From Phycisphaeraceae bacterium (GTDB lineage Bacteria; Planctomycetota; Phycisphaerae; Phycisphaerales; Phycisphaeraceae), in the NCBI GenBank assembly GCA_020851465.1, contig JADZCR010000002.1:186001-250000 (forward strand): a stretch of DNA of 64,000 nucleotides. Direction: 5' to 3'. Position 1 is the first letter of the stretch. Each line of letters starts with the position of its first letter. Below, one piece after another: positions 1 through 64,000 of the stretch. A program made the translations under genes and the position numbers. The notes beneath the pieces were generated by a model that did not search any database, was not told the DNA's origin, and was given only the letters and a program-made list of their open reading frames with translations.

Positions 1-318
1 GCGCTCGGCAAAGGGCGGGAGCATCGCATCGCAGCGCACCAGACGGCAGTGGTCGAGTCCCAGCTCGGCACATTTATTCGCGGCCTTGGCGAGCATTCCC
101 GCGGAGAGATCCATACCCACGACGGTTACGTTCCGAGGGTAGTGATCGAGGGTCATGCCGGTACCGACGCCGATATCGAGTACGCGGTCGCCCGGACGCA
201 GGTGAAGCTGCTGCAAAGCTCTGATCTGCCTTCGGTGGACGAGTGCACCGAAGGTGTGGTTATAAAATTTGGACCAGACGTCGTAGGTCTTTTTCGTTTT
301 TGCCTCGACCATTTTCAT
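1..318 (-). CDS. Class I SAM-dependent methyltransferase, PmtA/UbiE-like (C-terminus outside window)
   Basis: The reading frame starts at an ATG at 318 and runs off the left edge, giving 106 residues. Residues 45-60 carry the glycine-rich SAM motif I (VLDIGVGTGMTL), followed by an acidic end of strand 2 (VGMDLSAGML). The segment before motif I (WSKFYNHTFGALVHRRQIRAL) resembles phospholipid N-methyltransferases of the PmtA type, but the acceptor-binding half is not visible, so the substrate is open. The ATG overlaps the stop codon of the thioredoxin-like gene upstream (ATGA), so the two are almost certainly co-transcribed and translationally coupled. Seen: motif I and the overlap. Inferred: a lipid or quinone substrate. 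Confidence 0.85.
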   Translation of the reverse strand, partial: MKMVEAKTKKTYDVWSKFYNHTFGALVHRRQIRALQQLHLRPGDRVLDIGVGTGMTLDHYPRNVTVVGMDLSAGMLAKAANKCAELGLDHCRLVRCDAMLPPFAER

Positions 319-905
319 GGTTGTTTCACCGAAGATGGTGTAGAGAGCAGCTCACGGGTACGGGATAATACATCATCCACGCGGGGATCCGTCACGAATT
401 CAGAGGCAAGATTGCCTGCCTGATCATAAATGAGGATAGCGGGCACGACCAAATCGTTCCACTGGCGCGCGATTCCGGCAATGGCCCGGAATCGGGCGTC
501 GGTGTCAGGAATGAGCATAAAAGCATCTTTCCGGGCATGGTGGTCCTGGAGAAACTTCAATGCTGCTCCCTCGGTATCGGGATCGTCGAGCGTGACGGAG
601 ACTAACCGAACATCTTTTCCCAAAGCTCCCAGCCGGTCATGCAGCGGGCCGAACATTTCCACACAAGGGACGCACCAGGTGGCCCAGAAATCAAGCACCA
701 GAACTTGTTTCTCAGCCTTGGCCTCGGCGATAAGCCGACGCAGACCGTCGAGGTCGATCCGGTCCAGCTTTTCACCGTTTGGCTGGGTGGTGACGGCTGC
801 GGTTGGCGCCTTCGCTGGTGGTGCGGCCTGCTCACCGCATCCCGCCAGAGCGGTGACTAGAATCGTCAGTAACGCGAATCGTCCTGTTATCTTTGAGTTT
901 CTCAC
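315..905 (-). CDS. Thioredoxin-fold lipoprotein (TlpA/ResA-like)
   Basis: This 196-residue protein has an N-terminal lipoprotein signal with lipobox LAGC (Cys at residue 23) and a thioredoxin fold with the redox motif WCVPC at about residues 77-81, preceded by LVLDFWAT. A conserved cis-proline region (VVPAILIYD) lies near residue 153. It should be a membrane-anchored thiol-disulfide oxidoreductase facing the periplasm. The start is GTG at 905; a second GTG six bases further upstream (911) is equally possible, and there is no ATG. The frame stays open far upstream, but that part only mirrors the opposite-strand protease gene. The stop overlaps the methyltransferase start. It is divergent from the HtrA-like gene, with about 60 bp between them. 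Confidence 0.85.
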   Translation of the reverse strand: MRNSKITGRFALLTILVTALAGCGEQAAPPAKAPTAAVTTQPNGEKLDRIDLDGLRRLIAEAKAEKQVLVLDFWATWCVPCVEMFGPLHDRLGALGKDVRLVSVTLDDPDTEGAALKFLQDHHARKDAFMLIPDTDARFRAIAGIARQWNDLVVPAILIYDQAGNLASEFVTDPRVDDVLSRTRELLSTPSSVKQP

Positions 906-968
906 AGCCACTCTCGTAGATGCCCCGTCGCTTCGCTGCGATGTTAACGGCCCCGGAGTCCTGCTTCC

Positions 969-2360
969 ATGATGCGATACCTGAAAAATCCGCTTTTTCC
1001 GCTGATCTTGCTCCTGCCGGCGGTGGGACTGGCCGCACCTGTCACGGAATCCGCCAAACCTCTCTCTATCGACCCCATGCAGCTTCGTCGTACAGCCGTG
1101 GTCGATGTCTTTCAGAATTGCAAGGACGCGGTGGTCAATATCTCCTCCACCCAGGTCATCAAAGTGCAGACCTCCGGCATCGATTCGCTGCTGGATGACT
1201 TTTTCGATTTGCCCGGCGAGCGGCCACCCGCCGGTGTCCGCGAGGTCAAGCGGACCAGCGTCGGCAGCGGATTCGTGCTCCACCCCGCCGGATACGTAGT
1301 GACCAACGCCCACGTCGTGGCGCGTACCGCTGAGCGGAAGGTTATTTTTTCCGATGGGAAGGAGTTCGATGCCCAGCTTGTCGCCATCGACACCCAACGC
1401 GATCTGGCAGTCCTGAAAATCTCCGCAGGTAACGCGCTGCACACGCTCAAAATGGGTCGCAGCTCCGATCTGATGGTCGGCGAAACCGTCATCGCCATCG
1501 GTAATCCGCTGGGCTATCAGAACACCGTCACCGCAGGCGTCATCAGTGCGCTGGACCGCAGCATCCGGGTCAGCGACACCATCAGCTTTGACGGTCTCAT
1601 CCAGACCGACGCGAGCATCAATCCCGGGAACTCCGGCGGGCCTCTGCTCAACGTCCTGGGTGAGCTTATCGGCGTCAATACCGCCATCCGAGGTGATGCC
1701 CAGAACATCGGATTTGCCATTCCCGTCGATCATCTGCGCGATCTGCTGCCCGATCTGCTCGATGTCGAACGGCGATATCGCATCACCACTGGAATGATCT
1801 TGAATCACGATGGCCCTGCCAGGGTCGTCTCAATTCAACAGGGTTCCCCTGCCGAAAACGCGGGACTCGAACTCAACGATATCGTTGTGAAAGTCAACAG
1901 CGACGAAGTCACCAGTGACCTCGATTTTCAGATCGCGTTGATCGAACACAAGGCTGGGGACAAGATCGCGGTAACTCTCGAACGCGGAGGAAAGCTGGTG
2001 ACCACGACGCTGGTCCTCGGTGCCCGCGCCAGGCCGGACGGTCAGCGGCTGCTACATGAGATATTCGGCATCTCCGCTGAGAACGTCAACGAAAAAACCG
2101 CGAGGGCACTGGGACTCCGGAATGTCGAAGGCATCATCATCACGTTCATCGAGGAACGCAGCGCAGGCGATGTCATCGGTCTGAAGCGCGGCGACATCAT
2201 CGACCAGTTAGGCGGTTACCGGATCGCTACGCTCGACGACGCCGGCCAAGTGCTGGAAAAGGCCAAGCTCGCGACACCGATGTCGATCAGCGTGCTCCGT
2301 GCCAAAGGGAGAACCATTTTCCGGTTGCAGGGGACCATCCCCGCCACCGAGCCGAAGTAA
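969..2360 (+). CDS. HtrA/DegP-like serine protease with two PDZ domains
   Basis: This 463-residue protein has a signal peptide (about residues 1-22, ending LAAP) and a trypsin-like protease domain whose triad is readable: His115 in TNAHVV, Asp145 in RDLAVLK and Ser222 in NPGNSGGPL. Two PDZ domains follow, at about residues 265-360 and 370-455, so the architecture is that of DegP/DegQ rather than the one-PDZ DegS type. It is expected in the periplasm as a quality-control protease and chaperone. The first of two adjacent ATGs (969, 972) is given as start. The PpiD-like gene follows on the same strand after about 120 bp, which fits an envelope-folding function. Confidence 0.93.
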   Translation: MMRYLKNPLFPLILLLPAVGLAAPVTESAKPLSIDPMQLRRTAVVDVFQNCKDAVVNISSTQVIKVQTSGIDSLLDDFFDLPGERPPAGVREVKRTSVGSGFVLHPAGYVVTNAHVVARTAERKVIFSDGKEFDAQLVAIDTQRDLAVLKISAGNALHTLKMGRSSDLMVGETVIAIGNPLGYQNTVTAGVISALDRSIRVSDTISFDGLIQTDASINPGNSGGPLLNVLGELIGVNTAIRGDAQNIGFAIPVDHLRDLLPDLLDVERRYRITTGMILNHDGPARVVSIQQGSPAENAGLELNDIVVKVNSDEVTSDLDFQIALIEHKAGDKIAVTLERGGKLVTTTLVLGARARPDGQRLLHEIFGISAENVNEKTARALGLRNVEGIIITFIEERSAGDVIGLKRGDIIDQLGGYRIATLDDAGQVLEKAKLATPMSISVLRAKGRTIFRLQGTIPATEPK

Positions 2361-2478
2361 CTCCGACGGTTTCTTCCGACTAAATTTCACAGCGGGTCGG
2401 TTTGGTCAGGGGTAATCCGACTCGTCCGGCAGCGGTAGGGAATCACCTGATGTGCCGCCTGCCGCTATACTCCGCCTT

Positions 2479-4485
2479 ATGTTCAAGTTCTTCCGCAAAT
2501 ATCAAACATGGCTCCTGGCGGTCGGCGGCTCGCTGCTGATGGTTGTTTTCCTCATGGAAGGCGTGCTTGGCAGGGTTGGTAACCGCGACCCTTCCGCTGA
2601 AATCGTCGGCAGGATCAACGGCGACAAGCTCCGCGTTGCGGAGCTTCGTGACGCCCAGGGGCAGATCGATCTGATCAACCGTCTCGCACCGGTCCTCGGC
2701 CAGATGTCCGCCCAGCACGATCTCCAATGGGCCTTGATGCTCCGCGAAGCGAACCAAATGGGGCTTTCCGCCAGCGAACATGAAATCTCACAGGTCATGG
2801 GCGCGCTGGGGCTGGACAATGAATCGCTCAAAAAAGTCGCGCGTGAGCTGAAGGTGTCACCCGCTGCTATTCAGCGCACGCTCGGTAACTGGATCATCAT
2901 CCAGAACTATCACGAGCTGGTGCTCGGCCTGGCACACGTCTCGCTGCCGGAGAAATTCGCCCGCATCCAGCAGGCGCAACAACTGCTCAGTTTTGCGCGG
3001 CAGCTCCAGTCGATGCCGGAACAGTCGGCCCGGATCACCCACGCGGCGATGCTGGCGTTCGGCGCAACCAGCGGAGACCCCCGTCTAAGCTCAACCCTGC
3101 TGACGAACTTCGTCCAGAGCCAGAGCGCGGAAGTCAAGATCACCGGGGTCCGTATTTCTGCTGATCGTTACATGGCTGATGTCAAAGTTGATGACAAGGA
3201 TGTGACCGAGCTTTTTGAACGATACAAGGACAACCTGCCGGGCGAGGGTGAGCGTTATGGGTTTGGCTATCGCCGTCCGGACCGTGTGAAGATTGAATAC
3301 CTGTCGTTGCCGTTCCGTAAGCTGCTCGACAAGGTCGACGTCGGCGAAGACGAAGTGCTCAGCTACTACGACGCCAACCGCAAGGACTACCACGGCCAGA
3401 GCGAGACTCAGCCGGCACCGCCGGACCCGACCCCTGAAGTCCGACGGTCGATCGTGAATGAACTCAAGCATCGCAAAGCCCGTGATCTGGGCGGCCGGGT
3501 GATCACCGAGGCACAGACCCAGCTCAATCGTGCTGCGAACAGCTACACAATCGGCGTGCAGGGTTATTACGAGCTTCCCAAGGATTTCAAACCCACGCCG
3601 ATAACCGAAGTCGCTAGCCTGATCGAGAAAAAGTTTGGTGTGCAGCCCGATGTCGTCCAGAACGATAAAGCCTTCATCGATGCAGGCGGGCTTCGCACGC
3701 TCCGTGATATCTCGCAGAGTCTTCTCATCCTGCCCGGCAACGTCGGCGCCCCCTTTGCCGATTACGTGCTGAGTGCCAGGGAGTTGTCGCCCAAAGCCAA
3801 CAATCCTCTCATCGGCCGGAGACTGCAGGTCGGTATCGCCAGCCAGCCGCTGACCACTCAGAGTCTGGATGAGCCGTCGCAATTCATGTTTCGCCTGATT
3901 GCAGCCGAGCCGTCACATACGCCTGCGTCGCTGGCGGAGGTGCGTGAGGAAGTTGAGCGTGATGCAAAACAGCTCAAGGCTTTCGAGAAACTGGTCAACT
4001 CCGGCCAGGACTGGGTTGACCGTTTCATCAAGGAAGGCCCCGAAATACTGGCGAAAGAAGTGCAGTCTCTGGTGATCGCGCCGCCGCCGTTCCCGCGACG
4101 TGAGTTCGACATGCAGAGTCTCGACGTGCCGAACGTCGAGGGCGTCGGTCGAAGCGAAGCGTTCGTCAATCGCATCTTTGACCTGGCGTCCTCGCTCAAC
4201 GATGCGGGCGGCGTGGACAAGGCGACCCTCGCCAGCCGCGTCACGTCGATCCCCGTGGACCGACAACTAAGCCTTTACGTGGTCCGTCTGGACAGCTTCA
4301 CACCCATCACGCGCACACAATACGAACAAAATGCGACGCGCGGAATCGCAGCGATTCATCAATGGGTGATGAGTGAGGCGAAGGATGACCCCTTCAGCGT
4401 CGAAAGTATTTCCAAACGGATCGGTTACGTGGCGGAGCACCCGGAAACCGCCAAGACCCAGCCGACTGAAGGCGCTGCGGAGTAA
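2479..4485 (+). CDS. PpiD/SurA-like membrane-anchored periplasmic chaperone
   Basis: This 668-residue protein starts at ATG 2479 (MFKFFRKYQTWLLAV), since the open frame upstream of it has no signal character. It has one N-terminal membrane segment (about residues 11-31), then a SurA_N/PpiD-like region (ADPSAEIVGRINGDKL type, with helical segments around 50-190) and further helical and strand segments. A motif typical of PpiD spacing (VKIEYLSLPF, about residue 273) is present. I cannot find the parvulin signature (GGDLG ... FG.H) anywhere, so it may have lost isomerase activity and work only as a chaperone. The neighbour upstream is the HtrA-like protease. Seen: anchor and size. Family assignment is by resemblance. 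Confidence 0.7.
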   Translation: MFKFFRKYQTWLLAVGGSLLMVVFLMEGVLGRVGNRDPSAEIVGRINGDKLRVAELRDAQGQIDLINRLAPVLGQMSAQHDLQWALMLREANQMGLSASEHEISQVMGALGLDNESLKKVARELKVSPAAIQRTLGNWIIIQNYHELVLGLAHVSLPEKFARIQQAQQLLSFARQLQSMPEQSARITHAAMLAFGATSGDPRLSSTLLTNFVQSQSAEVKITGVRISADRYMADVKVDDKDVTELFERYKDNLPGEGERYGFGYRRPDRVKIEYLSLPFRKLLDKVDVGEDEVLSYYDANRKDYHGQSETQPAPPDPTPEVRRSIVNELKHRKARDLGGRVITEAQTQLNRAANSYTIGVQGYYELPKDFKPTPITEVASLIEKKFGVQPDVVQNDKAFIDAGGLRTLRDISQSLLILPGNVGAPFADYVLSARELSPKANNPLIGRRLQVGIASQPLTTQSLDEPSQFMFRLIAAEPSHTPASLAEVREEVERDAKQLKAFEKLVNSGQDWVDRFIKEGPEILAKEVQSLVIAPPPFPRREFDMQSLDVPNVEGVGRSEAFVNRIFDLASSLNDAGGVDKATLASRVTSIPVDRQLSLYVVRLDSFTPITRTQYEQNATRGIAAIHQWVMSEAKDDPFSVESISKRIGYVAEHPETAKTQPTEGAAE

Positions 4486-4569
4486 GGACGATCTCGCTGA
4501 CAGGTGGTGGTGACGACTTTCCACCGCCTGACGCGGTAAACAGGCAGCGTCTGCATTGTCCCGATGTCG

Positions 4570-4926
4570 TTACGACACGGTTGAACCCGGCGGAACCTCC
4601 TTCGACGGCGTCAGCACGACCACATCACGAATTTCGTCGCCGTCCCTGGCACTGGCCGCCAGGAGCATGCCGTTGGAGACTTCACCGCGCATCGCACGAG
4701 GGGCGAGATTGGCGACCACGATGATCTGTTTTCCCACGAGCACGGATGGATCGGCGTAAAACTGTCGGATACCTGCGCAGATTTGCCGCGTTTCATGGCC
4801 AAGGTTGACCTGAAGTTTGAGCAGGCGGTCGGCGTTGGGGTGCGGTTCGGCAGCAACCACCGTCGCCACCCGCAGGTCGATCTTCGCAAAGTCCTCGATG
4901 GTGATCGTGGGTTTAATATCCATCAT
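4570..4926 (-). CDS. tRNA-binding-domain protein (MetG C-terminal / CsaA-like)
   Basis: About 118 residues forming a single OB-fold tRNA-binding domain of the kind found at the C-terminus of methionyl-tRNA synthetase and in CsaA/Arc1p. Diagnostic strings are FAKIDLRVATVV, HPNADRLLKLQV and GIRQFY, followed by IIVVANLAPRAMRGEVSNGM. It is freestanding: the frame contains no synthetase catalytic domain. Two ATGs in tandem (4926, 4923) follow a GAGG ribosome-binding site by 7-10 bases, which settles the start over longer open-frame options. It is convergent with the PpiD-like gene and divergent from the AsmA-like gene. It could be a detached MetRS beta-like subunit or a chaperone; the sequence alone does not decide. 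Confidence 0.88.
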   Translation of the reverse strand: MMDIKPTITIEDFAKIDLRVATVVAAEPHPNADRLLKLQVNLGHETRQICAGIRQFYADPSVLVGKQIIVVANLAPRAMRGEVSNGMLLAASARDGDEIRDVVVLTPSKEVPPGSTVS

Positions 4927-5117
4927 GATGATGCCTCGTCGGGTTGGAGGAACTCCGCAAGGATAACTCATCATTCGCTTTGACGCATGATGCGGATGCG
5001 ATGGATCACATTTCGCGCAGCCCCGTCTAGAATGGTTACGGAAACGGATGGCTGTCTCGGCTGTGGTACACACCGGCGGGCAGTCATCGGAGATTGCCTG
5101 TCCGCCCAGAGGATTCC

Positions 5118-8100
5118 TTGTCGCGACTGAGGCACATCACCGGGAAGTTTGGACGCCGCCGACGTCTCCGTCGCGGCGTGCTGCTGTCCATTCTTCTGCT
5201 GCTGGTCTGCTTTCTGGGATTGATTTTCTACGTCAGCAGGCCCAAGCGGCTCGCGGGACTGGCGAGCATGTTGCTGACGGAGATGACCGGTGCCAACGTG
5301 ACGATCCAATCCGCGCGGATCGGCATCGACGGAAGCATCCGACTGCGTGATGTCGAGCTGCGGGTGCCGGGTGACAACGTGGACGCCGACCGACTCTTCA
5401 CTGCGGGCCGTGTCCACATACGTCAGGACGTACTAAGCCTGCTCGGCGGTCGCTTCAAACCCACGAGCATGGTGCTCTATCAGCCAACGCTCTACGTCAC
5501 GGAAGACCCCGTGGCGGGCACGTTCAATTACCAACGTCTGCGGAAAATCGAAAAGCCTCCTTCGGAAAAAAAGATCAAGGAGCTACCCGACGTGGTGGTA
5601 CGCGAAGGTGTGCTGGCCTTCGGTGAGGTCGAGGCCGGCCACTATCTCGAGCTGGGTCGCATCCAGGCCAGCGGAAATCTCGTCGGGCAGACCGGCAGCA
5701 CGAACATCTACTCCTTCGTGCTGCGACAGGAACAGACGACCGACCAACTCGCAGCCGGCAACGGCACGCAGGCGCAGCCGGTGCTCAGCGGCAAACTCGA
5801 TCTGGAAAAGCGCACCGTGTCGGGTGAGCTGCGTGGTTTTGCCTTCGAGGGGTCACAGCGCAACGTCCTGCCGCGGCGTTTCCGTGAATGGTGGGACCGA
5901 CTCGAACCGACCGGCGACTGGCCGACCGTGAGCTTTGGTTTTGATCCCGATCCGACCATCGGTCTGCACGCCATCCTCGAAGTCAAGAATGCGTCCATCC
6001 AGATTCCCAAGGAATACCTTGACGCCCGCATGACGGAGGTTTCGGGAAAGTTCACCATCGCCAAAAACACGATCAACGTATCCCAGCTCAGAGGAAACAT
6101 TGCCGGCCTCAACTACATCGTCAATGGAAAGATCGAAGGCTTCGATAAATCTTCACCCTTCAATCTCAATGTCAAAGTGGATGCCTTCGACGTGCCTGCT
6201 GATCCCGACTTCTGGCGCAAACGCTCCGCGAAAATCGCCAAGATTTTCGACCGCTTCCCCGGCACGGGAAAAATCAGCGGCTACCTCAACCTCGAACGAG
6301 ACACCGCTGACGGAGAATTGAAAAAGGACGGCTTGATCCAGATCCGCAATGCGAAGGGTTATTACTCCAAGTTCCGCTACATGCTCCAGAATGTCTCGGG
6401 TGACATCCGTCTGCATAACGACCGCATCGAAGTGGTGAACGTCTCTGGCGTGGGGCTGCACGGCGGACAGATCATGATTACCGGCCAGATCGCGCCGGTG
6501 GCGGAGAACGCCGCGGTTGACCTGACCGTAACCGCCGTCGGCCTGCCTGTGGATGACCTGCTCCGCGAGGCCCTCAATGACAAGCAGCGGACAGCTCTGG
6601 ATATGTTCCTCGACGCGCAGCATTACCAGCGGCTGCGCACGATCGGCATTTTGCAGAGCACAAAGGATAAAGAGTCACGACGGGACGAACTCGACTCCCT
6701 CCGCGCGCAAAAACGCGACCTCGAAGGCAAAGTCGGCACGAGCGATCAGGTCTCCCTGGTCACCAAAAAGATCGAAGAACTCAAGACGGTGCTTGAGCAG
6801 CCGGTCTTCGACCTTGCGGGGAAAATCAACCTCACGGTGCAGATCACCCGTCCGCTGGGACGCGGAAAAAAATTCCGCAGCAAGATCATCGCGGAGACCG
6901 ACGAGTTCAACATTCTTTTCAAGTACTGGCCTTATCCCTTGCGGCTCGTCGGCGGAAAGCTGACGATCAACATGCCCGAAGTCATCGCGGAAAAGATCGA
7001 GGCTCAGGGCCTGACCGGTGGGAAAGGCCAACTCGACGGTACGGTCCAATTTGAAGGCGGCGTCAATCCAAAACTCACCGTCAGCGGTTCCGCCCTGCCG
7101 GTGGATGAAGTGCTGCTCGCGTCCATCCCGCAGCCGCAGGATCGCTGGGTTCGTGATTTTCACCTCAATGGCGCGATAGACGCCAATGGGTCGGTCTTCA
7201 AGGAAGCAGACGGCCAGATTGATTTCAACATGGGGTTACAGATCACCGACGGAACCGCCCGCCCATTCAACGGCCGGTACCAGATCGATGATCTCAAAGC
7301 CCGGATCGCGCTGGAACGACGCAAGGCCACCATCGAATCACTCACGGGTAAGCACAACCAATCCAATCTTTCGCTGGCGGGGGTTGCGGAGTGGCTGGAG
7401 GGAGCTGCGAATGTTGCCGTTAACGTGAAACTCGACGATGTCCGGCTCTCGGACCCGGTGCTTGATCTGATTCCACCCGAAGAAGCGGCCTCCAGGCGAC
7501 TCCGCGCGCTCTTCGACACTTACAAACCCGACGGCACGCTTGATGCCGAACTGGATTACAAAACCAACGGCCGCAAGGAGTCGGAATTTTCACTGACGAT
7601 GAAGCCCGAATCTCTCGCCTTCGACCTGCGCGGCCAGCGGGTGCAGCTCACCGACATCACCGGCGAAGCGACGGCGTATCGCAACGGCGTGCGGTTGAAG
7701 GACTGGAGCGCAACTTTCGACAAGGGACGTTTCAAAGCATCAGGGGAAATGAACTTTGGAGAAAAGCCCGAAGTCGATCTGAGCTTCGACGCGACGAACA
7801 AGAGCTTCGGTCCGGCGATCCGATCCGTCATCCCGCCCAGCGTCACTAAAGTGATCGATGCCCTGAAACTCAACGGCGGATACGAGATCAAGGACGCTCA
7901 CCTGATCTACCGCCCCGCCGCCACGGATAAGGACCTAGTCGATTTCAAAGGAAAACTGAAACTCATCGACGCAACAGCCACCGTTGGCGTGGCGATCACC
8001 GACCTCCAGGGTGAGCTTGATATCGCTGCAACGCTCGCGCCCAACGCCCAGTGGCCGCGACTGGACTTAACGCTCGATGCGCCGCAACTCAAAGCGGTCG

Positions 8101-8879
8101 ATCGACAGATTGCGCCGTTGACGCTGCATCTGGTATCCACCCGGGATCCGGCGGTGATCGAAATCAAGGAACTCAAGGGCGAACTCTACGGCGGCGCGAT
8201 CTGGGGCACAGGCTCCGTCGATATGAGCCGTGGCGGTCATTACAGCCTGAGCATGAGCATGCACGATGCACTGCTCGACGGCGTGGTGCATCCGCAGAAT
8301 CATCCGCTGGATAAGCCGGATACGACGACCCAACCCGATGGAGAACGGGTGCCGACCGGCAAAATCGCCGCAAGTCTGACGATCGAAGGCACGCCGGGGA
8401 ACCCCACAGACCGGCGCGGTCGAGGAAATATCGACATCCGTGATGCGAAACTCTACGAGCTGCCTATGGCACTGGGAATGCTGCAATTACTTAATTTCAG
8501 CCTGCCCACCTCCAGATCGTTCGACCGCGCATCGGTGAGTTATCTGATCTACGGCGATACGGTTCGGTTCGACGCCATCGCCATCGAAGCCCCGTCGATC
8601 CGTATCGTCGGCACCGGTGAAATGGAATACGAAAGCCTCAAGCTCAATCTGAATCTTGCCAGCCGAAATCCCAGAGCACTCAACGATCCGCTGACTTCCA
8701 TCATGTCGGGAATCAAGGATGAACTCGTCAGCATCCACGTCGGCGGCACACTGACCAAACCTAAAACACAGGTCCAGAGCTTCACGAAGGTCAAAGGAAC
8801 ATGGAAGGAAATTTTCGGCGGTAAGTCGTCATCGAAATCTTTCGACTCCTCGATGACAACGACTTCCGCGGAAAGGTAG
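5118..8879 (+). CDS. Very large AsmA/TamB-like envelope protein
   Basis: About 1,253 residues. A basic N-terminus and one membrane segment (about residues 20-40) precede a long, repetitive beta-rich region typical of AsmA/TamB-type lipid-transport or outer-membrane-biogenesis proteins. An AsmA-like C-terminal segment (about 1100-1220) contains LYELPMALGMLQLLNFSLP and LASRNPRALNDPL. A charged coiled-coil-like insertion lies around residues 520-565 (KDKESRRDELDSLRAQKRDL). I chose TTG at 5118 because AGAGGA sits 4 bases before it; an in-frame TTG at 5094 is the alternative. The start is divergent from the tRNA-binding-domain gene. Role is inferred from fold character: an inner-membrane-anchored periplasmic bridge. 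Confidence 0.75.
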   Translation: MSRLRHITGKFGRRRRLRRGVLLSILLLLVCFLGLIFYVSRPKRLAGLASMLLTEMTGANVTIQSARIGIDGSIRLRDVELRVPGDNVDADRLFTAGRVHIRQDVLSLLGGRFKPTSMVLYQPTLYVTEDPVAGTFNYQRLRKIEKPPSEKKIKELPDVVVREGVLAFGEVEAGHYLELGRIQASGNLVGQTGSTNIYSFVLRQEQTTDQLAAGNGTQAQPVLSGKLDLEKRTVSGELRGFAFEGSQRNVLPRRFREWWDRLEPTGDWPTVSFGFDPDPTIGLHAILEVKNASIQIPKEYLDARMTEVSGKFTIAKNTINVSQLRGNIAGLNYIVNGKIEGFDKSSPFNLNVKVDAFDVPADPDFWRKRSAKIAKIFDRFPGTGKISGYLNLERDTADGELKKDGLIQIRNAKGYYSKFRYMLQNVSGDIRLHNDRIEVVNVSGVGLHGGQIMITGQIAPVAENAAVDLTVTAVGLPVDDLLREALNDKQRTALDMFLDAQHYQRLRTIGILQSTKDKESRRDELDSLRAQKRDLEGKVGTSDQVSLVTKKIEELKTVLEQPVFDLAGKINLTVQITRPLGRGKKFRSKIIAETDEFNILFKYWPYPLRLVGGKLTINMPEVIAEKIEAQGLTGGKGQLDGTVQFEGGVNPKLTVSGSALPVDEVLLASIPQPQDRWVRDFHLNGAIDANGSVFKEADGQIDFNMGLQITDGTARPFNGRYQIDDLKARIALERRKATIESLTGKHNQSNLSLAGVAEWLEGAANVAVNVKLDDVRLSDPVLDLIPPEEAASRRLRALFDTYKPDGTLDAELDYKTNGRKESEFSLTMKPESLAFDLRGQRVQLTDITGEATAYRNGVRLKDWSATFDKGRFKASGEMNFGEKPEVDLSFDATNKSFGPAIRSVIPPSVTKVIDALKLNGGYEIKDAHLIYRPAATDKDLVDFKGKLKLIDATATVGVAITDLQGELDIAATLAPNAQWPRLDLTLDAPQLKAVDRQIAPLTLHLVSTRDPAVIEIKELKGELYGGAIWGTGSVDMSRGGHYSLSMSMHDALLDGVVHPQNHPLDKPDTTTQPDGERVPTGKIAASLTIEGTPGNPTDRRGRGNIDIRDAKLYELPMALGMLQLLNFSLPTSRSFDRASVSYLIYGDTVRFDAIAIEAPSIRIVGTGEMEYESLKLNLNLASRNPRALNDPLTSIMSGIKDELVSIHVGGTLTKPKTQVQSFTKVKGTWKEIFGGKSSSKSFDSSMTTTSAER

Positions 8880-8921
8880 CTCCGCACCAACGAGGCGATG
8901 CCCGTCTTGTTCTCTGACTAC

Positions 8922-9731
8922 TCAGCGGCCCGCGTCAAGCGGTTGGGACGGCCTCATCACGTCGGTCCAGTAGGTCAGGGCTACGGCATCAATGATGGCT
9001 TCAGGCAGAAGCCCGCGATGCGGCACTACACTCGACGATGGCTGTACCGGCACGGTCGCCAGAATAGGCACGCGACTCATCTTCTGCAGCCAGGGACGAT
9101 TGGTGGACATCGCCAGATCGCGCGTCGGCGTGCCTGCGGATGAGTCGGCATCAAAGCCGTTGATCACGATCCCTGCTATTTCGCAGCCTGACTGACGCAG
9201 GGCATCGAGTGTCAGGGCGGTGTGATTGAGCGTGCCGAGAGTAGCACGGGTCACGACGACGACAGGGAAACCCACTGCGCGGATCAGGTCGAGCACAGTG
9301 TGATGCGGGTTTGTGCCGTCAATGGGGACCTTCACACCGCCAACGCCTTCGATGAGAAGGACATCGTTTGCATCATCGAGGACAGCCAGACAACGGGCGA
9401 TGTTGTCGAAATCGACCGGTTCACCGGTAACTTCCGCTGCGACAGCGGGCGCGACGGCGGGCAGATAACGCACGGGATTAATCACATCGAGCGGCGCAGC
9501 GGTCTGCGCAAAGTGCGCCAGAGCTTCGGCGTCCTCGCTGACAAGACCTTCCCGGTCGCGGCGGCATCCGGTCGCCAGCGGCTTGCATACGCCGACACGG
9601 ACCGCTGCTTGTCGTCTCAGGGCTGCGGCGATGGCGCAGGTGATGACCGTCTTTCCGACGCCGGTATCGGTCGCGGTGATGAAAAGGCCGGGCTTGGTGA
9701 GACGGAGCGGGCGGGAAAACATCGAGCGCAT
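8922..9731 (-). CDS. bioD: Dethiobiotin synthetase
   Basis: This 269-residue protein catalyses ATP-dependent carboxylation and ring closure of 7,8-diaminononanoate to dethiobiotin, the penultimate step of biotin synthesis. The P-loop is TDTGVGKT at about residues 21-28. It is followed by a catalytic lysine region (GVCKPLATG), LLIEGVGGVKVP and VVVVTRATLGTLNHT, all standard for BioD. It is slightly longer than the common 220-240 residues, mainly in the central and C-terminal part. It lies 28 bp downstream of mgtE on the same strand. No other biotin gene is in the window. ATG at 9722 is a possible alternative start. Confidence 0.93.
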   Translation of the reverse strand: MRSMFSRPLRLTKPGLFITATDTGVGKTVITCAIAAALRRQAAVRVGVCKPLATGCRRDREGLVSEDAEALAHFAQTAAPLDVINPVRYLPAVAPAVAAEVTGEPVDFDNIARCLAVLDDANDVLLIEGVGGVKVPIDGTNPHHTVLDLIRAVGFPVVVVTRATLGTLNHTALTLDALRQSGCEIAGIVINGFDADSSAGTPTRDLAMSTNRPWLQKMSRVPILATVPVQPSSSVVPHRGLLPEAIIDAVALTYWTDVMRPSQPLDAGR

Positions 9732-9759
9732 GATAGCGGCAAAGCGGAGGTCGCCGGCG

Positions 9760-11169
9760 TTACTTGAGTACGGTTCCCTTGAGCATGATCGCGGCGACGG
9801 TGAAATAAATAATCAGTCCGGTCACGTCCACGAGTGTCGCCACCATCGGCGCCGAGACGACCGCTGGATCGAGTTTCATGACGCGCAGCAGAAACGGCAG
9901 CATGCTGCCCATGAGTGACCCCCAGAGCACGACGCCGATCAATGCTGTACCCACCGCCAGGGCGACGAGGTGGTAATGGTCGCCGTAGTTCGCCCAGCCG
10001 AACCAGTCCCAGATATTGATGCGGAAAAAGCCGATCATGCCGAGGAAGACGCCCAGCAGCGCGCCGCAGGCGATTTCGCGGACGAGCACGCGCCACCAGT
10101 CGCGCAGACGGATTTCGCCGACAGCCATAGCGCGGACGATGAGGGTGGAGGCCTGTGAACCGCTGTTGCCGCCGCTGGAAATAATCAGCGGAACAAACAA
10201 CGCCAGCACTACCGCCGACGCGATTTCATGTTCGTAGTACGACATCGCCGACGCCGTGAGCATCTCACCCAGGAATAGTGCTCCGAGCCAGATGCCGCGC
10301 TTGCGCACCAGCTTGAACACCGGCATGGTGATGTACGGCTCATCAAGGGCTTCAACGGCAGCCATCTTCTGAATGTCTTCGGTGGTCTCGGCCTGTTCGA
10401 CGTCGGCCACGTCGTCAAAGGTCACGATACCCACGAGCACTTCGTCACGGTCCACCACCGGCAGTGCGGGATGATCGTAGCGCCGCATGATTTCGACGGC
10501 CTTCTCCCGGTCATCCTGTGCGTGCAGCGTGACGAACTGCTCGTTCATCAAAGTCCTGATCGACGAGGACGGATCAATCAGCAGAATCTGCCGCAGACGT
10601 ATTTCGTCGATGAGCCGGCCCTGATCGTCCACGACGTATAGACGGCTAAGCGTCTCGGCATCGCGGCCGTTTTTTCGGATGTGATCGAGTACCTGCTGCA
10701 CGGTCCAGTCAGGCCGGATCGCTACGTAATCGGGCGTCATCAGACGTCCGACACTGTCAGGCGGATATCCCAGGATGACCTGCGTCTGACGCCGCTCTTC
10801 GGGCTTCATCAGCGCGAGCAGCTTGGCTGCGACCTGGCCGGGCATTTCATCAAAGAGCATGGCGCGGTCGTCGGGAGCCATTGCGTCAAAGAGGCCGGCG
10901 AGTTGTTCGTTGTTCAGCTCGCTGAGCAGTTGCTCCTGCGCTTCGGGCGGGAGGTAAGTGAAAACAACAGCAGCGCGGTCGCGTGGCAGGAGACGAAACG
11001 CGACAGGACGCTGACCCGGTGCCAGGGCCATCAGCACGTCGGATATTTCGGGGTCCATCAGGTCCAGCAGCAACGAGCGCACTTCAAAGGTCTGGCGCTG
11101 GTCAATCAGCTCGCCGATGTCGGGCGCGAGCAGGCTGCCGACGAGTTGGGTGTTCTCGGATTCGGGCAT
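9760..11169 (-). CDS. mgtE: MgtE-family magnesium transporter
   Basis: This 469-residue inner-membrane Mg2+ channel has the MgtE layout. An N-terminal helical superhelical domain (about 1-130, with DRAAVVFTYLPPEAQEQLL) is followed by two CBS domains (about 135-260, LMTPDYVAIRPDWTVQQVL and MNEQFVTLHAQDD). A five-helix membrane domain (about 285-469) contains GGNSGSQASTLIVRAMA, the conserved P-G-G-N-x-G-x-Q-like selectivity segment. The CBS and N domains normally sense cytosolic Mg2+. It sits between the pyruvate dehydrogenase E2 gene (119 bp upstream) and bioD. No Mg2+-sensing leader RNA is evident in that gap. Confidence 0.95.
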   Translation of the reverse strand: MPESENTQLVGSLLAPDIGELIDQRQTFEVRSLLLDLMDPEISDVLMALAPGQRPVAFRLLPRDRAAVVFTYLPPEAQEQLLSELNNEQLAGLFDAMAPDDRAMLFDEMPGQVAAKLLALMKPEERRQTQVILGYPPDSVGRLMTPDYVAIRPDWTVQQVLDHIRKNGRDAETLSRLYVVDDQGRLIDEIRLRQILLIDPSSSIRTLMNEQFVTLHAQDDREKAVEIMRRYDHPALPVVDRDEVLVGIVTFDDVADVEQAETTEDIQKMAAVEALDEPYITMPVFKLVRKRGIWLGALFLGEMLTASAMSYYEHEIASAVVLALFVPLIISSGGNSGSQASTLIVRAMAVGEIRLRDWWRVLVREIACGALLGVFLGMIGFFRINIWDWFGWANYGDHYHLVALAVGTALIGVVLWGSLMGSMLPFLLRVMKLDPAVVSAPMVATLVDVTGLIIYFTVAAIMLKGTVLK

Positions 11170-11288
11170 GGGAGGGTCAAGTTGTACGTCTGCGCTGTCA
11201 ACCAGACAAGCGAGGCACTTTTACGCCATCGAGTTCGGGGGATCGCACCGCCCGGACTTTCACGCATGAAAAGAGGTCGAGATCGCGG

Positions 11289-12617
11289 CTAGACGAGCAA
11301 GGCCGCAGGATTTTCCATCAGTCCTTTGAGCGTCTGCAGGTATTCCGCCGCCATCGCGCCGTCGATCACGCGGTGGTCGGCACTGAGTGTCAGCGTCATC
11401 TCGGTGCCGATGGCAAGCTGGTCACCCTGCGGGGTGGACTTGACGACCGGACGCTTCACCGCCGCACCGACGGCGAGGATCGCGGCCTGCGGCGGGTTGA
11501 TGATCGCCTCGAAGTGATCCACTCCGAGCATTCCCAGATTTGAAATCGTGAACGTACCGTCGGACATTTCCTCAACGGTCAGCCCCTTGGTGCGTGCCTT
11601 TTCCGCGAGCGTCCGAGTTTCGCTGCTGATGCTGCGCAGTCCCTTGCTCTGCACATCGCGCAGCGTCGGCACCACGAGACCGCCGCCCTTCTCCTGCGGC
11701 AGAGCGACGGCGACGCCGATGTTGATCGAGCCGTGCTGCTGGATGCCCTGCTCGGACCATGAGGCGTTAATCAACGGGTGACGCAGCAACGCCAGCGCAC
11801 AGCCGCGTACCACGAAGTCGTTGACCGAGAGCTTGATCTGCTGGCTTTCGAGCTGCTGGTTGAGCGTGGTCCGCAGAGCCAGCAGAGCATCCATGCCGAC
11901 GGTGACGGTGACGGTAAAATGCGGGATGGTAGCCTTGGATTCCACCAGCCGTCGGGCAATCGTCTTGCGCATGTTCGAGACGGCAATGGTTTTCGATTCG
12001 AGCTTGCCGACGATCAGCGGCGCGGGAACGGTTGACGCTGCCGCCTGCGGTTTGGTGACGGGGACTGGCGAAGCGGTGTTCGCTGCGAGTACGTCGCGCT
12101 TGATGATTCGCCCCTCCGGGCCGCTGCCGGCGATGTGCGTCAGATCGACTCCGCGTTCCTCCGCGATTTTTCGCGCCAGCGGGCTGACACGCAGCCGGCC
12201 GCCATCCGTCGCCGTCACTGCGACACCAGCACCGCCCCCGCTGGATGAACTCCCTGATGCCGTATCAGCGGCAGACGCCGCCGTCTTACCCGCTTTTGTT
12301 TGATCGGCTTTATCCGAAGGTTTACCGGCTGCGCGATCGCCCGCGCCGCCTGCTTTGGCTGCTTCCTCCACGCTCTCGCCCGGCGATGCAAGCACGAGAA
12401 TCAGTTTGCCCACCGGAGTTGCCTGACCTTCGGCGACGGCGAGCCGCGCCACCGTCCCGTCGTCGTAGGACTGAAGCTCCATGGTGGCTTTGTCGGTCTC
12501 GACATCAGCGAGATTGTCGCCGGCCTTGACCTTGTCGCCGACCTTGACTTTCCATTTAACGAGCGTGCCTTCCTCCATGGTGTCGGAGAGGCGCGGCATG
12601 GTGACCTGAATGGGCAT
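11289..12617 (-). CDS. pdhC: Pyruvate dehydrogenase E2, dihydrolipoamide acetyltransferase
   Basis: About 442 residues. One lipoyl domain (about 1-78) carries the lipoylated lysine in ETDKATMEL. An Ala/Gly/Ser-rich linker follows, then a peripheral-subunit-binding domain (about 145-185, VSPLARKIAEERGVDL ... GRIIKRDVLAA) and the acyltransferase core with the active-site motif DHRVIDGA near the C-terminus. It transfers the acetyl group to CoA. ATG 12617 is preceded by a GGAG site and starts the lipoyl domain directly (MPIQVTMPRLSDTMEEG); the longer open frame upstream is not conserved in character. It is third in the E1 alpha, E1 beta, E2 gene order. The E3 subunit is not in the window. Confidence 0.95.
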   Translation of the reverse strand: MPIQVTMPRLSDTMEEGTLVKWKVKVGDKVKAGDNLADVETDKATMELQSYDDGTVARLAVAEGQATPVGKLILVLASPGESVEEAAKAGGAGDRAAGKPSDKADQTKAGKTAASAADTASGSSSSGGGAGVAVTATDGGRLRVSPLARKIAEERGVDLTHIAGSGPEGRIIKRDVLAANTASPVPVTKPQAAASTVPAPLIVGKLESKTIAVSNMRKTIARRLVESKATIPHFTVTVTVGMDALLALRTTLNQQLESQQIKLSVNDFVVRGCALALLRHPLINASWSEQGIQQHGSINIGVAVALPQEKGGGLVVPTLRDVQSKGLRSISSETRTLAEKARTKGLTVEEMSDGTFTISNLGMLGVDHFEAIINPPQAAILAVGAAVKRPVVKSTPQGDQLAIGTEMTLTLSADHRVIDGAMAAEYLQTLKGLMENPAALLV

Positions 12618-12780
12618 TCGCAAGACTCCTGCGGGCGAGGCGAAAATTACACCGCCTATGTTACGCAACCTCCGTCGTCTTCGCCCCCTTGCGGGTACGG
12701 ATTTTCGACGGCTGGACCCTTAACCGAAATTGGTCGGGAAACGCGATCGACCACGGCGAGTAACGGCCGGCGGCCTGATC

Positions 12781-13812
12781 TTACGCGGCATAGGTGACCG
12801 CACGGACAGCTTCGACGATCTTCCCCGCGTGCGGCAGCATCGCCTGTTCAAGATTTTTCGCGTAGGGTGCGGGTACGTCGTCGTTGGTTACGCGGATGAT
12901 CTTGTTATCCAGGTCGTCCATCGCCCGTTCGTACACCTGCATGGCGATCTCGCTGGCCACACTGGCAAACGGCCAGCTCTGGTCCACCACCACGAGGTAG
13001 CTCGTCTTCTTCACGCTGCGGACGATCGAGTCGATATCGAGAGGCCGAACGGTGCGCGGATCAATCACCTCGCAACTGATGCCCTCTTTTTCCAGTTCTT
13101 CCGCTGCCTTGAGCGCGAAATGTACCGGACGCCCCAGCGCAACGATGGTGCAGTCCGTTCCTTCCTTCTTCACGTCCGCCTGACCGAAAGGAATGAGGAA
13201 CTCGGAGTCATTTTCCGGCGGTGCCCATCGGCCGCCGCCCAGATAGGGTGAAAAATCATGATCGCCTTTGGCACCCCAGCCGAGCATGCGTTCCGATTCC
13301 AGAAAGAACACCGGATCATCGTCACGGATCGCCGTCTTGAGCAGTCCTTTGGCGTCACGAGGCGTCGAAGGGATCGCCATCTTCAGGCCGGGCACCGAGG
13401 AAAACATGGATTCGACCGCCCATGAGTGGGTCGAGCCAAGCTGACCACCGGCACCGTTGTTACCACGGAAGACGATCGGAACCTTGAACTGCCCGCCGGA
13501 CATGTAAAGCATCTTCGGGGCGTTGTTGATGATCTGATCGGCAGCGACGAGGCAGAACGACCAAGACATGAACTCGATGACTGGTCGCAGGCCGTACATC
13601 GCGGCCCCGATACCCAGGCCTGCAAATCCCGTCTCGCTGATGGGCGAATCGACGATGCGTCGCGGCCCGAACTTTTCCAGCAGCCCCTGACTGACTTTGT
13701 AGGCACCGTTGTATTCCGCGACCTCCTCACCCATGAGAAAGACACGATCATCGCGCTCCATCTCTTCACTGAGGGCTTCACGAAGCGCGTCACGGTATTG
13801 GAGTTCTCGCAT
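12781..13812 (-). CDS. pdhB: Pyruvate dehydrogenase E1 component, beta subunit
   Basis: About 343 residues with the full transketolase-like pyrimidine-binding and C-terminal domains of 2-oxoacid dehydrogenase E1 beta. Readable features are the N-terminal RELQYRDALREALSEEM, the GEEVAEYNGAYKVSQGLL segment with its catalytic glutamate, PISETGFAGLGIGAAM, and the C-terminal PFASVASEIAMQ and APYAKNLEQ. With the E1 alpha subunit it decarboxylates pyruvate on thiamine diphosphate. ATG 13812 gives the family-standard N-terminus; ATG 13827, five codons upstream, is the alternative. It lies 55 bp after the E1 alpha gene and about 160 bp before the E2 gene. Confidence 0.94.
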   Translation of the reverse strand: MRELQYRDALREALSEEMERDDRVFLMGEEVAEYNGAYKVSQGLLEKFGPRRIVDSPISETGFAGLGIGAAMYGLRPVIEFMSWSFCLVAADQIINNAPKMLYMSGGQFKVPIVFRGNNGAGGQLGSTHSWAVESMFSSVPGLKMAIPSTPRDAKGLLKTAIRDDDPVFFLESERMLGWGAKGDHDFSPYLGGGRWAPPENDSEFLIPFGQADVKKEGTDCTIVALGRPVHFALKAAEELEKEGISCEVIDPRTVRPLDIDSIVRSVKKTSYLVVVDQSWPFASVASEIAMQVYERAMDDLDNKIIRVTNDDVPAPYAKNLEQAMLPHAGKIVEAVRAVTYAA

Positions 13813-13867
13813 ATCAGTGCAACTCATCAACCCCAGGAAAACCTCGTTTCGACACACTTGTCGAATG

Positions 13868-14983
13868 TCACCCGTTCTCCCTCTGCCTCAGCATCTCCGG
13901 CAGGTCTCCCGTCATATACGGCGGGAATGGATTCGCATACACGTCCGTGTACAGCTCGCCCTCCGGAGTCTCAGGACTTTCGTTGGCGAACTTCACCGCA
14001 TCGAGTGAGATCTGTTTGACTTCGACATCGATCTTGTCCGCCTCTTCCTGTGTGATCTGATGGGTTTCGATCATCAGGTTGGCGAGCTTGTTGATCGGGT
14101 CCTGCTGCTCGTGGGCGGCCACTTCGTCTTTGGTCCGGTACTTCTGCGGGTCGCTCATCGAGTGACCCTTGTACCGGTAGGTCTTGCAGTTGACGAAAGC
14201 CGGCCCGCCTCCCGAATTATTTTCAAATCCCAGCGCCCGCGAGGTGCTGCCGCGGATGTCATCCGCCAGCCGCTTGAAGGTGTCGTAGGTATCGAGCACG
14301 TCCATGCCGTCGCACTCGGCGTAGGTTATGCCGTAGGCATGTGCCTTGACGGAAAGATCGTCGGCCATGCTGGTGCCGCGAGCGATGTGCGTGCCCATGG
14401 AGTACATGTTGTTTTCGCAGACGAAGATGATGGGCAGGCGCCAGATCGCAGCCAGATTCATTGATTCATGGAGCGCGCCCTGATTGAGTGCCCCATCGCC
14501 GAAGTAGCAGACGACGACGCCGTCTTTTTTTTCGTATTGCAGCGCGAACGCCAGCCCGACGCCCAGCGGTGCCTGACCGCCGACGATCGCATGTCCGCCG
14601 TACATATGGTGCGGCTTGTCGAACATGTGCATCGACCCGCCTTTGCCTTTGACGCATCCGGTGATCCTGCCGTACATCTCAGCCATGCAGTAGCGCGGGG
14701 CCATGCCGCGAGCCAATGCGTGACCATGATCGCGGTAGGCGGTGATGATCGGGTCATCCGGGCGCAGCGCGGCGATCGAGCCGACAGCCGTCGCCTCCTG
14801 GCCGATGTAGATGTGACAGAAGCCGCCGATTTTCGTCTGGGTATAGCTCTGACTGGTGCGCTCTTCAAACCGGCGAATGAGCATCATCATCCGCAGCATC
14901 TCGCGCCGCCGCCCGGCATCCAATGCATCTGACGGGCGGGCTGTGCTTTTTTTGCCCACAATTTCACCGGTTAGTATGGTCAT
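13868..14983 (-). CDS. pdhA: Pyruvate dehydrogenase E1 component, alpha subunit
   Basis: About 371 residues of the TPP-dependent dehydrogenase E1 alpha family. The thiamine diphosphate/Mg2+ motif is clear (YFGDGALNQGALHESMNLAA). The N-terminal LMMLIRRFEERTSQSY type helix, GGFCHIYIGQEA and GHSMSDPQKYR loop are also present; the loop serine is the usual regulatory phosphosite position in eukaryotic homologues. The start is ATG 14983 behind a GAGAAG site, not the longer upstream frame. It heads an E1 alpha, E1 beta, E2 series on the minus strand, followed by mgtE and bioD. The 5' region up to speA (about 480 bp) must contain the operon promoter. Confidence 0.95.
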   Translation of the reverse strand: MTILTGEIVGKKSTARPSDALDAGRRREMLRMMMLIRRFEERTSQSYTQTKIGGFCHIYIGQEATAVGSIAALRPDDPIITAYRDHGHALARGMAPRYCMAEMYGRITGCVKGKGGSMHMFDKPHHMYGGHAIVGGQAPLGVGLAFALQYEKKDGVVVCYFGDGALNQGALHESMNLAAIWRLPIIFVCENNMYSMGTHIARGTSMADDLSVKAHAYGITYAECDGMDVLDTYDTFKRLADDIRGSTSRALGFENNSGGGPAFVNCKTYRYKGHSMSDPQKYRTKDEVAAHEQQDPINKLANLMIETHQITQEEADKIDVEVKQISLDAVKFANESPETPEGELYTDVYANPFPPYMTGDLPEMLRQRENG

Positions 14984-15467
14984 AGGCTTCTCACGAGTTC
15001 TTGGAGAAGTCGGGATAGCACAGCAACTTACGACCCTTCCCGCAGTTTTTACCTTGGCGTGTCGAGTCTCACCGCTGCGCATCGACCTAACTGACTGGGA
15101 AGTTTAGGGGAGGTAGTTATCGGCAGCAAGTGAACGCCGCAGTTTCACACATCATTCCTTCCCCCGCCGTCTGACCTATTCCCGCCCGCGCCGTCGTTAT
15201 TCATCCGACAAACCACTGTTCAAGCTCAACTGCGACGACGTTATCGCTCTCCATCGCAATGCTCGCCGCACCGACAGGCTGCCCTCTGATGGTGCGTAAC
15301 TGATGGAGCGTGACGCCCGGACCACCGGGAACCGACGCGAAGGCTGGCTTTGATACGAGGTGAAAGGTGCAGGAATTTTCTTCAATCACATATCGCATGA
15401 CAAGCTATCACCGATAAGATATTCGCAATGCCCGCGCGCTCTGCGCTGGGCCGGGAGTTTCCTTTAC
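14984..15467. other. Intergenic divergent region between pdhA and speA
   Basis: This stretch of about 480 bp separates two divergently read starts and must hold both promoters and leaders. I could not pick a convincing -35/-10 pair in either direction. It contains one possible small minus-strand reading frame (15201-15398, listed separately) and no clear hairpin followed by a T-run. Confidence 0.5.
15201..15398 (-). CDS. Possible small protein, 65 residues, unknown
   Basis: The only frame of note in the pdhA-speA gap. It starts at ATG 15398 and its composition looks protein-like (for example VPGGPGVTLHQLRTIRG and MESDNVVAVELEQWFVG), with codon use like that of the neighbours. The ribosome-binding site is weak (GGTGATAGC). 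No signal peptide, membrane segment or known motif is visible. It may equally be chance reading of a leader or promoter region; it would end about 220 bp before pdhA on the same strand. Confidence 0.25.
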   Translation of the reverse strand: MRYVIEENSCTFHLVSKPAFASVPGGPGVTLHQLRTIRGQPVGAASIAMESDNVVAVELEQWFVG

Positions 15468-17513
15468 ATGACACAGACGACTGTGCCTCCGCAGGCTGCC
15501 TCCACGTCCGCTGCCCCACCCGCCGCAAACGGTCATGGCTCAACCCCCGGAAACGCCGCCGGCCCGCTCTTTTCCAACGGTCAGGGGCAGCCTGCCAACG
15601 GCAAGCCCAAATCCGCATGGACCATCCGCGACTCGACACGACTCTACGGCATCGACCGTTGGGGCCAGGGTTACTTCTCCATCAATGATGAAGGCAACAT
15701 CGTCGTCACTCCGACCAAGGAATCCGACAAGGCCATTGATCTCAAAAAACTCGTCGAGGAGCTGAAGCAGCGAGACATCGGGCTGCCCATGCTCATCCGC
15801 TTCACTGACATCCTGCGCGATCGCGTCAACATGGTTCACGATGCGTTCGACAAGGCAATACGAGATCACGAATACAAAGGCGGCTACCGCTGCGTGTATC
15901 CGATCAAGGTCAATCAGCAGCGGCACGTCGTTGAGGAGATTTTTGAGTTCGGCAAGCCCTATCGCTTCGGACTCGAAGCAGGGTCAAAGCCGGAGCTATT
16001 GGCGGTGCTGGGGGTCGTGACCGACGATGACACGCCGATCATCTGCAACGGTTTCAAAGATGATGAGTTCATCGAAGCGGTGATCCTGGCGGCGAAGATC
16101 GGCAAGAACATCATCCCCGTCGTCGAAAAATTCAGCGAGCTGGAGCTGATCGCCAAGTACGCCAAGCTGCACAACGTCAAGCCGTCGATCGGGGTGCGCG
16201 TGAAACTCGCCGCCCGCGGCGCAGGACGCTGGGAGCAGTCAGGCGGCGTGCGGTCGAAGTTCGGCCTGTTCGTCAGCGAGGTCATCGAAGCGATGGCGTT
16301 TCTTCGCAAGAACGACATGGGCGACTGCCTGAGCCTCCTGCATTTCCACCTGGGCAGCCAGATCAACAACATTCACAACGTGAAGTCAGCGATCATCGAG
16401 CTTGTCCGGGTTTACACCGAGCTTCAGAAGGCCGGTGCCGGATTGCATTACATCGACATCGGCGGCGGGCTGGGTGTGGACTACGACGGCTCGAAGACCA
16501 ACTTCGAATCGAGCATCAACTACACCCTCCAGGAATACGCCAACGACATCATCTTCCACGTCAAGGAAATCTGCGATCAGGTCGGCGTGGAGCATCCGAC
16601 GATCATCAGCGAATCCGGCCGGGCGATGGTCGCCTATCACAGTGTGCTCGTGTTCAACATCCTCGGCTGGTCGGGCTTTGATCGCTTCACGCTTCCAGAC
16701 ACATTGACGAACACGGAGCGGAAAAAACTACCCAAGCCGGTGCTGAACCTCTTCGAGGCTTACCACGATCTGAACGAGTCCAACTTCAACGAGTATTACC
16801 ACGATGCGCAGCTCGCGCGGGACGAGACCCTGCACCTGTTCAATCTCGGTTACTGCTCGCTGGAACATCGCGGACTGGCGGAAAAACTTTTCTTCGGCAT
16901 CTGCTCAAAGGTGCTGCGGCTCATCCGTCAGATGGAGTTTGTCCCGGAGGAGTTCAGCGGCCTTGAGAGCGTGCTGAGCGACACCTACTTCTGCAACTAC
17001 TCGATTTTCCAGTCCATGCCCGACTCCTGGGCGATCGACCAGCTTTTCCCGATCATGCCGATCCACAGACTTGGAGAGGAGCCGACCTGCCGAGGCATCC
17101 TTGCTGACATCACCTGCGACTCGGACGGCAAGGTGGATCGCTTCATCGACCGCCGTGATGTCAAACCCGTGCTCGAGCTTCATCCTTACACGGGAGATGA
17201 TTACTACGTGGCGGCCTTCCTCGTTGGCGCGTATCAGGAAATTCTGGGAGACCTCCACAACCTGCTGGGCGACACCAACGCGGTTCACGTCCGCCTCGGC
17301 GAGGACGGGGCACCGATGATTGACGAGGTCGTCGAAGGCGATACCGTGCGCGAAGTACTGCAATACGTTCAGTTTTCAGCCGACGAATTGATGCGCTCGA
17401 TGCGTAAGGGTGTGGAAAAAGCCCTGCGTGACAAGAAGCTCACGATCGACGAGTCGCGTGTGCTGCTGAAGTTTTATGAGAGCGGGCTCAAAGGCTACAC
17501 CTATCTGGAATGA
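15468..17513 (+). CDS. speA: Biosynthetic arginine decarboxylase
   Basis: This 681-residue PLP-dependent decarboxylase of the SpeA type makes agmatine from arginine, the first step of a putrescine/spermidine route. The PLP-lysine motif is VYPIKVNQQR, with the further fold-III landmarks HFHLGSQINN, DIGGGLGVDYDGS, ISESGRAMVAYHSVLV and the C-terminal active-site cysteine motif ITCDSDGKVDRF. Length matches the family (about 630-660) plus about 45 extra N-terminal residues rich in Ala, Pro and Gly. ATG 15468 is the first good start, with GGGAG about 10 bases before it; an alternative start inside the low-complexity segment cannot be excluded. A methyltransferase gene follows after 13 bp. Confidence 0.95.
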   Translation: MTQTTVPPQAASTSAAPPAANGHGSTPGNAAGPLFSNGQGQPANGKPKSAWTIRDSTRLYGIDRWGQGYFSINDEGNIVVTPTKESDKAIDLKKLVEELKQRDIGLPMLIRFTDILRDRVNMVHDAFDKAIRDHEYKGGYRCVYPIKVNQQRHVVEEIFEFGKPYRFGLEAGSKPELLAVLGVVTDDDTPIICNGFKDDEFIEAVILAAKIGKNIIPVVEKFSELELIAKYAKLHNVKPSIGVRVKLAARGAGRWEQSGGVRSKFGLFVSEVIEAMAFLRKNDMGDCLSLLHFHLGSQINNIHNVKSAIIELVRVYTELQKAGAGLHYIDIGGGLGVDYDGSKTNFESSINYTLQEYANDIIFHVKEICDQVGVEHPTIISESGRAMVAYHSVLVFNILGWSGFDRFTLPDTLTNTERKKLPKPVLNLFEAYHDLNESNFNEYYHDAQLARDETLHLFNLGYCSLEHRGLAEKLFFGICSKVLRLIRQMEFVPEEFSGLESVLSDTYFCNYSIFQSMPDSWAIDQLFPIMPIHRLGEEPTCRGILADITCDSDGKVDRFIDRRDVKPVLELHPYTGDDYYVAAFLVGAYQEILGDLHNLLGDTNAVHVRLGEDGAPMIDEVVEGDTVREVLQYVQFSADELMRSMRKGVEKALRDKKLTIDESRVLLKFYESGLKGYTYLE

Positions 17514-17526
17514 AAGCGTCGTCTTC

Positions 17527-18252
17527 ATGAATGAACCCGCGGACCGTCGTTATGAATCCGGAGCCTATTGGACCGATCACCCGGAGTGGCTCGCTGAAGC
17601 ATCCACCCCGAAGGTGCAGGACATGCTGCCGAGCTTTCGTGCCACACTTGAGGCGCGGGGCGGCGACTCATTTGTCATTGCGGATGTCGGCACGGGAACG
17701 GGAGCATCCATCCAGACCATCGCCCGCGAGTTGACCAGGCTTTACCCCAAAACGCAGGTCCGGGTGGTTGGCTACGAGATCGCGCCTAACGCCATCGCGG
17801 TCGGTCGTGAACGGTTCCCGGAAATGGAGTTTCGCCAGAAACACTTCGACGGCACCGACGGAACCTTCGACGCGGTGAGTTTTCTCGATGTGCTCGAACA
17901 CGTCGAGGATCCCTACGGCTTGATGCGGTCAGCGGCGAAGGCTGCCCCCTTCATGGTCGTGCGTCAACCCCTCCTGGAAGGATTCAGCTCCTTCCGTCAC
18001 AACGCATACATCAACCACATCAACGGTGAAGGGCACATCACCTTTTTCAACTGCCGCTCATTCGTCGCGATGGCAAACTTTTCCGGTTGGCTGCCCCTGC
18101 ACACCGAACTGCTGGCCCCCTGGCAACAAGCCGGCAACAGCAGAAACCGTGGGTTATTCAAGTCGCTGCTTCACAAGATAAATCCCGAACTCGCCTCCAT
18201 CATCATCAGCGGTTACTACCTCAACGGGGCTTTCCGCCGTAAAGCAACCTGA
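17527..18252 (+). CDS. SAM-dependent methyltransferase, substrate unknown
   Basis: A 241-residue class I methyltransferase. SAM motif I is VIADVGTGTGASIQ (about residues 50-63), the acidic motif II region is VVGYEIAPNA, and a post-I/motif II segment reads FDAVSFLDVLEHVEDPY, typical of Methyltransf_11/23 proteins. The start is ATG 17527, 13 bp after the speA stop, so the two are probably co-transcribed; this does not by itself imply a polyamine substrate. The C-terminal part (about 150-241) has no recognised domain. Confidence 0.82.
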   Translation: MNEPADRRYESGAYWTDHPEWLAEASTPKVQDMLPSFRATLEARGGDSFVIADVGTGTGASIQTIARELTRLYPKTQVRVVGYEIAPNAIAVGRERFPEMEFRQKHFDGTDGTFDAVSFLDVLEHVEDPYGLMRSAAKAAPFMVVRQPLLEGFSSFRHNAYINHINGEGHITFFNCRSFVAMANFSGWLPLHTELLAPWQQAGNSRNRGLFKSLLHKINPELASIIISGYYLNGAFRRKAT

Positions 18253-18430
18253 GCGACCCTCCGAAGCGTGCAACTCCCTCACGCACGGCGGACTTTTCGC
18301 TGCGAGCTGCGTCCCCTGCCTCGGCGCGGTACACACTTCAGTGGCTTTTTTGTTGCGATGCGAACATGCAGCAGTTGTCAGCACCCTCCCAGCCAGCCTA
18401 CCCTGACAGGATGAACTAAGGAGTAAAGTG

Positions 18431-19045
18431 ATGACCACACTCGCACCAAGAGACTGGAATCAACGCTACGAGACCGGCCAGCTTCCCTGGGATAGCGGCG
18501 AGCCGGACGGCAACCTGCTGGAAACGCTCGAACAGCTCACCCTCAAAGATACGAGGGCACTGGAGATCGGCTGCGGCACAGGTACCAACGCCATCGCCCT
18601 TGCACGTCACGGCTTTTCCCATGTCACCGCGACCGACCTCTCACCCAAGGCGGTCGAGATAGCCGTCGCCAAGGCGAAAGCTGCGGGTGCGGCGTCAATC
18701 GACTTCAAGGTTCACGACATCGTCGCTTCGCTGCCGGAAAAACCTGCAAGCGTCGGCTTTGTCTTCGATCGGGGGGTGTTCCACTCCGTCAGCGACGAGC
18801 AGCGGGTGACCTTTGCCCGTCACGTCGCTCAGGTGCTGACCACGCATGGCTGGTGGCTGACACTCTGCGGCAACACGGACGATAAGACCGAAGGCGGCCC
18901 GCCACGACTGACTGCGGCGCATATTGCCTCGGTGGTCGAGCCGCTGTTTGAAGTCCACGCGATCACCCGCAGCCAGTTCCGCAAGGTCAAAGAAAAGACC
19001 AGCGATCACTTCATGTGCTGGCGGGTGCTGTTGCGCAAGCGATAG
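18431..19045 (+). CDS. SAM-dependent methyltransferase, TehB/thiopurine-methyltransferase-like
   Basis: A 204-residue protein starting at ATG 18431, preceded by a well-placed AAGGAG seven bases before. The opening RDWNQRYETGQLPWDSGEPD is typical of the TehB / thiopurine S-methyltransferase-like group (W..RY..G..PWD.G.P). SAM motif I is ALEIGCGTGTNAIALA and motif II is VTATDLSPKAVEIA. FVFDRGVFHSV matches motif IV of that group. Such proteins methylate thiols, tellurite or other small nucleophiles; the actual substrate here is unknown. It is followed by the TauE-like permease gene after about 70 bp. Confidence 0.85.
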   Translation: MTTLAPRDWNQRYETGQLPWDSGEPDGNLLETLEQLTLKDTRALEIGCGTGTNAIALARHGFSHVTATDLSPKAVEIAVAKAKAAGAASIDFKVHDIVASLPEKPASVGFVFDRGVFHSVSDEQRVTFARHVAQVLTTHGWWLTLCGNTDDKTEGGPPRLTAAHIASVVEPLFEVHAITRSQFRKVKEKTSDHFMCWRVLLRKR

Positions 19046-19114
19046 GCCAGGGAGGACGGTACGTTTGATGCACCCGTTCGTGTGCTGGCCTTTACCTTCC
19101 TATACTCTCGCTTC

Positions 19115-20128
19115 ATGCCAGCATGGCTGCTCCCCAACATTCCTCAAGGCATCAATCCCACGTGGTACTACCTCTGCGTCGGTGCGGCGGTGCTCATCAC
19201 CGGCATCTCCAAGGCGGGCTTCGGCGGAGGGGTGGGAATTCTCGCAATCCCCGTCATGGCACTGGTCATGGGGGCGGACCATATGCTCGGCGTCATGCTG
19301 CCCCTGCTGATCGGCTGCGACATCCTGAGCAACCTGCACTACCTGGGCCAATACGACTGGAAACGGCTGCGACCGCTGCTGGCCGGCATCATTCTGGGGA
19401 TCTCGCTGGGAACCGTGATTCTTTTTTATCTCCGCGACATGCCGCCGGAGAGTTTCCGTCACACGATGGATGGAGTAGTCGGCGTGATCTGTCTGGCGGT
19501 GGTCGCGCTGCAGGCGTATCGGCTGACCGGCCGCGAGGTGCCGACTCTGCCGCCGCATCCCGGATCGGGGGTCGCGGTGGGATTTGTCGCCGGCACCGTC
19601 TCGACCATCAACCACTCTGCCGGACCGATCGTCACCATTTATCTGCTTCAGGAAAAACTCGAAAAGCGCAAGCTCGTCGGCACGCTGCTGCTTTATTTCC
19701 TGATTGGTAACTCGCTCAAGCTGCCCACGTATCTGCTGCTGCCGATGTCCAACGGCCGGCCGCTGATCAACGCCGACACGTTGCGCGACTCGATCTGGTT
19801 CATCCCCTTGATCCCGGTGGGCACGATGATCGGCGCATGGATGAATAAGCATGTCGCGGAAAAACCCTTCGCTGCGGTGCTCTACATCGCCGCGGGACTG
19901 GCCGCGGGTCACATGCTGCTCCGAGCCACCGGTATTTCGGCGGCTTATCCATGGACGAACTTCGCCATGGGCGGCCTCGTGCTGGCGGTGGCGATTGGTT
20001 TGATCGTCTGGTCCCTGCAACGGCGCAAGGCAGCGGCGTGCGTCTCTTGTGGTTTCGACTTGCGCGCGACACGCACCGCCGGCCGGGATTCATGCCCGGA
20101 ATGTGGAGCGAAAGTCTCGCCGGACTAA
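19115..20128 (+). CDS. TauE/SafE-family permease with C-terminal zinc ribbon
   Basis: A 337-residue protein with about 8 membrane segments of the TauE/SafE (sulfite/organosulfonate exporter) family, including the conserved N-terminal ITGISKAGFGGGVGILAIP and the repeat-half motif AGTVSTINHSAGPIVTIYLL. After the last helix (about residue 305) comes a cytoplasmic tail with CVSCGFDLRATR ... CPECGAKV, a four-cysteine zinc ribbon of the type seen in many planctomycete proteins. The start is ATG 19115; GTG 19082 is possible. The transported ion is not shown by the sequence. The fusion gene 36 bp downstream is on the same strand. Confidence 0.85.
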   Translation: MPAWLLPNIPQGINPTWYYLCVGAAVLITGISKAGFGGGVGILAIPVMALVMGADHMLGVMLPLLIGCDILSNLHYLGQYDWKRLRPLLAGIILGISLGTVILFYLRDMPPESFRHTMDGVVGVICLAVVALQAYRLTGREVPTLPPHPGSGVAVGFVAGTVSTINHSAGPIVTIYLLQEKLEKRKLVGTLLLYFLIGNSLKLPTYLLLPMSNGRPLINADTLRDSIWFIPLIPVGTMIGAWMNKHVAEKPFAAVLYIAAGLAAGHMLLRATGISAAYPWTNFAMGGLVLAVAIGLIVWSLQRRKAAACVSCGFDLRATRTAGRDSCPECGAKVSPD

Positions 20129-20163
20129 TCGACAACAGACGATCCGCAATCGACAATTCCTTC

Positions 20164-21834
20164 ATGGCCACCCACGTTGCGATTCTTCTGCCTCGTTATC
20201 TCGATCTCATCCTCACGGGCGAGAAAACGGTCGAGAGTCGCATGACGATCACGCGGCATCCCCCCTATCGGCGTATCAAAACCGGCGAGCGAATCTATTT
20301 CAAAGAGTCGTCCGGTCCGTATCGCGCGACAGCCGTGGCCGGTAAAGTCGATTTTTTCGACAACCTGACGCCGACCCAGATGATGGCCCTGCGAAAACGG
20401 TTCGACGCGAAAGTCTGCGGCGACAACGCCTACTGGAATGCCAAATCACGCAGCCGGTACGCGACATTCATCGAGCTGCGCGATGTCAAAGCCTGTGACG
20501 ATGGGCCGGATCTGAGGCCTTCACACGGGTTGGCGTGGTTCACCTTTAGTGAGGAGAGCGACGATCGCTCCAACTCAACGCGGTCGAGAGAAATCGCAGC
20601 ATCCAATGCCGCCTTTGACATCGTTCTCAAACGCAGTGCGTTCACTACACGGGTTATCCGTGTACCGCGCGATGTGCATACGTTCATCGAGTCGGCCTAC
20701 GGCGGGACGTCGGCGGCGAGCAAGGCCCAGCCCATCGAACTGCTCATGCCCAACGGCAAGGTGATCAAAACCGATCTCGTCCGAAAGGATATGAAGATTC
20801 GCTGGCGCGGCTGGGGGCCGTACCTCGCAGCAGCAGGCGTCCGTGTCGGAGATACTGTTCGATTCACACAGCAAACCCCACAGCAATACCTCGTGATGTT
20901 TGTGAAAAAAAGCCAGACAAAAGCAGAGAGCCTTGCTGCCGGCCCGCAACTTGATAAGTTCATCGAGCCAGCCGAGGTGGATGACTTGATCGCCCGCGCA
21001 AGGCGGGAAGACCTTGGCCCGCAGGGCATCGACATCACAAGTGAGCTGCTGGTTAGCGCTGCGCAGAAAGGCTCTGCGGAGTTTCGCTCACGTAAAGCCG
21101 GCCGACTCGCCGGCGCAGCTCTGATTCCCGCTGTCGCGCGGGCGTATGACACGAACCTGCGCGTCACGCCATGCCTGGCTGATGGTGCAGCGCTGACTCC
21201 GGGAGCTGTCGTCGCTCGGATCACCGGGCCGTTGCGCGCCATCCTCGCTGCGGAACGGGTCGCATTGAACTTTCTGACCCATCTTTCGGGCATCGCAACG
21301 CTCACCTCGCGTTATGTCGATGCGGTCAAGGGGACACGGGCAGGCATCTACGACACCCGCAAAACCCATGTCGGGCTGCGCCGACTCGAAAAATATGCGG
21401 TCGTTTGCGGCGGCGGGCGCAGCCATCGCATGGGACTCTTCGATGCTGTGCTCATCAAGGACAACCACATCGCGCATCTGTCGCTTGATGAACTGCCGCG
21501 ATTCCTCGAAAACGTCATCGCCCAAGCTGCCAGGCGGAAGCCTCGGCCAAACTTCTTCATGGTCGAAGTGGACTCCCTGGCGCAACTCCAGCGGGTGCTC
21601 TCCGTCCGCCCCTGCGGGCCTGATCTGGTTCTGCTCGACAACATGACGACCGACCAGCTCCGCGATGCAGTCGCCTTGCGCGACAAGCTCGCACCCGGAG
21701 TCGAACTGGAAGCCAGCGGCGGAGTCAATCTCGATACCGTCCGCGACATCGCCCTGACAGGAGTGGACCGCATTTCCGTCGGCGCGATCACTCATTCCGC
21801 TGCGGCACTGGACCTGGGATTGGACATCGAATAG
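20164..21834 (+). CDS. Fusion: ASCH domain + B3-like domain + nicotinate-nucleotide pyrophosphorylase (NadC)
   Basis: One uninterrupted 556-residue frame. Residues 1-115 look like an ASCH/PUA-like domain (HVAILLPRYLDLILTGEKTVESRM ... PYRRIKTGERIYFKES). Residues 150-250 (VRKDMKIRWRGWGPYLAAAG, VRVGDTVRF) recall the B3/EcoRII-N-type DNA-binding fold. Residues 265-556 are a complete NadC quinolinate phosphoribosyltransferase: REDLGP.GIDITSE, ERVALNFLTHLSGIAT, YDTRKTHVGLRRLEKYAVV, GLFDAVLIKDNHI, LLDNM and EASGGV. NadC makes nicotinate mononucleotide from quinolinate and PRPP. The start is ATG 20164. There is no ATG just before the NadC part, though in-frame GTG and TTG codons exist around residues 272-275, so internal initiation is possible. 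The NadC assignment is firm; the two N-terminal domain calls are by resemblance. Confidence 0.85.
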   Translation: MATHVAILLPRYLDLILTGEKTVESRMTITRHPPYRRIKTGERIYFKESSGPYRATAVAGKVDFFDNLTPTQMMALRKRFDAKVCGDNAYWNAKSRSRYATFIELRDVKACDDGPDLRPSHGLAWFTFSEESDDRSNSTRSREIAASNAAFDIVLKRSAFTTRVIRVPRDVHTFIESAYGGTSAASKAQPIELLMPNGKVIKTDLVRKDMKIRWRGWGPYLAAAGVRVGDTVRFTQQTPQQYLVMFVKKSQTKAESLAAGPQLDKFIEPAEVDDLIARARREDLGPQGIDITSELLVSAAQKGSAEFRSRKAGRLAGAALIPAVARAYDTNLRVTPCLADGAALTPGAVVARITGPLRAILAAERVALNFLTHLSGIATLTSRYVDAVKGTRAGIYDTRKTHVGLRRLEKYAVVCGGGRSHRMGLFDAVLIKDNHIAHLSLDELPRFLENVIAQAARRKPRPNFFMVEVDSLAQLQRVLSVRPCGPDLVLLDNMTTDQLRDAVALRDKLAPGVELEASGGVNLDTVRDIALTGVDRISVGAITHSAAALDLGLDIE

Positions 21835-21894
21835 TCATCCTGCACCGGACGTTCACGAAAATATCCGTGCTGATTACACCGCTAACATACAGCG

Positions 21895-22110
21895 GTGGAA
21901 TACCTCGGCGCGTTCATCTTCCTTGGTCTGATGATCCCGGCGATTGTGATCGTCGCCATCACGATCATCCTTGCTGTGCGAGCTTCCACACAGACTGTCG
22001 GCTTTTGCAGAAAGTGCGGCTACGACCTTCGGATGCTGCGCGACGTGAGGCGATGCCCTGAATGCGGCCGCGAGTTCACCGTAAACGATCGCGGTGATCC
22101 GATCAGCTGA
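21895..22110 (+). CDS. Small membrane protein with zinc ribbon
   Basis: A 71-residue protein: one N-terminal membrane helix (about residues 5-28), then a four-cysteine zinc ribbon (CRKCGYDLR ... CPECGREF). It starts at GTG 21895. This CxxCGYDLR ... CPECG ribbon is common in planctomycete proteins and its function is unknown; the same ribbon ends the TauE-like permease 1.8 kb upstream. It is too well formed to be a chance frame. It is convergent with the aminotransferase gene, with only 7 bp between the stops. Confidence 0.8.
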   Translation: MEYLGAFIFLGLMIPAIVIVAITIILAVRASTQTVGFCRKCGYDLRMLRDVRRCPECGREFTVNDRGDPIS

Positions 22111-22117
22111 CCTCCGA

Positions 22118-23284
22118 TCAAGCTCGCGCCAGATCCACCAGTACGTCCAGCCCCTTCTCAAGCATCTTCTCATCACAGGCGTAACTGATGCGGAAGTGCG
22201 TGTCACGGCTGGAAAAGACGCTGCCCGGAATGATGAGCAGCGAACGCGCGATGGCTTTTTCGACAAACTGGCTGGCGGTCAGCTTCAACCGATCCGGCAC
22301 CTTGGGAAAGGCATAAAACGCACCGCCCGGTGTCGTCAGTTCAAAGGTACCCTTCAATCGCTGCGCGACCAGATCGCGCTTCCTGCGGTACTGTTCGACG
22401 AAGGGGGTCATGTCCAGATCGAGCGCGGAGACTCCGGCCATCTGCGCCATCGACGGCGCACAGACGAATGAATACTGCTGAAGCTTGGTCATTTCCTCGA
22501 TGATTCGGGTCGGTCCTACCGCGTGACCGAGACGCCAGCCGGTCATGCCATAGGTCTTGGAAAATCCACGGAGCAGCAGCACGTTGGGCGAGTAGGCCGC
22601 AGGCGAGGGACATTTTTGCGCCGTGCTGCCGTCAGCGAGCTTTCGAGTTGTTTTTTCGTAACAGAACTCGTCGTAGATCTCATCGGAGAGCAGCAGGAAA
22701 TTGTGCTTTTCCGCCAGTTCGACCATCGCAAGGCAGGCAGCGTCAGTAGCGACGACACCGGTTGGATTCGATGGTGAATTGAAAAGCAACAATTTCGTGC
22801 GCGGCGTGATGTGCGGCTCGACCCGTGCAGGCGTGAGCTGGAAATCCGGATAGGTGTCGATGTAAACCGCCTTCGCCCCCGCGAGTGTCACGAGGTGGCG
22901 GTACATCACAAAGTAGGGATCGGGGATCAGCACTTCATCACCAGGTCCGACGCAGGTCATCAAGGCCAGGAGCAATCCGCCGGAGACGCCGGAAGTGATC
23001 AGCGTGCCGAACGGCTCGGACCAGTTGGGAAACTCGTGCTTGATCTGTCGCGTGACCTTGCTGTGCAGATCGGCTGCGCCTTGCGTAACGGTGTAGCGGT
23101 TCTGGCCTTTCTGGATCGCGGCGATGGCGGCCTGCTTCACCGGATCGGGCACGTCGAAGTGCGGCTGGCCAATGGAGAGATTGATCGGGTCTTTGAGCTT
23201 CGCAGCCAGATCAAACACCCGGCGAATCCCGGAGGCGTCAATCGCACGGAGGCGAGGGGTAATGAAGCGTTCGGGGTCGAACAT
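22118..23284 (-). CDS. Pyridoxal-phosphate aminotransferase, class I/II (aspartate aminotransferase-like)
   Basis: A 388-residue fold-type I aminotransferase. Landmarks are NLSIGQPHFDVP at the N-terminus, NSPSNPTGVV, LLSDEIYDEF with the PLP-binding aspartate and tyrosine, the Schiff-base lysine in RGFSKTYGMTGWRLG, and the carboxylate-binding arginine region FRISYACDEKML at the C-terminus. It resembles the aspartate/aromatic/alanine aminotransferase subgroup; amino-donor specificity cannot be told from the sequence. The start is ATG 23284 (MFDPERFITPRL). Upstream on the same strand is the small basic protein gene. Confidence 0.9.
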   Translation of the reverse strand: MFDPERFITPRLRAIDASGIRRVFDLAAKLKDPINLSIGQPHFDVPDPVKQAAIAAIQKGQNRYTVTQGAADLHSKVTRQIKHEFPNWSEPFGTLITSGVSGGLLLALMTCVGPGDEVLIPDPYFVMYRHLVTLAGAKAVYIDTYPDFQLTPARVEPHITPRTKLLLFNSPSNPTGVVATDAACLAMVELAEKHNFLLLSDEIYDEFCYEKTTRKLADGSTAQKCPSPAAYSPNVLLLRGFSKTYGMTGWRLGHAVGPTRIIEEMTKLQQYSFVCAPSMAQMAGVSALDLDMTPFVEQYRRKRDLVAQRLKGTFELTTPGGAFYAFPKVPDRLKLTASQFVEKAIARSLLIIPGSVFSSRDTHFRISYACDEKMLEKGLDVLVDLARA

Positions 23285-23389
23285 GGAAAACCCGTTGACC
23301 AGATGGTTGAAATTGAAAGCCTGCGACGATGCAACCAATAGTTTCCCACCAGCCGGATCAGTGATGCCGACCGAGGGCTTCGAGACCGG

Positions 23390-23710
23390 TTACTTCTTCG
23401 CCTTGGCAGCGGGGGCGGCTGCTTTAGCAGGAGCAGCTGCTTTGGCGCCGGCGGCGGGTGCAGCGGCCTTGGCACCGGCAGCGGGAGCGGCACCACCAGC
23501 GGCGGGCGTACCTTCGGCTGCGGCGTCTTTCTTCGCGGCCTTGGCTACGGCTGCCTTGCGGTTGCCCACCTTCGGCAGGTTCAACGGGCTGCTCGATGTC
23601 ATGTCGAACTTGCCCTTCTCCGTCAGGCGACCAATGCGCTCGGCGCGGGAGAGGACGTTACGGTGACGGGAAAGGCCGGATCCGGTCTTGAGGCTGCGGT
23701 CGAGGCTCAT
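23390..23710 (-). CDS. PVC-group small basic protein with Ala/Lys/Pro-rich tail
   Basis: A 106-residue very basic protein. The first 60 residues (MSLDRSLKTGSGLSRHRNVL, SRAERIGRLTEKGKF) match the small basic protein family conserved across Planctomycetes, Verrucomicrobia and Chlamydiae, proposed to be ribosome-associated. After about residue 62 comes a tail made of repeats such as APAAGAKAA and APAKAAAPAAKAKK, which makes it longer than the usual 60-75 residues. The ATG overlaps the stop of the SPOR-like protein gene (ATGA), so translation is coupled. Confidence 0.85.
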   Translation of the reverse strand: MSLDRSLKTGSGLSRHRNVLSRAERIGRLTEKGKFDMTSSSPLNLPKVGNRKAAVAKAAKKDAAAEGTPAAGGAAPAAGAKAAAPAAGAKAAAPAKAAAPAAKAKK

Positions 23711-24594
23711 CGTGGCTTGGTCCTGTTGGCGGGCGGCGCGGGTGTAGGCTCGCCCTGGTACGGGTCCGCGGGGATGTACATATCGCTGAGGTCTTTGTTG
23801 CCCCTGCTGGCGTTGGCCCAACGCCGACCGACGGCGTGGAGCTGCTTCTCGTAGTCACGATACGCCAAGGCTTTGACCTCGTCCCGGGTGAAGCCGCGGA
23901 GCGCCAGCACCTGGAAAGATCGGCCATTATTGCGTGAAACTGCCGCTGCATCAACTCCGTTGTCAATCAGGAACCGGACCAGCTTTTCCGCCCCCGGCTG
24001 ATTGGTCGTCGCCAGCACAAAATAATAAAGCCCATTCTGAGGCTGCGAAGGTGTCGCCGTACCCGTTCCACTCGATGCTCCGGCGTTGACGGGAACCTTA
24101 CCAGCCGTGGTATTAGTCGATCCCGTCAAAGGTTTGGCTGTGGAGCGAGGCGTGCCGGGCTGATTACCGAGGTTTTGCAGGGCGGCGGTTCGCTCGTTGG
24201 CCTGATTCTGAACAGCAACCTGAGCCTGCCGGTTGAGCTGGCTGTCCCTGCGTAGCCATCCCACCCAGTAGGCGGCAAAAAGGATGACGATCAACGCCAA
24301 CGCAGCCAGCAGAATCCCCGCGCGGGGAATCCGGATCACCACCGGACGTCTGGCACCGGCAACCCATTCCTGAGTCGTCGTTGGCCTGGCGGACGCTGAG
24401 CCGCGAGCAGCCGAAACGGGTGCGGCGGCTGAGCTGGGATTGCTGCCTGTCGCAGCTGCGGGTGCAGAAGGTGCGGGAGACGACGCCGGTCGTGTCGGTG
24501 CCGCGGCGGGCGGTGCTGGCCGTGATGGACCACCGGCACGGGGCGGTCCCCCCATGACCTCGTAAGGCGGCGGTGTAGAGCGGCGACGAAACAT
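23707..24594 (-). CDS. Single-pass membrane protein with SPOR-like C-terminal domain
   Basis: A 295-residue protein: a Pro/Ala/Ser-rich cytoplasmic N-terminus (about 1-85), one membrane helix (about 93-112, ILLAALALIVILFAAYWVGW), a low-complexity linker, and a compact C-terminal domain (about 185-260) that reads like a SPOR/peptidoglycan-binding-type fold (LYYFVLATTNQPGAEKLVRF ... FQVLALRGFTRDEVKALA). The domain call is by general resemblance and could be wrong. The stop overlaps the small basic protein start. The start is ATG 24594. Confidence 0.7.
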   Translation of the reverse strand: MFRRRSTPPPYEVMGGPPRAGGPSRPAPPAAAPTRPASSPAPSAPAAATGSNPSSAAAPVSAARGSASARPTTTQEWVAGARRPVVIRIPRAGILLAALALIVILFAAYWVGWLRRDSQLNRQAQVAVQNQANERTAALQNLGNQPGTPRSTAKPLTGSTNTTAGKVPVNAGASSGTGTATPSQPQNGLYYFVLATTNQPGAEKLVRFLIDNGVDAAAVSRNNGRSFQVLALRGFTRDEVKALAYRDYEKQLHAVGRRWANASRGNKDLSDMYIPADPYQGEPTPAPPANRTKPR

Positions 24595-24684
24595 GTCTTT
24601 ACTCTAAGCGACGAGGAAGCAATCGGCTATTCGGTGGCATCGGCAAACAGCACAACGAAAGGTGAAGTTTGCCGACGCCTTTTC

Positions 24685-25071
24685 TTACTGCGTACCTACC
24701 CCGATCGCACTGGCGATCGCATGCGTCGAAATATGGCTGATGCTGACCCACCATTGATCGATACCCAGATCATGGGCGATCCGCGCGCACTGGCCGTGCA
24801 GCACCACCGCTGGTTTACCCGAGAGTTGCCGAACCACTTCCGCATCGGTCCATGCGATACCGCCTGACCAGCCGGTGCCAAGTACCTTGAGGATCGCCTC
24901 TTTTGCGGCGAATCGTCCCGCCAGGTGTTCGATGCGTCGTTGCTTATCACTGGCGTAAAGCTGCTCGGCGGCAGTGAAACACCGGGTGAGAAACGCCTCG
25001 CCGTGCTGTTCGAGCATCCGGGCGATCCGTGAAGTCTCCACCATGTCGATTCCGTGGCCGATGATCCGCAT
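24685..25071 (-). CDS. acpS: Holo-[acyl-carrier-protein] synthase
   Basis: A 128-residue phosphopantetheinyl transferase of the AcpS type, which moves 4'-phosphopantetheine from CoA to apo-ACP for fatty acid synthesis. The two family signatures are intact: GHGIDMVETSRI at the N-terminus with the Mg2+-binding aspartate, and GRFAAKEAILKVLGTG around residue 53, followed by SISHISTHAIASAI. Length is typical. It is divergent from mqnE, with about 155 bp from its ATG to the chosen mqnE start. Confidence 0.95.
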   Translation of the reverse strand: MRIIGHGIDMVETSRIARMLEQHGEAFLTRCFTAAEQLYASDKQRRIEHLAGRFAAKEAILKVLGTGWSGGIAWTDAEVVRQLSGKPAVVLHGQCARIAHDLGIDQWWVSISHISTHAIASAIGVGTQ

Positions 25072-25226
25072 GCGGTGGAGTGTCGCGGCGTGACGTGCGG
25101 ATTGTCAAACTCCGAGCATCCTTACGGCACTGGGCGCGACTCAGACGGCAGCGGTACTACCTTTCCGCCAGCCTGTGCTCTATGATCTGGGATTACCCCC
25201 AAGTCGGGTTTTCTGGAGATGGTTGC

Positions 25227-26381
25227 GTGGACCGCGCGCTGCAAAAAATAGCTGAAAAGATGCAAGCAGGGATTCGCCTTGACGCGGAAGACGGCCTGGT
25301 GCTGCTGCGAACGCATGACATCTGGACACTGGGCGAGTTGGCCAACGAGGTCCGCGAGCAGCTTCACGGCAAGGCGGCCTATTACAACATCAACCGTCAC
25401 CTCAACTACACCAACCTCTGCGCGCTGTCGTGCAAGTTCTGTGCTTTTTATCGCAAGAAGGATGATCCTCGCGGCGGGGTCTATGAGCACTCGATCGAGG
25501 ATGTCGTAGCCGAAGCGAAGAAGGCCGCCGCCGCCGGTGCCACCGAGATGCACATCGTCGGCGGACTTCATCCGTATCTGCCGTTTACCTACTACACCGA
25601 CATGCTCCGGGCGATCCGTGAGGCAACGCCAAAGCTGCATATCAAGGCCTTCACCGCCGTCGAAGTCGTACACCTGGCGCGAATCGACAAGCGTGGCCGT
25701 GACATTGCCGGGGTGTTGTCGGATTTGAAAGATGCCGGTCTCGGCTCGCTGCCGGGAGGCGGCGCGGAGACTTTCGATGATCGCGTACATGACGCGGCGT
25801 TCAAGGGGAAAATCCGCTCGGATATGTGGCTGGCTGTCCACCGCGAGGCCCATCGGCTCGGCCTGATGTCCAATGCGACGATCCTCTACGGTCACATCGA
25901 AAGCCTCGAAGACCGCGTCCAGCACTTTCTCATGCTGCGTGACGCGCAGGATGCGGCCATCCGTGAAGGACTTCCCGGACGGTTTCAAACGGTCATTCCG
26001 CTGCCCTTCGTCCCGGACGATTCCGAATTACAGCACCTGCCCGGACCTACGGGACTCGACGATCTGCGCATGCTGGCGACGAGCCGCCTGATGCTCGATA
26101 ACTTCGCGCACGTCAAAGCCTTCTGGATCATGCAGACGCTGGCACTGAGCCAGCTCGCCCTGCGCTTCGGCGTCGATGACATGGACGGTACGGTGGTCTG
26201 GTACGACATCACCAAAGTCGGCGGCAGCGACACGCATCAGGAGGTCGGCGTAAGCGATCTCCGCAAGGCGATCGTCGAAGCCGGATATCAGCCGATCGAG
26301 CGGGACACGCTCTACCGGCGAGTCAGCCGTGACGGCGCTGAATGGTCTGTGGATGAAACCCTGGCTGCGACAGCCGGGTAA
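25227..26381 (+). CDS. mqnE: Aminofutalosine synthase (radical SAM)
   Basis: A 384-residue radical SAM enzyme of the futalosine (alternative menaquinone) pathway, joining SAM to 3-[(1-carboxyvinyl)oxy]benzoate. The radical SAM iron-sulfur motif is CALSCKFCAF, preceded by RHLNYTNL and followed by MHIVGGLHPYLP and GAETFDDRVHD, all typical of MqnE. I chose GTG 25227 (VDRALQKIAEKMQAGIRL) because GGAG lies 9 bases before it and this gives the family length; ATG 25182 is an in-frame alternative without a ribosome-binding site. CofH/MqnC are the nearest relatives to exclude, but the central strings favour MqnE. The gene is alone; other mqn genes are not in the window. Confidence 0.9.
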   Translation: MDRALQKIAEKMQAGIRLDAEDGLVLLRTHDIWTLGELANEVREQLHGKAAYYNINRHLNYTNLCALSCKFCAFYRKKDDPRGGVYEHSIEDVVAEAKKAAAAGATEMHIVGGLHPYLPFTYYTDMLRAIREATPKLHIKAFTAVEVVHLARIDKRGRDIAGVLSDLKDAGLGSLPGGGAETFDDRVHDAAFKGKIRSDMWLAVHREAHRLGLMSNATILYGHIESLEDRVQHFLMLRDAQDAAIREGLPGRFQTVIPLPFVPDDSELQHLPGPTGLDDLRMLATSRLMLDNFAHVKAFWIMQTLALSQLALRFGVDDMDGTVVWYDITKVGGSDTHQEVGVSDLRKAIVEAGYQPIERDTLYRRVSRDGAEWSVDETLAATAG

Positions 26382-26393
26382 TGGCCGGCTCGA

Positions 26394-27224
26394 TCATTTC
26401 CACCCATATTGTCGTTGCCCCGCGCGCTGCCACGTCGTCCGCCAGAGGCCGTGCGTGTCGTGCTCGGTGATCAGAATCGTTGTGTGCCCCGGACCAGTGA
26501 AGTGGATGTTCGACGGCCGCTTGAATGGCGTGTCGATCCGACCGATGCGCTGGCCAGCCGGATCGAATACATCCACGCACGAGCCGCCCCAGTTGGTCGC
26601 AAGCATATAGCCGGCGTCATCGAAATCGATACCGTCCGGCCCGCCCTCCTCGTTACCCGAGAGCGTACCCCAGTGCCGCTTGTTGGCTACCACACCCGGT
26701 TCGCGGATGTCGAAGGCATACAGCCGTTTGGTCATCGTCTCCGCCACGATCAGCGTGCGGTCGTCAGCACTGACAGCCAGACCGTTGCAGAATTGATAAC
26801 CGCCGTCGAGTCTGACGATTTTGCCGTTGCGCAACCGACAGAAAAGTTCACCTACGGGCTTATCCGCGCCTGATCCCGCAGGTGCAGTGACGTAAAGATT
26901 GCCTTCGCTGTCGAACGAACAATCATTGCAACCCCGGATCGGCTTGCCTTCGAAAGTTACACCTTCCTCGTAGAGCTTGCCATTGAGTCCGACGCGCAGG
27001 ATTCCTCGCTTCATGTCGGCACACCAGAGGTCGCCGTTACGGTCGAGTTGGAGGCCCGCAGGGATGCCGTCGTATTTCACGATGTCACGGGTCGATCCGT
27101 CGGGACGCACTTCGAGCACACGCCCATGATTAGGCCCCACCATGAAGACACGCCCATCCAAATCCACACAGGGGCCTTCCGCGCCTTCGATGTCGCGTAC
27201 AAGACATTCAAAATTACCTACCAT
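26394..27224 (-). CDS. SMP-30/gluconolactonase/LRE-like beta-propeller protein
   Basis: A 276-residue six-bladed beta-propeller of the SMP-30 / gluconolactonase-like group: repeated blades with EGPCVDLDGRVFMVG, AGLQLDRNGDLWCAD, NDCSFDSEGNLYVT and CNGLAVSADDRTLIVAETM. The last includes the conserved N-G-L metal-site segment. It probably hydrolyses a sugar lactone or similar ester; the substrate is not shown. ATG 27224 is preceded by a perfect AGGAGG, which excludes the longer upstream frame. Its start overlaps the end of the site-2 protease gene by 11 bp, so the two form an operon. It is convergent with mqnE. Confidence 0.85.
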   Translation of the reverse strand: MVGNFECLVRDIEGAEGPCVDLDGRVFMVGPNHGRVLEVRPDGSTRDIVKYDGIPAGLQLDRNGDLWCADMKRGILRVGLNGKLYEEGVTFEGKPIRGCNDCSFDSEGNLYVTAPAGSGADKPVGELFCRLRNGKIVRLDGGYQFCNGLAVSADDRTLIVAETMTKRLYAFDIREPGVVANKRHWGTLSGNEEGGPDGIDFDDAGYMLATNWGGSCVDVFDPAGQRIGRIDTPFKRPSNIHFTGPGHTTILITEHDTHGLWRTTWQRAGQRQYGWK

Positions 27225-27993
27225 GATTATTTCCTCCTGATGAGATTTCCGCCCAAGGCTCGATGTTGACTCGCTCACGATCCGCCTTCTCCATGGCACG
27301 CAGTGCCCGCGCGATGCGCAGCCCCTGAAACGCCTGCATGGCGACGAAGATGGCCATTACGCCGAGCCAGATATCTTCCTGCTGAAGCGCAAAGAGTCCA
27401 CCCAGCACCGCGCAGATAAGACCGATCCCCGCTGCGATTGCGATGCTGGTACTGCGCTTCATAAAAAACCAGAGAATGCTCTGGAGAATCTGTCCGCCGT
27501 CAAGCGGATACACCGGAAGCATATTGAACACGAACAGGCCGACGTTGATCCACGCCAGCATGAAGAAAAGTTTTCGGATGTCGGTGATCTGATGAAACCC
27601 ATCATTCCAGACGACACCGACCGCAATCGCCAGCGCCAGCGTGACCGGGATGAGCAGAAGATTCACCAGCGGACCGGCCGCGATGCTCCAGAGCAGCGCT
27701 CCGGGGCGAGCCGGCGGGCTTACGAACGCGACACCTCCGAGCGGCCAGAGGACGATCCGGTTGGCGGTACCGCCCACCGATCGGCACGCCAGCGCATGAC
27801 CAAACTCATGCAGGAGGACAATCACAAACAGCCCGACATACTCCGCAGCAGCCCATGTCCAGCGGCTATACGCTAAAACCGGATCCTGTTGACGGCTGAA
27901 GACCTGGTAATACGCCATGAGCAGCCAGAGCCAATGGAGATATACGTTGATGTTCAAGACGCGAAAAAGCCGGATGGTCCCACTGTTTGGCAT
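27214..27993 (-). CDS. Site-2 protease family (M50) membrane metalloprotease
   Basis: A 259-residue protein with about 6 membrane segments. The zinc motif HEFGHALACR (HExxH) lies in the second helix at about residue 62, and the third zinc ligand in NMLPVYPLDGGQILQ at about residue 160. This is the Rip/SpoIVFB-like layout of intramembrane site-2 proteases, with no PDZ or CBS domain. It may process a membrane-bound regulator; no anti-sigma factor gene is next to it. The reading frame ends 11 bp inside the SMP-30-like gene. Confidence 0.88.
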   Translation of the reverse strand: MPNSGTIRLFRVLNINVYLHWLWLLMAYYQVFSRQQDPVLAYSRWTWAAAEYVGLFVIVLLHEFGHALACRSVGGTANRIVLWPLGGVAFVSPPARPGALLWSIAAGPLVNLLLIPVTLALAIAVGVVWNDGFHQITDIRKLFFMLAWINVGLFVFNMLPVYPLDGGQILQSILWFFMKRSTSIAIAAGIGLICAVLGGLFALQQEDIWLGVMAIFVAMQAFQGLRIARALRAMEKADRERVNIEPWAEISSGGNNHGR

Positions 27994-28060
27994 GGTGAGA
28001 GTATAGCGGCGTCACTTCAGAGGCTTTCCTCGTTACGCTTAGCGTTTTTGAGGAATCGCT

Positions 28061-28771
28061 ATGCCTTCTAAACCCTGTGTCATCGTTACCGGAGCCGGCA
28101 GCGGCATCGGACGCAGCACGAGTCTGCGACTCGCAGCCCTTGGTTATCACGTCGTGCTCGTCGGCCGCACACGCTCCAAGCTCGAAGCCACTGCTGCGAA
28201 AATCAAAGCTGCATCCGGCGAAGCGCTGGTCCTTCCCGCAGACCTCACCGACGCGGAACAGACGCGCCGCATCGTGGATCATGCGTTGGGAGCCTTCGGT
28301 CGCATCGACGCTCTGGCAAACGTCGCCGGTACCGCCCCGCTCCAGCCGATCGAACGGATCACGCCTGAGATCTGGCGCAACTGCATCGACGCGAATCTGT
28401 CCTATGTCGTCAACCTCACCGCTGCCGCATGGCCGGTGTTTCGCCGTCAAAAGTCGGGCACCATCGTCAATGTCTCATCCATGGCGAGCATCGACCCCTT
28501 TCCCGGCTTTTCGATCTATGCTGCGGCGAAGATCGGCATCAACATGTTCACCCGCTGTACCGCGAGCGAAGGCGCAGCCATCGGCGTCCGCGCGGTCACT
28601 ATCGCGCCCGGTGCTGTGGAAACGCCCATGCTCCGCGGCTTGTTCGACGAATCAAAAATCGCGCATGACAAAACGCTCAGCCCGGAGGAAGTCGCACAGG
28701 TCATCGCCGACTGCGTAACCGGCAAAAGGGAATTCATATCCGGCGAGGTGATCGTCGTCGCATCGCCGTAG
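28061..28771 (+). CDS. Short-chain dehydrogenase/reductase
   Basis: A 236-residue classical SDR. NAD(P) motif TGAGSGIGRST is at residues 11-21, NVAGTAP at about 88, the catalytic serine in IVNVSSMASID, and the YAAAK tyrosine-lysine pair at about 149. VGRTRSK after strand 2 carries arginines that suggest NADPH use. The start ATG 28061 is preceded by GAGGA seven bases before. It is most like 3-oxoacyl-ACP-reductase-type SDRs, but the substrate is open. It is divergent from the site-2 protease gene. Confidence 0.88.
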   Translation: MPSKPCVIVTGAGSGIGRSTSLRLAALGYHVVLVGRTRSKLEATAAKIKAASGEALVLPADLTDAEQTRRIVDHALGAFGRIDALANVAGTAPLQPIERITPEIWRNCIDANLSYVVNLTAAAWPVFRRQKSGTIVNVSSMASIDPFPGFSIYAAAKIGINMFTRCTASEGAAIGVRAVTIAPGAVETPMLRGLFDESKIAHDKTLSPEEVAQVIADCVTGKREFISGEVIVVASP

Positions 28772-28796
28772 CAGACGATGAAATCAACCAGCTTCC

Positions 28797-29855
28797 TTAC
28801 AACCTCACACCCAGAAGCAGCCTTACCGCTTCGTTAATCGCACCCTGATCCCCTGCGAGGATGTGAGTCACGCTCGAACCGCTGCGAGTCGAGGGGGTCC
28901 GCCCGGCGACCAGTGCCGGGTCGTGATACTCCATTTCCCCGAAGCCGCCGAATATGCCGTCATCCTTATCGTTGTAAGCCTGTAACGCATCGCCGCCGAA
29001 TATCTCCGTACTCGCGCGAGGCAGATCAACATAAGGCTCGCCCGGGAGCGGCGCGAATGTGCGAAAGATCAGCGTCCAGACTGTACCCGCCTTGCGCAGG
29101 TATCCCATGCGTCCCGTCGTTTGCGTCGGCGTCAGTCCCATTTTGATCCGATGTTTGCCGTCAATCACAAAACGCACATGGTCATCCGTGCAGATCACGT
29201 GCCTATCGCCAAACGGGTCGTAATAGCTGCGCGGCGGATTGACGCGCGTCACCGTCGGACAGATCAACTGGCCAACCGGCGGGAGTTGCAGTAAATCCCA
29301 CCCGCCGACGACCGCACCGGCATCACTCTCCAGCAATGTCAGCGTATTCGTAATGGAAAAACTTATCCCGCGCAATCCACGAGGCAGACCGTCCGGCGGC
29401 TGTGAAGTACCAAAGCGTCGATCCGCGCGGAGCGCGATCTTTTTCTTCGTGCGAAAATCGGTGAGCCGGATTTCGGTCGTCAGGCGCAGGTGACCCTCGG
29501 AGTCTTCGACGATCTTCCAGTCGGCAGGATCCATCGCGCCGGGTAATCGGTAGGACTTCAGGGGTTCGATGCGTGCAGCTGCCAGGTCTTCCCACATGAA
29601 GGCCACTTCCGGCGCGAGCCAGAAGCGATCGCCGCCACAACCACCGGCAGCGTTAAAGCGAGCCTTTACCTTATTTGGATCTTCCAAGTCGGGAGAATGC
29701 CAGAAAAGGTTGCCCTCAACTCCCTCGATCTGACACGCCAGCACTCGTGCCGCGTGAGGCGTCACGAGCAGTCGTCCCGTCTCAGTCTTCCACTGACGTG
29801 ACTCGTATCCCGATGATTGAAGCGTGGAAGCAATGCGGTCAAACCAGGTGGGCAT
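28797..29855 (-). CDS. Conserved-looking protein of unknown function
   Basis: A 352-residue soluble-looking protein without signal peptide or membrane segment. It is rich in beta-strand-like stretches and aromatic residues (FNAAGGCGGDRFWLAPEVAF, VGGWDLLQLPPVGQ, NPPRSYYDPFGD). The layout recalls galactose-mutarotase-like beta-sandwich proteins of the DUF6786 kind, but this is a weak impression. The frame is clean and codon use matches neighbours, so the gene is real. It is convergent with the SDR gene and about 110 bp downstream of guaB. Confidence 0.7.
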   Translation of the reverse strand: MPTWFDRIASTLQSSGYESRQWKTETGRLLVTPHAARVLACQIEGVEGNLFWHSPDLEDPNKVKARFNAAGGCGGDRFWLAPEVAFMWEDLAAARIEPLKSYRLPGAMDPADWKIVEDSEGHLRLTTEIRLTDFRTKKKIALRADRRFGTSQPPDGLPRGLRGISFSITNTLTLLESDAGAVVGGWDLLQLPPVGQLICPTVTRVNPPRSYYDPFGDRHVICTDDHVRFVIDGKHRIKMGLTPTQTTGRMGYLRKAGTVWTLIFRTFAPLPGEPYVDLPRASTEIFGGDALQAYNDKDDGIFGGFGEMEYHDPALVAGRTPSTRSGSSVTHILAGDQGAINEAVRLLLGVRL

Positions 29856-29963
29856 GGGTGGATCCGTGGAGAAGGTGATTGAAATACAGCTTGCCGTGGT
29901 CGTCGATCAAACCGGGCACCCGCACGACGTATCGCCTCAGAATTGCAAAAGACGAGCTACCTG

Positions 29964-31484
29964 CTACTCCTCCCCGCGATACTCGATCGTGTAGTTAGGG
30001 CTTTCTTTCGTGATCGTGATATCGTGCGGATGGCTCTCAGCGAGGCTCGCCCCACTCACGCGGCAGAACCGCGCGTCGCGCTGGAGCTGCTCAATGGTCG
30101 GCGTGCCGCAATACCCCATGCCGGCCCGTAATCCGCCGACGAGTTGGTAAACAAAATCGCTCAGCGGTCCGCGATACGGTACACGGCCCTCGACACCTTC
30201 AGGCACAAATTTTTTCGTTGTCTTGACACCGGCCTGACCGTAGCGGTCCGCCGAGCCGGCCATCATCGCACCTTCACTGCCCATGCCGCGATAGGTCTTG
30301 TAACGTCGGCCCGCATGGATCACAAGCTCGCCGGGACTCTCATCGAGACCGGCAAACAGCGAGCCGAGCATCACGCAGCTCGCACCGGCGGCGATGGCTT
30401 TCGTGATGTCACCGCTGTGACGGATGCCGCCGTCGGAGATCACCGGCGTGTTCGTCGCAGCCGCACCGCGGCAGGCGTTCATCACCGCGGTAATCTGAGG
30501 CACGCCCACACCGCTGACGATTCGCGTCGTGCAAATCGAGCCGGGACCGATACCGACCTTCACCGTGTCCGCACCGGCGGAAATCAGATCGCGGGCTCCC
30601 TGCTCGGTCGCCACGTTTCCGGCGATTACGTCGATCTTGTGCTTACTCTTGATCGCACGGACGGTCTCAATGACGTTTTTACTGTGGCCGTGCGCGGTGT
30701 CCACAACGATTACATCCACCTCAGCTTTGATCAACCCTTCGACCCGATCGAGTTGCTGCACGCCGACCGCCGCACCGACACGGAGCCGACCGCGGTCGTC
30801 GCGGCAGGCGAGCGGGAATTGCGCCAGTTTGTCGATGTCGCGCATCGTAATCAGGCCGGTCAGCCGTCCCCCCTTATCGAGCAGGAGGAGTTTCTCAACC
30901 TTCGCTTGATTGAGAATGCTCTCCGCCTTTTCGAGCGTCGTATCAGGCGGCGCGGAGATGAGACGATCTTTCGTCATCACTTCCCGGATGGGCATGTCTT
31001 CGGTGCCGAGGAATTTCATATCCCGCCGGGTGAGGATGCCGACAACTCGTCCATCGCGGCTGCCGTTTTCCGTGATCGGAATTCCGGAAACATTCTGCTC
31101 ACGCATCAATCGGCGGGCCTCGCTCACCGGCGCGTCCTGGGGAAGCGTGACCGGATCGGTGATGATGCCGTTGGCGGATCGCTTGACCTTGAGCACTTCG
31201 CGGACCTGCGCTTCGATAGGAAGGTTTTTATGGATGACGCCCAATCCGCCCTCTTGCGCTAGCGCGATCGCCAGCGATGACTCGGTGACGGTGTCCATCG
31301 GGGCAGAGAGCAGAGGGATGTTGAGTCTGATGTTGTGGGTCAGGCGGGTCGAAGTATCGGTCTGGTTGGGCAGAAAATCGCTGCGGGCGGGCAGGAGGAG
31401 CACATCATCGAAAGTGATGCCGTCAGCAATGATCTTATTCGTGCTGGATGATCCAGCGGAGGAGCGGATAGGGTTGTCTTCCAT
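29964..31484 (-). CDS. guaB: Inosine-5'-monophosphate dehydrogenase
   Basis: A 506-residue enzyme converting IMP to XMP with NAD+, the committed step to GMP. Readable: the N-terminal [16 protein letters not shown], two CBS domains at about residues 105-230, VDTAHGHS, the catalytic cysteine loop [11 protein letters not shown], the IMP-binding [11 protein letters not shown] and GSLFAG, and the flap with [10 protein letters not shown]. Full family length. ATG 31484 gives [11 protein letters not shown] 31493 three codons upstream is also in frame. It is divergent from the methyltransferase-glycosyltransferase fusion. A palindrome and a TTGACG hexamer lie upstream (separate entry). Confidence 0.96.
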
Positions 31485-31513
31485 GTAACACAACTAAATG
31501 AAGCGTCGCTCCG

Positions 31514-31535
31514 CGTCAAGTGAACGCCCCGTTCA
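31514..31535 (-). promoter_or_regulatory. Candidate guaB control region: -35-like hexamer next to a palindrome
   Basis: On the minus strand, TTGACG (31519-31514) is a good -35 hexamer about 30 bp before guaB, though no equally good -10 follows at 16-18 bp. Directly upstream lies TGAACG-CCC-CGTTCA (31521-31535), a perfect 6-bp inverted repeat with a 3-base centre, the size of a small repressor half-site pair. Both are visible in the sequence; regulatory function is inferred. Confidence 0.3.
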
Positions 31536-31677
31536 GAGAGGACGTAAGAATCGCTAACATAGGCTGTTTCTTACCTCTTGCGCCTGTCGGGAAAGGCAGT
31601 TGGGAGGTTATTGGTTTCTCTGTATTTTCCGTGGCTGACGCGGGGATGCGTCGCTGACGGACATGTGAAAGCACGAC

Positions 31678-33126
31678 TTGGACGAAAGCCAGCAAAATTT
31701 TGAGCGGACCCGTCGGGAGCACTGGGATCGCGTCGCCGCCGGCCGACGGGGGCTGAAGGTCAATGGCTACTATCACCGCCGTTTGAACAAAATCTACCGT
31801 CACCTCATCGCGCCGGGTCAGCGTGTGCTCGAAGTCGGTTGCGGTAAGGGTGACCTCCTGGCAGCAGTCAAGCCGTCATACGGCATGGGGATCGATTTTT
31901 CCGAACGAATGATCCAACAGGCCGCAGCCGCACATCCTCAGTTGCGGTTCCTCATCGCCGATGCCCACTGCTTCGCGCTCAACGAGACATTCGACGCCAT
32001 CATTTTGTCGGACATCGTCAACGATCTCTGGGATGTGCAGACCGTGCTGGAACGACTCCGGCCAATGACCCACGACCGCACCCGGATCATTCTCAATTTC
32101 TTCAGTCGCCTCTGGGAACTGCCTCTCCGCGCCGCCCGCCGGCTGCGTCTGGCGAATCCGGCGTGTGAACAGAACTGGCTGACGACCGACGACCTGCGCG
32201 GCCTGCTCACGCTCGCCGGCTTTGAAACTTTCCGCTCCTGGAGCGAGATCATATGGCCAGTCACTACGCCCGGTCTCGACGCACTGGCGAACCGCTACAT
32301 CGCCCGGCTCTGGCCGTTTCATCTGTCCGCGCTGACTAACTTCATCGTCGCCCGGCCGGCGGACTGCGCCGCATCCACCCGGCAAACCGCAGCACCATCA
32401 GGCGACGCACCCAGCGTCTCCATCATCGTGCCGGCACGCAACGAAGCGGGAAACATCGCTGCGATCATGGCACGCACACCGGAGATCGGACGCGGTACAG
32501 AGTTGATCTTCGTCGAAGGGCATTCGAGCGACGACACCTACCGCACGATCGAGCGCGTGATGGCTGAAAATCCGCAGCGGCGATGCCGACTGTTTCGTCA
32601 GACAGGCAAGGGTAAAGGCGACGCAGTGCGTCTGGGATTTGAGCAGGCGACGGGCGAGGTTCTGATGATTCTGGACGCGGATCTGACCGTACCGCCGGAG
32701 GATCTGCCGCGGTTTTACGAGGCCGTCGCAACGGGTAAGGCCGACTTCGCCAACGGCGTGCGGCTGGTGTACCCGATGGAAAAGCAGGCGATGCGTTTTC
32801 TCAACCTGCTGGGTAACAAATTTTTCAGCCTCGCGTTTTCATGGCTGCTCGGCCAGCCGATCAAGGACACACTCTGCGGCACCAAAGTGCTCCGCCGCAC
32901 CGACTACCAGAAAATCGCGGCAAACCGAGCCTATTTCGGTGATTTCGACCCCTTCGGTGATTTTGACCTGATCTTCGGCGCTGCGAAGCTGAACCTGAAA
33001 ATCGTGGACGTGCCGATCCGCTATCGAATGCGGACTTATGGCACAACCAATATCCAGCGCTTCCGACACGGCGTGCTGCTGCTGCGCATGACTGCGTTCG
33101 CGGCACGGCGGATCAAGTTCATCTGA
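31678..33126 (+). CDS. Fusion: SAM methyltransferase + DPM1-like family 2 glycosyltransferase
   Basis: A 482-residue two-domain protein. Residues 1-230 are a class I methyltransferase (VLEVGCGKGDLLAAV at 50-64, GIDFSERMI, AIILSDIVNDL). Residues 246-482 are a GT2 glycosyltransferase with VSIIVPARNEAGNIAAI, a lysine/glycine loop TGKGKGDAVRLGF, the metal motif DAD at 333-335, and KDTLCGTKVLRR. This set is close to polyprenyl-phosphate mannose/glucose synthases (dolichol-phosphate mannose synthase type). A C-terminal FRHGVLLLRMTAF is compatible with membrane association. It starts at TTG 31678. The neighbours are two TMTC-like proteins that would use such a lipid-linked sugar. Confidence 0.85.
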   Translation: MDESQQNFERTRREHWDRVAAGRRGLKVNGYYHRRLNKIYRHLIAPGQRVLEVGCGKGDLLAAVKPSYGMGIDFSERMIQQAAAAHPQLRFLIADAHCFALNETFDAIILSDIVNDLWDVQTVLERLRPMTHDRTRIILNFFSRLWELPLRAARRLRLANPACEQNWLTTDDLRGLLTLAGFETFRSWSEIIWPVTTPGLDALANRYIARLWPFHLSALTNFIVARPADCAASTRQTAAPSGDAPSVSIIVPARNEAGNIAAIMARTPEIGRGTELIFVEGHSSDDTYRTIERVMAENPQRRCRLFRQTGKGKGDAVRLGFEQATGEVLMILDADLTVPPEDLPRFYEAVATGKADFANGVRLVYPMEKQAMRFLNLLGNKFFSLAFSWLLGQPIKDTLCGTKVLRRTDYQKIAANRAYFGDFDPFGDFDLIFGAAKLNLKIVDVPIRYRMRTYGTTNIQRFRHGVLLLRMTAFAARRIKFI

Positions 33127-33146
33127 GGTTCAAACCGACGCAGACA

Positions 33147-35405
33147 TCAAGGCGCGGACTTCTCCGCCGGATGGCTTGTCGGTTGGGTCGCAGCGGCGCG
33201 GCGGTCGCGCAGCTTGCGCGCCAGCTCCAGTTTCTGAGCCGTCACTTGCAGCGTGTGGTCAAGCTCCAGTGCCTTCTCAAAATGGATGATGGCTTCGTCG
33301 AACTGATTGAGCACCGCCAAAGCTCCCCCGTATTTGTCATGCACTATTGCGTTGTCGGGTTCCTCATTCAGCGCGCTTCGATACGCATCGGCGGCGGCGG
33401 CAGTGCGGCCCAATTGCAGGTACGCATCGCCCAGCAGGACGTACCCAGCGAAGAGATGCGGCTTGTAATGGACCGCCTGACGAAAATGTCCGACGGCGTT
33501 ACCCAAATCTCCCTCGATCGCCAGCAACGAGCCAAGCCCCAGATGCGCATCGGCAAAGGACGGGTTGATCTCCAGCGTCCGCTTGAAGTGTTCACGAGCC
33601 TCGGCGAGCTTGCCCTCGACCGCCAGGGCCGTCCCCAGATTGTTGTGCGCACCGGCCATGTCCGGCATGATCGCCAGTGCCTGCTGATAGTAGCTGATCG
33701 CTTCTTCGATCTGCACATTGGGCTGCGTCGCGGCAGGTGAGGCGGCGAACTTCGGCGTCGCCCCGCCAAGCGTCTGGGCAAAAAGGGCTGCTCCCAGGCT
33801 GTTGAGCACCTTCGCGGATTTAGGGTTAATCCGCAATGCGTCCCGGTAATGCGCGATGGCCTGGGAATACTGCTTCCGGTTGACCGCCACCTCACCCAGC
33901 AGCCAATGCGTTTCGTAGTCGTTTGGCTTAAGCTCGAACGCGGCTTGCGCGGTTATGCTGGCCTTGTTCAGGTCGCCCAGCTCAATCCATGTCGTAGTCA
34001 GCGAGCGGAAGATGCGCCAGTCGCGCGGAGCCATCTCCAGTGCTTTGTGAAGGTATTGCAGCGCATCGTCATAGCGTTGCAGACCGCCATAAGTCGCGGC
34101 GAGATTCTGCAAGGCTGTGCCGCTGGTCGGTGACTTGCGAACCGCGTCTTCCCATAATGCCAGATCGGTGTCATACACCCGCGCCCGCCGTTCCGACGCC
34201 ACGGCCAGCACTGCGATGAGCAGGACCAGAAACACCGACACTCCGACCAGCAGCGACCTGCCGCATGAGGCGGCCTTGGCGCAGCTCGCCTGCTTGCGTT
34301 CCAGGATGCGGTATCCCCCCGCCACGACCAGCGCGGCAATTCCCGCCAGCGGGATGTACATCCGTCGCTCGGCGGCGATCTCCGACATGATCGGCAGCAC
34401 GCTCGATGTCGGCGCGAGGATGAAGAAAAACACCGCGCCGACAAATCCCGCGGGGGACTTTTTCCAGATCAAAACCACGGTGAGGGCAAAGAGTGCCGAC
34501 ATCGCAGCCAAGTATGGCCAGACACCCGCCAGCGACCGGGCGATGTGATTCGGATAGATGATCGTCAGCGGCTCCGGCCAGAAGGAGAGCCGCAGATACC
34601 ACAGCAGGATGCGGCTTTCGGTAGCCAGATACTGCCACCATGTGATGCCGTGAGAAAAACCCGTACTCGATTGACGGTGGCCCGAAAGGACGACCAGGAC
34701 GAGCAAGACCCAACTGGCGAAGATGCCGCCATAGAGGAGCTTTGATCGCCGCAGCGCTGCGACGAAGCCTCCGCTGACAAACGTCCGGTCATAGAGCCAG
34801 ATCAACAGCGGCGCGGCGACCATGATTTCCTTGCTGGCCATGCCCAGACAGCAGGCCGCGATGGCGGTCCATGTCCAGCCGACACTGCCCGCGTCTTCCC
34901 ACGCACGGATGGCTGCGTAGAGCGTCAGAAACAGGAAAAAGGCCGCCATCAGCTCGGTGCGCTGAGTGATGTAGATCACCGCTTCGGAGTTGAGCGGGTG
35001 CGCCAGCCAGAGGAGCGACACCCCGCCGGCGATGAGCAGGTCGCGTCCGTCGTGTCCCGACTCCAGAAACCGCAGCGTCCGCCGGACGATTCCAAATAGA
35101 ATCCAACCGCAAGCCAGATGCAGTAGAAAATTAACAGCGTGGTATGGCCAAACCCACAGCCCGTGAATCGCGTATTGAATGGCGAAAGTGGCATTGACCA
35201 GCGGTCGGCCGGTCATGGACGAGTCATTCGGCGGGCGCAGGCACACCGCGGGATTGAGGGAGCGGATCGTGGGGTTTTCCAGGAGTGAATCAAAATCGTC
35301 AAAGAACGGCGGCGCATCGAGCGACGGCAGGTAAACAACGCCGACCAGCAACGCGCTGAGTACCACCATCGCCGTAACGCATATGGATTGCTGCACTCGA
35401 GTCAA
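33147..35405 (-). CDS. TMTC-like multi-spanning GT-C protein with TPR tail (1)
   Basis: A 752-residue protein. Residues 1-410 hold about 9-11 membrane segments; residues 420-740 are about nine tetratricopeptide repeats (for example LQNLAATYGGLQRYDDALQY). Two signatures match the eukaryotic TMTC O-mannosyltransferase and bacterial relatives layout: acidic residues just after the first helix (PFFDDFDSLLENP, Asp36-Asp37), and HPLNSEAVIYITQRTELM at 136-153. Such GT-C enzymes take the sugar from a polyprenyl phosphate. The activity here is inferred. It is convergent with the DPM-like fusion gene, with 20 bp between the stops. The C-terminus is Ala/Thr/Pro-rich. Confidence 0.8.
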   Translation of the reverse strand: MTRVQQSICVTAMVVLSALLVGVVYLPSLDAPPFFDDFDSLLENPTIRSLNPAVCLRPPNDSSMTGRPLVNATFAIQYAIHGLWVWPYHAVNFLLHLACGWILFGIVRRTLRFLESGHDGRDLLIAGGVSLLWLAHPLNSEAVIYITQRTELMAAFFLFLTLYAAIRAWEDAGSVGWTWTAIAACCLGMASKEIMVAAPLLIWLYDRTFVSGGFVAALRRSKLLYGGIFASWVLLVLVVLSGHRQSSTGFSHGITWWQYLATESRILLWYLRLSFWPEPLTIIYPNHIARSLAGVWPYLAAMSALFALTVVLIWKKSPAGFVGAVFFFILAPTSSVLPIMSEIAAERRMYIPLAGIAALVVAGGYRILERKQASCAKAASCGRSLLVGVSVFLVLLIAVLAVASERRARVYDTDLALWEDAVRKSPTSGTALQNLAATYGGLQRYDDALQYLHKALEMAPRDWRIFRSLTTTWIELGDLNKASITAQAAFELKPNDYETHWLLGEVAVNRKQYSQAIAHYRDALRINPKSAKVLNSLGAALFAQTLGGATPKFAASPAATQPNVQIEEAISYYQQALAIMPDMAGAHNNLGTALAVEGKLAEAREHFKRTLEINPSFADAHLGLGSLLAIEGDLGNAVGHFRQAVHYKPHLFAGYVLLGDAYLQLGRTAAAADAYRSALNEEPDNAIVHDKYGGALAVLNQFDEAIIHFEKALELDHTLQVTAQKLELARKLRDRRAAATQPTSHPAEKSAP

Positions 35406-35490
35406 CGCATGAATCTCCGCTGCTTCGCCTGCTCAGTTTTTGATTCACGATCAGCTATTACGTAAGCTTACCGAAATAGTCAGGACGAGC

Positions 35491-36279
35491 ATGTCCAGCA
35501 CCACCAATCCGCCAAATCTATCAGCACCAGGGCCGTCGAACAGCGGCTCAGCTCGCGGCGAGCATGAGATCGCCCACGGAAAATTTCTTGTTGAGCACGG
35601 AGCTGAGCTGACCTGGGGCTGGGGCACGCCTGCGGGTAAAGTCCGCGCCCAACGGCGGGCCGCGATCATCACCCGCAATGCCGGCCTTTCGCCGGGCAAG
35701 CTCGTGCTGGAAATCGGTTGCGGCACGGGTCTGTTCACCGAGGCCTTCGCCCAAAGCGGCGCGACCATCGTCGCTGTCGATATTTCCGACGACCTGCTCC
35801 GGCTGGCGCAGCAGAGGGGCCTGCCGGCTGACCGCGTCCGTTTCGTCTGCAAGTCTTTCGAGGACTGCGCTCTCGACGGCCCGTTCGACGCGATCGTCGG
35901 CTCGTCCGTGCTGCACCATCTGGAGGTCGAGCGTTCGCTGAGCAAGTGCCTGTCGCTGCTCAAGCCGGGCGGGACATTCAGCTTCGCCGAGCCGAACATG
36001 CTCAATCCGCAGATTTTCCTGCAAAAAAACGTAGGGTGGATCAAGAAACTCGTCGGCGACTCGCCGGATGAAACCGCATTCGTCGCCGGGCGGCTGGTGA
36101 AACTGCTGACCCGCATCGGTTTCACGGAGGCACGCGCCGAGGCTTTTGACTGGCTGCACCCGGCCACGCCCCGGCCTCTGATCCCGCTGGTCAGCGCGAT
36201 CGGTCGCGGCCTTGAGGCCACCCCCCTGCTGCGGCGATTTGCCGGTTCGTTGGCGATTTTTGCCCGGCGGCCGGCCTGA
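35491..36279 (+). CDS. Class I SAM-dependent methyltransferase
   Basis: A 262-residue protein with SAM motif I LVLEIGCGTGLFTEAFA (about 67-83), motif II VAVDISDDLLRLA, and SVLHHLEVERSL typical of Methyltransf_11/25 proteins. It has a disordered N-terminus of about 20 residues. ATG 35491 follows AGGA by six bases and is preferred to ATG 35440. It lies between the two TMTC-like genes, divergent from the first and 35 bp before the second, so it is probably in the same transcript as the latter. Substrate unknown; a glycolipid or sugar intermediate would fit the context. Confidence 0.85.
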   Translation: MSSTTNPPNLSAPGPSNSGSARGEHEIAHGKFLVEHGAELTWGWGTPAGKVRAQRRAAIITRNAGLSPGKLVLEIGCGTGLFTEAFAQSGATIVAVDISDDLLRLAQQRGLPADRVRFVCKSFEDCALDGPFDAIVGSSVLHHLEVERSLSKCLSLLKPGGTFSFAEPNMLNPQIFLQKNVGWIKKLVGDSPDETAFVAGRLVKLLTRIGFTEARAEAFDWLHPATPRPLIPLVSAIGRGLEATPLLRRFAGSLAIFARRPA

Positions 36280-36314
36280 GCACGAGTTCTGGACCAAGGC
36301 TCTGAGTACTTTCT

Positions 36315-38231
36315 ATGACCGCAAACCCGCCATCCCCGGATTTGACGCTAAACCCGCCGCCTGCCGGCGCGCTGCGCCACCTGCAAAAGCCCTGGGTCAT
36401 CAGCATCCTGCTCGTGCTGCTGACGCTCATCCCCTACGCGCAGATGCTTGGGCAGAATTTCGTCAACTATGACGACGACCTTTTCATCACCCGAAATCCG
36501 CACATCAATCACGGCCTGACGCGCGACGCGGTCAACTGGGCGTTCGGGTTTCAATCCGCCAGCCAGTATCACCCGCTGACGACGCTTTCCCACGCGCTGG
36601 ATTGTGAGGTTTTCGGGCTTAACCCCATCGGACCCAAGGCGGTCAACCTCACCCTCCACCTGGCGACGACCGTGCTGATCTTCCGGCTGGCCCTGATGAT
36701 GACCGGCCGCCTCTGGCCATGTGCCGTCCTCGCCCTGCTCTGCGGCATCCATCCCCTGCGCGTCGAAGCGGTCGCATGGATTGCCGAGCGGAAGGAAATG
36801 CTCAGCAATTTTTTCGGTGTCCTGACCATCATTTCCTACGTCTGGTACACACGACGGCGGAACATCGGCCGGTATCTGCTGATGCTCCTGCTCTACACGC
36901 TGACGCTCATGTCCAAGCCGATGCTGGTGACCATGCCGTTCATCCTGCTGCTGCTGGATTACCGCCCGCTGCGACGCTTTGACCTCACGCCGGTAATGGA
37001 ACTGCCCCGCAAGCTGCTATGGCTCGTTCTCGAAAAGCTGCCGATGTTCCCGTTGCTGATCGCGTCGTCCTACCTGACATGGCGGGTGGTGCAGGTGTCG
37101 GGCGCAGCCCACTCTCTCGAAGCGACGCCGGTCGCCTACCGACTGACCAACGTCATCATCGCCTACGGCTGGTACATCTACAAAACTTTCGTGCCGCTGA
37201 ACCTGACCTGTCTCTACCTGTTCGACCCCACATGGTCAGCATGGGAAGTCACCGCAGCCTCGGCGGCCTTTTTCACCCTGACCTATCTCGCCATCCGTTA
37301 CATTCGCAAGCTGCCCTATCTCTTCGTGGGCTGGTTCTTCTTCGTCGGAACCCTGGTTCCGGTCATCGGACTTGTCCAGGTCGGCGCACAGGCTTACGCG
37401 GATCGCTACTCCTACGTGGGGCAGATCGGCTTGTTCATCATGATTATCTGGGGCGCAGCTGACCTGATCCGGCGGCTGAGCATCAAGACCTCGCAACTCG
37501 TGCTGCTGCTCGGTGCGGTTGTCGTTGTCTGCCTCTGCGTGACCTGGCTTCAGGTCTCCTACTGGTACAACTCGAAGTCGCTCTTCACCCATGCAATCGA
37601 TGTCAATCCCAACAGCAGCACCGCTCATAACAACCTCGGCTCGATCTACCTGATCGAGGGCAACTACCAGAAAGCTGCGGAGGAGTTTTTCGCAGCGACC
37701 AAGATTTTCGCATATACGCCCGAAGCCTGGAACAACCTCGGACAGGTTTTCATCCTCAAGGGTGACTACGACAGCGCGATCGAAGTGCTGCGCGTCGCCT
37801 TTAACCAGAGACCAGACAACAAAATGGTTTTGACCAATCTTGGCATCGCCTTCCTCGGTAAAAACGACTTGGACAAAGCAGTCAATTTCCTTCAAAAGGC
37901 GATTCAGAGCGACCCCTTCTACGGGAATGCTCACTATTACATGGCTGTTGCGCTTAAATCTTTGGGCAGGTTCCCGGAGGCACGCGAGCAGGTGGCTCAG
38001 GCAATCAAGTTGCAGGAAACGCCGGAAGGCTGGACGTTGCTGGCGGATATTTACAGTGCCCAGGGAGATCGCGTCGCTGCGATGGAGGCCGTCAAAAATG
38101 CGATCCGGCTCAGTCCGAATTACGAGCCGGCAAAGATACGAATAGAGCGACTCAACCGCGGCGAACCCACCGAGCCGCCGCAGGCGACGACACGACCCGC
38201 CAGTCAACCAGCCACCCAGCCAAAACCGTAG
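36315..38231 (+). CDS. TMTC-like multi-spanning GT-C protein with TPR tail (2)
   Basis: A 638-residue relative of the protein encoded at 33147-35405. Residues 25-425 form about 10-11 membrane segments; residues 430-620 are about five TPR units (SSTAHNNLGSIYLIEGNYQK, AWNNLGQVFILKGDYDSA). The GT-C signatures are even clearer: FVNYDDDLFITRNPHI (Asp53-55), QYHPLTTLSHALD, and HPLRVEAVAWIAERKEML at 146-163. The tail is Thr/Pro/Ala-rich. The gene ends at the edge of the repeat-rich non-coding block. The role as a polyprenyl-phosphate-dependent protein or lipid glycosyltransferase is inferred from the signatures and the DPM-like neighbour. Confidence 0.82.
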   Translation: MTANPPSPDLTLNPPPAGALRHLQKPWVISILLVLLTLIPYAQMLGQNFVNYDDDLFITRNPHINHGLTRDAVNWAFGFQSASQYHPLTTLSHALDCEVFGLNPIGPKAVNLTLHLATTVLIFRLALMMTGRLWPCAVLALLCGIHPLRVEAVAWIAERKEMLSNFFGVLTIISYVWYTRRRNIGRYLLMLLLYTLTLMSKPMLVTMPFILLLLDYRPLRRFDLTPVMELPRKLLWLVLEKLPMFPLLIASSYLTWRVVQVSGAAHSLEATPVAYRLTNVIIAYGWYIYKTFVPLNLTCLYLFDPTWSAWEVTAASAAFFTLTYLAIRYIRKLPYLFVGWFFFVGTLVPVIGLVQVGAQAYADRYSYVGQIGLFIMIIWGAADLIRRLSIKTSQLVLLLGAVVVVCLCVTWLQVSYWYNSKSLFTHAIDVNPNSSTAHNNLGSIYLIEGNYQKAAEEFFAATKIFAYTPEAWNNLGQVFILKGDYDSAIEVLRVAFNQRPDNKMVLTNLGIAFLGKNDLDKAVNFLQKAIQSDPFYGNAHYYMAVALKSLGRFPEAREQVAQAIKLQETPEGWTLLADIYSAQGDRVAAMEAVKNAIRLSPNYEPAKIRIERLNRGEPTEPPQATTRPASQPATQPKP

Positions 38232-38305
38232 CGGAATGGTCCAGCGGAACGCGAAGATGGTTCGGCAAATCGCGCGGTGCGGAGCAGAGGTAAGCGGTGA
38301 AATGT

Positions 38306-38762
38306 GCGGCTCGGCAGAGCAGACGGTTTGGCGGAAATCGGTTCAGATGCAGACGGTTCGGCAGCAGGAGCAGAGCAAAGCAAACGGCTCGGCAGAGCCT
38401 CGCCCTCCCATCAGGTAATCGTTGCCCTCCCACGAGGTCGTTGATAATTCCGGGAGAGCGAGGCGCACGCACACGGGAAAGAAATGACCCCGCGCACGGG
38501 AGAGCGAGGCTCCAGCCGAGCTTGTTCGTGCGTCCAACACAAACGGCTTGGCGGAAAACGGCTCGACGGAGTCTCGCCCTCCCAGACAGAATCGCCCTCC
38601 CGTGGGATCGTTGATGATTCGGGGAGAGCGATACGCGCGCACACGGGAAAGAAATGACCTCACGTACGGGAGAGCGAGGCTCCAGCCGCACGGGAGAGCG
38701 AGGCTCCAGCCGAGCTTGTTCGTGCGTCCAACACAGACGGCTCGGCAGAGCCTCGCCCTCCC
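38306..38762. repeat. REP/MITE-like inverted-repeat array
   Basis: Two tandem copies of an element with long imperfect terminal inverted repeats, plus a third left arm. Copy A spans 38387-38521: the left arm starts GCTCGGCAGAGCCTCGC (38387) and the right arm, 38498-38521, is nearly its reverse complement. Copy B spans 38561-38715, with an internal duplication of about 24 bp in its right arm. A lone left arm lies at 38740-38762. Left arms recur at spacings of 174 and 179 bp. Between the arms both copies share ACACGGGAAAGAAATGACC, and after the right arm CTTGTTCGTGCGTCCAACAC. Shorter ACGGYTYGGCRG relatives occur at 38306, 38323, 38353 and 38543. No transposase is nearby. Confidence 0.85.
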
Positions 38763-38828
38763 ATTCCGCACCTCCCATTCCGCACCCTCCCGAGCTTAAT
38801 TCGTCCTCGCTGGCGAGGAGACGGGCGC

Positions 38829-38858
38829 AAAAAAAACGGCCACCCTTTCGGATGGCCG
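38829..38858 (-). terminator. Rho-independent terminator of the prepilin gene
   Basis: Read on the minus strand: a GC-rich hairpin (stem CGGCCA/TGGCCG plus two further pairs, tetraloop GAAA) followed directly by eight T residues (38836-38829). It lies about 255 bp beyond the prepilin stop, on the far side of the 10-bp repeat array, so the array should be transcribed as 3' untranslated RNA. Confidence 0.8.
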
Positions 38859-38870
38859 CTTCTAGATTTT

Positions 38871-39098
38871 CAGACATTTTCAAACGTCTTCAGACATCTT
38901 CAACATCATCTTCGGACATTCTCAAATATCCTCAGACTTCTTCGGACATCCTTGGATATCCTCGGTCATCCTTGAACATCCTCAAACATCCTCTGACTTC
39001 TTCGGACATCCTTGGATACCCTTGAACATCCTCTGATATTCTCAGGCATCCTCGGACATCCTCAGACATTCTCTGACATCTTCAGACGTTTTCAGACC
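38871..39098. repeat. 10-bp tandem repeat, about 23 degenerate units
   Basis: The plus-strand consensus is about CRGACATCYT, with unit length 10 bp almost throughout; one unit near 38901 is 12 bp. Typical units are CAGACATCTT, CGGACATCCT, TGGATATCCT and TGAACATCCT. A longer block, CTTCTTCGGACATCCTTGG, occurs twice, showing higher-order duplication. On the minus strand, the sense of the prepilin transcript, the unit reads AGGATGTCYG. It lies between the prepilin stop codon and its terminator. Confidence 0.9.
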
Positions 39099-39112
39099 CA
39101 GACAACGGGCGA

Positions 39113-39880
39113 TCAGTTACCTCGGACGAACAGCGCGTTGTAGCCGGCGACGGTGCCGGTGGCGGTGTCGTTGTTGAAGAGGTAGTCATCGCCGGTGTTG
39201 GTGGTGTTGGCGTAGCGGGTCGGGCTGACCTTGGCGGTGGTGATGAACTGGCTGGAGTTATCACCGAACACCACGCTGCCGCGCCAATCGCTGGTGACAG
39301 TCGTCCAGATGCTCTGGGCAACCGAGGTCACGTTGGTCGCGTCGGTCATGACGCGGTCACCCATGATCAGAGCCTGCGAGTTGTTGGTGGTCTTCCACTC
39401 AGCCATGTGGCCGCCTTCGAGCGAGGAGGTGGTGCCCAAGGAGAGCATGGCGTAGGAGTAACCCTGAGTCGCCGTGCCGCTCATGGCGACGTTCACACCC
39501 GAGTTCGCCGTCTTGATGTTGGCGGTGTCGGTCTCGCCCGGGGAGATGCAGTAGTTGCTGGTGAAGTAGTTACCGTTGAGCAGTTGGGCGATACGGTTGG
39601 AGACCGCAAAGCCGTTACCCGCTGCACCGTACGAGGTCGAGGTGGTGGCGAGTGAGGCCACCGAGGCGCCCGTGCCGTCGAGGCCGGGCATGTACTCGTT
39701 GTTACCGCTGGCGAACATCACCATACCCTGGTGGATGCCGCGGACCTGCGTGCTGTTTTGCATCTGCCGAGCCGTACGGCGGGCAGCGCTCAGAGCAGGC
39801 AGGAGGATGCCGATGAGCAGCGCGATGATTGAAATAACCACGAGCAGCTCGATCAGTGTGAAGCCCTTCATCTTTCGCAT
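39113..39880 (-). CDS. Type IV pilin/pseudopilin-like protein with N-terminal methylation motif
   Basis: A 255-residue secreted or surface subunit. The N-terminus MRKMKGFTLIELLVVISIIA is a canonical class III prepilin signal: a short basic leader, the Gly-Phe cleavage site and Glu at +5, then a hydrophobic helix to about residue 35. The C-terminal globular part is rich in Gly, Thr, Ser and Asn and resembles the planctomycete prepilin-type proteins with H-x9-DG-like tails only in general style. It is processed by a prepilin peptidase not in the window. The gene stands alone, with a long leader and a 3' repeat array. Confidence 0.88.
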   Translation of the reverse strand: MRKMKGFTLIELLVVISIIALLIGILLPALSAARRTARQMQNSTQVRGIHQGMVMFASGNNEYMPGLDGTGASVASLATTSTSYGAAGNGFAVSNRIAQLLNGNYFTSNYCISPGETDTANIKTANSGVNVAMSGTATQGYSYAMLSLGTTSSLEGGHMAEWKTTNNSQALIMGDRVMTDATNVTSVAQSIWTTVTSDWRGSVVFGDNSSQFITTAKVSPTRYANTTNTGDDYLFNNDTATGTVAGYNALFVRGN

Positions 39881-40068
39881 GATTCAAACTCCCATATAAG
39901 GGGACTCAAGAGAACCAGGATGAATCCGCGACGTAGAAGACAAGGCCGGCTTCCGGATCCGGAAATGAAGTCTCGACCACCGAGACTGATTTCCAAGGAC
40001 GGACGATTTGATGTGATGATGCCGGTGATGCTGCCCTGCTTCCGAATCGTGTTCATCCTTACTTGTGA

Positions 40069-40083
40069 GGTGAACCGTTCACC
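40069..40083. promoter_or_regulatory. Palindrome GGTGAAC-C-GTTCACC, possible operator
   Basis: A perfect 7-bp inverted repeat with a one-base centre, about 190 bp upstream of the prepilin start. Size and symmetry fit a dimeric regulator site. No function is shown by the sequence. Confidence 0.35.
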
Positions 40084-40101
40084 CCACGTATGCAATTTTA
40101 G

Positions 40102-40152
40102 CATTCCCGTACGAAACAAGCATCCCTGCCGCGAAAACGGCAGGCGGGAATG
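40102..40152. other. Nested hairpin in the prepilin/hemB intergenic region
   Basis: The outer stem CATTCCCG (40102-40109) pairs with CGGGAATG (40145-40152); the inner stem CCTGCCG (40125-40131) pairs with CGGCAGG (40138-40144) around CGAAAA. On the plus strand the hairpin is followed by TTAATTTTTAG, which is terminator-like, but no plus-strand gene ends here. On the minus strand it would lie in or before the prepilin leader. Confidence 0.45.
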
Positions 40153-40331
40153 TTAATTTTTAGTCCTATTCAACATTATCGGCTTAATCCGTCGCGCTGA
40201 AAATCGGTTTTGATGCTCAGCTCCCCTGTCACCTGAACTCGAGCACATCGTCAGACGTATCACTGAAAAAGCCTAACCGGGTAACTTATCCAAGTCAACA
40301 GGAATCTGGATAATGGTTGTATTATGGGCCA

Positions 40332-40370
40332 CCCCGCCTGTGGATAACTTTCCTGAAGCAAGCGGCGGGG
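40332..40370 (+). promoter_or_regulatory. hemB leader hairpin that would pair with the ribosome-binding region
   Basis: CCCCGCC (40332-40338) is the exact complement of GGCGGGG (40364-40370), which ends three bases before the hemB ATG and is its only purine-rich, Shine-Dalgarno-like segment. If formed in RNA, the 7-bp stem would hide the initiation region. Regulation is inferred. Confidence 0.4.
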
Positions 40371-40373
40371 TTT

Positions 40374-41408
40374 ATGATGGCTGCCATGTCGAGCAAGCCC
40401 AATGAGCCGCATCGTCCCCGCCGACTACGCCGCGGGGCGGGATTGCGTGACGCGGTGGCGGATGTGATTATTCATCCTAACCACCTGATTTATCCGCTAT
40501 TTGTGACAAATCTGGATCAATCCAAGCCTGTTTCCTCGATGCCGGAAGTCAGTCAGCTACCCGTCAAGGAAGCGGTGAGCCGGATTCGAGAGCTGGCCGG
40601 GCTGGGGCTGAGGCAGTTTCTGCTCTTTGGTGTCACCCCCGCTGACCAAAAAAATCCGCAAGGCAGCTATGCCTCATCACCTGAGGCGCCGGTGAACCGC
40701 GTCCTGCGCGAGGTGCGACAGGCGGGCATCGACGCGGTGATGTATGCCGACCTCTGCTTTTGCGAATACACGGATCACGGACACTGCGGCATCTTGAGCG
40801 AAGCAACGGCTGATACGCAGCGCAGCGGTTCGGCTCACGCCTGCGCGGATGTGGACAACGACGCAACGGTCGCGCGACTGGCGCAGACGGCTGTCGTGCA
40901 GGCGCAGGCGGGCGCGGATGTCGTCGCGCCGTCGGGCATGATGGACGGCCAGGTCGGCGCGATCCGTCGTGCGCTGGATGAGGCGGGCTACCCTCACACG
41001 GCGATACTCGCGTACAGCATCAAGTACGCTTCGACTTTTTACGGTCCCTTCCGTGAAGCAGGCGAAGGGGGAATGAAGACCGGAGACCGGCGGGGCTACC
41101 AGATGGACTTTCGGCGCTCCCGCGAGTGGCGGATCGAGCTGGAAGCAGATCTGGCCCAGGGCGCGGATATGGTGATGGTCAAGCCTGCGGCGACGTATCT
41201 CGACATCGTGCGGCAGGTGCGAGAGGCGACGAGTGTGCCGGTGGCGGCCTACCACGTCAGCGGGGAATATGCGATGCTGCACGCGGCGGCACAGCGCGGG
41301 TGGCTGGACCTCAAGGCTTCGGCACTGGAGACGACCTGCGCCATCCGCCGTGCCGGTGCGGACCTGATCGTGACGTATTTCGCGCCGCGACTGATCGAGT
41401 GGCTTTAG
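40374..41408 (+). CDS. hemB: Delta-aminolevulinic acid dehydratase (porphobilinogen synthase)
   Basis: A 344-residue enzyme condensing two 5-aminolevulinates to porphobilinogen in heme synthesis. The zinc-type active site is present (DLCFCEYTDHGHCG, three cysteines near residue 127). The two lysines are in YSIKYAS and MVKPAATYLD; the latter forms the Schiff base. Also seen are VAPSGMMDGQV and YHVSGEYAM. Three ATGs lie close together (40374, 40377, 40386); the first is given because the conserved N-terminus begins soon after and longer frames have no support. The unknown membrane protein gene follows after 55 bp. Confidence 0.95.
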   Translation: MMAAMSSKPNEPHRPRRLRRGAGLRDAVADVIIHPNHLIYPLFVTNLDQSKPVSSMPEVSQLPVKEAVSRIRELAGLGLRQFLLFGVTPADQKNPQGSYASSPEAPVNRVLREVRQAGIDAVMYADLCFCEYTDHGHCGILSEATADTQRSGSAHACADVDNDATVARLAQTAVVQAQAGADVVAPSGMMDGQVGAIRRALDEAGYPHTAILAYSIKYASTFYGPFREAGEGGMKTGDRRGYQMDFRRSREWRIELEADLAQGADMVMVKPAATYLDIVRQVREATSVPVAAYHVSGEYAMLHAAAQRGWLDLKASALETTCAIRRAGADLIVTYFAPRLIEWL

Positions 41409-41463
41409 CTGTTGATGAATCGACGGCTCAGGCTGGGGCGATATCAAACCTCTGAGGAAACCG

Positions 41464-42393
41464 ATGCTTCCTTCTCTGCGACAACGACTGATCCTGGCCG
41501 GGGCCATTCTGCTGGGGGCGTTGGGCTTCCTCGCGGCACGTCCGTATCTCGAACCCTATGACCTCTCGACGGGTATCAGCCTCTTTTCCGCACGGGTCGC
41601 AATGCCTGCGGCTTTGGGTATCGCGCTGGTCGCGTCGCTGCCGGCGGTGGTCCTCGCCATTTTCGCTTCGGCGACGGGTCATCCGCTCGCCGGGGTTTTC
41701 GCCATGTGCATGTCGCTGGCGGTACTCGCAGGCATGGGGGGATCGGTTGACGGCTGGTTCTGGCGTTCACCTCTGCCGAGCGAATACGGCTCGCTCATCA
41801 GCGAAATGGTGATCTGGCAGACGGGGATCGTGCTGCTGATCCTGTTGATCCAGAAATTTCGTGAGCCGATCCGGAAAAAATTTCCCGCGCTGGCGTTTAA
41901 CGATCACCTCGGCTCGAACACGTGGGTTCGTCTGCCCGGTCTGACCGCGCTGCTGGCGGGGGTAATCAGCGCAGCGGTCGGCGCGCTGCTGACCTTTGTC
42001 CTCATGCGCAACACCGACACCGGGCAGGCCGTCGGTGCTGTGCTCATCGCGTTCACCGCGGGCGGGCTGGCGGCCCAGAGCCTCTTTCCGCAGCGCAATC
42101 CCATCGGCATCCTCTTCAGCCCGGCATTGGTGGCGATTATTTCGTATGTCTTTGCGATGCTGCGCTACGACTCTGCTGAAAGTCTGCTGAGCGCGCTCTA
42201 CGCGAACAAGCTCATGGCCGGCCTGCCGGGAACGTGCAAGGTGCTGCCGATTTTCTACGCCTCCGTGGGCGTCGCCGGGTGCATCATGGGTATCGGCATG
42301 GCGCAGAGCATTGAGCGCTCCGGGAAAATGAGTGAGTCCCCCGCCGGCTCGACCGCCGCTGCCGGCGCATCAAACCACGTCCGCACTCCTTAA
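41464..42393 (+). CDS. Multi-spanning membrane protein of unknown function
   Basis: A 309-residue protein with about 7-8 membrane segments: an N-terminal helix (LILAGAILLGALGFLAA), several Ala/Gly/Leu-rich helices up to about residue 285, and a short hydrophilic C-terminus. I recognise no family motif. The string SLFPQRNPIGILFSPALVAI is the most distinctive. It is between hemB and araB on the same strand, 12 bp before araB, so it may be co-transcribed with them. Confidence 0.75.
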   Translation: MLPSLRQRLILAGAILLGALGFLAARPYLEPYDLSTGISLFSARVAMPAALGIALVASLPAVVLAIFASATGHPLAGVFAMCMSLAVLAGMGGSVDGWFWRSPLPSEYGSLISEMVIWQTGIVLLILLIQKFREPIRKKFPALAFNDHLGSNTWVRLPGLTALLAGVISAAVGALLTFVLMRNTDTGQAVGAVLIAFTAGGLAAQSLFPQRNPIGILFSPALVAIISYVFAMLRYDSAESLLSALYANKLMAGLPGTCKVLPIFYASVGVAGCIMGIGMAQSIERSGKMSESPAGSTAAAGASNHVRTP

Positions 42394-42405
42394 CGAGATA
42401 ACACG

Positions 42406-44046
42406 ATGCCGCGACGATCGACATCCCTTGCGCTGGGTCTGGATTTTGGTACCGAATCGGTGCGTGCGCTGCTTGTGGGGCTTGACGGCGAGGAAGCGGC
42501 GTCGGCGGTGACGCCCTACCGTCACGGACAGATCACGCGGCGACTGCCCGGCGCGGCGCACGATCTGCCGCCCGACTTCGCCTTGCAGGATCCGCGGGAC
42601 TGGATCGACAGCTCAGGCCGCGCGGTCCGCGCTGCGTTGCGGCAGGCGCGCGTTGACGCCGGCGCGGTGGTGAGCATCGGGGTGGACTTCACCAGTTGCA
42701 CGATGCTGCCGTCCTTGCGTGACGGCACGCCGCTGTGTCAGACCGGGCGGCTGAGTTCTGAAAAATACGCCTGGCCCAAGCTCTGGAAACACCATGCCGC
42801 CAAGAGCCAGACGGATCGGCTCAATCAGATCGCCCGCGAACGTAACGAGCCGTGGCTGTCGCGTTACGGCGGGATCGTCGGGCTGGAGTGGTTTTTTCCG
42901 AAAATCTTCGAAACGCTGGAGCAGGCACCGCGCGTTTACGACGCCGCTGAGGTCTGGCTCGAAGGCGGCGACTGGTACGTCTGGCAGCTCGTCGGGCCGG
43001 AAAAGGTCGGCGCGGAATTGCCGCGTTCGACCTGTCAGGCTGGTTACAAGGCGATGTGGAACGCCCATACGGGCTATCCGTCGAGCGAGTTTTTCGCGGC
43101 ACTGAACCCGAAAATGGCGCGCGTGGTCACGGACAAGATGCCCGGACGACTCATGGCACCGGGTGAGCTGGCGGGCGGACTTTGCCCACGGATGGCGGGG
43201 GTGCTGGGGTTGCGTGAAGGCACGCCGGTCAGCGCCGCGGTGATCGATGCGCACGCGGGCGTCCCCGGCGCGGGTGTCGCCGAGCCGGACACGCTGGTGA
43301 TGGTCATGGGCACCAGTTCGTGTCACATGCTCAACTCGCGGCTTGAGCGGCTCATTCCGGGAGTCGCGGGCGTGGTCGAAGGGGGAATCCTGCCGGGATT
43401 TTATGGATATGAAACGGGTCAGGCGGCAGTGGGCGATGCTTTCGACTGGTTCCGCCGTCTGACGGGGCAGAAGGATTTTGCTCAGTTGGATAAGCGGGCC
43501 GGGGCGGTGCAGCCGGGCAGTGACGGCGTGCTCTGCATGGACTGGCTCAACGGCTGCCGCACCCCGCTGATGGACGGCTCACTCAGCGGCGCGTTTACGG
43601 GAGTGACGCTCAACCACGGGGCAGAGCATCTTTATCGCGCGTTGCTCGAAGCGTCGGCGTTTGGCGTCCGCTGGATTACGGATACCTTGCGTGAGGGCGG
43701 CATCCCTGTTCGACGTTTCGTAGCCACAGGGGGACTGCCGCACCACAACCGGCTGCTGGTGCAGATTTACGCTGATGTGCTGGGCCAGAACATCATCATT
43801 CATCCCTCGAAGCAGGGACCGGCTCTGGGTGCGGCCATTCTCGGCACACTTGCGGCGGGTAAGCGCGTGACTGGATTCACCTCTGCCGCCGCTGCCATGC
43901 ACGCGATGGCGCGAGCTGATGAAAAGATCCGCGGGCGCGAGCCGATCGTTGTGCGCCCTCATCGAGCGGCTACGAAACTGTACGACCGTGTTTACGCTCG
44001 ATACCGCAAACTAGCCGATGAATGTTCCGCCCGGTCGCGCAGTTGA
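42406..44046 (+). CDS. araB: Ribulokinase
   Basis: A 546-residue FGGY-family sugar kinase. The N-terminal phosphate motif LGLDFGTESVRAL and the ribulokinase-typical SIGVDFTSCTMLPSL are clear, followed by VMVMGTSSCHML and the FGGY C-terminal segment FVATGGLPHHNRLLVQIYAD. The enzyme phosphorylates L- or D-ribulose for pentose use. The full length matches AraB (about 550-570). There are no araA or araD genes next to it, so the sugar route is incomplete within the window. ATG 42406 follows the membrane protein gene by 12 bp. Confidence 0.93.
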   Translation: MPRRSTSLALGLDFGTESVRALLVGLDGEEAASAVTPYRHGQITRRLPGAAHDLPPDFALQDPRDWIDSSGRAVRAALRQARVDAGAVVSIGVDFTSCTMLPSLRDGTPLCQTGRLSSEKYAWPKLWKHHAAKSQTDRLNQIARERNEPWLSRYGGIVGLEWFFPKIFETLEQAPRVYDAAEVWLEGGDWYVWQLVGPEKVGAELPRSTCQAGYKAMWNAHTGYPSSEFFAALNPKMARVVTDKMPGRLMAPGELAGGLCPRMAGVLGLREGTPVSAAVIDAHAGVPGAGVAEPDTLVMVMGTSSCHMLNSRLERLIPGVAGVVEGGILPGFYGYETGQAAVGDAFDWFRRLTGQKDFAQLDKRAGAVQPGSDGVLCMDWLNGCRTPLMDGSLSGAFTGVTLNHGAEHLYRALLEASAFGVRWITDTLREGGIPVRRFVATGGLPHHNRLLVQIYADVLGQNIIIHPSKQGPALGAAILGTLAAGKRVTGFTSAAAAMHAMARADEKIRGREPIVVRPHRAATKLYDRVYARYRKLADECSARSRS

Positions 44047-44248
44047 AGCGGCTCCGGGCAAGCGGTAACGAGTTGATTTCGGGGTCGTGGCGAGGGTTGT
44101 GAAGCCGCCGCTTGGGGAATCTATCGACCCCAGCGCTTTGCTCGCGACGGATAATACCCCTAAACTGATACATTCCGATCGACCGACCGGGACAATTGCC
44201 GGCCGCATCATCACACCCGCACTTAACCCTCCAAATCACCCGCACCGA

Positions 44249-46150
44249 ATGGAAAAAGACAAGAACGCCCTTTCGAGTTCAACCGATTCAATGACCGGTG
44301 GAATCCCTGTTGCGACCTCCTTAAGCCCGCTGCTGCGTCGGGTGGAGTCGCCGCCACCAGCGGCATTGATTGACCGCCGCGTGCTGCTTTTTTCCGTGAT
44401 CGCAGCTTTGCTGGGGATGGTTTCAGCATTCGTAGCGCAGGCGATGCTCGCGTTGATCGGGCTGATTACCAACGTCTCATTTCACCAGCACTTCGCTTTT
44501 AACAAGCAGGCATCACCCATCGGCCACACGCTGGGGCTATGGGTCATCCTCGTGCCGGTAGGCGGCGCACTGGTCATCGGCCTCATGGCGCGATTCGGTC
44601 ATGAAGCCATCCGCGGCGACGGCATTCCGGAGGCCATGGAGAAAGTGCTCACCAGCCGCAGCCGCATCGCGCCGCGCATCACCTGGCTCAAGCCGCTCTC
44701 GGCTGCCATCTCCATCGGTACGGGCGGGCCGTTCGGGGCTGAGGGGCCGGTGATTTCAACCGGCGGTGCGCTGGGTTCCTACATCGGTCAGATTTTCAGC
44801 GTCACCGCGCTGGAGCGAAAAACGCTGCTGGCGGCGGGGGCGGCGGCGGGCATCGGTGCGACGTTCGGCACACCCATCGCTGCAGTGATGCTGGCGATCG
44901 AAGTGTTGCTCTTTGAGTTTCGGCCTCGCTCGCTGATTCCGGTGGTGCTGGCGACGGCTGTCGCTTCCGGGCTGAGGGTGATGCTCGAGGGCAGCGAAGC
45001 GATCTTCTCCATGCCGGATATCGCCGCTCCGACACAGAGCGCGCTGGCACTTTATACGGCGATCGGCGCACTTGTCGGACTGATCTCGGTCTTTGTCACG
45101 CGCGGCGTGCACTGGATCGAATCCGCGTTTGAACATCTGCCGATCCACTGGATGTGGTGGCCGGCGATGGGTGCGGTGATCGTCGGCATCATCGGTTACT
45201 TTCAGCCGGCGACGCTCGGCGTCGGTTACATCAATATCAAACACATTCTCTGGCAGGATGATGCTTTCCCCGTCAAGGCGGCGCTCATCCTGGCGGTGCT
45301 CAAGCTGATTTCCTGGTCTGTGGCATTAGGCAGCGGTACGTCGGGCGGGACGCTCGCTCCGCTTTTTACGATCGGCGGCGGATTCGGCGCGGTCATCGGG
45401 GCAGGCATCGCCTGGTTGCTGCCTCATGCGGGCGTGGATCCGCGCATCGCTGCGCTGGTCGGCATGGCCGCCATGTTCGCCGGTGCATCACGGGCACTGC
45501 TCTTTTCCGTGGTGTTCGGTTTTGAATCCACGTTCCAGACCAACGGCCTGCTCCCGCTGCTGCTGGGTTGCGCCGCGGCATATCTGGTCTCGTGCCTGCT
45601 CATGCGCGAAACCTTGATGACGGAAAAAGTGGAACGTCGCGGCACACGAGTGCCCTACGAATACGTCGCGGACTTTCTCAATCAGGTGAGCGTACGCGAT
45701 GCCTGCACCAAGAACGTCATCGCACTCAAGGCTGACGATACCGTGGCGCACGTGATGGCCTGGCGAGCCAATGGAGAAGAGGGCTCCACGCATCAGGGCT
45801 TTCCCGTGCTTGATGAAACCGGCTTGCTTCTGGGAGTGGTGACCAGACGTGATATCGACGCCTGCTGCACTGAAAACTCCCGGAAAATCCGTGAGCTGAT
45901 CCGACGGCCTCCGGTCGTCGTTTACGACGATTGCACACTCCGCGAAGCGGCTGACCACATGGTGAGCCACGACATCGGACGCTTGCCGGTGATCTCACGG
46001 CAAAACCCCGATCAACTGGTCGGCATCCTGACACGCAGCGATTTGCTCTCGGCACACCGTCGCCGACTCGACGAAACAAACCGCGCAGAGCCAAGCATCG
46101 GATGGCCCAAGATCACCTTCGGCAGCGCGGCAGCGGACAAACATGAGTGA
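44249..46150 (+). CDS. ClC-type chloride channel/transporter with CBS domains
   Basis: A 633-residue protein. Residues 50-470 are the ClC membrane domain with the anion-path motifs: GTGGPFGAEGP (the gating glutamate is in the last part), GAAAGIGATFGTPIAA and GSGTSGGTLAP. Residues about 490-620 are two cytosolic CBS domains (VRDACTKNVIALKADDTVAH, HDIGRLPVISRQNPDQLVGI). ATG 44249 is chosen because the open frame further up to GTG 44087 is Pro/Asn-rich and unlike ClC N-termini. It may be a Cl-/H+ exchanger or a channel. rnpA follows after 40 bp. Confidence 0.9.
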   Translation: MEKDKNALSSSTDSMTGGIPVATSLSPLLRRVESPPPAALIDRRVLLFSVIAALLGMVSAFVAQAMLALIGLITNVSFHQHFAFNKQASPIGHTLGLWVILVPVGGALVIGLMARFGHEAIRGDGIPEAMEKVLTSRSRIAPRITWLKPLSAAISIGTGGPFGAEGPVISTGGALGSYIGQIFSVTALERKTLLAAGAAAGIGATFGTPIAAVMLAIEVLLFEFRPRSLIPVVLATAVASGLRVMLEGSEAIFSMPDIAAPTQSALALYTAIGALVGLISVFVTRGVHWIESAFEHLPIHWMWWPAMGAVIVGIIGYFQPATLGVGYINIKHILWQDDAFPVKAALILAVLKLISWSVALGSGTSGGTLAPLFTIGGGFGAVIGAGIAWLLPHAGVDPRIAALVGMAAMFAGASRALLFSVVFGFESTFQTNGLLPLLLGCAAAYLVSCLLMRETLMTEKVERRGTRVPYEYVADFLNQVSVRDACTKNVIALKADDTVAHVMAWRANGEEGSTHQGFPVLDETGLLLGVVTRRDIDACCTENSRKIRELIRRPPVVVYDDCTLREAADHMVSHDIGRLPVISRQNPDQLVGILTRSDLLSAHRRRLDETNRAEPSIGWPKITFGSAAADKHE

Positions 46151-46190
46151 TGCGCCTTGCTTCCAGTGGTTAACGTGTCATGCTTGAGCC

Positions 46191-46565
46191 ATGCCACCCG
46201 CTGCGAAAACCCTTCGTTTCACCGCTCGGCACCGATTGCACGGCGCGCCGGCGTTTGCGGCGGTTTACGACGCGAAGGTTAAAAAAAATGCTGGTCCTTT
46301 GACGGCATTCGCCCGACCCAACGATCTGCCCCATCCACGGCTGGGCTTGAGCGTGCCTCGACGTGTCGGTACAGCGGCGGCCCGCAACCGCGTCAAACGG
46401 CTGATCCGTGAGGCCTTTCGCATCAGCCAGCACGACTGGCTTCGTGGCTACGATGTAGTGGTGGTGGTCAGGCCGCACAAACCGGCTGAGCTTTCGGACT
46501 ATCAGCGAATGCTCCTTTCGCTGATGCGGGCCCTGCACCTGGAATGGGCGCGGCGGTCGGCATAG
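46191..46565 (+). CDS. rnpA: Ribonuclease P protein component
   Basis: A 124-residue basic protein binding RNase P RNA for tRNA 5' maturation. The family signature is RNRVKRLIREAFR (residues 65-77), preceded by LGLSVPRRVGTAA. The N-terminal LRFTARHRLHGAPAFAAVYD is typical. yidD follows after about 50 bp, the conserved pairing in bacteria. The usual rpmH upstream and yidC downstream are absent. Confidence 0.94.
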   Translation: MPPAAKTLRFTARHRLHGAPAFAAVYDAKVKKNAGPLTAFARPNDLPHPRLGLSVPRRVGTAAARNRVKRLIREAFRISQHDWLRGYDVVVVVRPHKPAELSDYQRMLLSLMRALHLEWARRSA

Positions 46566-46614
46566 CAACAGCGACAGGCCTGCTGAGAGTCTTACCCATA
46601 CGTGTGATGAAACC

Positions 46615-46872
46615 ATGGAAACACGCGATCCGATTCCCGAAACAGTGACTCGACGGGTGGGATTCGTGTCGCGTATTTTGATCTTTCTGGTTTATGTGTA
46701 TCGTGCGACGCTGGGGCATTTTCTCGGCGGTCACTGCCGATATGATCCGACGTGCAGCCAGTACATGATTGATGCCATCCGCAAATACGGCCCATGGCGC
46801 GGCGGATGGCGCGGACTGCGGCGGATCGGTCGCTGCCACCCGTGGGGCGGTTGCGGATATGATCCTGCCTGA
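46615..46872 (+). CDS. yidD: Membrane protein insertion efficiency factor
   Basis: An 85-residue protein with the YidD signature: a hydrophobic N-terminal segment (about 18-34), then HCRYDPTCSQYMIDAI and GRCHPWGGCGYDPA with the conserved cysteines and the C-x-P-x-x-x-x-G pattern. It assists YidC-dependent insertion. It lies directly after rnpA and before the YihY/BrkB-like gene. Confidence 0.95.
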   Translation: METRDPIPETVTRRVGFVSRILIFLVYVYRATLGHFLGGHCRYDPTCSQYMIDAIRKYGPWRGGWRGLRRIGRCHPWGGCGYDPA

Positions 46873-46893
46873 TAACCACCCCCGAGGCACGGC

Positions 46894-48423
46894 ATGAGAT
46901 TGCCCGCGTTCCTTGGCCGACTTTCCAAATGGTTCTTTGGTGAATCCACCTGGGCAGGTCGCCTTCGCTACCTCTACGACTTCACCCGACACTGCATCGG
47001 TGAGTTGAGGCATGACAGCGCCGATCAGATGGCAGCCTCGCTGACCTATCGCACGATCTTCAGCCTCGTGCCGATGTTCGTGCTGGCGTTGATTGTCTTC
47101 CGAGGGTTTGGCGGTTTCGACACCCAGAAAGCTGCTCAGGATCTTCAGGGCCGCATCCTCGCCTGGAGCGGGCTTTCCTCGATCACCTATGACGAGAACG
47201 ACCACAGCCCGGACACCCCTGCTGCGACCCACAGCGCAACTAGCCCGGAGTTGACGGCACCCGTCAGCACGCACCCTGCTGCGCATCCTTCACTCGATAC
47301 CGCCGAGGAAAAAAAAGGTGCCCGTGAAGGCGTGCAGATCATTCTTTCTCGTCTGACCGATCAGGTCTCCAACGTCAGCCTCAAGAGTATCGGTGCCATC
47401 GGACTGGTCCTCTTTATTTGGGCGGCGATTGGATTAGCGATCTCACTGGAATCAAGCTTTAACACGATCTACAACGCCCCGCGCGGACGGCCGTGGCACC
47501 TGCGCGTCACGATCTACTGGGCGGCAATCACGCTCGGACCCGTGCTGCTATTCGTGAGTCTCTATCTCTCGCAGAAGTTTAATCTGACGGTGGAAAGCCT
47601 CCGAAGCACCTCCACGCTCAGCTCCAGCAGCGGTACGGACAGCAACTCCTTCATCGTTTATGTCGGCGCGGTATTGACGACCGCACTGAAGCTCTTAAGT
47701 CGATGCACCGCTCTGCTGGCGAGTTGGCTGCTGCTTTTCCTGCTCTACCGGCTGATGCCTAACACCAAGGTCCGCTGGCGGCCGGCATTAATGGGCAGCT
47801 TCGTCGCTGCGATTTTGTGGGAGGCGGGAAAAGTTCTTTTCCAGCTCTACGTGCGCAAGGCTGTGCCCTATTCTGCGATCTACGGATCTCTGGGGCTGGT
47901 GCCGCTCTTTCTTTTCTGGATCTACATTACGTGGCTGATCGTGCTGTTCGGCCTGGTGCTGTCCTACACGTTACAGGTGATGAAGAGCGGCAACTTCAAA
48001 TACGCTGCTGCCCACGCTCAGCACGACCATTTCTACGACCCTCGCTGGCTGATTCCCATGATGGGGGTCATCGGACGGGCATTTGTCGATGGTCGGACTG
48101 TCACACGTGAGCAGGTCGCCCATGACCTCACACTTCCCGCTCGCGTGGTAGCGGGGCTGGCGGAGAGTCTCGAAGGCGCAGGACTGATCCATTCCACACA
48201 GCTACGCGGCGATGGCGATGTCGGATATGTGCTTGCGATGCCACCGGAAAAAATTCCAGTAACACGCCTGCTCGACCTGAGCCGCACTATTGCAATGCAG
48301 ACGCAGGTTGACGAGCAATCTTCCGCGGATCGAAACAAGATTCCCGGCTGGTCGTTGCTGGATGACCTCTCGATGGCTCAACAGGTGAAGGCCGGTGACG
48401 CGACACTCGCCAATCTGCTCTGA
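46894..48423 (+). CDS. YihY/BrkB-family membrane protein with winged-helix-like tail
   Basis: A 509-residue protein of the YihY/virulence-factor BrkB family (once called ribonuclease BN): ADQMAASLTYRTIFSLVPMF after the first amphipathic region, then about 6 membrane helices up to residue 360, with the family strings IWAAIGLAISLESSFNTIYN and FLFWIYITWLIVLFG. A hydrophilic insert of about 60 residues (around 95-145, Thr/Ala/Pro-rich) separates the first helices. The C-terminal 130 residues (VTREQVAHDLTLPARVVAGL) look like a winged-helix domain. ATG 46894 follows GAGG by seven bases. Transport role unproven. Confidence 0.85.
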   Translation: MRLPAFLGRLSKWFFGESTWAGRLRYLYDFTRHCIGELRHDSADQMAASLTYRTIFSLVPMFVLALIVFRGFGGFDTQKAAQDLQGRILAWSGLSSITYDENDHSPDTPAATHSATSPELTAPVSTHPAAHPSLDTAEEKKGAREGVQIILSRLTDQVSNVSLKSIGAIGLVLFIWAAIGLAISLESSFNTIYNAPRGRPWHLRVTIYWAAITLGPVLLFVSLYLSQKFNLTVESLRSTSTLSSSSGTDSNSFIVYVGAVLTTALKLLSRCTALLASWLLLFLLYRLMPNTKVRWRPALMGSFVAAILWEAGKVLFQLYVRKAVPYSAIYGSLGLVPLFLFWIYITWLIVLFGLVLSYTLQVMKSGNFKYAAAHAQHDHFYDPRWLIPMMGVIGRAFVDGRTVTREQVAHDLTLPARVVAGLAESLEGAGLIHSTQLRGDGDVGYVLAMPPEKIPVTRLLDLSRTIAMQTQVDEQSSADRNKIPGWSLLDDLSMAQQVKAGDATLANLL

Positions 48424-48524
48424 CGCGAACCCTCACCCGGACACATGCAGCAGTCGAAAATGCGGGTTGCTATCCCGACTTTGCGGGGTAAAACAAGCAG
48501 CGAAAAACCATCTGCTTCCGTAAT

Positions 48525-49889
48525 TCAGTCGATGCGGCCGAAAATACCCCACGCCCTGCCGCCATTGCTGTCCAGCACGATTACGAGATCGTTGCTGCCG
48601 CGCTTGAGCGGAATGTGCAGTGCAAGCTTGTCAGGATGAGCGGGATTGGTTCCCGGACCGTCAAAGACCTGCTCGCCATTGATCCATATGCGGATCGGGC
48701 CGTCGTAACCGACCGTAAGTGTCGCGCGGCGATCTGTCACGCTCGACACGTTTGCCGCGAAATACACCAACCCCGGCTGGCCGGCGATCTGCTCACGCGC
48801 ATCGACAAAGCCCTCGGCAATATCACCCGGCGGAGCAGCAGCGACTGTCTTGACCTTGAGATTATGGGCCGTCACCGCATCCGGACGCGCATCGGTCATG
48901 GATCGGTTTTCCAGCAGGTTGGACACCCGCCATTCCGGAATGAATCCACGCCCCTTTCCGCCGCGGGAAGACGGCGAGTCGTCAATAAAAAACGGCTGCG
49001 TCCAAGCGAACTTCTCTCCAGGCCCCCAACACTCGAAACGTACATACTTGCTGCGAGGCGGAACCGTCACTTCAATCGATGATGCGTCGGCGACCGCAAA
49101 TCGCTGAGCTGTGTTTTTCAACGCGACGATCCGCTGGGCATTTTCCGTCTCGATGCGGATACGGTCACCGTTGACGTGGATGCCGGAGATCGTCACTCCG
49201 GTCGAGCAGTAGAAACGGCCATTGACCAGTGAGTCGATCACGCCGTCAAGCGTGCGCTCCTTGACATAGGCCGTATTCCAGCCAAGCTCGACGTCACCGC
49301 TGGCGGCGTGGCTGTCATCATTGGCGAATCCCCAGATCCTCCTGCCCTCGTTCAACAACATGTCCCACTTGTTGGTTGCGTAGGGGCTGCCCTCAAGCCG
49401 ACAGATCACGCCATTAAAAATTTCGACGCCGATGTAACCGGTCCACTCGCGGAGTTGTTCGATCGAGCAGTGGTCGAAATTGCCGTGCCAATTGGGATGG
49501 TTTATGACGGCGAAACCACGGCCGCGCTTCCCGTTCGACTCAGACCCTATACCGCAGGCGTTGATTTGGTTCAGCACTTCCTGGCGGTAACGGGACGGCT
49601 TGACATAACGGTCGGCATCGACGTGCAGCAGGTGCGGCCCCAAGGCACTGACCTCATTGCCCGGAATCAGGATCATCCCACGCCGGCTCCACTCGGCGCA
49701 CTCATCGCGCGACGAGAGAATGTCGTGGTCGGACAACATAAGGAAGCCGTACCCGCGTGCTGCGTAGTCGTCGATGACTGCCTGTGGAGTGCGCTCGCCG
49801 TCGCTGCGGGTCGAGTGAGCGTGGAGATTACCGCGCAGCCACTGGCCGCCGGTCAGATCGGTGTAGGGGTGGGAAATCTGCATGGCCAA
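48525..49889 (-). CDS. PHP-domain metallohydrolase, CehA/McbA-like
   Basis: A 454-residue protein. The PHP metal motifs are NLHAHSTRSDGERTP, LSDHDILSS and NEVSALGPHLL, with INHPNW and FANDDSHAA further along. The remaining 200 residues form a C-terminal beta-rich domain (including FEVVGPDFRIWINGEQVF-like strands) as in CehA/McbA-type carbaryl hydrolases and secreted PHP proteins. No signal peptide is seen. The start is ATG 49889 or 49883. Likely a phosphoesterase or amidohydrolase; the substrate is unknown. It is downstream of nuoH on the same strand, about 75 bp away. Confidence 0.85.
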   Translation of the reverse strand: MAMQISHPYTDLTGGQWLRGNLHAHSTRSDGERTPQAVIDDYAARGYGFLMLSDHDILSSRDECAEWSRRGMILIPGNEVSALGPHLLHVDADRYVKPSRYRQEVLNQINACGIGSESNGKRGRGFAVINHPNWHGNFDHCSIEQLREWTGYIGVEIFNGVICRLEGSPYATNKWDMLLNEGRRIWGFANDDSHAASGDVELGWNTAYVKERTLDGVIDSLVNGRFYCSTGVTISGIHVNGDRIRIETENAQRIVALKNTAQRFAVADASSIEVTVPPRSKYVRFECWGPGEKFAWTQPFFIDDSPSSRGGKGRGFIPEWRVSNLLENRSMTDARPDAVTAHNLKVKTVAAAPPGDIAEGFVDAREQIAGQPGLVYFAANVSSVTDRRATLTVGYDGPIRIWINGEQVFDGPGTNPAHPDKLALHIPLKRGSNDLVIVLDSNGGRAWGIFGRID

Positions 49890-49963
49890 TCGTCAACGGA
49901 ATATGGGCGGTCGAGTCGCCGCCGTTCCAACAGCGAACGTCTCTCGACCTGTTACAAGTCGAT

Positions 49964-51448
49964 TTATCCTGCTGCCGGCTTCGGTGAGTTCGTGTGGCCG
50001 ATTTCGCGGTCGCCGGGCGTGAAGCTCTCCTGACCGACAGGCATGACATCGGGAAAGAAGCTCTGCGGCGGCTGTGTGCGGCGGTGAACCCACGCCCAGA
50101 AAACCACACCGGCAGCGACGGCGACTGTCGCCACACCGATCACGGTCAGCACGATCTGTGTGGTGAACTGGAGCCAGGACCCATTGCTCACAAGATGCGC
50201 CAGACGGGTCGGCGTGATGTGCTGATAGGGAGCATATGCCGAGGGTGAATCGACCAGCCACACCCACAGGGCCGTACCCGCAAACATCACCAGTGATGCA
50301 GGGAGCAGAACCTTCACGCAGGCGTAAAGCACCTGATCAATACGGATGCGCGGCAGCGTCCAGCGCAGCCACATCTGGATGAAGACCATGCTCATCGCCT
50401 TGATGACAAACCAGAACAAGCCGTAAAAATTCAGGAGCAGCAGCTTGACCGGTGAGCCGCCCAGACCCATGGCAGCGGAAGTCGCCTCCCAGCCGTGAGC
50501 CGCGGTGATCGCACCATTGAAGAACTGCTGACCGGCGTGGATCGGATCATAACCCAGCGCGTGATAAATCGGATCGAAAATTCCCAGCGGACTCGTCCAT
50601 GAGCCTAAAAAGAGAGCCGCCTGAATACCGCCGACGATGAACATGCCTGCGTATTCAGCAAAGAAAAAGAAGCTGAAACGCAGCCCGCTGTATTCCGTGT
50701 GGAATCCTGCGACCAGTTCACTTTCTGATTCTGGAAGATCAAACGGTGCCCGCTTGTTGGCTGCGAGGCTCGAAATGAAATAGAGAAGGAAAGCCACGAA
50801 TACGAACGGATTGTGATAGACGAACCAGTCCCAGATCCCAGCACCCTGAAGATAGCCAAGCTCCACAAGGTCGAGCGTACCAGCGACGAGCAGCCCACAG
50901 ATGATCGAGATTCCCAACGGAATCTCGTAGCTGACCATCTGGCAGGCTTCTCGCATTGCGCCGTAGATCGACCACTTGGAATTACTCGCCCAGCCGGCGA
51001 GGATCACGCCCATAACTTCCACCGAGAGAACCGCGACGACGTACAACACGCCGATATTGAGCCGCGACTCAAAAATAAACTGCGGGCCAAACGGCAAAGC
51101 CAGAAACGCCGCGAATACCGGCGCGAACGCCAGATAAGGCGCGAGCCGGAAAAGGAAGGCATCCGCCCCGGTGGGCATGAGGTCTTCTTTGAGGATGAGC
51201 TTGATACCGTCGGCGATCGACTGAGACCAGCCGTGCCAGCCGCCGACGTGCATCGGGCCGTAGCGGCCCTGCATGTGGCCGGCGACTTTACGCTCCCACC
51301 AGATGCTGAACATGGCGATCACGCTGATTCCCGCGAGAAACACCGTGGCGACGATGAGTACCTTGATAAGGATGACAAGCCAGATGCCGTACTGGGCGTA
51401 ATCGACGCCGAGGTGAACGGCCAGTTGTTGCGCCAATTGCTCGATCAT
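49964..51448 (-). CDS. nuoH: NADH-quinone oxidoreductase subunit H (orphan)
   Basis: A 494-residue complex I membrane subunit H, which forms the quinone chamber. Signature regions are clear: WWERKVAGHMQGRYGPMHVG, ADGIKLILKEDLMP, ANKRAPFDLPESESELVAGF with the conserved acidic residues, and RWTLPRIRIDQVL. It is longer than the usual 325-430 residues because of an insert around residues 300-330 and a C-terminal extension of about 90 residues with one extra helix and a hydrophilic tail. No other nuo gene is adjacent on either side, which is unusual. The start is ATG 51448. Confidence 0.93.
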   Translation of the reverse strand: MIEQLAQQLAVHLGVDYAQYGIWLVILIKVLIVATVFLAGISVIAMFSIWWERKVAGHMQGRYGPMHVGGWHGWSQSIADGIKLILKEDLMPTGADAFLFRLAPYLAFAPVFAAFLALPFGPQFIFESRLNIGVLYVVAVLSVEVMGVILAGWASNSKWSIYGAMREACQMVSYEIPLGISIICGLLVAGTLDLVELGYLQGAGIWDWFVYHNPFVFVAFLLYFISSLAANKRAPFDLPESESELVAGFHTEYSGLRFSFFFFAEYAGMFIVGGIQAALFLGSWTSPLGIFDPIYHALGYDPIHAGQQFFNGAITAAHGWEATSAAMGLGGSPVKLLLLNFYGLFWFVIKAMSMVFIQMWLRWTLPRIRIDQVLYACVKVLLPASLVMFAGTALWVWLVDSPSAYAPYQHITPTRLAHLVSNGSWLQFTTQIVLTVIGVATVAVAAGVVFWAWVHRRTQPPQSFFPDVMPVGQESFTPGDREIGHTNSPKPAAG

Positions 51449-51557
51449 GAAAATCTCGGATTAAGGCCGGCTGAGCCAGCTGAGCGTCGGCGGATTGTAG
51501 CAACGGCAGGATTGACTCGCCAAAGGTACCCAGCGTGGGTGGGCCGAGCGGGGCGAG

Positions 51558-52439
51558 TCAATTTCGTTTCTCTCGCGCCAGACGCAGTTTCTCGTACACC
51601 TCCAGGGGGATGTTCTGACTGCCGAGCTTCACCGGCTTGCGGGTGCCGTGGAAATCACTTCCGCCGCTGATAAGAAGGCCGAGATTCTGGGCGAGTTTGG
51701 TGTATTGTTCGACCTCGGCTGGAGTGTGTTCGCTGTGGCGTGTCTCCATGCCGTCAAGACCGAACGATTTCAGTCGTGTGACACAGTGGATCAGCTCATC
51801 TTCATCACGACATCGAAGCTGCACCGGGTGCGCTAATATCGCCAAGCCGCCGGCGTGGTGTATCGCCTCGATGGCGTGCGTGGGTGAGAGAGTGTCTTTC
51901 CGCACATAAGCAGGTTTTCCCTCGCCGATGTACTTAGTAAACGCATCCTGATTACTTTTGACATAACCCTTTTTCACCATGATCTGCGCGATATGCGGGC
52001 GGCCGATGATCTCCGTGCCAGAGGCCGCCGCCAGCTCACGAACCTCGTCGTAATCAATTTTGACGCCCAGTTCCTGGAGCTTGCGGACGATTTGAGGGTT
52101 CCGATCCCTGCGAGCAATGAGCAGTCGCTCGTGGATCGTGTGCAGTTGGGGATCATCGTGGCGTACGAATAAACCCAGGATGTGAAGCGTGCCGAGCTTT
52201 TTATCAGCCTCGGTTTTGACGCGCAGAGCTAAAATGTCAGCCGAAAGCTCGATACCGGGGACGAACGTAACACCCGCAGCCTCGCACCCCTGTGCACAAT
52301 CGCAAAGTCCCTGCGTGGTGTCGTGGTCCGTCAATGCAATGACCTGCACTCCCAACGAAGCCGCCAACGGCCCGAGCGCCTCGGGCGCGAGCGTGCCGTC
52401 GGAGGCGGTTGAGTGCATATGCAGATCACACGAAGACAT
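51558..52439 (-). CDS. PHP-domain phosphoesterase (RNase AM / YciV-like)
   Basis: A 293-residue protein of the PHP family close to 3',5'-nucleoside bisphosphate phosphatase / 5'-3' exoribonuclease YciV. Metal motifs: DLHMHSTASDGTLAPEAL at the N-terminus, ALTDHDTT, GIELSAD, GRPHIAQ, LAHPVQL and GGSDFHG. Length matches that family. ATG 52439 gives the family N-terminus MSSCDLHMHS. A TATAAT box lies 10 bp upstream (separate entry), so the mRNA leader would be very short. Divergent from the secreted glycosidase-like gene. Confidence 0.88.
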   Translation of the reverse strand: MSSCDLHMHSTASDGTLAPEALGPLAASLGVQVIALTDHDTTQGLCDCAQGCEAAGVTFVPGIELSADILALRVKTEADKKLGTLHILGLFVRHDDPQLHTIHERLLIARRDRNPQIVRKLQELGVKIDYDEVRELAAASGTEIIGRPHIAQIMVKKGYVKSNQDAFTKYIGEGKPAYVRKDTLSPTHAIEAIHHAGGLAILAHPVQLRCRDEDELIHCVTRLKSFGLDGMETRHSEHTPAEVEQYTKLAQNLGLLISGGSDFHGTRKPVKLGSQNIPLEVYEKLRLAREKRN

Positions 52440-52448
52440 TCGGTAGCA

Positions 52449-52454
52449 ATTATA
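52449..52454 (-). promoter_or_regulatory. Candidate -10 box (TATAAT) of the PHP-domain phosphoesterase gene
   Basis: On the minus strand a perfect TATAAT ends 9 bases before the ATG at 52439. Transcription would then start only a few bases before the start codon, implying a nearly leaderless mRNA. No good -35 hexamer sits at 16-18 bp upstream, so this is tentative. Confidence 0.35.
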
Positions 52455-52616
52455 GCGGTATGACGAGCCACGAGGTATTCCGCAGGTTAAATAAATCATC
52501 TCCGCAGTTCACAAAAAAAGTGAATTCAACTGCTGTACGAACACCCTGGCATCGTCGCATTGAGATATGATCCACCGTCGATCTTCTTCACCCGGATTCA
52601 TCAAGGAAAAATTTCG

Positions 52617-55600
52617 ATGATACGACGCATTACCTGGTGCCTGTCCGTTCTGGCTATGCTGCTCACCGCTATCGACATGAGCTGGGCTCAGGCTCCCGCA
52701 ACGCCGGCTCCAACGGTCATCGTCGCGGAAGGTGAGTTTTTCACCCCCGGTCAAGCCGCCAATCCAGAACAAGCCTGGAAACTCACCCCGCAGGATCAGA
52801 GCTACGCCAGCCATTCCTATGGGGGCATGTGGTCGAACAACGGTGCCCTGCTGGGTGCCTCGTCTGACAGCGCTGGTGCAGTTGCCACCCAAAAGGTGAC
52901 GATTCCAACAGCCGGTGCCTACCGCGTCTGGAGCAAGTATCAGGCTCCGCCCTACTTCAACTACCTGCACAAAATCGAAGTGATTCAGGGTGGAAACACC
53001 GTCTTTTCCCACGTGTACGGCAAGGTCGATGCGCCGCGATTCTGGAGCTTCGGCACCCCGATGAACAAACAGATCTGGTGGTTCTGGGGAGTGGATCACG
53101 ACGCGGCTGAGGCCCCCGCTGCCACCACTCAGCTCGCTGCCGGTGAGGCGGAAATCCGACTTACCTCCATCGCGCAGCCTGCACCGATGCTCGGCGGTGA
53201 CCGCTTCATCGACTTCATTGTGCTCACCACTGAATTGCGCGATACCTATCAGAATTTTCAAGGGCAGGGTATTGGCAGCCCCTTCATGATGGAGGCGTGG
53301 GCGGCGAATAAGCTTTACGCACGCTTCAAAAACACAACCGCAGCACCCGCGACACTCAGTGCTACCTGTGGTACAGGCCACGTGCAACCACAATACGGCG
53401 GCCTCAATGGTGATTTCCCCGCCAAGGGCCAGCCCGTCGCGCCCGGCGCATGGAGTCCGTGGTTTAACATCGGCCCGGTCCTGCGCCTCGCCGCCGATGA
53501 GGGCTTCATGGGCTCGCTTCCGGGTAACGTGACGTTTGACTTCCAGATGGCTCGCGATCCCGAAGGCAAGGATATGGTTGCCAACCTGCAACTTCCCAGC
53601 GGGGCTGCTCTGATTATTCCCAAAGAAATCGCATGGGATAAAAACGCAAAAGTGATCCTGAGCAAGGACCACGCCTCGAGAATTACCGAGTTGGCCAAAA
53701 CCAAATGGCGTACCGCCAACAACGGTAAAAAGCCTCAGAAAATCGCGTTCTACGGCGTCTTCCCCAAACGGGCTGGTGAAAACTGGGTTGATACGCTCAA
53801 GGATTCCCTGGGCTACAACACTCTTCTTCCGGACAACTTCGCGCATATCAAGCGCGATGGCTATTTCCAGCACACTCATAACGCTGTCGAGATTAAACAA
53901 TACGCCGAGTCGCTCACTCCCCAGCAGCGGGCGGACATGCGGATTCTTTCCTTCGGCGATGAGATTTACATCCCCGAAATCAACTATGCCGAACCTGCCA
54001 ACAACGAGAAGTTCAAAAAATGGGTCAAAGCCAAAGGTTTGACCGCAGCGGATCTGGGTGGTGTTGACCCGGCATCGGCCACGCTATCCAAAGCTAACCC
54101 GCGGATCGCCTGGTACTCCAACCTTTTCAGCGAGCAGGAGGGTTTCCTCGTCTTCGCTGACAACACGAAACTCGTCGAGCAGCTTTTCCACCCCGACATC
54201 CTCACCGGAGCGAATTACTCTCCCCATGCTGCTCCGCAGTATTACGGCCCGATCTCACAATGGGTGGACATCTTCAAGGTCCGAGGGATGAAGGCTTATT
54301 GGGCTGAGGACTACATCTTCAGTGTCCCGGAGTCGCCGCAGATCCTCGGCTGGATGTTCGCCACGGTGCGCTGCGCGGTGAAGTATCACAATCTTCCCTC
54401 GCACTTTTACATCATGCCTCATGCACCGGGGCAGACCCCTGACAACCTCCATCGCAGCATGCTATTTGCCGTGGGTGCAGGCGCGATCGACATTGATAAT
54501 TTCTGGGTCGCTCCCGCCGAGACGTTTACAGAAAACTTTGTCTCGTGGGGCTATGAGGATTCCTTCCGCGTCCTCAAGGAATCAATCTATGACTCCGGTG
54601 AAGTGGAGGATGTCTCTGTTGGCGGCAAGCCACGCCCAGCCAAAGTTGCGATTGTGCTCAGCAAAGCCACGGAGTTCAACGAAAAGAATCTGAAGGTCGA
54701 GCCCTCTAGCGATCTATTCGCCGCTCAATGCACCAATTTCCCGCAAACGCTCTGGCAGCAGACGCTCTGCCGAAAAGATCAGCAGATGCTCTACCTGGCA
54801 CTTCGCAATGCGAGGCACGAAGTCGAGCTGATTACGGAAGATGACATCACGGAAGGCGTTAACGGCAAGGACATCCTGAACAACTACGACGTGATCTACT
54901 TCGCCGGCGAGTGGATTGATGACCATGCTGCTAAAAAGATCGATGCATGGGTTAAGAACGGCGGCGTGCTCTATGCGGCGGCGGGTGTCGGCCACCTGAA
55001 TCAATTCAATCAGGAAGAGTCTGCTCTGGTCAACATCCTCGGCGTCAAGAGCGCAGGTGTCACCAAAAATGCGTACCACCTTCGTCCTCTCCTGGAACTG
55101 CCTCTGGCGCCAGCCATCGACACCATCACCCTCGATAGCGGTGAAAAAATCCCCGCGATCGGCATGAAACAGGTGCTCAAGGTCGATAGCGCATCCGGTG
55201 CGAAAGTCGTCGGCAAGTGGAGTGACGGCAGCGCAGCGGTCACCGAGCGTGATTACGGAAAAGGTAAAGCGTTCGCGGTCGGAACCCTCGCCGGCCACAG
55301 CTATTTCAAAACCGGCACCCTGCCGGTACCCTGGGCACGAGGAGGCTACAAAAACCTGTACACGCCTATCGACTTCGACCCTGCTGCGACGAAGCTCGCG
55401 CTGTTGGGTGTCGCAGCCAAGCCCGACCTTGCACGTGAGATCTCCATCACCGACCCGCATGTCGAAGCGTTGATCCTCGATAACCAAAAAGGGACGCTGG
55501 TCACCCTCATCAACTGGGGAAGCTCCCACAGCAAGGGCACCACGGTCACTGTGAAACTCCCGTTCAAGCCCAGTTCTGCGCGCCTCGTCAGCGCGCAGAA

Positions 55601-55685
55601 GGCAATCGAAGTGAAATACGAAAACGGAGAGGCAACCTTCACGCTCGACGTGCCGGAAGCGGAGTATGTGCTTCTGAACAAGTAA
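52617..55685 (+). CDS. Large secreted glycosidase-like protein
   Basis: A 1,022-residue protein starting at ATG 52617 behind AAGGA, with a signal peptide (about 1-24). Residues 30-190 look like a carbohydrate-binding-module-type beta-sandwich (AGAYRVWSKYQAPP). The middle (about 350-660) has the feel of a glycoside hydrolase barrel (FGDEIYIPEINYAEP, RIAWYSNLF, MKAYWAEDYIF). Residues 680-880 resemble the class I glutamine-amidotransferase-like trimerisation domain of GH42-type enzymes (YDVIYFAGEWID, KKIDAWVKNGGVLYAAAG). The C-terminal 100 residues form a beta domain (LVTLINWGSSHSKGTTVTVK). Family number and substrate are not established. A strong hairpin follows (55706-55739). Confidence 0.72.
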   Translation: MIRRITWCLSVLAMLLTAIDMSWAQAPATPAPTVIVAEGEFFTPGQAANPEQAWKLTPQDQSYASHSYGGMWSNNGALLGASSDSAGAVATQKVTIPTAGAYRVWSKYQAPPYFNYLHKIEVIQGGNTVFSHVYGKVDAPRFWSFGTPMNKQIWWFWGVDHDAAEAPAATTQLAAGEAEIRLTSIAQPAPMLGGDRFIDFIVLTTELRDTYQNFQGQGIGSPFMMEAWAANKLYARFKNTTAAPATLSATCGTGHVQPQYGGLNGDFPAKGQPVAPGAWSPWFNIGPVLRLAADEGFMGSLPGNVTFDFQMARDPEGKDMVANLQLPSGAALIIPKEIAWDKNAKVILSKDHASRITELAKTKWRTANNGKKPQKIAFYGVFPKRAGENWVDTLKDSLGYNTLLPDNFAHIKRDGYFQHTHNAVEIKQYAESLTPQQRADMRILSFGDEIYIPEINYAEPANNEKFKKWVKAKGLTAADLGGVDPASATLSKANPRIAWYSNLFSEQEGFLVFADNTKLVEQLFHPDILTGANYSPHAAPQYYGPISQWVDIFKVRGMKAYWAEDYIFSVPESPQILGWMFATVRCAVKYHNLPSHFYIMPHAPGQTPDNLHRSMLFAVGAGAIDIDNFWVAPAETFTENFVSWGYEDSFRVLKESIYDSGEVEDVSVGGKPRPAKVAIVLSKATEFNEKNLKVEPSSDLFAAQCTNFPQTLWQQTLCRKDQQMLYLALRNARHEVELITEDDITEGVNGKDILNNYDVIYFAGEWIDDHAAKKIDAWVKNGGVLYAAAGVGHLNQFNQEESALVNILGVKSAGVTKNAYHLRPLLELPLAPAIDTITLDSGEKIPAIGMKQVLKVDSASGAKVVGKWSDGSAAVTERDYGKGKAFAVGTLAGHSYFKTGTLPVPWARGGYKNLYTPIDFDPAATKLALLGVAAKPDLAREISITDPHVEALILDNQKGTLVTLINWGSSHSKGTTVTVKLPFKPSSARLVSAQKAIEVKYENGEATFTLDVPEAEYVLLNK

Positions 55686-55705
55686 GCCCGCTAATTGTTG
55701 GTCAA

Positions 55706-55739
55706 CCCATCCGCGAGGAGATTATTCCTCGCGGATGGG
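55706..55739 (+). terminator. Perfect 14-bp hairpin after the glycosidase-like gene
   Basis: CCCATCCGCGAGGA (55706-55719), loop GATTAT, then the exact reverse complement TCCTCGCGGATGGG (55726-55739). It lies 20 bp after the stop codon. It has no T-run, so it may act as an mRNA 3' stabiliser or processing end rather than an intrinsic terminator. It serves the plus-strand gene by position; the minus-strand transglutaminase gene ends 140 bp further on. Confidence 0.6.
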
Positions 55740-55875
55740 AGATCACGATGGTGTTGATTCGTCGGCTGACTGTAAGCACCGTAAGACAGTACGGTGGCTG
55801 TCACTGATTTTGGAGTTCACAGCCAATCTGCGTACGGCTGGTTGACGTGATTTTTCGGATCGGGTGACCTTGTTT

Positions 55876-57507
55876 TTACTTTTCCTGCTCCGCATCTAAC
55901 ACTGATATTTTGAGTCGGCCGGTCATTCGCAGCAGTTGCCCCATGTCCAGCACTCCGTCCTGATCCGACAACGAACTGCGCGACAGCGCAATGTGAGCTG
56001 CGTCGAAGGAAACATCCTCCAGCACAGCATCCAAATCCGCCCACCCTGCCCCAGAGGTAAAAGCTCCTGTGGAATGGGCTTTGGCAGCGGAACCAGCCTT
56101 GTTGGATATGTCCGCGTTCCGTCGTTCGGCTGGGAGCCACGCCTGGGTCCACATGTGATAGCCAAAGACATCTTTCTGACCCGCGAATTCCTCCACATAA
56201 AGCAGGCCTGACACGACCCGGCTGGGAATACCTGCCGCACGCAGCAACGCAGCCAACAGCACAGCGTGCTCTGTGCAGTCACCTCTGCCGGTTCGAGCGA
56301 CTTCCGTGGCGGTCGCAAAACCAACTGTCAGGTCCTTCGTCTCCACGTAGTCATGCACAAACTTGCGCAATATCTCTGCCTTCCTCGAAGCGGAGAGATC
56401 GTCCGGCTGGCCTGACAGAGCTTTTTTCAACAGGGCCTTGATCTTTTCGTCCTCGAAATCCAGATAATCCGATGCCTTGCGGTGTTCCTCTCTGGGTACG
56501 TCATCCAGAGGATTTACCGGCGATGAAAGATCGACCACGACCGTGGCGGTCGATTCATCCGTCCATACGACGCGCTGATAACCGCCACGCGGAAAATCCA
56601 CCAAGCCGGATGCAGGCCGAGTTGTCGCGCCATCACCTGCTGATTGGTCCGGCTGCAACGTGATCTGGTACACCGCGGAGCGCAGTGTCCTCGGTTTCTG
56701 AATCGGATGGTCCGGCTTGACGAAGGATGCAACCATCACCTCGCCAGCCTTCCCGGGTTTTCGTGCGTCTTCCTCGGTCGCCTGCACCACCGTGATCGAC
56801 AATCCCCCGATCACCGGCATCGTGGACTTGAGCGGCCTTCCAAACTCATCCACATGAGCCAGCAGCGTGACGCCAGGCATGTTGCTGCCGACCTGCGCTG
56901 CTGAAAATGCCGTGACATGCCGTCCGGCAATCTCGATATCCTCTTTTCCCTTGATCGTGAGCTTTGATTCAAATCGTTTCAGACTGGTGGCCGGATCGAA
57001 TGCCCACCACTTGATCTCTTTATCACCTGCAGCAATTCGATCATGCACGTAGCGTTCCGCGGCGGCAGGTGTCAGAAAGTTTCGATCGGCTTCGGTGGTG
57101 GTGACTGTGCTGTGTCGCTGTCGATCACCCTGGGTGGTCACCACATCCATCGACTCCGGGCCGAATGTCACCTTCTGTCTCATGACCAGTCCGCCGAGCA
57201 TCTGCTCGGAAGTTGCGCGGATCGGTTTGCCGTCGGGGGTCTCAGCAAAAGCCGTTGCGATGGAAATGGCGATCTCCGCTTCGCCGCGGCGCATGGACAA
57301 CTTCATCAGCGTGGTCGATTCGATAACGGTTGACGACTCGCGTGTCGTCGTATTCATGTAGCCGATCTGTTCCTGATCGAGAAAGACCTGATACCAACGG
57401 GAAAAAGTGGTCTTGGCCGGTTCGCTGGCGACAACGGGGCCGGCCATCGCGGGAGCAGCCAGCGCAAGCCAAAAGACTGCGGGAGCAAAGCGTGATCGTG
57501 TCATCAT
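55876..57507 (-). CDS. Secreted transglutaminase-domain protein
   Basis: A 543-residue protein with a signal peptide (about 1-22, AVFWLALAAPAMA). A beta-rich N-terminal region (about 30-360) precedes a transglutaminase-like core: ATEVARTGRGDCTEHAVLLA contains the catalytic cysteine near residue 416, AAGIPSRVVSGLLYVEEF follows, and YHMWTQAWLP holds the histidine. A candidate aspartate is in WADLDAVL. It is expected in the periplasm or outside the cell; substrate unknown, either protein cross-linking or amide hydrolysis. ATG 57507 and 57504 are adjacent. It is convergent with the glycosidase-like gene. Confidence 0.85.
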   Translation of the reverse strand: MMTRSRFAPAVFWLALAAPAMAGPVVASEPAKTTFSRWYQVFLDQEQIGYMNTTTRESSTVIESTTLMKLSMRRGEAEIAISIATAFAETPDGKPIRATSEQMLGGLVMRQKVTFGPESMDVVTTQGDRQRHSTVTTTEADRNFLTPAAAERYVHDRIAAGDKEIKWWAFDPATSLKRFESKLTIKGKEDIEIAGRHVTAFSAAQVGSNMPGVTLLAHVDEFGRPLKSTMPVIGGLSITVVQATEEDARKPGKAGEVMVASFVKPDHPIQKPRTLRSAVYQITLQPDQSAGDGATTRPASGLVDFPRGGYQRVVWTDESTATVVVDLSSPVNPLDDVPREEHRKASDYLDFEDEKIKALLKKALSGQPDDLSASRKAEILRKFVHDYVETKDLTVGFATATEVARTGRGDCTEHAVLLAALLRAAGIPSRVVSGLLYVEEFAGQKDVFGYHMWTQAWLPAERRNADISNKAGSAAKAHSTGAFTSGAGWADLDAVLEDVSFDAAHIALSRSSLSDQDGVLDMGQLLRMTGRLKISVLDAEQEK

Positions 57508-57618
57508 GAGGTAATGCCTATTGATGTCCTTTTCCGCGTGCCGCCGACCACGGAACCTGCGAGCAACATCAGCGGGAGCCGACTTTACGTTGTTCTAACG
57601 CTCAATGCTCAGCGCGGT

Positions 57619-59046
57619 TCATTGTAGTGCTGCGATTGCCTGCTTCAGCCCATCAAGCTGCTCGTGCGGATAGAGCGAGAAACTCCAGTCGCGCCGCAAC
57701 GCCAGCCCTTGATTCCGCACACCGACACTCGCCTGTGATAGGCGTTGCTCCGCTTGATGTATTGCGTGCGGATGCGCGGCTGTCAGCTGCCCGTTCATTT
57801 CACGTAATTCGTCAAACAACATCCGTCGCCGCACCTTATCGCCTTTGGCAATGCGCATTTCCTTAAGGATGTGCTGTTTGCGCCGTGTCGATCCGTCATC
57901 GAGTCTCAACGCGCGATCCATGTTGTACGGCAGGTGATGTTTCCACCAATGGGCACGAGCCAGATCATTGCGTGTAGCCACGGGTACCGTAAAAGGCAGG
58001 TGCAGATCCGCGCTGACGACAGCCATCGGAGCCAGTTCCTCCTTCGCCCAATCGCGCCACCATTCTTCGGTGATCTGCTCATAGATTCCGCCGCCTTTGC
58101 CGTGAATAAACAAGTCACAACATGATCGACGAAGGATGGCCGTCATGAAGATCGCCCGCGGCGCGAGCTGTAGCCCGCCCGGTCGAGTTCGCGCCAGGGG
58201 CAGGCCCATGACATCAATCACCTCGCCGGTCTCCAATGCAAGAACCGGCCGCGATCCTGACAGATCGGCAAAAACCCTGAGGCGAGGCTGCTGCCATCCC
58301 AATGCCCATAAGGGCAGTTCTACGCGATCGCGCGTCACAACCAATTGGGAAACCCTGGCCTCAAAATGTCGGACGGCTGCGCGGTTGTAAATCGCTGCGC
58401 AATGACGAGCATCCGCCAGCATCCGTTGTACGAGGTAGTCGAAGGATGGAAGCAGATTTAACTGCGTAGCGAACAGCAAAGGCATCGAGCCGGTCCAAGG
58501 CTCCATGAGTTTGTCGGTCCATGCACCGACTTGTTCAGCCAAAGTACGGGCCGGCGGAAGCGTCCGTATCGTGTTTCGGAGCGAACCGATATCAGCAGCC
58601 AGCGAGTTTTTCGTCAGAGCGTCGAGCGAAGACTGGATCACCTCCAAATCCGCAGCAGGCTGCGATCCTGACGGCAGAGTTAAGTTTTCCGGTGCGAGAT
58701 TGACCCGTTGGGAACGCAACGTGTCGCCGTCGTAGATCGGAACATCGAGCGCAAGGGCCTCATGAACATCCTGATCAACGACAAGATGAAAAGTCGTTGC
58801 CCCCATCCGATCGGCTGTAAGCGAGGTCGCCACATCCTTGGCGAGTATCCCCGGATGCCAGAGCCACGCCTGGTGCCCCGTTGCGACGATACTCGTTACC
58901 TCAACAACCTGTGGCCCGCCCAGGAGCAGTGAATTCTGGTTCAGTAGTTCTTTGAGAAAGGCCCGATCCGCAACACGGTCAGCAGCCGGTACTGAACCGG
59001 GCCGCAACACCCACTCGTGTACCCGTGGCTCGGCCAGCACTTTCAT
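57619..59046 (-). CDS. Unknown protein, reminiscent of BshC
   Basis: A 475-residue soluble protein with no signal peptide. The N-terminal part has ATGHQAWLWHPGILAKDVA and a following FHLVVDQDVHEALAL, which recalls the TG(H/Q)Q ... K ... DHD/E arrangement of the bacillithiol-synthesis protein BshC. The rest does not read like a clear BshC, and length is below the usual 530-540. The identity is therefore uncertain. The frame is long, clean and codon-typical, so the gene is real. It is followed upstream, on the same strand, by the GT2 gene. Confidence 0.7.
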   Translation of the reverse strand: MKVLAEPRVHEWVLRPGSVPAADRVADRAFLKELLNQNSLLLGGPQVVEVTSIVATGHQAWLWHPGILAKDVATSLTADRMGATTFHLVVDQDVHEALALDVPIYDGDTLRSQRVNLAPENLTLPSGSQPAADLEVIQSSLDALTKNSLAADIGSLRNTIRTLPPARTLAEQVGAWTDKLMEPWTGSMPLLFATQLNLLPSFDYLVQRMLADARHCAAIYNRAAVRHFEARVSQLVVTRDRVELPLWALGWQQPRLRVFADLSGSRPVLALETGEVIDVMGLPLARTRPGGLQLAPRAIFMTAILRRSCCDLFIHGKGGGIYEQITEEWWRDWAKEELAPMAVVSADLHLPFTVPVATRNDLARAHWWKHHLPYNMDRALRLDDGSTRRKQHILKEMRIAKGDKVRRRMLFDELREMNGQLTAAHPHAIHQAEQRLSQASVGVRNQGLALRRDWSFSLYPHEQLDGLKQAIAALQ

Positions 59047-59150
59047 AGAGACACTCTACCGAACCTGGCCAGGGCTATTTGCAACCAGATCATCCCCACG
59101 AAGGGGATGCGGAACATCGAACGATGCGTGTGACACATTTCCGACGTGAC

Positions 59151-59921
59151 TTACTCTTCAGAATCACAATTGGCGCACGCGGGTTCAGCCTGCGGAAATT
59201 TATCGGGAAACTTCGCCAGCTCACGCTCAAACACCTGAGTGTAGTGGGCCAGGCGATGGTCAGGATTGTCCAGCGATCCGCCGAAACTGCGATTCGGGTC
59301 GTTGTAAATCAGATCGATCGGCAGCTCGGTTATGCGCAAACCATTCGCAACTGCCTGTACCCAGAATTGAAGCGGGAATGCGTAGCCGGTCTCGTCAAGC
59401 GTAAGACGGCGGAGTGCTTTGACTCGGTAGGCCTTGAAACCACAGAACGCATCAGTGAGCCGCAGACCCAGACGGTCATTGACCATAGCTGTGATCTTGC
59501 GATTGATCGCACGGCGATCCGTCGGCGCAACAGTCACAGCCGACTCGACGGTCATGTATCGGCTGCCGCTGATCACATCCGCGCCATTCTCCCGGTCGTT
59601 CTGTGCCTGCTGAATGGCAGCATGGAAATCCGGCAGGCTCGCGGGTTGATGCTGCTCGTCGCAGTCCATGGTGATCAGCCAGTCGTAGCAATAGCATTGA
59701 CAGGTCGCCCATCGAAACGCAGCGATCATTGACTGGCCGTATCCGCGGTTGCGGGCATGTCTCACGACTTCAACGGGTTGCTTGGCCAGCAGTAACGGCG
59801 TCTCATCGGTGGAGCCGTCATCAATGACCAAAATGTCGCGGGCATAACGGCGCACCTCATCGAGAACCTTGGTGACGTGCTTTTGCTCGTTATAAACGGG
59901 AATTGCCAGGAGAGTACGCAT
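59151..59921 (-). CDS. Family 2 glycosyltransferase, DPM/polyprenyl-glycosyltransferase-like
   Basis: A 256-residue GT2 enzyme: LLAIPVYNEQKHVTKVLDEV at the N-terminus, LVIDDGSTDETPLLL with its DDGS motif, RNRGYGQSMIAAF, the DCDEQHQPAS metal-binding site, and DVISGSRYM. It has no C-terminal membrane helix, so it may transfer a sugar to polyprenyl phosphate at the membrane surface. The start ATG 59921 follows AAGGA by eight bases. It lies about 145 bp downstream of rsmA on the same strand. Confidence 0.9.
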   Translation of the reverse strand: MRTLLAIPVYNEQKHVTKVLDEVRRYARDILVIDDGSTDETPLLLAKQPVEVVRHARNRGYGQSMIAAFRWATCQCYCYDWLITMDCDEQHQPASLPDFHAAIQQAQNDRENGADVISGSRYMTVESAVTVAPTDRRAINRKITAMVNDRLGLRLTDAFCGFKAYRVKALRRLTLDETGYAFPLQFWVQAVANGLRITELPIDLIYNDPNRSFGGSLDNPDHRLAHYTQVFERELAKFPDKFPQAEPACANCDSEE

Positions 59922-60065
59922 GAGTCGAGTCCTTCTTGCCGCGGGTTCGACCTGTCGTCAGGCCGACACCCGCTGGAGGATGGTAAGCCGGGTCAGGGAC
60001 AGGTTCCAGCGGCGCAGATTTCAAATTGTTCCTTCCCTGTCCATAGCGGTTATACCCGCGAGCAA

Positions 60066-60941
60066 CTACTTCAAGGACACCGAAGCTGCCAGCGCGACGA
60101 ACTGTTCAATAGTGAGCTGCTCTGGCCTGGCCATGGGATCAATGGCGGCGGGAAGCACGGTATTCCGACCAAGAATCGAACCGATCTGCTTGCGGCGTTT
60201 TGAAAACAACGTATGCAGCAGATGAGATAGGGCTTTCAGATCCGGAGCAAGTGGCTCTTTTCGGCGACGTAAGCACACCACTGCTGAGTCCACTTTCGGA
60301 GCCGGCCAGAAACATCCGGGAGTCAATATTGCGATCCGCTCAACGTGGCACGCTGCCTGAACGAAAATTCCCAGCGGACCATAGTCCTTGCCGCCCGGCT
60401 CAGCAGTCAGTCGATCAGCCACCTCACGTTGGATCATCACCACAGCCAGCGTCATCTCAGGATGATCAAGCACCAGGTTCGCCAGGAGTGGCGAAGCGAC
60501 GTTATAGGGAAGGTTAGCGATCAGCTTGAAGTCAAACGGGTTAGAAGGTCGGTGTGCCAGGTCAGGAGTACCTGTCTCGCGGACCTCATCGAGTAATTGC
60601 CACACCGCTGGGTTGATGTCGTGCTTACCCGCCAGGACATCAGCGATGAGAAGTCTCGCGCGTTCCGGGCGACGTTCCAGCACGCGCTGTCGCAAAATCG
60701 GCTCAAGCTCGCCGTCGATTTCCACCATCGCCAGCCGAGCACCAGCATCCAGTAACCGTTCCGACAGCGCACCGGTGCCGGGGCCTACCTCGAGCACGAG
60801 TTCGCCATCTTTCAATGCGGCTGCGTCAAGAATCCGAGCCATCTGATTGGCATCGTGCAAAAAGTTCTGCCCCAGCCGATGCCGCGGATGCAAGCCATAA
60901 GTTGCCAGAAGTGATTTGATTTCGGAAAGCGTCTGGGCCAT
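60066..60941 (-). CDS. rsmA: 16S rRNA dimethyladenosine transferase
   Basis: A 291-residue KsgA/Dim1-type enzyme that dimethylates two adjacent adenines near the 3' end of 16S rRNA. Landmarks: HPRHRLGQNFLHDANQM at the N-terminus, VLEVGPGTGALSERLL as SAM motif I, the NLPYN catalytic motif in KLIANLPYNVASPLL, MIQREVADRL and FWPAPKVDSAVV. The full family length is kept; a short insert around residues 115-130 is present. The start is ATG 60941. Confidence 0.95.
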   Translation of the reverse strand: MAQTLSEIKSLLATYGLHPRHRLGQNFLHDANQMARILDAAALKDGELVLEVGPGTGALSERLLDAGARLAMVEIDGELEPILRQRVLERRPERARLLIADVLAGKHDINPAVWQLLDEVRETGTPDLAHRPSNPFDFKLIANLPYNVASPLLANLVLDHPEMTLAVVMIQREVADRLTAEPGGKDYGPLGIFVQAACHVERIAILTPGCFWPAPKVDSAVVCLRRRKEPLAPDLKALSHLLHTLFSKRRKQIGSILGRNTVLPAAIDPMARPEQLTIEQFVALAASVSLK

Positions 60942-61030
60942 GACAACTTCGCGTCATTGGAACAACATCAGTCGATGCGCAAATCCTCTCAGCCAGACGA
61001 CCAGCCTCATGCCTCGCATCTTGCTGTCAG

Positions 61031-62113
61031 CTACAGGAATCGGCGGACCGTTTTCCCAATCACTTTTGCCATGCGCAAAAATCCCAGATCCGTCGGATGC
61101 ACGCCGTCCACCGTGCCGAAGTTATCCCTCTCAACATCACCCAGAAGCGTATCGCCCTTGACGTAGAACAGGTCTTTCACCCCAATCTTGAGTAACTGGC
61201 GGAAGGCTTCGCGAAGCCGTGCATTCTTATCCGTTCGAATGTTGGCACCGGACTTCTGAAACGGCTGGGATTGATAGATGATGTTTTCGACCAGCACGAT
61301 CGGTGTTCGTGGCCGGGCGGTGCGAAGGGTTTTAACGAACGGCTCCGTGCGTTGACTCACCTGTTCGGGAGACATATTTGGCAGGCCGTCGAGCACAAAG
61401 ACCGCAGGGTTGAGTTCACCCAGAAACGGCGCCATTTCGAGATCCATCGGTCCATTACCGGAAAAGCCGAGATTGATCGAATTGCAATCAAGATCACGGG
61501 ACATGATTTCCGGATAGCCCATACCGGATCGACTCGCGCATCCGCCATGCACAATTGATGTGCCGTACACGACAAAACCTCTGCCTTTTTTGCCGGATCG
61601 CGGCTTGGCGCGCTTGATCGTGGCCCCTTCAGGAATGCCAATAGCCACACTTGTGACACCGTTGTAGAGCGGCAGAAAGAGCTGGTACTCGCGCGATCCA
61701 TCCAGCGAACCGTTTATCGTGACTTTGTTGGTGAGCGACGCTCCCGGTATGCCGGTACCTGCCCAGAGCCAGCGACCGCTTTTTCGGCCATACAAATCGA
61801 GTCCGCTGACACCTGTCGCCGGCATATGCGGCATGGCGTAGTTTTCGGAACGCAGCGTCCACCGTGCAGAGATGGCTGTCGCGTTAGTTACAAATCGAAC
61901 GTTGATTCCCGCGGAATGATGGCTGAGTTCCCAGACCGGCGGACGCACAATGGCTTTCGCCCGGGCTGGCAAGCGATCATAAAACTCCTCGGTGTCGTTC
62001 CATCCTCGCCCCTCAACGCCGAGCGCGCGGATGTCGTACCAGCGCACGCCGTCAGCCACTTCCAGAGGAACGAAGTTTTTATCCAGTTTGTCGATTGTTG
62101 AAGTCTGTGCCAT
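61031..62113 (-). CDS. SGNH/GDSL-family hydrolase
   Basis: A 360-residue protein. An N-terminal beta-sandwich (about 1-160) is followed by an SGNH hydrolase domain: the nucleophile block reads VVYGTSIVHGGCASRSG, where GTS replaces the usual GDS, SINLGFSGNGPMDLEM is block II/III, and the catalytic Asp/His pair is in GTVDGVHPTDLGF. It is likely an esterase acting on sugars or carbohydrate esters. ATG 62113 (MAQTSTIDKLDKN) is preferred to ATG 62191, as the longer frame crosses the mutL start region. There is no signal peptide. Divergent from mutL. Confidence 0.85.
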   Translation of the reverse strand: MAQTSTIDKLDKNFVPLEVADGVRWYDIRALGVEGRGWNDTEEFYDRLPARAKAIVRPPVWELSHHSAGINVRFVTNATAISARWTLRSENYAMPHMPATGVSGLDLYGRKSGRWLWAGTGIPGASLTNKVTINGSLDGSREYQLFLPLYNGVTSVAIGIPEGATIKRAKPRSGKKGRGFVVYGTSIVHGGCASRSGMGYPEIMSRDLDCNSINLGFSGNGPMDLEMAPFLGELNPAVFVLDGLPNMSPEQVSQRTEPFVKTLRTARPRTPIVLVENIIYQSQPFQKSGANIRTDKNARLREAFRQLLKIGVKDLFYVKGDTLLGDVERDNFGTVDGVHPTDLGFLRMAKVIGKTVRRFL

Positions 62114-62197
62114 GGTGTCTCTGATTGTTGGAATAAGGAACTTTATCAAACCGGCGAGAATACCCCTCGTGTCGAGGTCGGGTAAACCCATGCTAAC

Positions 62198-64000
62198 ATG
62201 GCCGACATGCCTATTCGCAAGCTGCCGCTGCTGCTGGTGAATCAGATCGCTGCGGGCGAGGTGATCGAGCGGCCGGCCAGTGTCGTCAAAGAACTCGTGG
62301 AAAACAGCCTCGACGCCGGCGCGAAGCGCATCGAAGTTGCCGTTGAGGATGGCGGCCGGGAGTTGATTCGTGTCAGCGATGATGGCGGAGGCATCCCGTC
62401 GGATGAGTTGTCACTGGCGCTTGCACCTCACGCCACGAGCAAGCTTCAGACTCCCGATCAGCTTGCCGCGATCACAACCATGGGATTCCGCGGCGAGGCA
62501 TTGGCGTCCATCGCCAGTGTCAGCCGGATGCGTCTGACCAGCCGAGCGACAATCGATGGCAAGTCCGCTGAGTCCGGAGCATACCTCCAGGCGTCCGGCG
62601 ACTATGTGGGCGAAGTCACCCCCGATGCCTGCGCTCCGGGCACTGTCGTCGAAGTGCGAGACCTGTTTTTCAATACCCCCGCACGACGGAAGTTCATGCG
62701 TGCCGGGCCGACGGAGTTTGGTCACATCACCGAATTACTTGGTCGGCTCGCAATGGTCCGTCCGGATGTGTCGTTCACCCTCCTGCATAACGGCAAAAAA
62801 TCACTTGAGGTCTTTGCAACTTCATCGCGTCGTCAGCGCTGTATCGATGTGTTGGGAGAGGAACTCGATGAAGCCATGCTCGAGTTCGAGCAGGAGGATA
62901 TAAGCCCCGATGCAGTGATAGAAGAAAACAACCGCACCAAGCGCGCTCGTGTATGGGGGCTTGCCGGGCTGCCCGCGATTGCCCGCGCCACGGGCAAGTT
63001 TCAATACCTTTACCTCAACGGGCGACCGATCCGCGACCGCACGCTGACACACGCCATCAAAGAAGCCTATCGCGGCTTGATCCCGCCGGATAAACAACCG
63101 GTCGCAGTAGTCTTTTTGGAAATCGATCCGCGCGCCGTCGATGTGAACGTGCACCCTGCTAAAGCTGAAGTCCGCTTCGGTGATCCCAATCGCTGGCACG
63201 GCCTGGCGCTCGCAGCAATGCGGCAGCGGTTGTTGGCGGGTGATCTGACGCCGAGCGTTGGGATGCCACCACTGGATACTTCCCGCGGATCGAGCATGTC
63301 GATCCCCCCGCCCCAAACCTCAACGCCGATCCCGCAAACCAATGCTGCGGCTTTTGTGGAGTACTTCCGCAGAATGGACCCGCAGCAGAAAAACTTTGTA
63401 TATGAGGAAGTTCGCCGCGAGGTAGTCGGCAATTTATCCGATCAGTCCGTCTCTTTGCCGAACCCATCCGGGACGGAATCGGAGCTAGTTGCGCCCGTGC
63501 TGCGTGCGCAGGGTGTCCTTCAAGTTCATCAGAGCTATTTGGTGACGCAGGACGATCAGGGGCTGCTCATCGTCGATCAGCACGCACTGCATGAGCGGGT
63601 GATGTTCGAGGAGCTTCGCCGCCGCGTGCTGGCTCCGGGATCCACGCTGGAAAGTCAGCGGTTACTGATGCCTGCGGTCGTATCCGCCTCCGTAAAACGG
63701 CAGGCATTGATTGAGCAACTCAAGCCGCTCCTGGAGCGGATCGGCATCGAAGCTGAGCCAATCGGCAAAGATGCGGTCGCGGTTCATGCGTTTCCGTCAT
63801 TCCTCTTCGACCGCAACGTGGACCCCGTCGAGTTTTGTGAGGAACTCCTCGATAAAGCTGAGGACGGTCAACTCGATCAACCCAGCGTGAATACCGACGA
63901 AGCGGTGCTGCACGAGGTGCTGGATATGATGGCCTGCAAGGCAGCGGTGAAAGCTGGAGACGCCATGCGACCGGAAGAGCTCGCTGCACTTCTGGCGAAA
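62198..64000 (+). CDS. mutL: DNA mismatch repair protein MutL (3' end outside window)
   Basis: The first 601 codons of MutL. The GHKL ATPase N-terminus is complete: IAAGEVIERPASVVKELVEN, DDGGGIPSDEL, TMGFRGEALASIASVSR and FNTPARRKF; the domain 5 S5-like fold carries VDVNVHPAKAEVRF. A flexible linker (about 335-430) is followed by the dimerisation domain. DQHALHERVMFEEL matches the DQHA(X)2E(X)4E endonuclease motif, and ACKAAVKAGD the second one, so this is the nicking type of MutL expected where MutH is absent. ATG 62198 and ATG 62207 are both possible starts. The gene runs off the right edge. Confidence 0.95.
   Translation, partial: MADMPIRKLPLLLVNQIAAGEVIERPASVVKELVENSLDAGAKRIEVAVEDGGRELIRVSDDGGGIPSDELSLALAPHATSKLQTPDQLAAITTMGFRGEALASIASVSRMRLTSRATIDGKSAESGAYLQASGDYVGEVTPDACAPGTVVEVRDLFFNTPARRKFMRAGPTEFGHITELLGRLAMVRPDVSFTLLHNGKKSLEVFATSSRRQRCIDVLGEELDEAMLEFEQEDISPDAVIEENNRTKRARVWGLAGLPAIARATGKFQYLYLNGRPIRDRTLTHAIKEAYRGLIPPDKQPVAVVFLEIDPRAVDVNVHPAKAEVRFGDPNRWHGLALAAMRQRLLAGDLTPSVGMPPLDTSRGSSMSIPPPQTSTPIPQTNAAAFVEYFRRMDPQQKNFVYEEVRREVVGNLSDQSVSLPNPSGTESELVAPVLRAQGVLQVHQSYLVTQDDQGLLIVDQHALHERVMFEELRRRVLAPGSTLESQRLLMPAVVSASVKRQALIEQLKPLLERIGIEAEPIGKDAVAVHAFPSFLFDRNVDPVEFCEELLDKAEDGQLDQPSVNTDEAVLHEVLDMMACKAAVKAGDAMRPEELAALLAK

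Follow-up and report, generated by a model that had tools for sequence, protein, structure and literature searches.

The question raised by this locus is whether four genes lying within 6.5 kb of a Phycisphaeraceae genome, in a stretch of 64,000 nucleotides (the window), specify a protein O-glycosylation system of the kind known from the animal TMTC proteins. TMTC1-4, classified as CAZy family GT105, are protein O-mannosyltransferases of cadherins, and are among the newest protein O-mannosyltransferases. The TMTC-like family is widespread yet uncharacterized in bacteria, and the two membrane proteins encoded here, termed A and B, provide a concrete, testable bacterial version of it. We conclude that A and B are best explained as bacterial proteins from a wider branch of GT-C enzymes that resemble TMTCs.

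A sequence-only reading of the window had placed four genes here, all of which were recovered as open reading frames at the same coordinates, with coding-like codon-position GC content (GC3 of 0.73-0.77). P0001 (31678..33126, plus strand) joins a methyltransferase domain (residues ~46-183) to a GT2 domain (residues ~247-469). A (P0002; 33147..35405, minus strand) consists of an 11-helix GT-C membrane domain (residues 1-413; 34167..35405) and a TPR region predicted to be extracytoplasmic (residues ~415-732; 33210..34163). The second methyltransferase of the earlier description, P0003 (35440..36279, plus strand, with a likelier ATG start at 35491), belongs to the class-I SAM type. B (P0004; 36315..38231, plus strand) has the same composition as A, with an 11-helix GT-C domain (residues 1-420; 36315..37574) and a TPR region, again predicted to be extracytoplasmic (residues ~423-609; 37581..38141). 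The features originally remarked upon are also present: A and B are multi-spanning proteins with C-terminal TPRs, they contain the motifs FFDDFD and NYDDDL, and a scan of all six frames across the 64 kb finds HPxxxEAVxxIxxRxE exactly twice, with one copy in A and one in B. The strand of A, opposite to that of P0001, P0003, and B, had gone unmentioned. Since A is convergent with P0001, at a distance of 20 bp, and divergent from P0003, the four genes are not one operon; at most, P0003 and B, which follows 35 bp downstream on the same strand, could form one.

P0001 corresponds to what had been described as a dolichol-phosphate-mannose-synthase-like GT2 fused to a methyltransferase. Its GT2 domain (PF00535, 5e-21) has dolichol-P-mannose synthase as its best PDB relative (5mlz, 5e-15) and AglJ as its best NCBIfam match (4e-30), and this kinship, below the equivalog cut-off as it is, suggests that the domain probably loads a sugar onto a membrane lipid. 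P0001 differs from AglJ and dolichol-P-mannose synthase in scoring below the AglJ cut-off, in having no C-terminal membrane helices, and in its fusion to a methyltransferase. Orthologues of the fusion were found in 36 of 150 genomes of the host's class. P0003 has a single clear orthologue in that set, adjoining a P0001 orthologue, and was dropped as a regular partner of A and B; in genome G128 the P0003 and P0001 orthologues are adjacent and placed after a PF02366 GT-C gene.

Whether the four genes belong together was addressed by co-occurrence of the A/B pair with the fusion, a check that the sequence-only reading had itself proposed and that went against it. Among the 150 class genomes, the fusion coincides with A in five (6.0 expected) and with B in seven (7.4 expected), and it is present in only one of the nine genomes carrying both. 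Its absence from most genomes with both A and B counts against P0001 as a dedicated donor synthase, and the fusion was rejected as their universal partner. Outside the window, 19 class loci showed no fusion orthologue at a distance of ~9 kb or less from A or B. These data lend weight to a serious alternative, if one we consider somewhat less probable than not, namely that the neighborhood arose by chance, with A and B standing alone and drawing on a general donor pool while the fusion and P0003 serve another pathway. The opposite strand of A agrees with this, as do the neighbors of the fusion elsewhere in the class (trigger factor, DUF2142, or methyltransferase genes) and the settings of A/B relatives, most of which are orphan genes, mostly among housekeeping genes. 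A Pfam census of A and B neighbors revealed no recurrent family and no consistently linked acceptor gene.

Against a chance arrangement stands a survey of the host's taxonomic family, where polyprenyl-P-sugar-synthase-like GT2s, with or without a methyltransferase, adjoin TMTC-like genes well above local background: eight lie within 1.5 kb and none at 3-8 kb (p=9e-5; with same-genus repeats removed, p=9e-4), even if ~85-90% of TMTC-like genes in this family, too, have no GT2 within 3 kb. All but one of these GT2s have AglJ, PpgS, dolichyl-P-hexose, ArnC, or PgfS as their best model, below cut-off. The closest relative of A resides in a flippase-methyltransferase-GT2-A-A operon (G143) and that of B in a methyltransferase-GT2-B operon (G053), and convergent GT2-methyltransferase/TMTC layouts resembling the present one recur at two further loci (L300 and L329). 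The G128 arrangement, with its GT-C gene, also speaks against coincidence. Following this survey, we abandoned an early conclusion that the four genes were together by pure coincidence. The proposal that the set forms a unit thus survives in part: it is not one operon and the exact fusion is not linked to A or B, but GT2s of the relevant type recurrently adjoin TMTC-like genes, an adjacency that amounts to a concrete donor hypothesis.

The nature of A and B themselves was approached through structure prediction and comparison, as had been suggested along with the original reading. The two proteins are homologous (profile-profile probability 99.9%, E 7e-34), and were modeled with AF2 at pLDDT 92.2 and pTM 0.93 for A, and pLDDT 83.7 and pTM 0.86 for B. 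In Foldseek searches with both models, every PDB match with a probability of at least 0.8 was either a GT-C enzyme (ArnT, 5.6e-4; STT3/OST, PglB, AglB, ALG12, Emb, Pmt4, and DPY19) or PIG-U, a protein of GT-C fold. A and B are therefore predicted to fold as GT-C glycosyltransferases. A direct PDB sequence profile search returned no matches and GT-C Pfam models matched neither protein. The membrane domains had no Pfam match, no WaaL, Wzy, or PglL structure was among the PDB fold matches listed, and neither search pointed to any unrelated family of transporters or O-antigen polymerases. Both models contain 11 helices, and loop charge follows the positive-inside rule with the C-terminus outside; the topology computed in this way puts the N-terminus inside and loops EL1-EL5 and the TPRs on the extracytoplasmic face, which is the 11-TM, N-in, TPR-outside layout of TMTC proteins. 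Acidic residues occupy EL1 of the predicted GT-C fold in both (D36/D37 in A, D53/D54 in B; 98-100% conserved), and at least three TPRs are present in 110 of 121 A ORFs and 38 of 42 B ORFs.

Fold and catalytic loop positions are common to A, B, and the ArnT, PMT, and STT3-PglB enzymes in the Foldseek comparisons; A and B differ in having no detectable sequence match to the solved structures, and those enzymes have no TPR arm. ArnT modifies lipid A, and it is the best single PDB fold match of A. A and B might accordingly have glycans or lipids as acceptors, as in EPS/LPS decoration, with the TPRs serving to tether them to export or assembly machinery instead of selecting proteins. Polysaccharide export systems commonly contain TPRs (matches to PrsT, PgaA, and BcsC were listed), and a Polysacc_synt_3 flippase shares one operon with a TMTC-like gene in the host's taxonomic family. 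We nevertheless regard this as unlikely: joining a GT-C domain to a long TPR arm is how TMTC proteins are laid out, the best fold matches of B are the PglB/STT3 protein glycosyltransferases, and no EPS/LPS cluster is consistently linked to A/B relatives.

TMTC likeness was judged by motifs, by layout and topology, and by the TMTC-specific DUF1736 model of Pfam. In A, the motifs are D36 D37 and R67 P68 (EL1), R149xE151 (EL2), K192 E193 (EL3), and E346xR348xY350 (EL5); in B, they are D53 D54, H86 P87, R159xE161, K201 (with Pro where Glu would follow), and D363R364xxY367. Conservation is 98-100% for D36, RP, RxE, KE, and ExRxY among 70 A-type sequences, and 96-100% for DD, P-x-T, K, and DRxxY among 27 of the B-type. 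Compared with the TMTC motifs, A-type proteins have GRP (91-100%) for M2 (YRP, EL1) and RxE (100%) for M3 (RxD, EL2), B-type proteins matching partially with W/Y-HP, His replacing Arg, and R-K-D/E. M4, KE(T/Q)xxT in EL3, retains KE in 100% of A-type sequences; in the B-type, Lys is kept in 100% and the distal Thr is retained, with Glu replaced by Pro in 88%. M5 (D-W, EL4) appears as D-Y in 85% of A-type sequences, P0002 itself having I283-Y284, and B has no EL4 Asp. M7 (ERxxY, EL5) is DRxxY in 100% of the B-type and ExRxY, with Arg one position later, in 100% of the A-type. Computation thus shows that the two acidic residues of EL1, the R-x-E of EL2, the Lys of EL3, and the Arg/Tyr of EL5 are conserved. 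The EL3 Glu and EL4 Asp were assigned to metal in docking models (PMC7801869), and their loss across nearly the whole B clade, together with the presence of PIG-U, described as non-enzymatic (PMC7801869), among the fold matches of A, could indicate that B in particular, or even both proteins or A alone, has lost catalysis and serves in substrate binding or as a scaffold. This is improbable, as B-type proteins keep the Asp pair of EL1, the Lys of EL3, and the Arg of EL5 essentially invariant (96-100%), which would not be expected had the active site decayed.

The bacterial TMTC-like proteins examined here fall into three deep clades (A, B, and C), and some genomes encode many of them. PF08409 (TMTC_DUF1736) matched neither A nor B, and exceeded its cut-off in none of the 150 class genomes. 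Nine of the best ten matches in those genomes, all sub-cut-off, fall in relatives of A and B; clade C, which holds these matches and carries a nearly full motif set, can be aligned with A at E 6e-45 and with B at E 3e-36. With the GT-C fold, the topology, most TMTC motifs, and DUF1736 matches in relatives, the label 'TMTC-like', first given for motifs and layout, is well supported. Animal TMTC1-4 share with A and B the 11-helix N-terminal GT-C domain, EL1 DD and R/H-P, EL2 R-x-D/E, EL3 Lys, EL5 Arg...Tyr, and the long extracytoplasmic C-terminal TPR arm. Neither A nor B is a canonical TMTC: B is without the Glu of KE and the Asp of EL4, the A protein of this genome has Ile at the latter position and ExRxY for ERxxY, neither matches DUF1736 or has cadherin substrates, and both belong to clades apart from C. 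Full-length prokaryotic TMTC-like homologues were noted already in 2021, e.g. AMJ42_05695 of Deltaproteobacteria DG_8 (PMC7801869), an uncharacterized bacterium; by description, such homologues resemble A and B in having a GT-C domain followed by TPRs. That report concerned their existence only, and the clades, copy numbers, and GT2/methyltransferase linkage are described here. A search for B homologues in viral contigs yielded one contig only, probably bacterial, and this lead was rejected.

On balance we lean towards a reading of A and B as periplasm-facing GT-C transferases that use a polyprenyl-P-sugar donor, with exported or membrane proteins held on the TPR arm as the likely acceptors. 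A GT2 of dolichol-P-mannose-synthase/AglJ type would make the donor on the cytoplasmic side, and P0001 is plausibly that GT2 here, feeding both A and B. On the periplasmic side of the inner membrane, A and B would take a single sugar from the polyprenyl-phosphate-sugar and transfer it to the acceptor, which the extracytoplasmic TPR arm may hold or choose. The methyltransferases (P0003 and the N-terminal domain of P0001) may modify either the sugar or the product. A comparable pairing of a GT2 with a predicted GT-C-type membrane protein is seen in Streptococcus mutans, where PgfS (GT2) and PgfM1 (a PMT_2-type membrane protein) modify exported or surface proteins (PMC5856776). The PgfS model matches the GT2 beside one TMTC-like gene (L329) at 1.7e-71, below its cut-off; PgfM1 differs from A and B in belonging to the PMT_2 subfamily, and the portions of the source consulted describe no TPR arm for it.

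A bacterial TMTC-like family would extend protein O-glycosylation to planctomycetes, for which a search of the open-access literature found no glycoproteomics paper, and one with TMTC layout would give tractable models for acceptor choice by the TPR arm; fold and PDB sequence searches with A and B found no solved TMTC structure. A wider and rather doubtful scenario is that Phycisphaerae, and by extrapolation Verrucomicrobiota, Myxococcota, and further groups, carry out TMTC-type protein O-glycosylation with many TPR-armed GT-C enzymes, each having an acceptor range of its own but sharing donors supplied by polyprenyl-P-sugar synthases, that a methyltransferase-GT2 fusion sometimes supplies a methylated sugar, and that the TMTCs of animals originated from such bacterial enzymes.

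Pilins or pseudopilins were considered as acceptors and set aside, pilin signatures being rare near A/B relatives. The same genome encodes a third copy (A-type, C3) and a fourth copy (C-type, C6) elsewhere. B has a prepilin gene at a distance of 0.9 kb, and the third copy adjoins a pilM-like operon.

The sequence-only reading proposed a protein O-glycosylation locus of four ORFs, and all four are real, lie where it had placed them and have coding-like codon-position GC. In P0001 (31678-33126, plus strand) a SAM methyltransferase domain precedes a GT2 domain; P0002, hereafter A (33147-35405, minus), and P0004, hereafter B (36315-38231, plus), are both multi-spanning proteins with C-terminal TPRs, as had been read; and P0003 (35440-36279, plus) is a methyltransferase. 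Once strands, absent from that reading, are considered, A and P0001 form a convergent pair (20 bp between them), A and P0003 a divergent one, and P0003 and B, 35 bp apart, are the sole pair that can be an operon. The likeness of the methyltransferase-fused GT2 domain to dolichol-phosphate-mannose synthase was borne out, that enzyme being its closest solved relative (5mlz, E 5e-15), with archaeal AglJ as the top NCBIfam model (4e-30, below cut-off). All six frames of the window together contain the HPxxxEAVxxIxxRxE signature exactly twice, one copy each in A and B, and the membrane domains of these two proteins are homologues (hhalign 99.9%, E 7e-34).

In neither protein is the membrane part covered by a Pfam family. 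Their structures are AlphaFold2 predictions built on alignments of bacterial relatives; both are confident (92.2/0.93 for A, 83.7/0.86 for B) and contain 11 membrane helices, and their loop charges put both the TPR arm and the conserved loops on the outer side. In Foldseek searches of the PDB, all high-probability matches of A and B were GT-C enzymes (ArnT, STT3/OST, PglB, AglB, ALG12, EmbA/B, Pmt1/2/4, DPY19) or the GT-C-fold protein PIG-U. The TPRs are a family feature, with at least three repeats in 110/121 A ORFs and 38/42 B ORFs.

Full-length TMTC homologues have been reported previously in prokaryotes (PMC7801869). We gauged TMTC likeness through the published motifs M1-M7 (PMC7801869) and, as an independent test, the TMTC-specific Pfam model PF08409. 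Among 70 A-type proteins, DD, RP, RxE and KE are kept at 98-100%, M7 is ExRxY and M5 has Asp-Tyr in 85%; A of the window has Ile-Tyr. The 27 B-type proteins keep DD, HP, R-K-D/E and DRxxY, have Pro in place of Glu beside the retained K of M4, and lack the M5 Asp. PF08409 gave no match above cut-off in 150 genomes of the class (Phycisphaerae); nine of its top ten matches fell in ORFs recognised by the A and B profiles (E 1e-18 to 9e-46), and these ORFs constitute a third clade, C. This clade has near-complete TMTC motifs (FDD, LYRPLT, GRAEL, SKE, LSxDY, ERxxY), sub-cut-off PF08409 matches down to 3.8e-5 and a profile strongly similar to those of A (6e-45) and B (3e-36); in the tree, A, B and C each form one fully supported clade. 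From the motif comparison and the PF08409 and clade C results together, homology and layout make A and B TMTC-like, but they lack two features of TMTC proper, M5 and a PF08409 match. The same genome holds two further TMTC-like copies outside the window: an A-type gene (L061 9753-11912, G000:C3) divergent from a pilM-like operon, and a member of C, the most TMTC-like clade (L224 7178-8977, G000:C6), which immediately follows an endonuclease-III-like gene and also adjoins an argC-like gene.

That the set belongs together was supported for the type of GT2 within the taxonomic family, but not for the fusion itself across the class. The methyltransferase-GT2 fusion is a conserved family found in 36/150 class genomes, where it is independent of A (5 co-occurrences observed vs 6.0 expected) and of B (7 vs 7.4), and is present in one of the nine genomes carrying both. 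At 19 other fusion loci, neither A nor B lies within about 9 kb. Relatives of A and B are mostly solitary, amid unrelated genes; among 80 named A-type loci spanning Planctomycetota, Verrucomicrobiota, Myxococcota, Acidobacteriota, Omnitrophota and Rokubacteria, one, in an Opitutae MAG (L177, 18202), has a fusion orthologue nearby, at about 6 kb. In several genomes (L070, L071, L073) the fusion comes immediately after trigger factor, followed in part by a weakly GSDH-like (glucose/sorbosone dehydrogenase) gene, and in a distant class member (L078 6368-10799) a PF02366 (PMT) protein and orthologues of P0003 and P0001 stand in a row.

Within the taxonomic family of the window, the tree places the nearest relative of A in G143, where flippase, methyltransferase and GT2 precede it in one direction, and that of B in G053, where methyltransferase and GT2 precede it likewise. 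All 51 family genomes were searched and 60 loci read, using home-made profiles (the GT2 profile seeded solely from the fusion family and one unlinked GT2 of the window) and mechanical ORF calling, on genomes that are mostly MAGs with loci often cut by contig ends. With the window left out of the count, eight GT2s lay within 1.5 kb of TMTC-like genes (177 kb), a single one lay at 1.5-3 kb, and the 390 kb at 3-8 kb had none, giving p 9e-5, or 9e-4 with one genus collapsed, values that are somewhat flattering since the hypothesis arose from two of the counted loci (L098, L110). At two loci (L300, L329) GT2-methyltransferase genes are convergent with the TMTC-like gene, the geometry of P0001 and A. 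Polyprenyl-phosphate-sugar synthase models (AglJ, PpgS, dolichyl-P-hexose, ArnC, PgfS) matched the adjoining GT2s best in all but L305, every match being below cut-off. Beyond the family this trend is weak (5 vs 1, p 0.011), and one of those five shares its record with a locus of the family. Together, the class-wide and family-wide tests support a link between polyprenyl-phosphate-sugar-synthase-like GT2s and TMTC-like proteins for a minority of copies; A and B may themselves be served by P0001. A separate GT2 at 59151-59921 (minus), like the polyprenyl-phospho-GalNAc synthase PpgS (6e-26, below cut-off), is another possible donor synthase.

The route we propose pairs the computed fold, topology and residue conservation of A and B with an inferred donor, sugar, linkage and acceptor. 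A cytoplasmic GT2 would put a sugar on polyprenyl phosphate, and the lipid-sugar would then be flipped across the membrane; A or B would bind it in the GT-C cavity through the Asp pair of extracytoplasmic loop EL1, the EL3 Lys and the EL5 Arg, and move the sugar to an acceptor held out by the extracytoplasmic TPR arm, as has been suggested for TMTC acting on cadherins (PMC11292533). Methylation of the sugar may be the task of the methyltransferases. In S. mutans, the Pgf system, which combines a GT2 with a PMT_2-type membrane protein, sets a bacterial precedent for a pair of this kind modifying proteins (PMC5856776).

Repeats lie downstream of B, at 38869-39097 and also at 38424-38749: imperfectly arrayed units of ~10 bp (TCCTCAGACA-like, with nested 20/30/60-bp periods) and direct repeats that are longer, reaching 95 nt. 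A prepilin-type protein (MRKMKGFTLIELLVV...) at 39113-39880 (minus), 0.9 kb from B, is a possible exported acceptor; a search for a general association of pilins with TMTC-like genes found none. B-type genes elsewhere occur in tandem arrays and large expansions (L101, L119, L103; genomes G128, G021, G116, G180), with up to 36 first-look candidates in G128.
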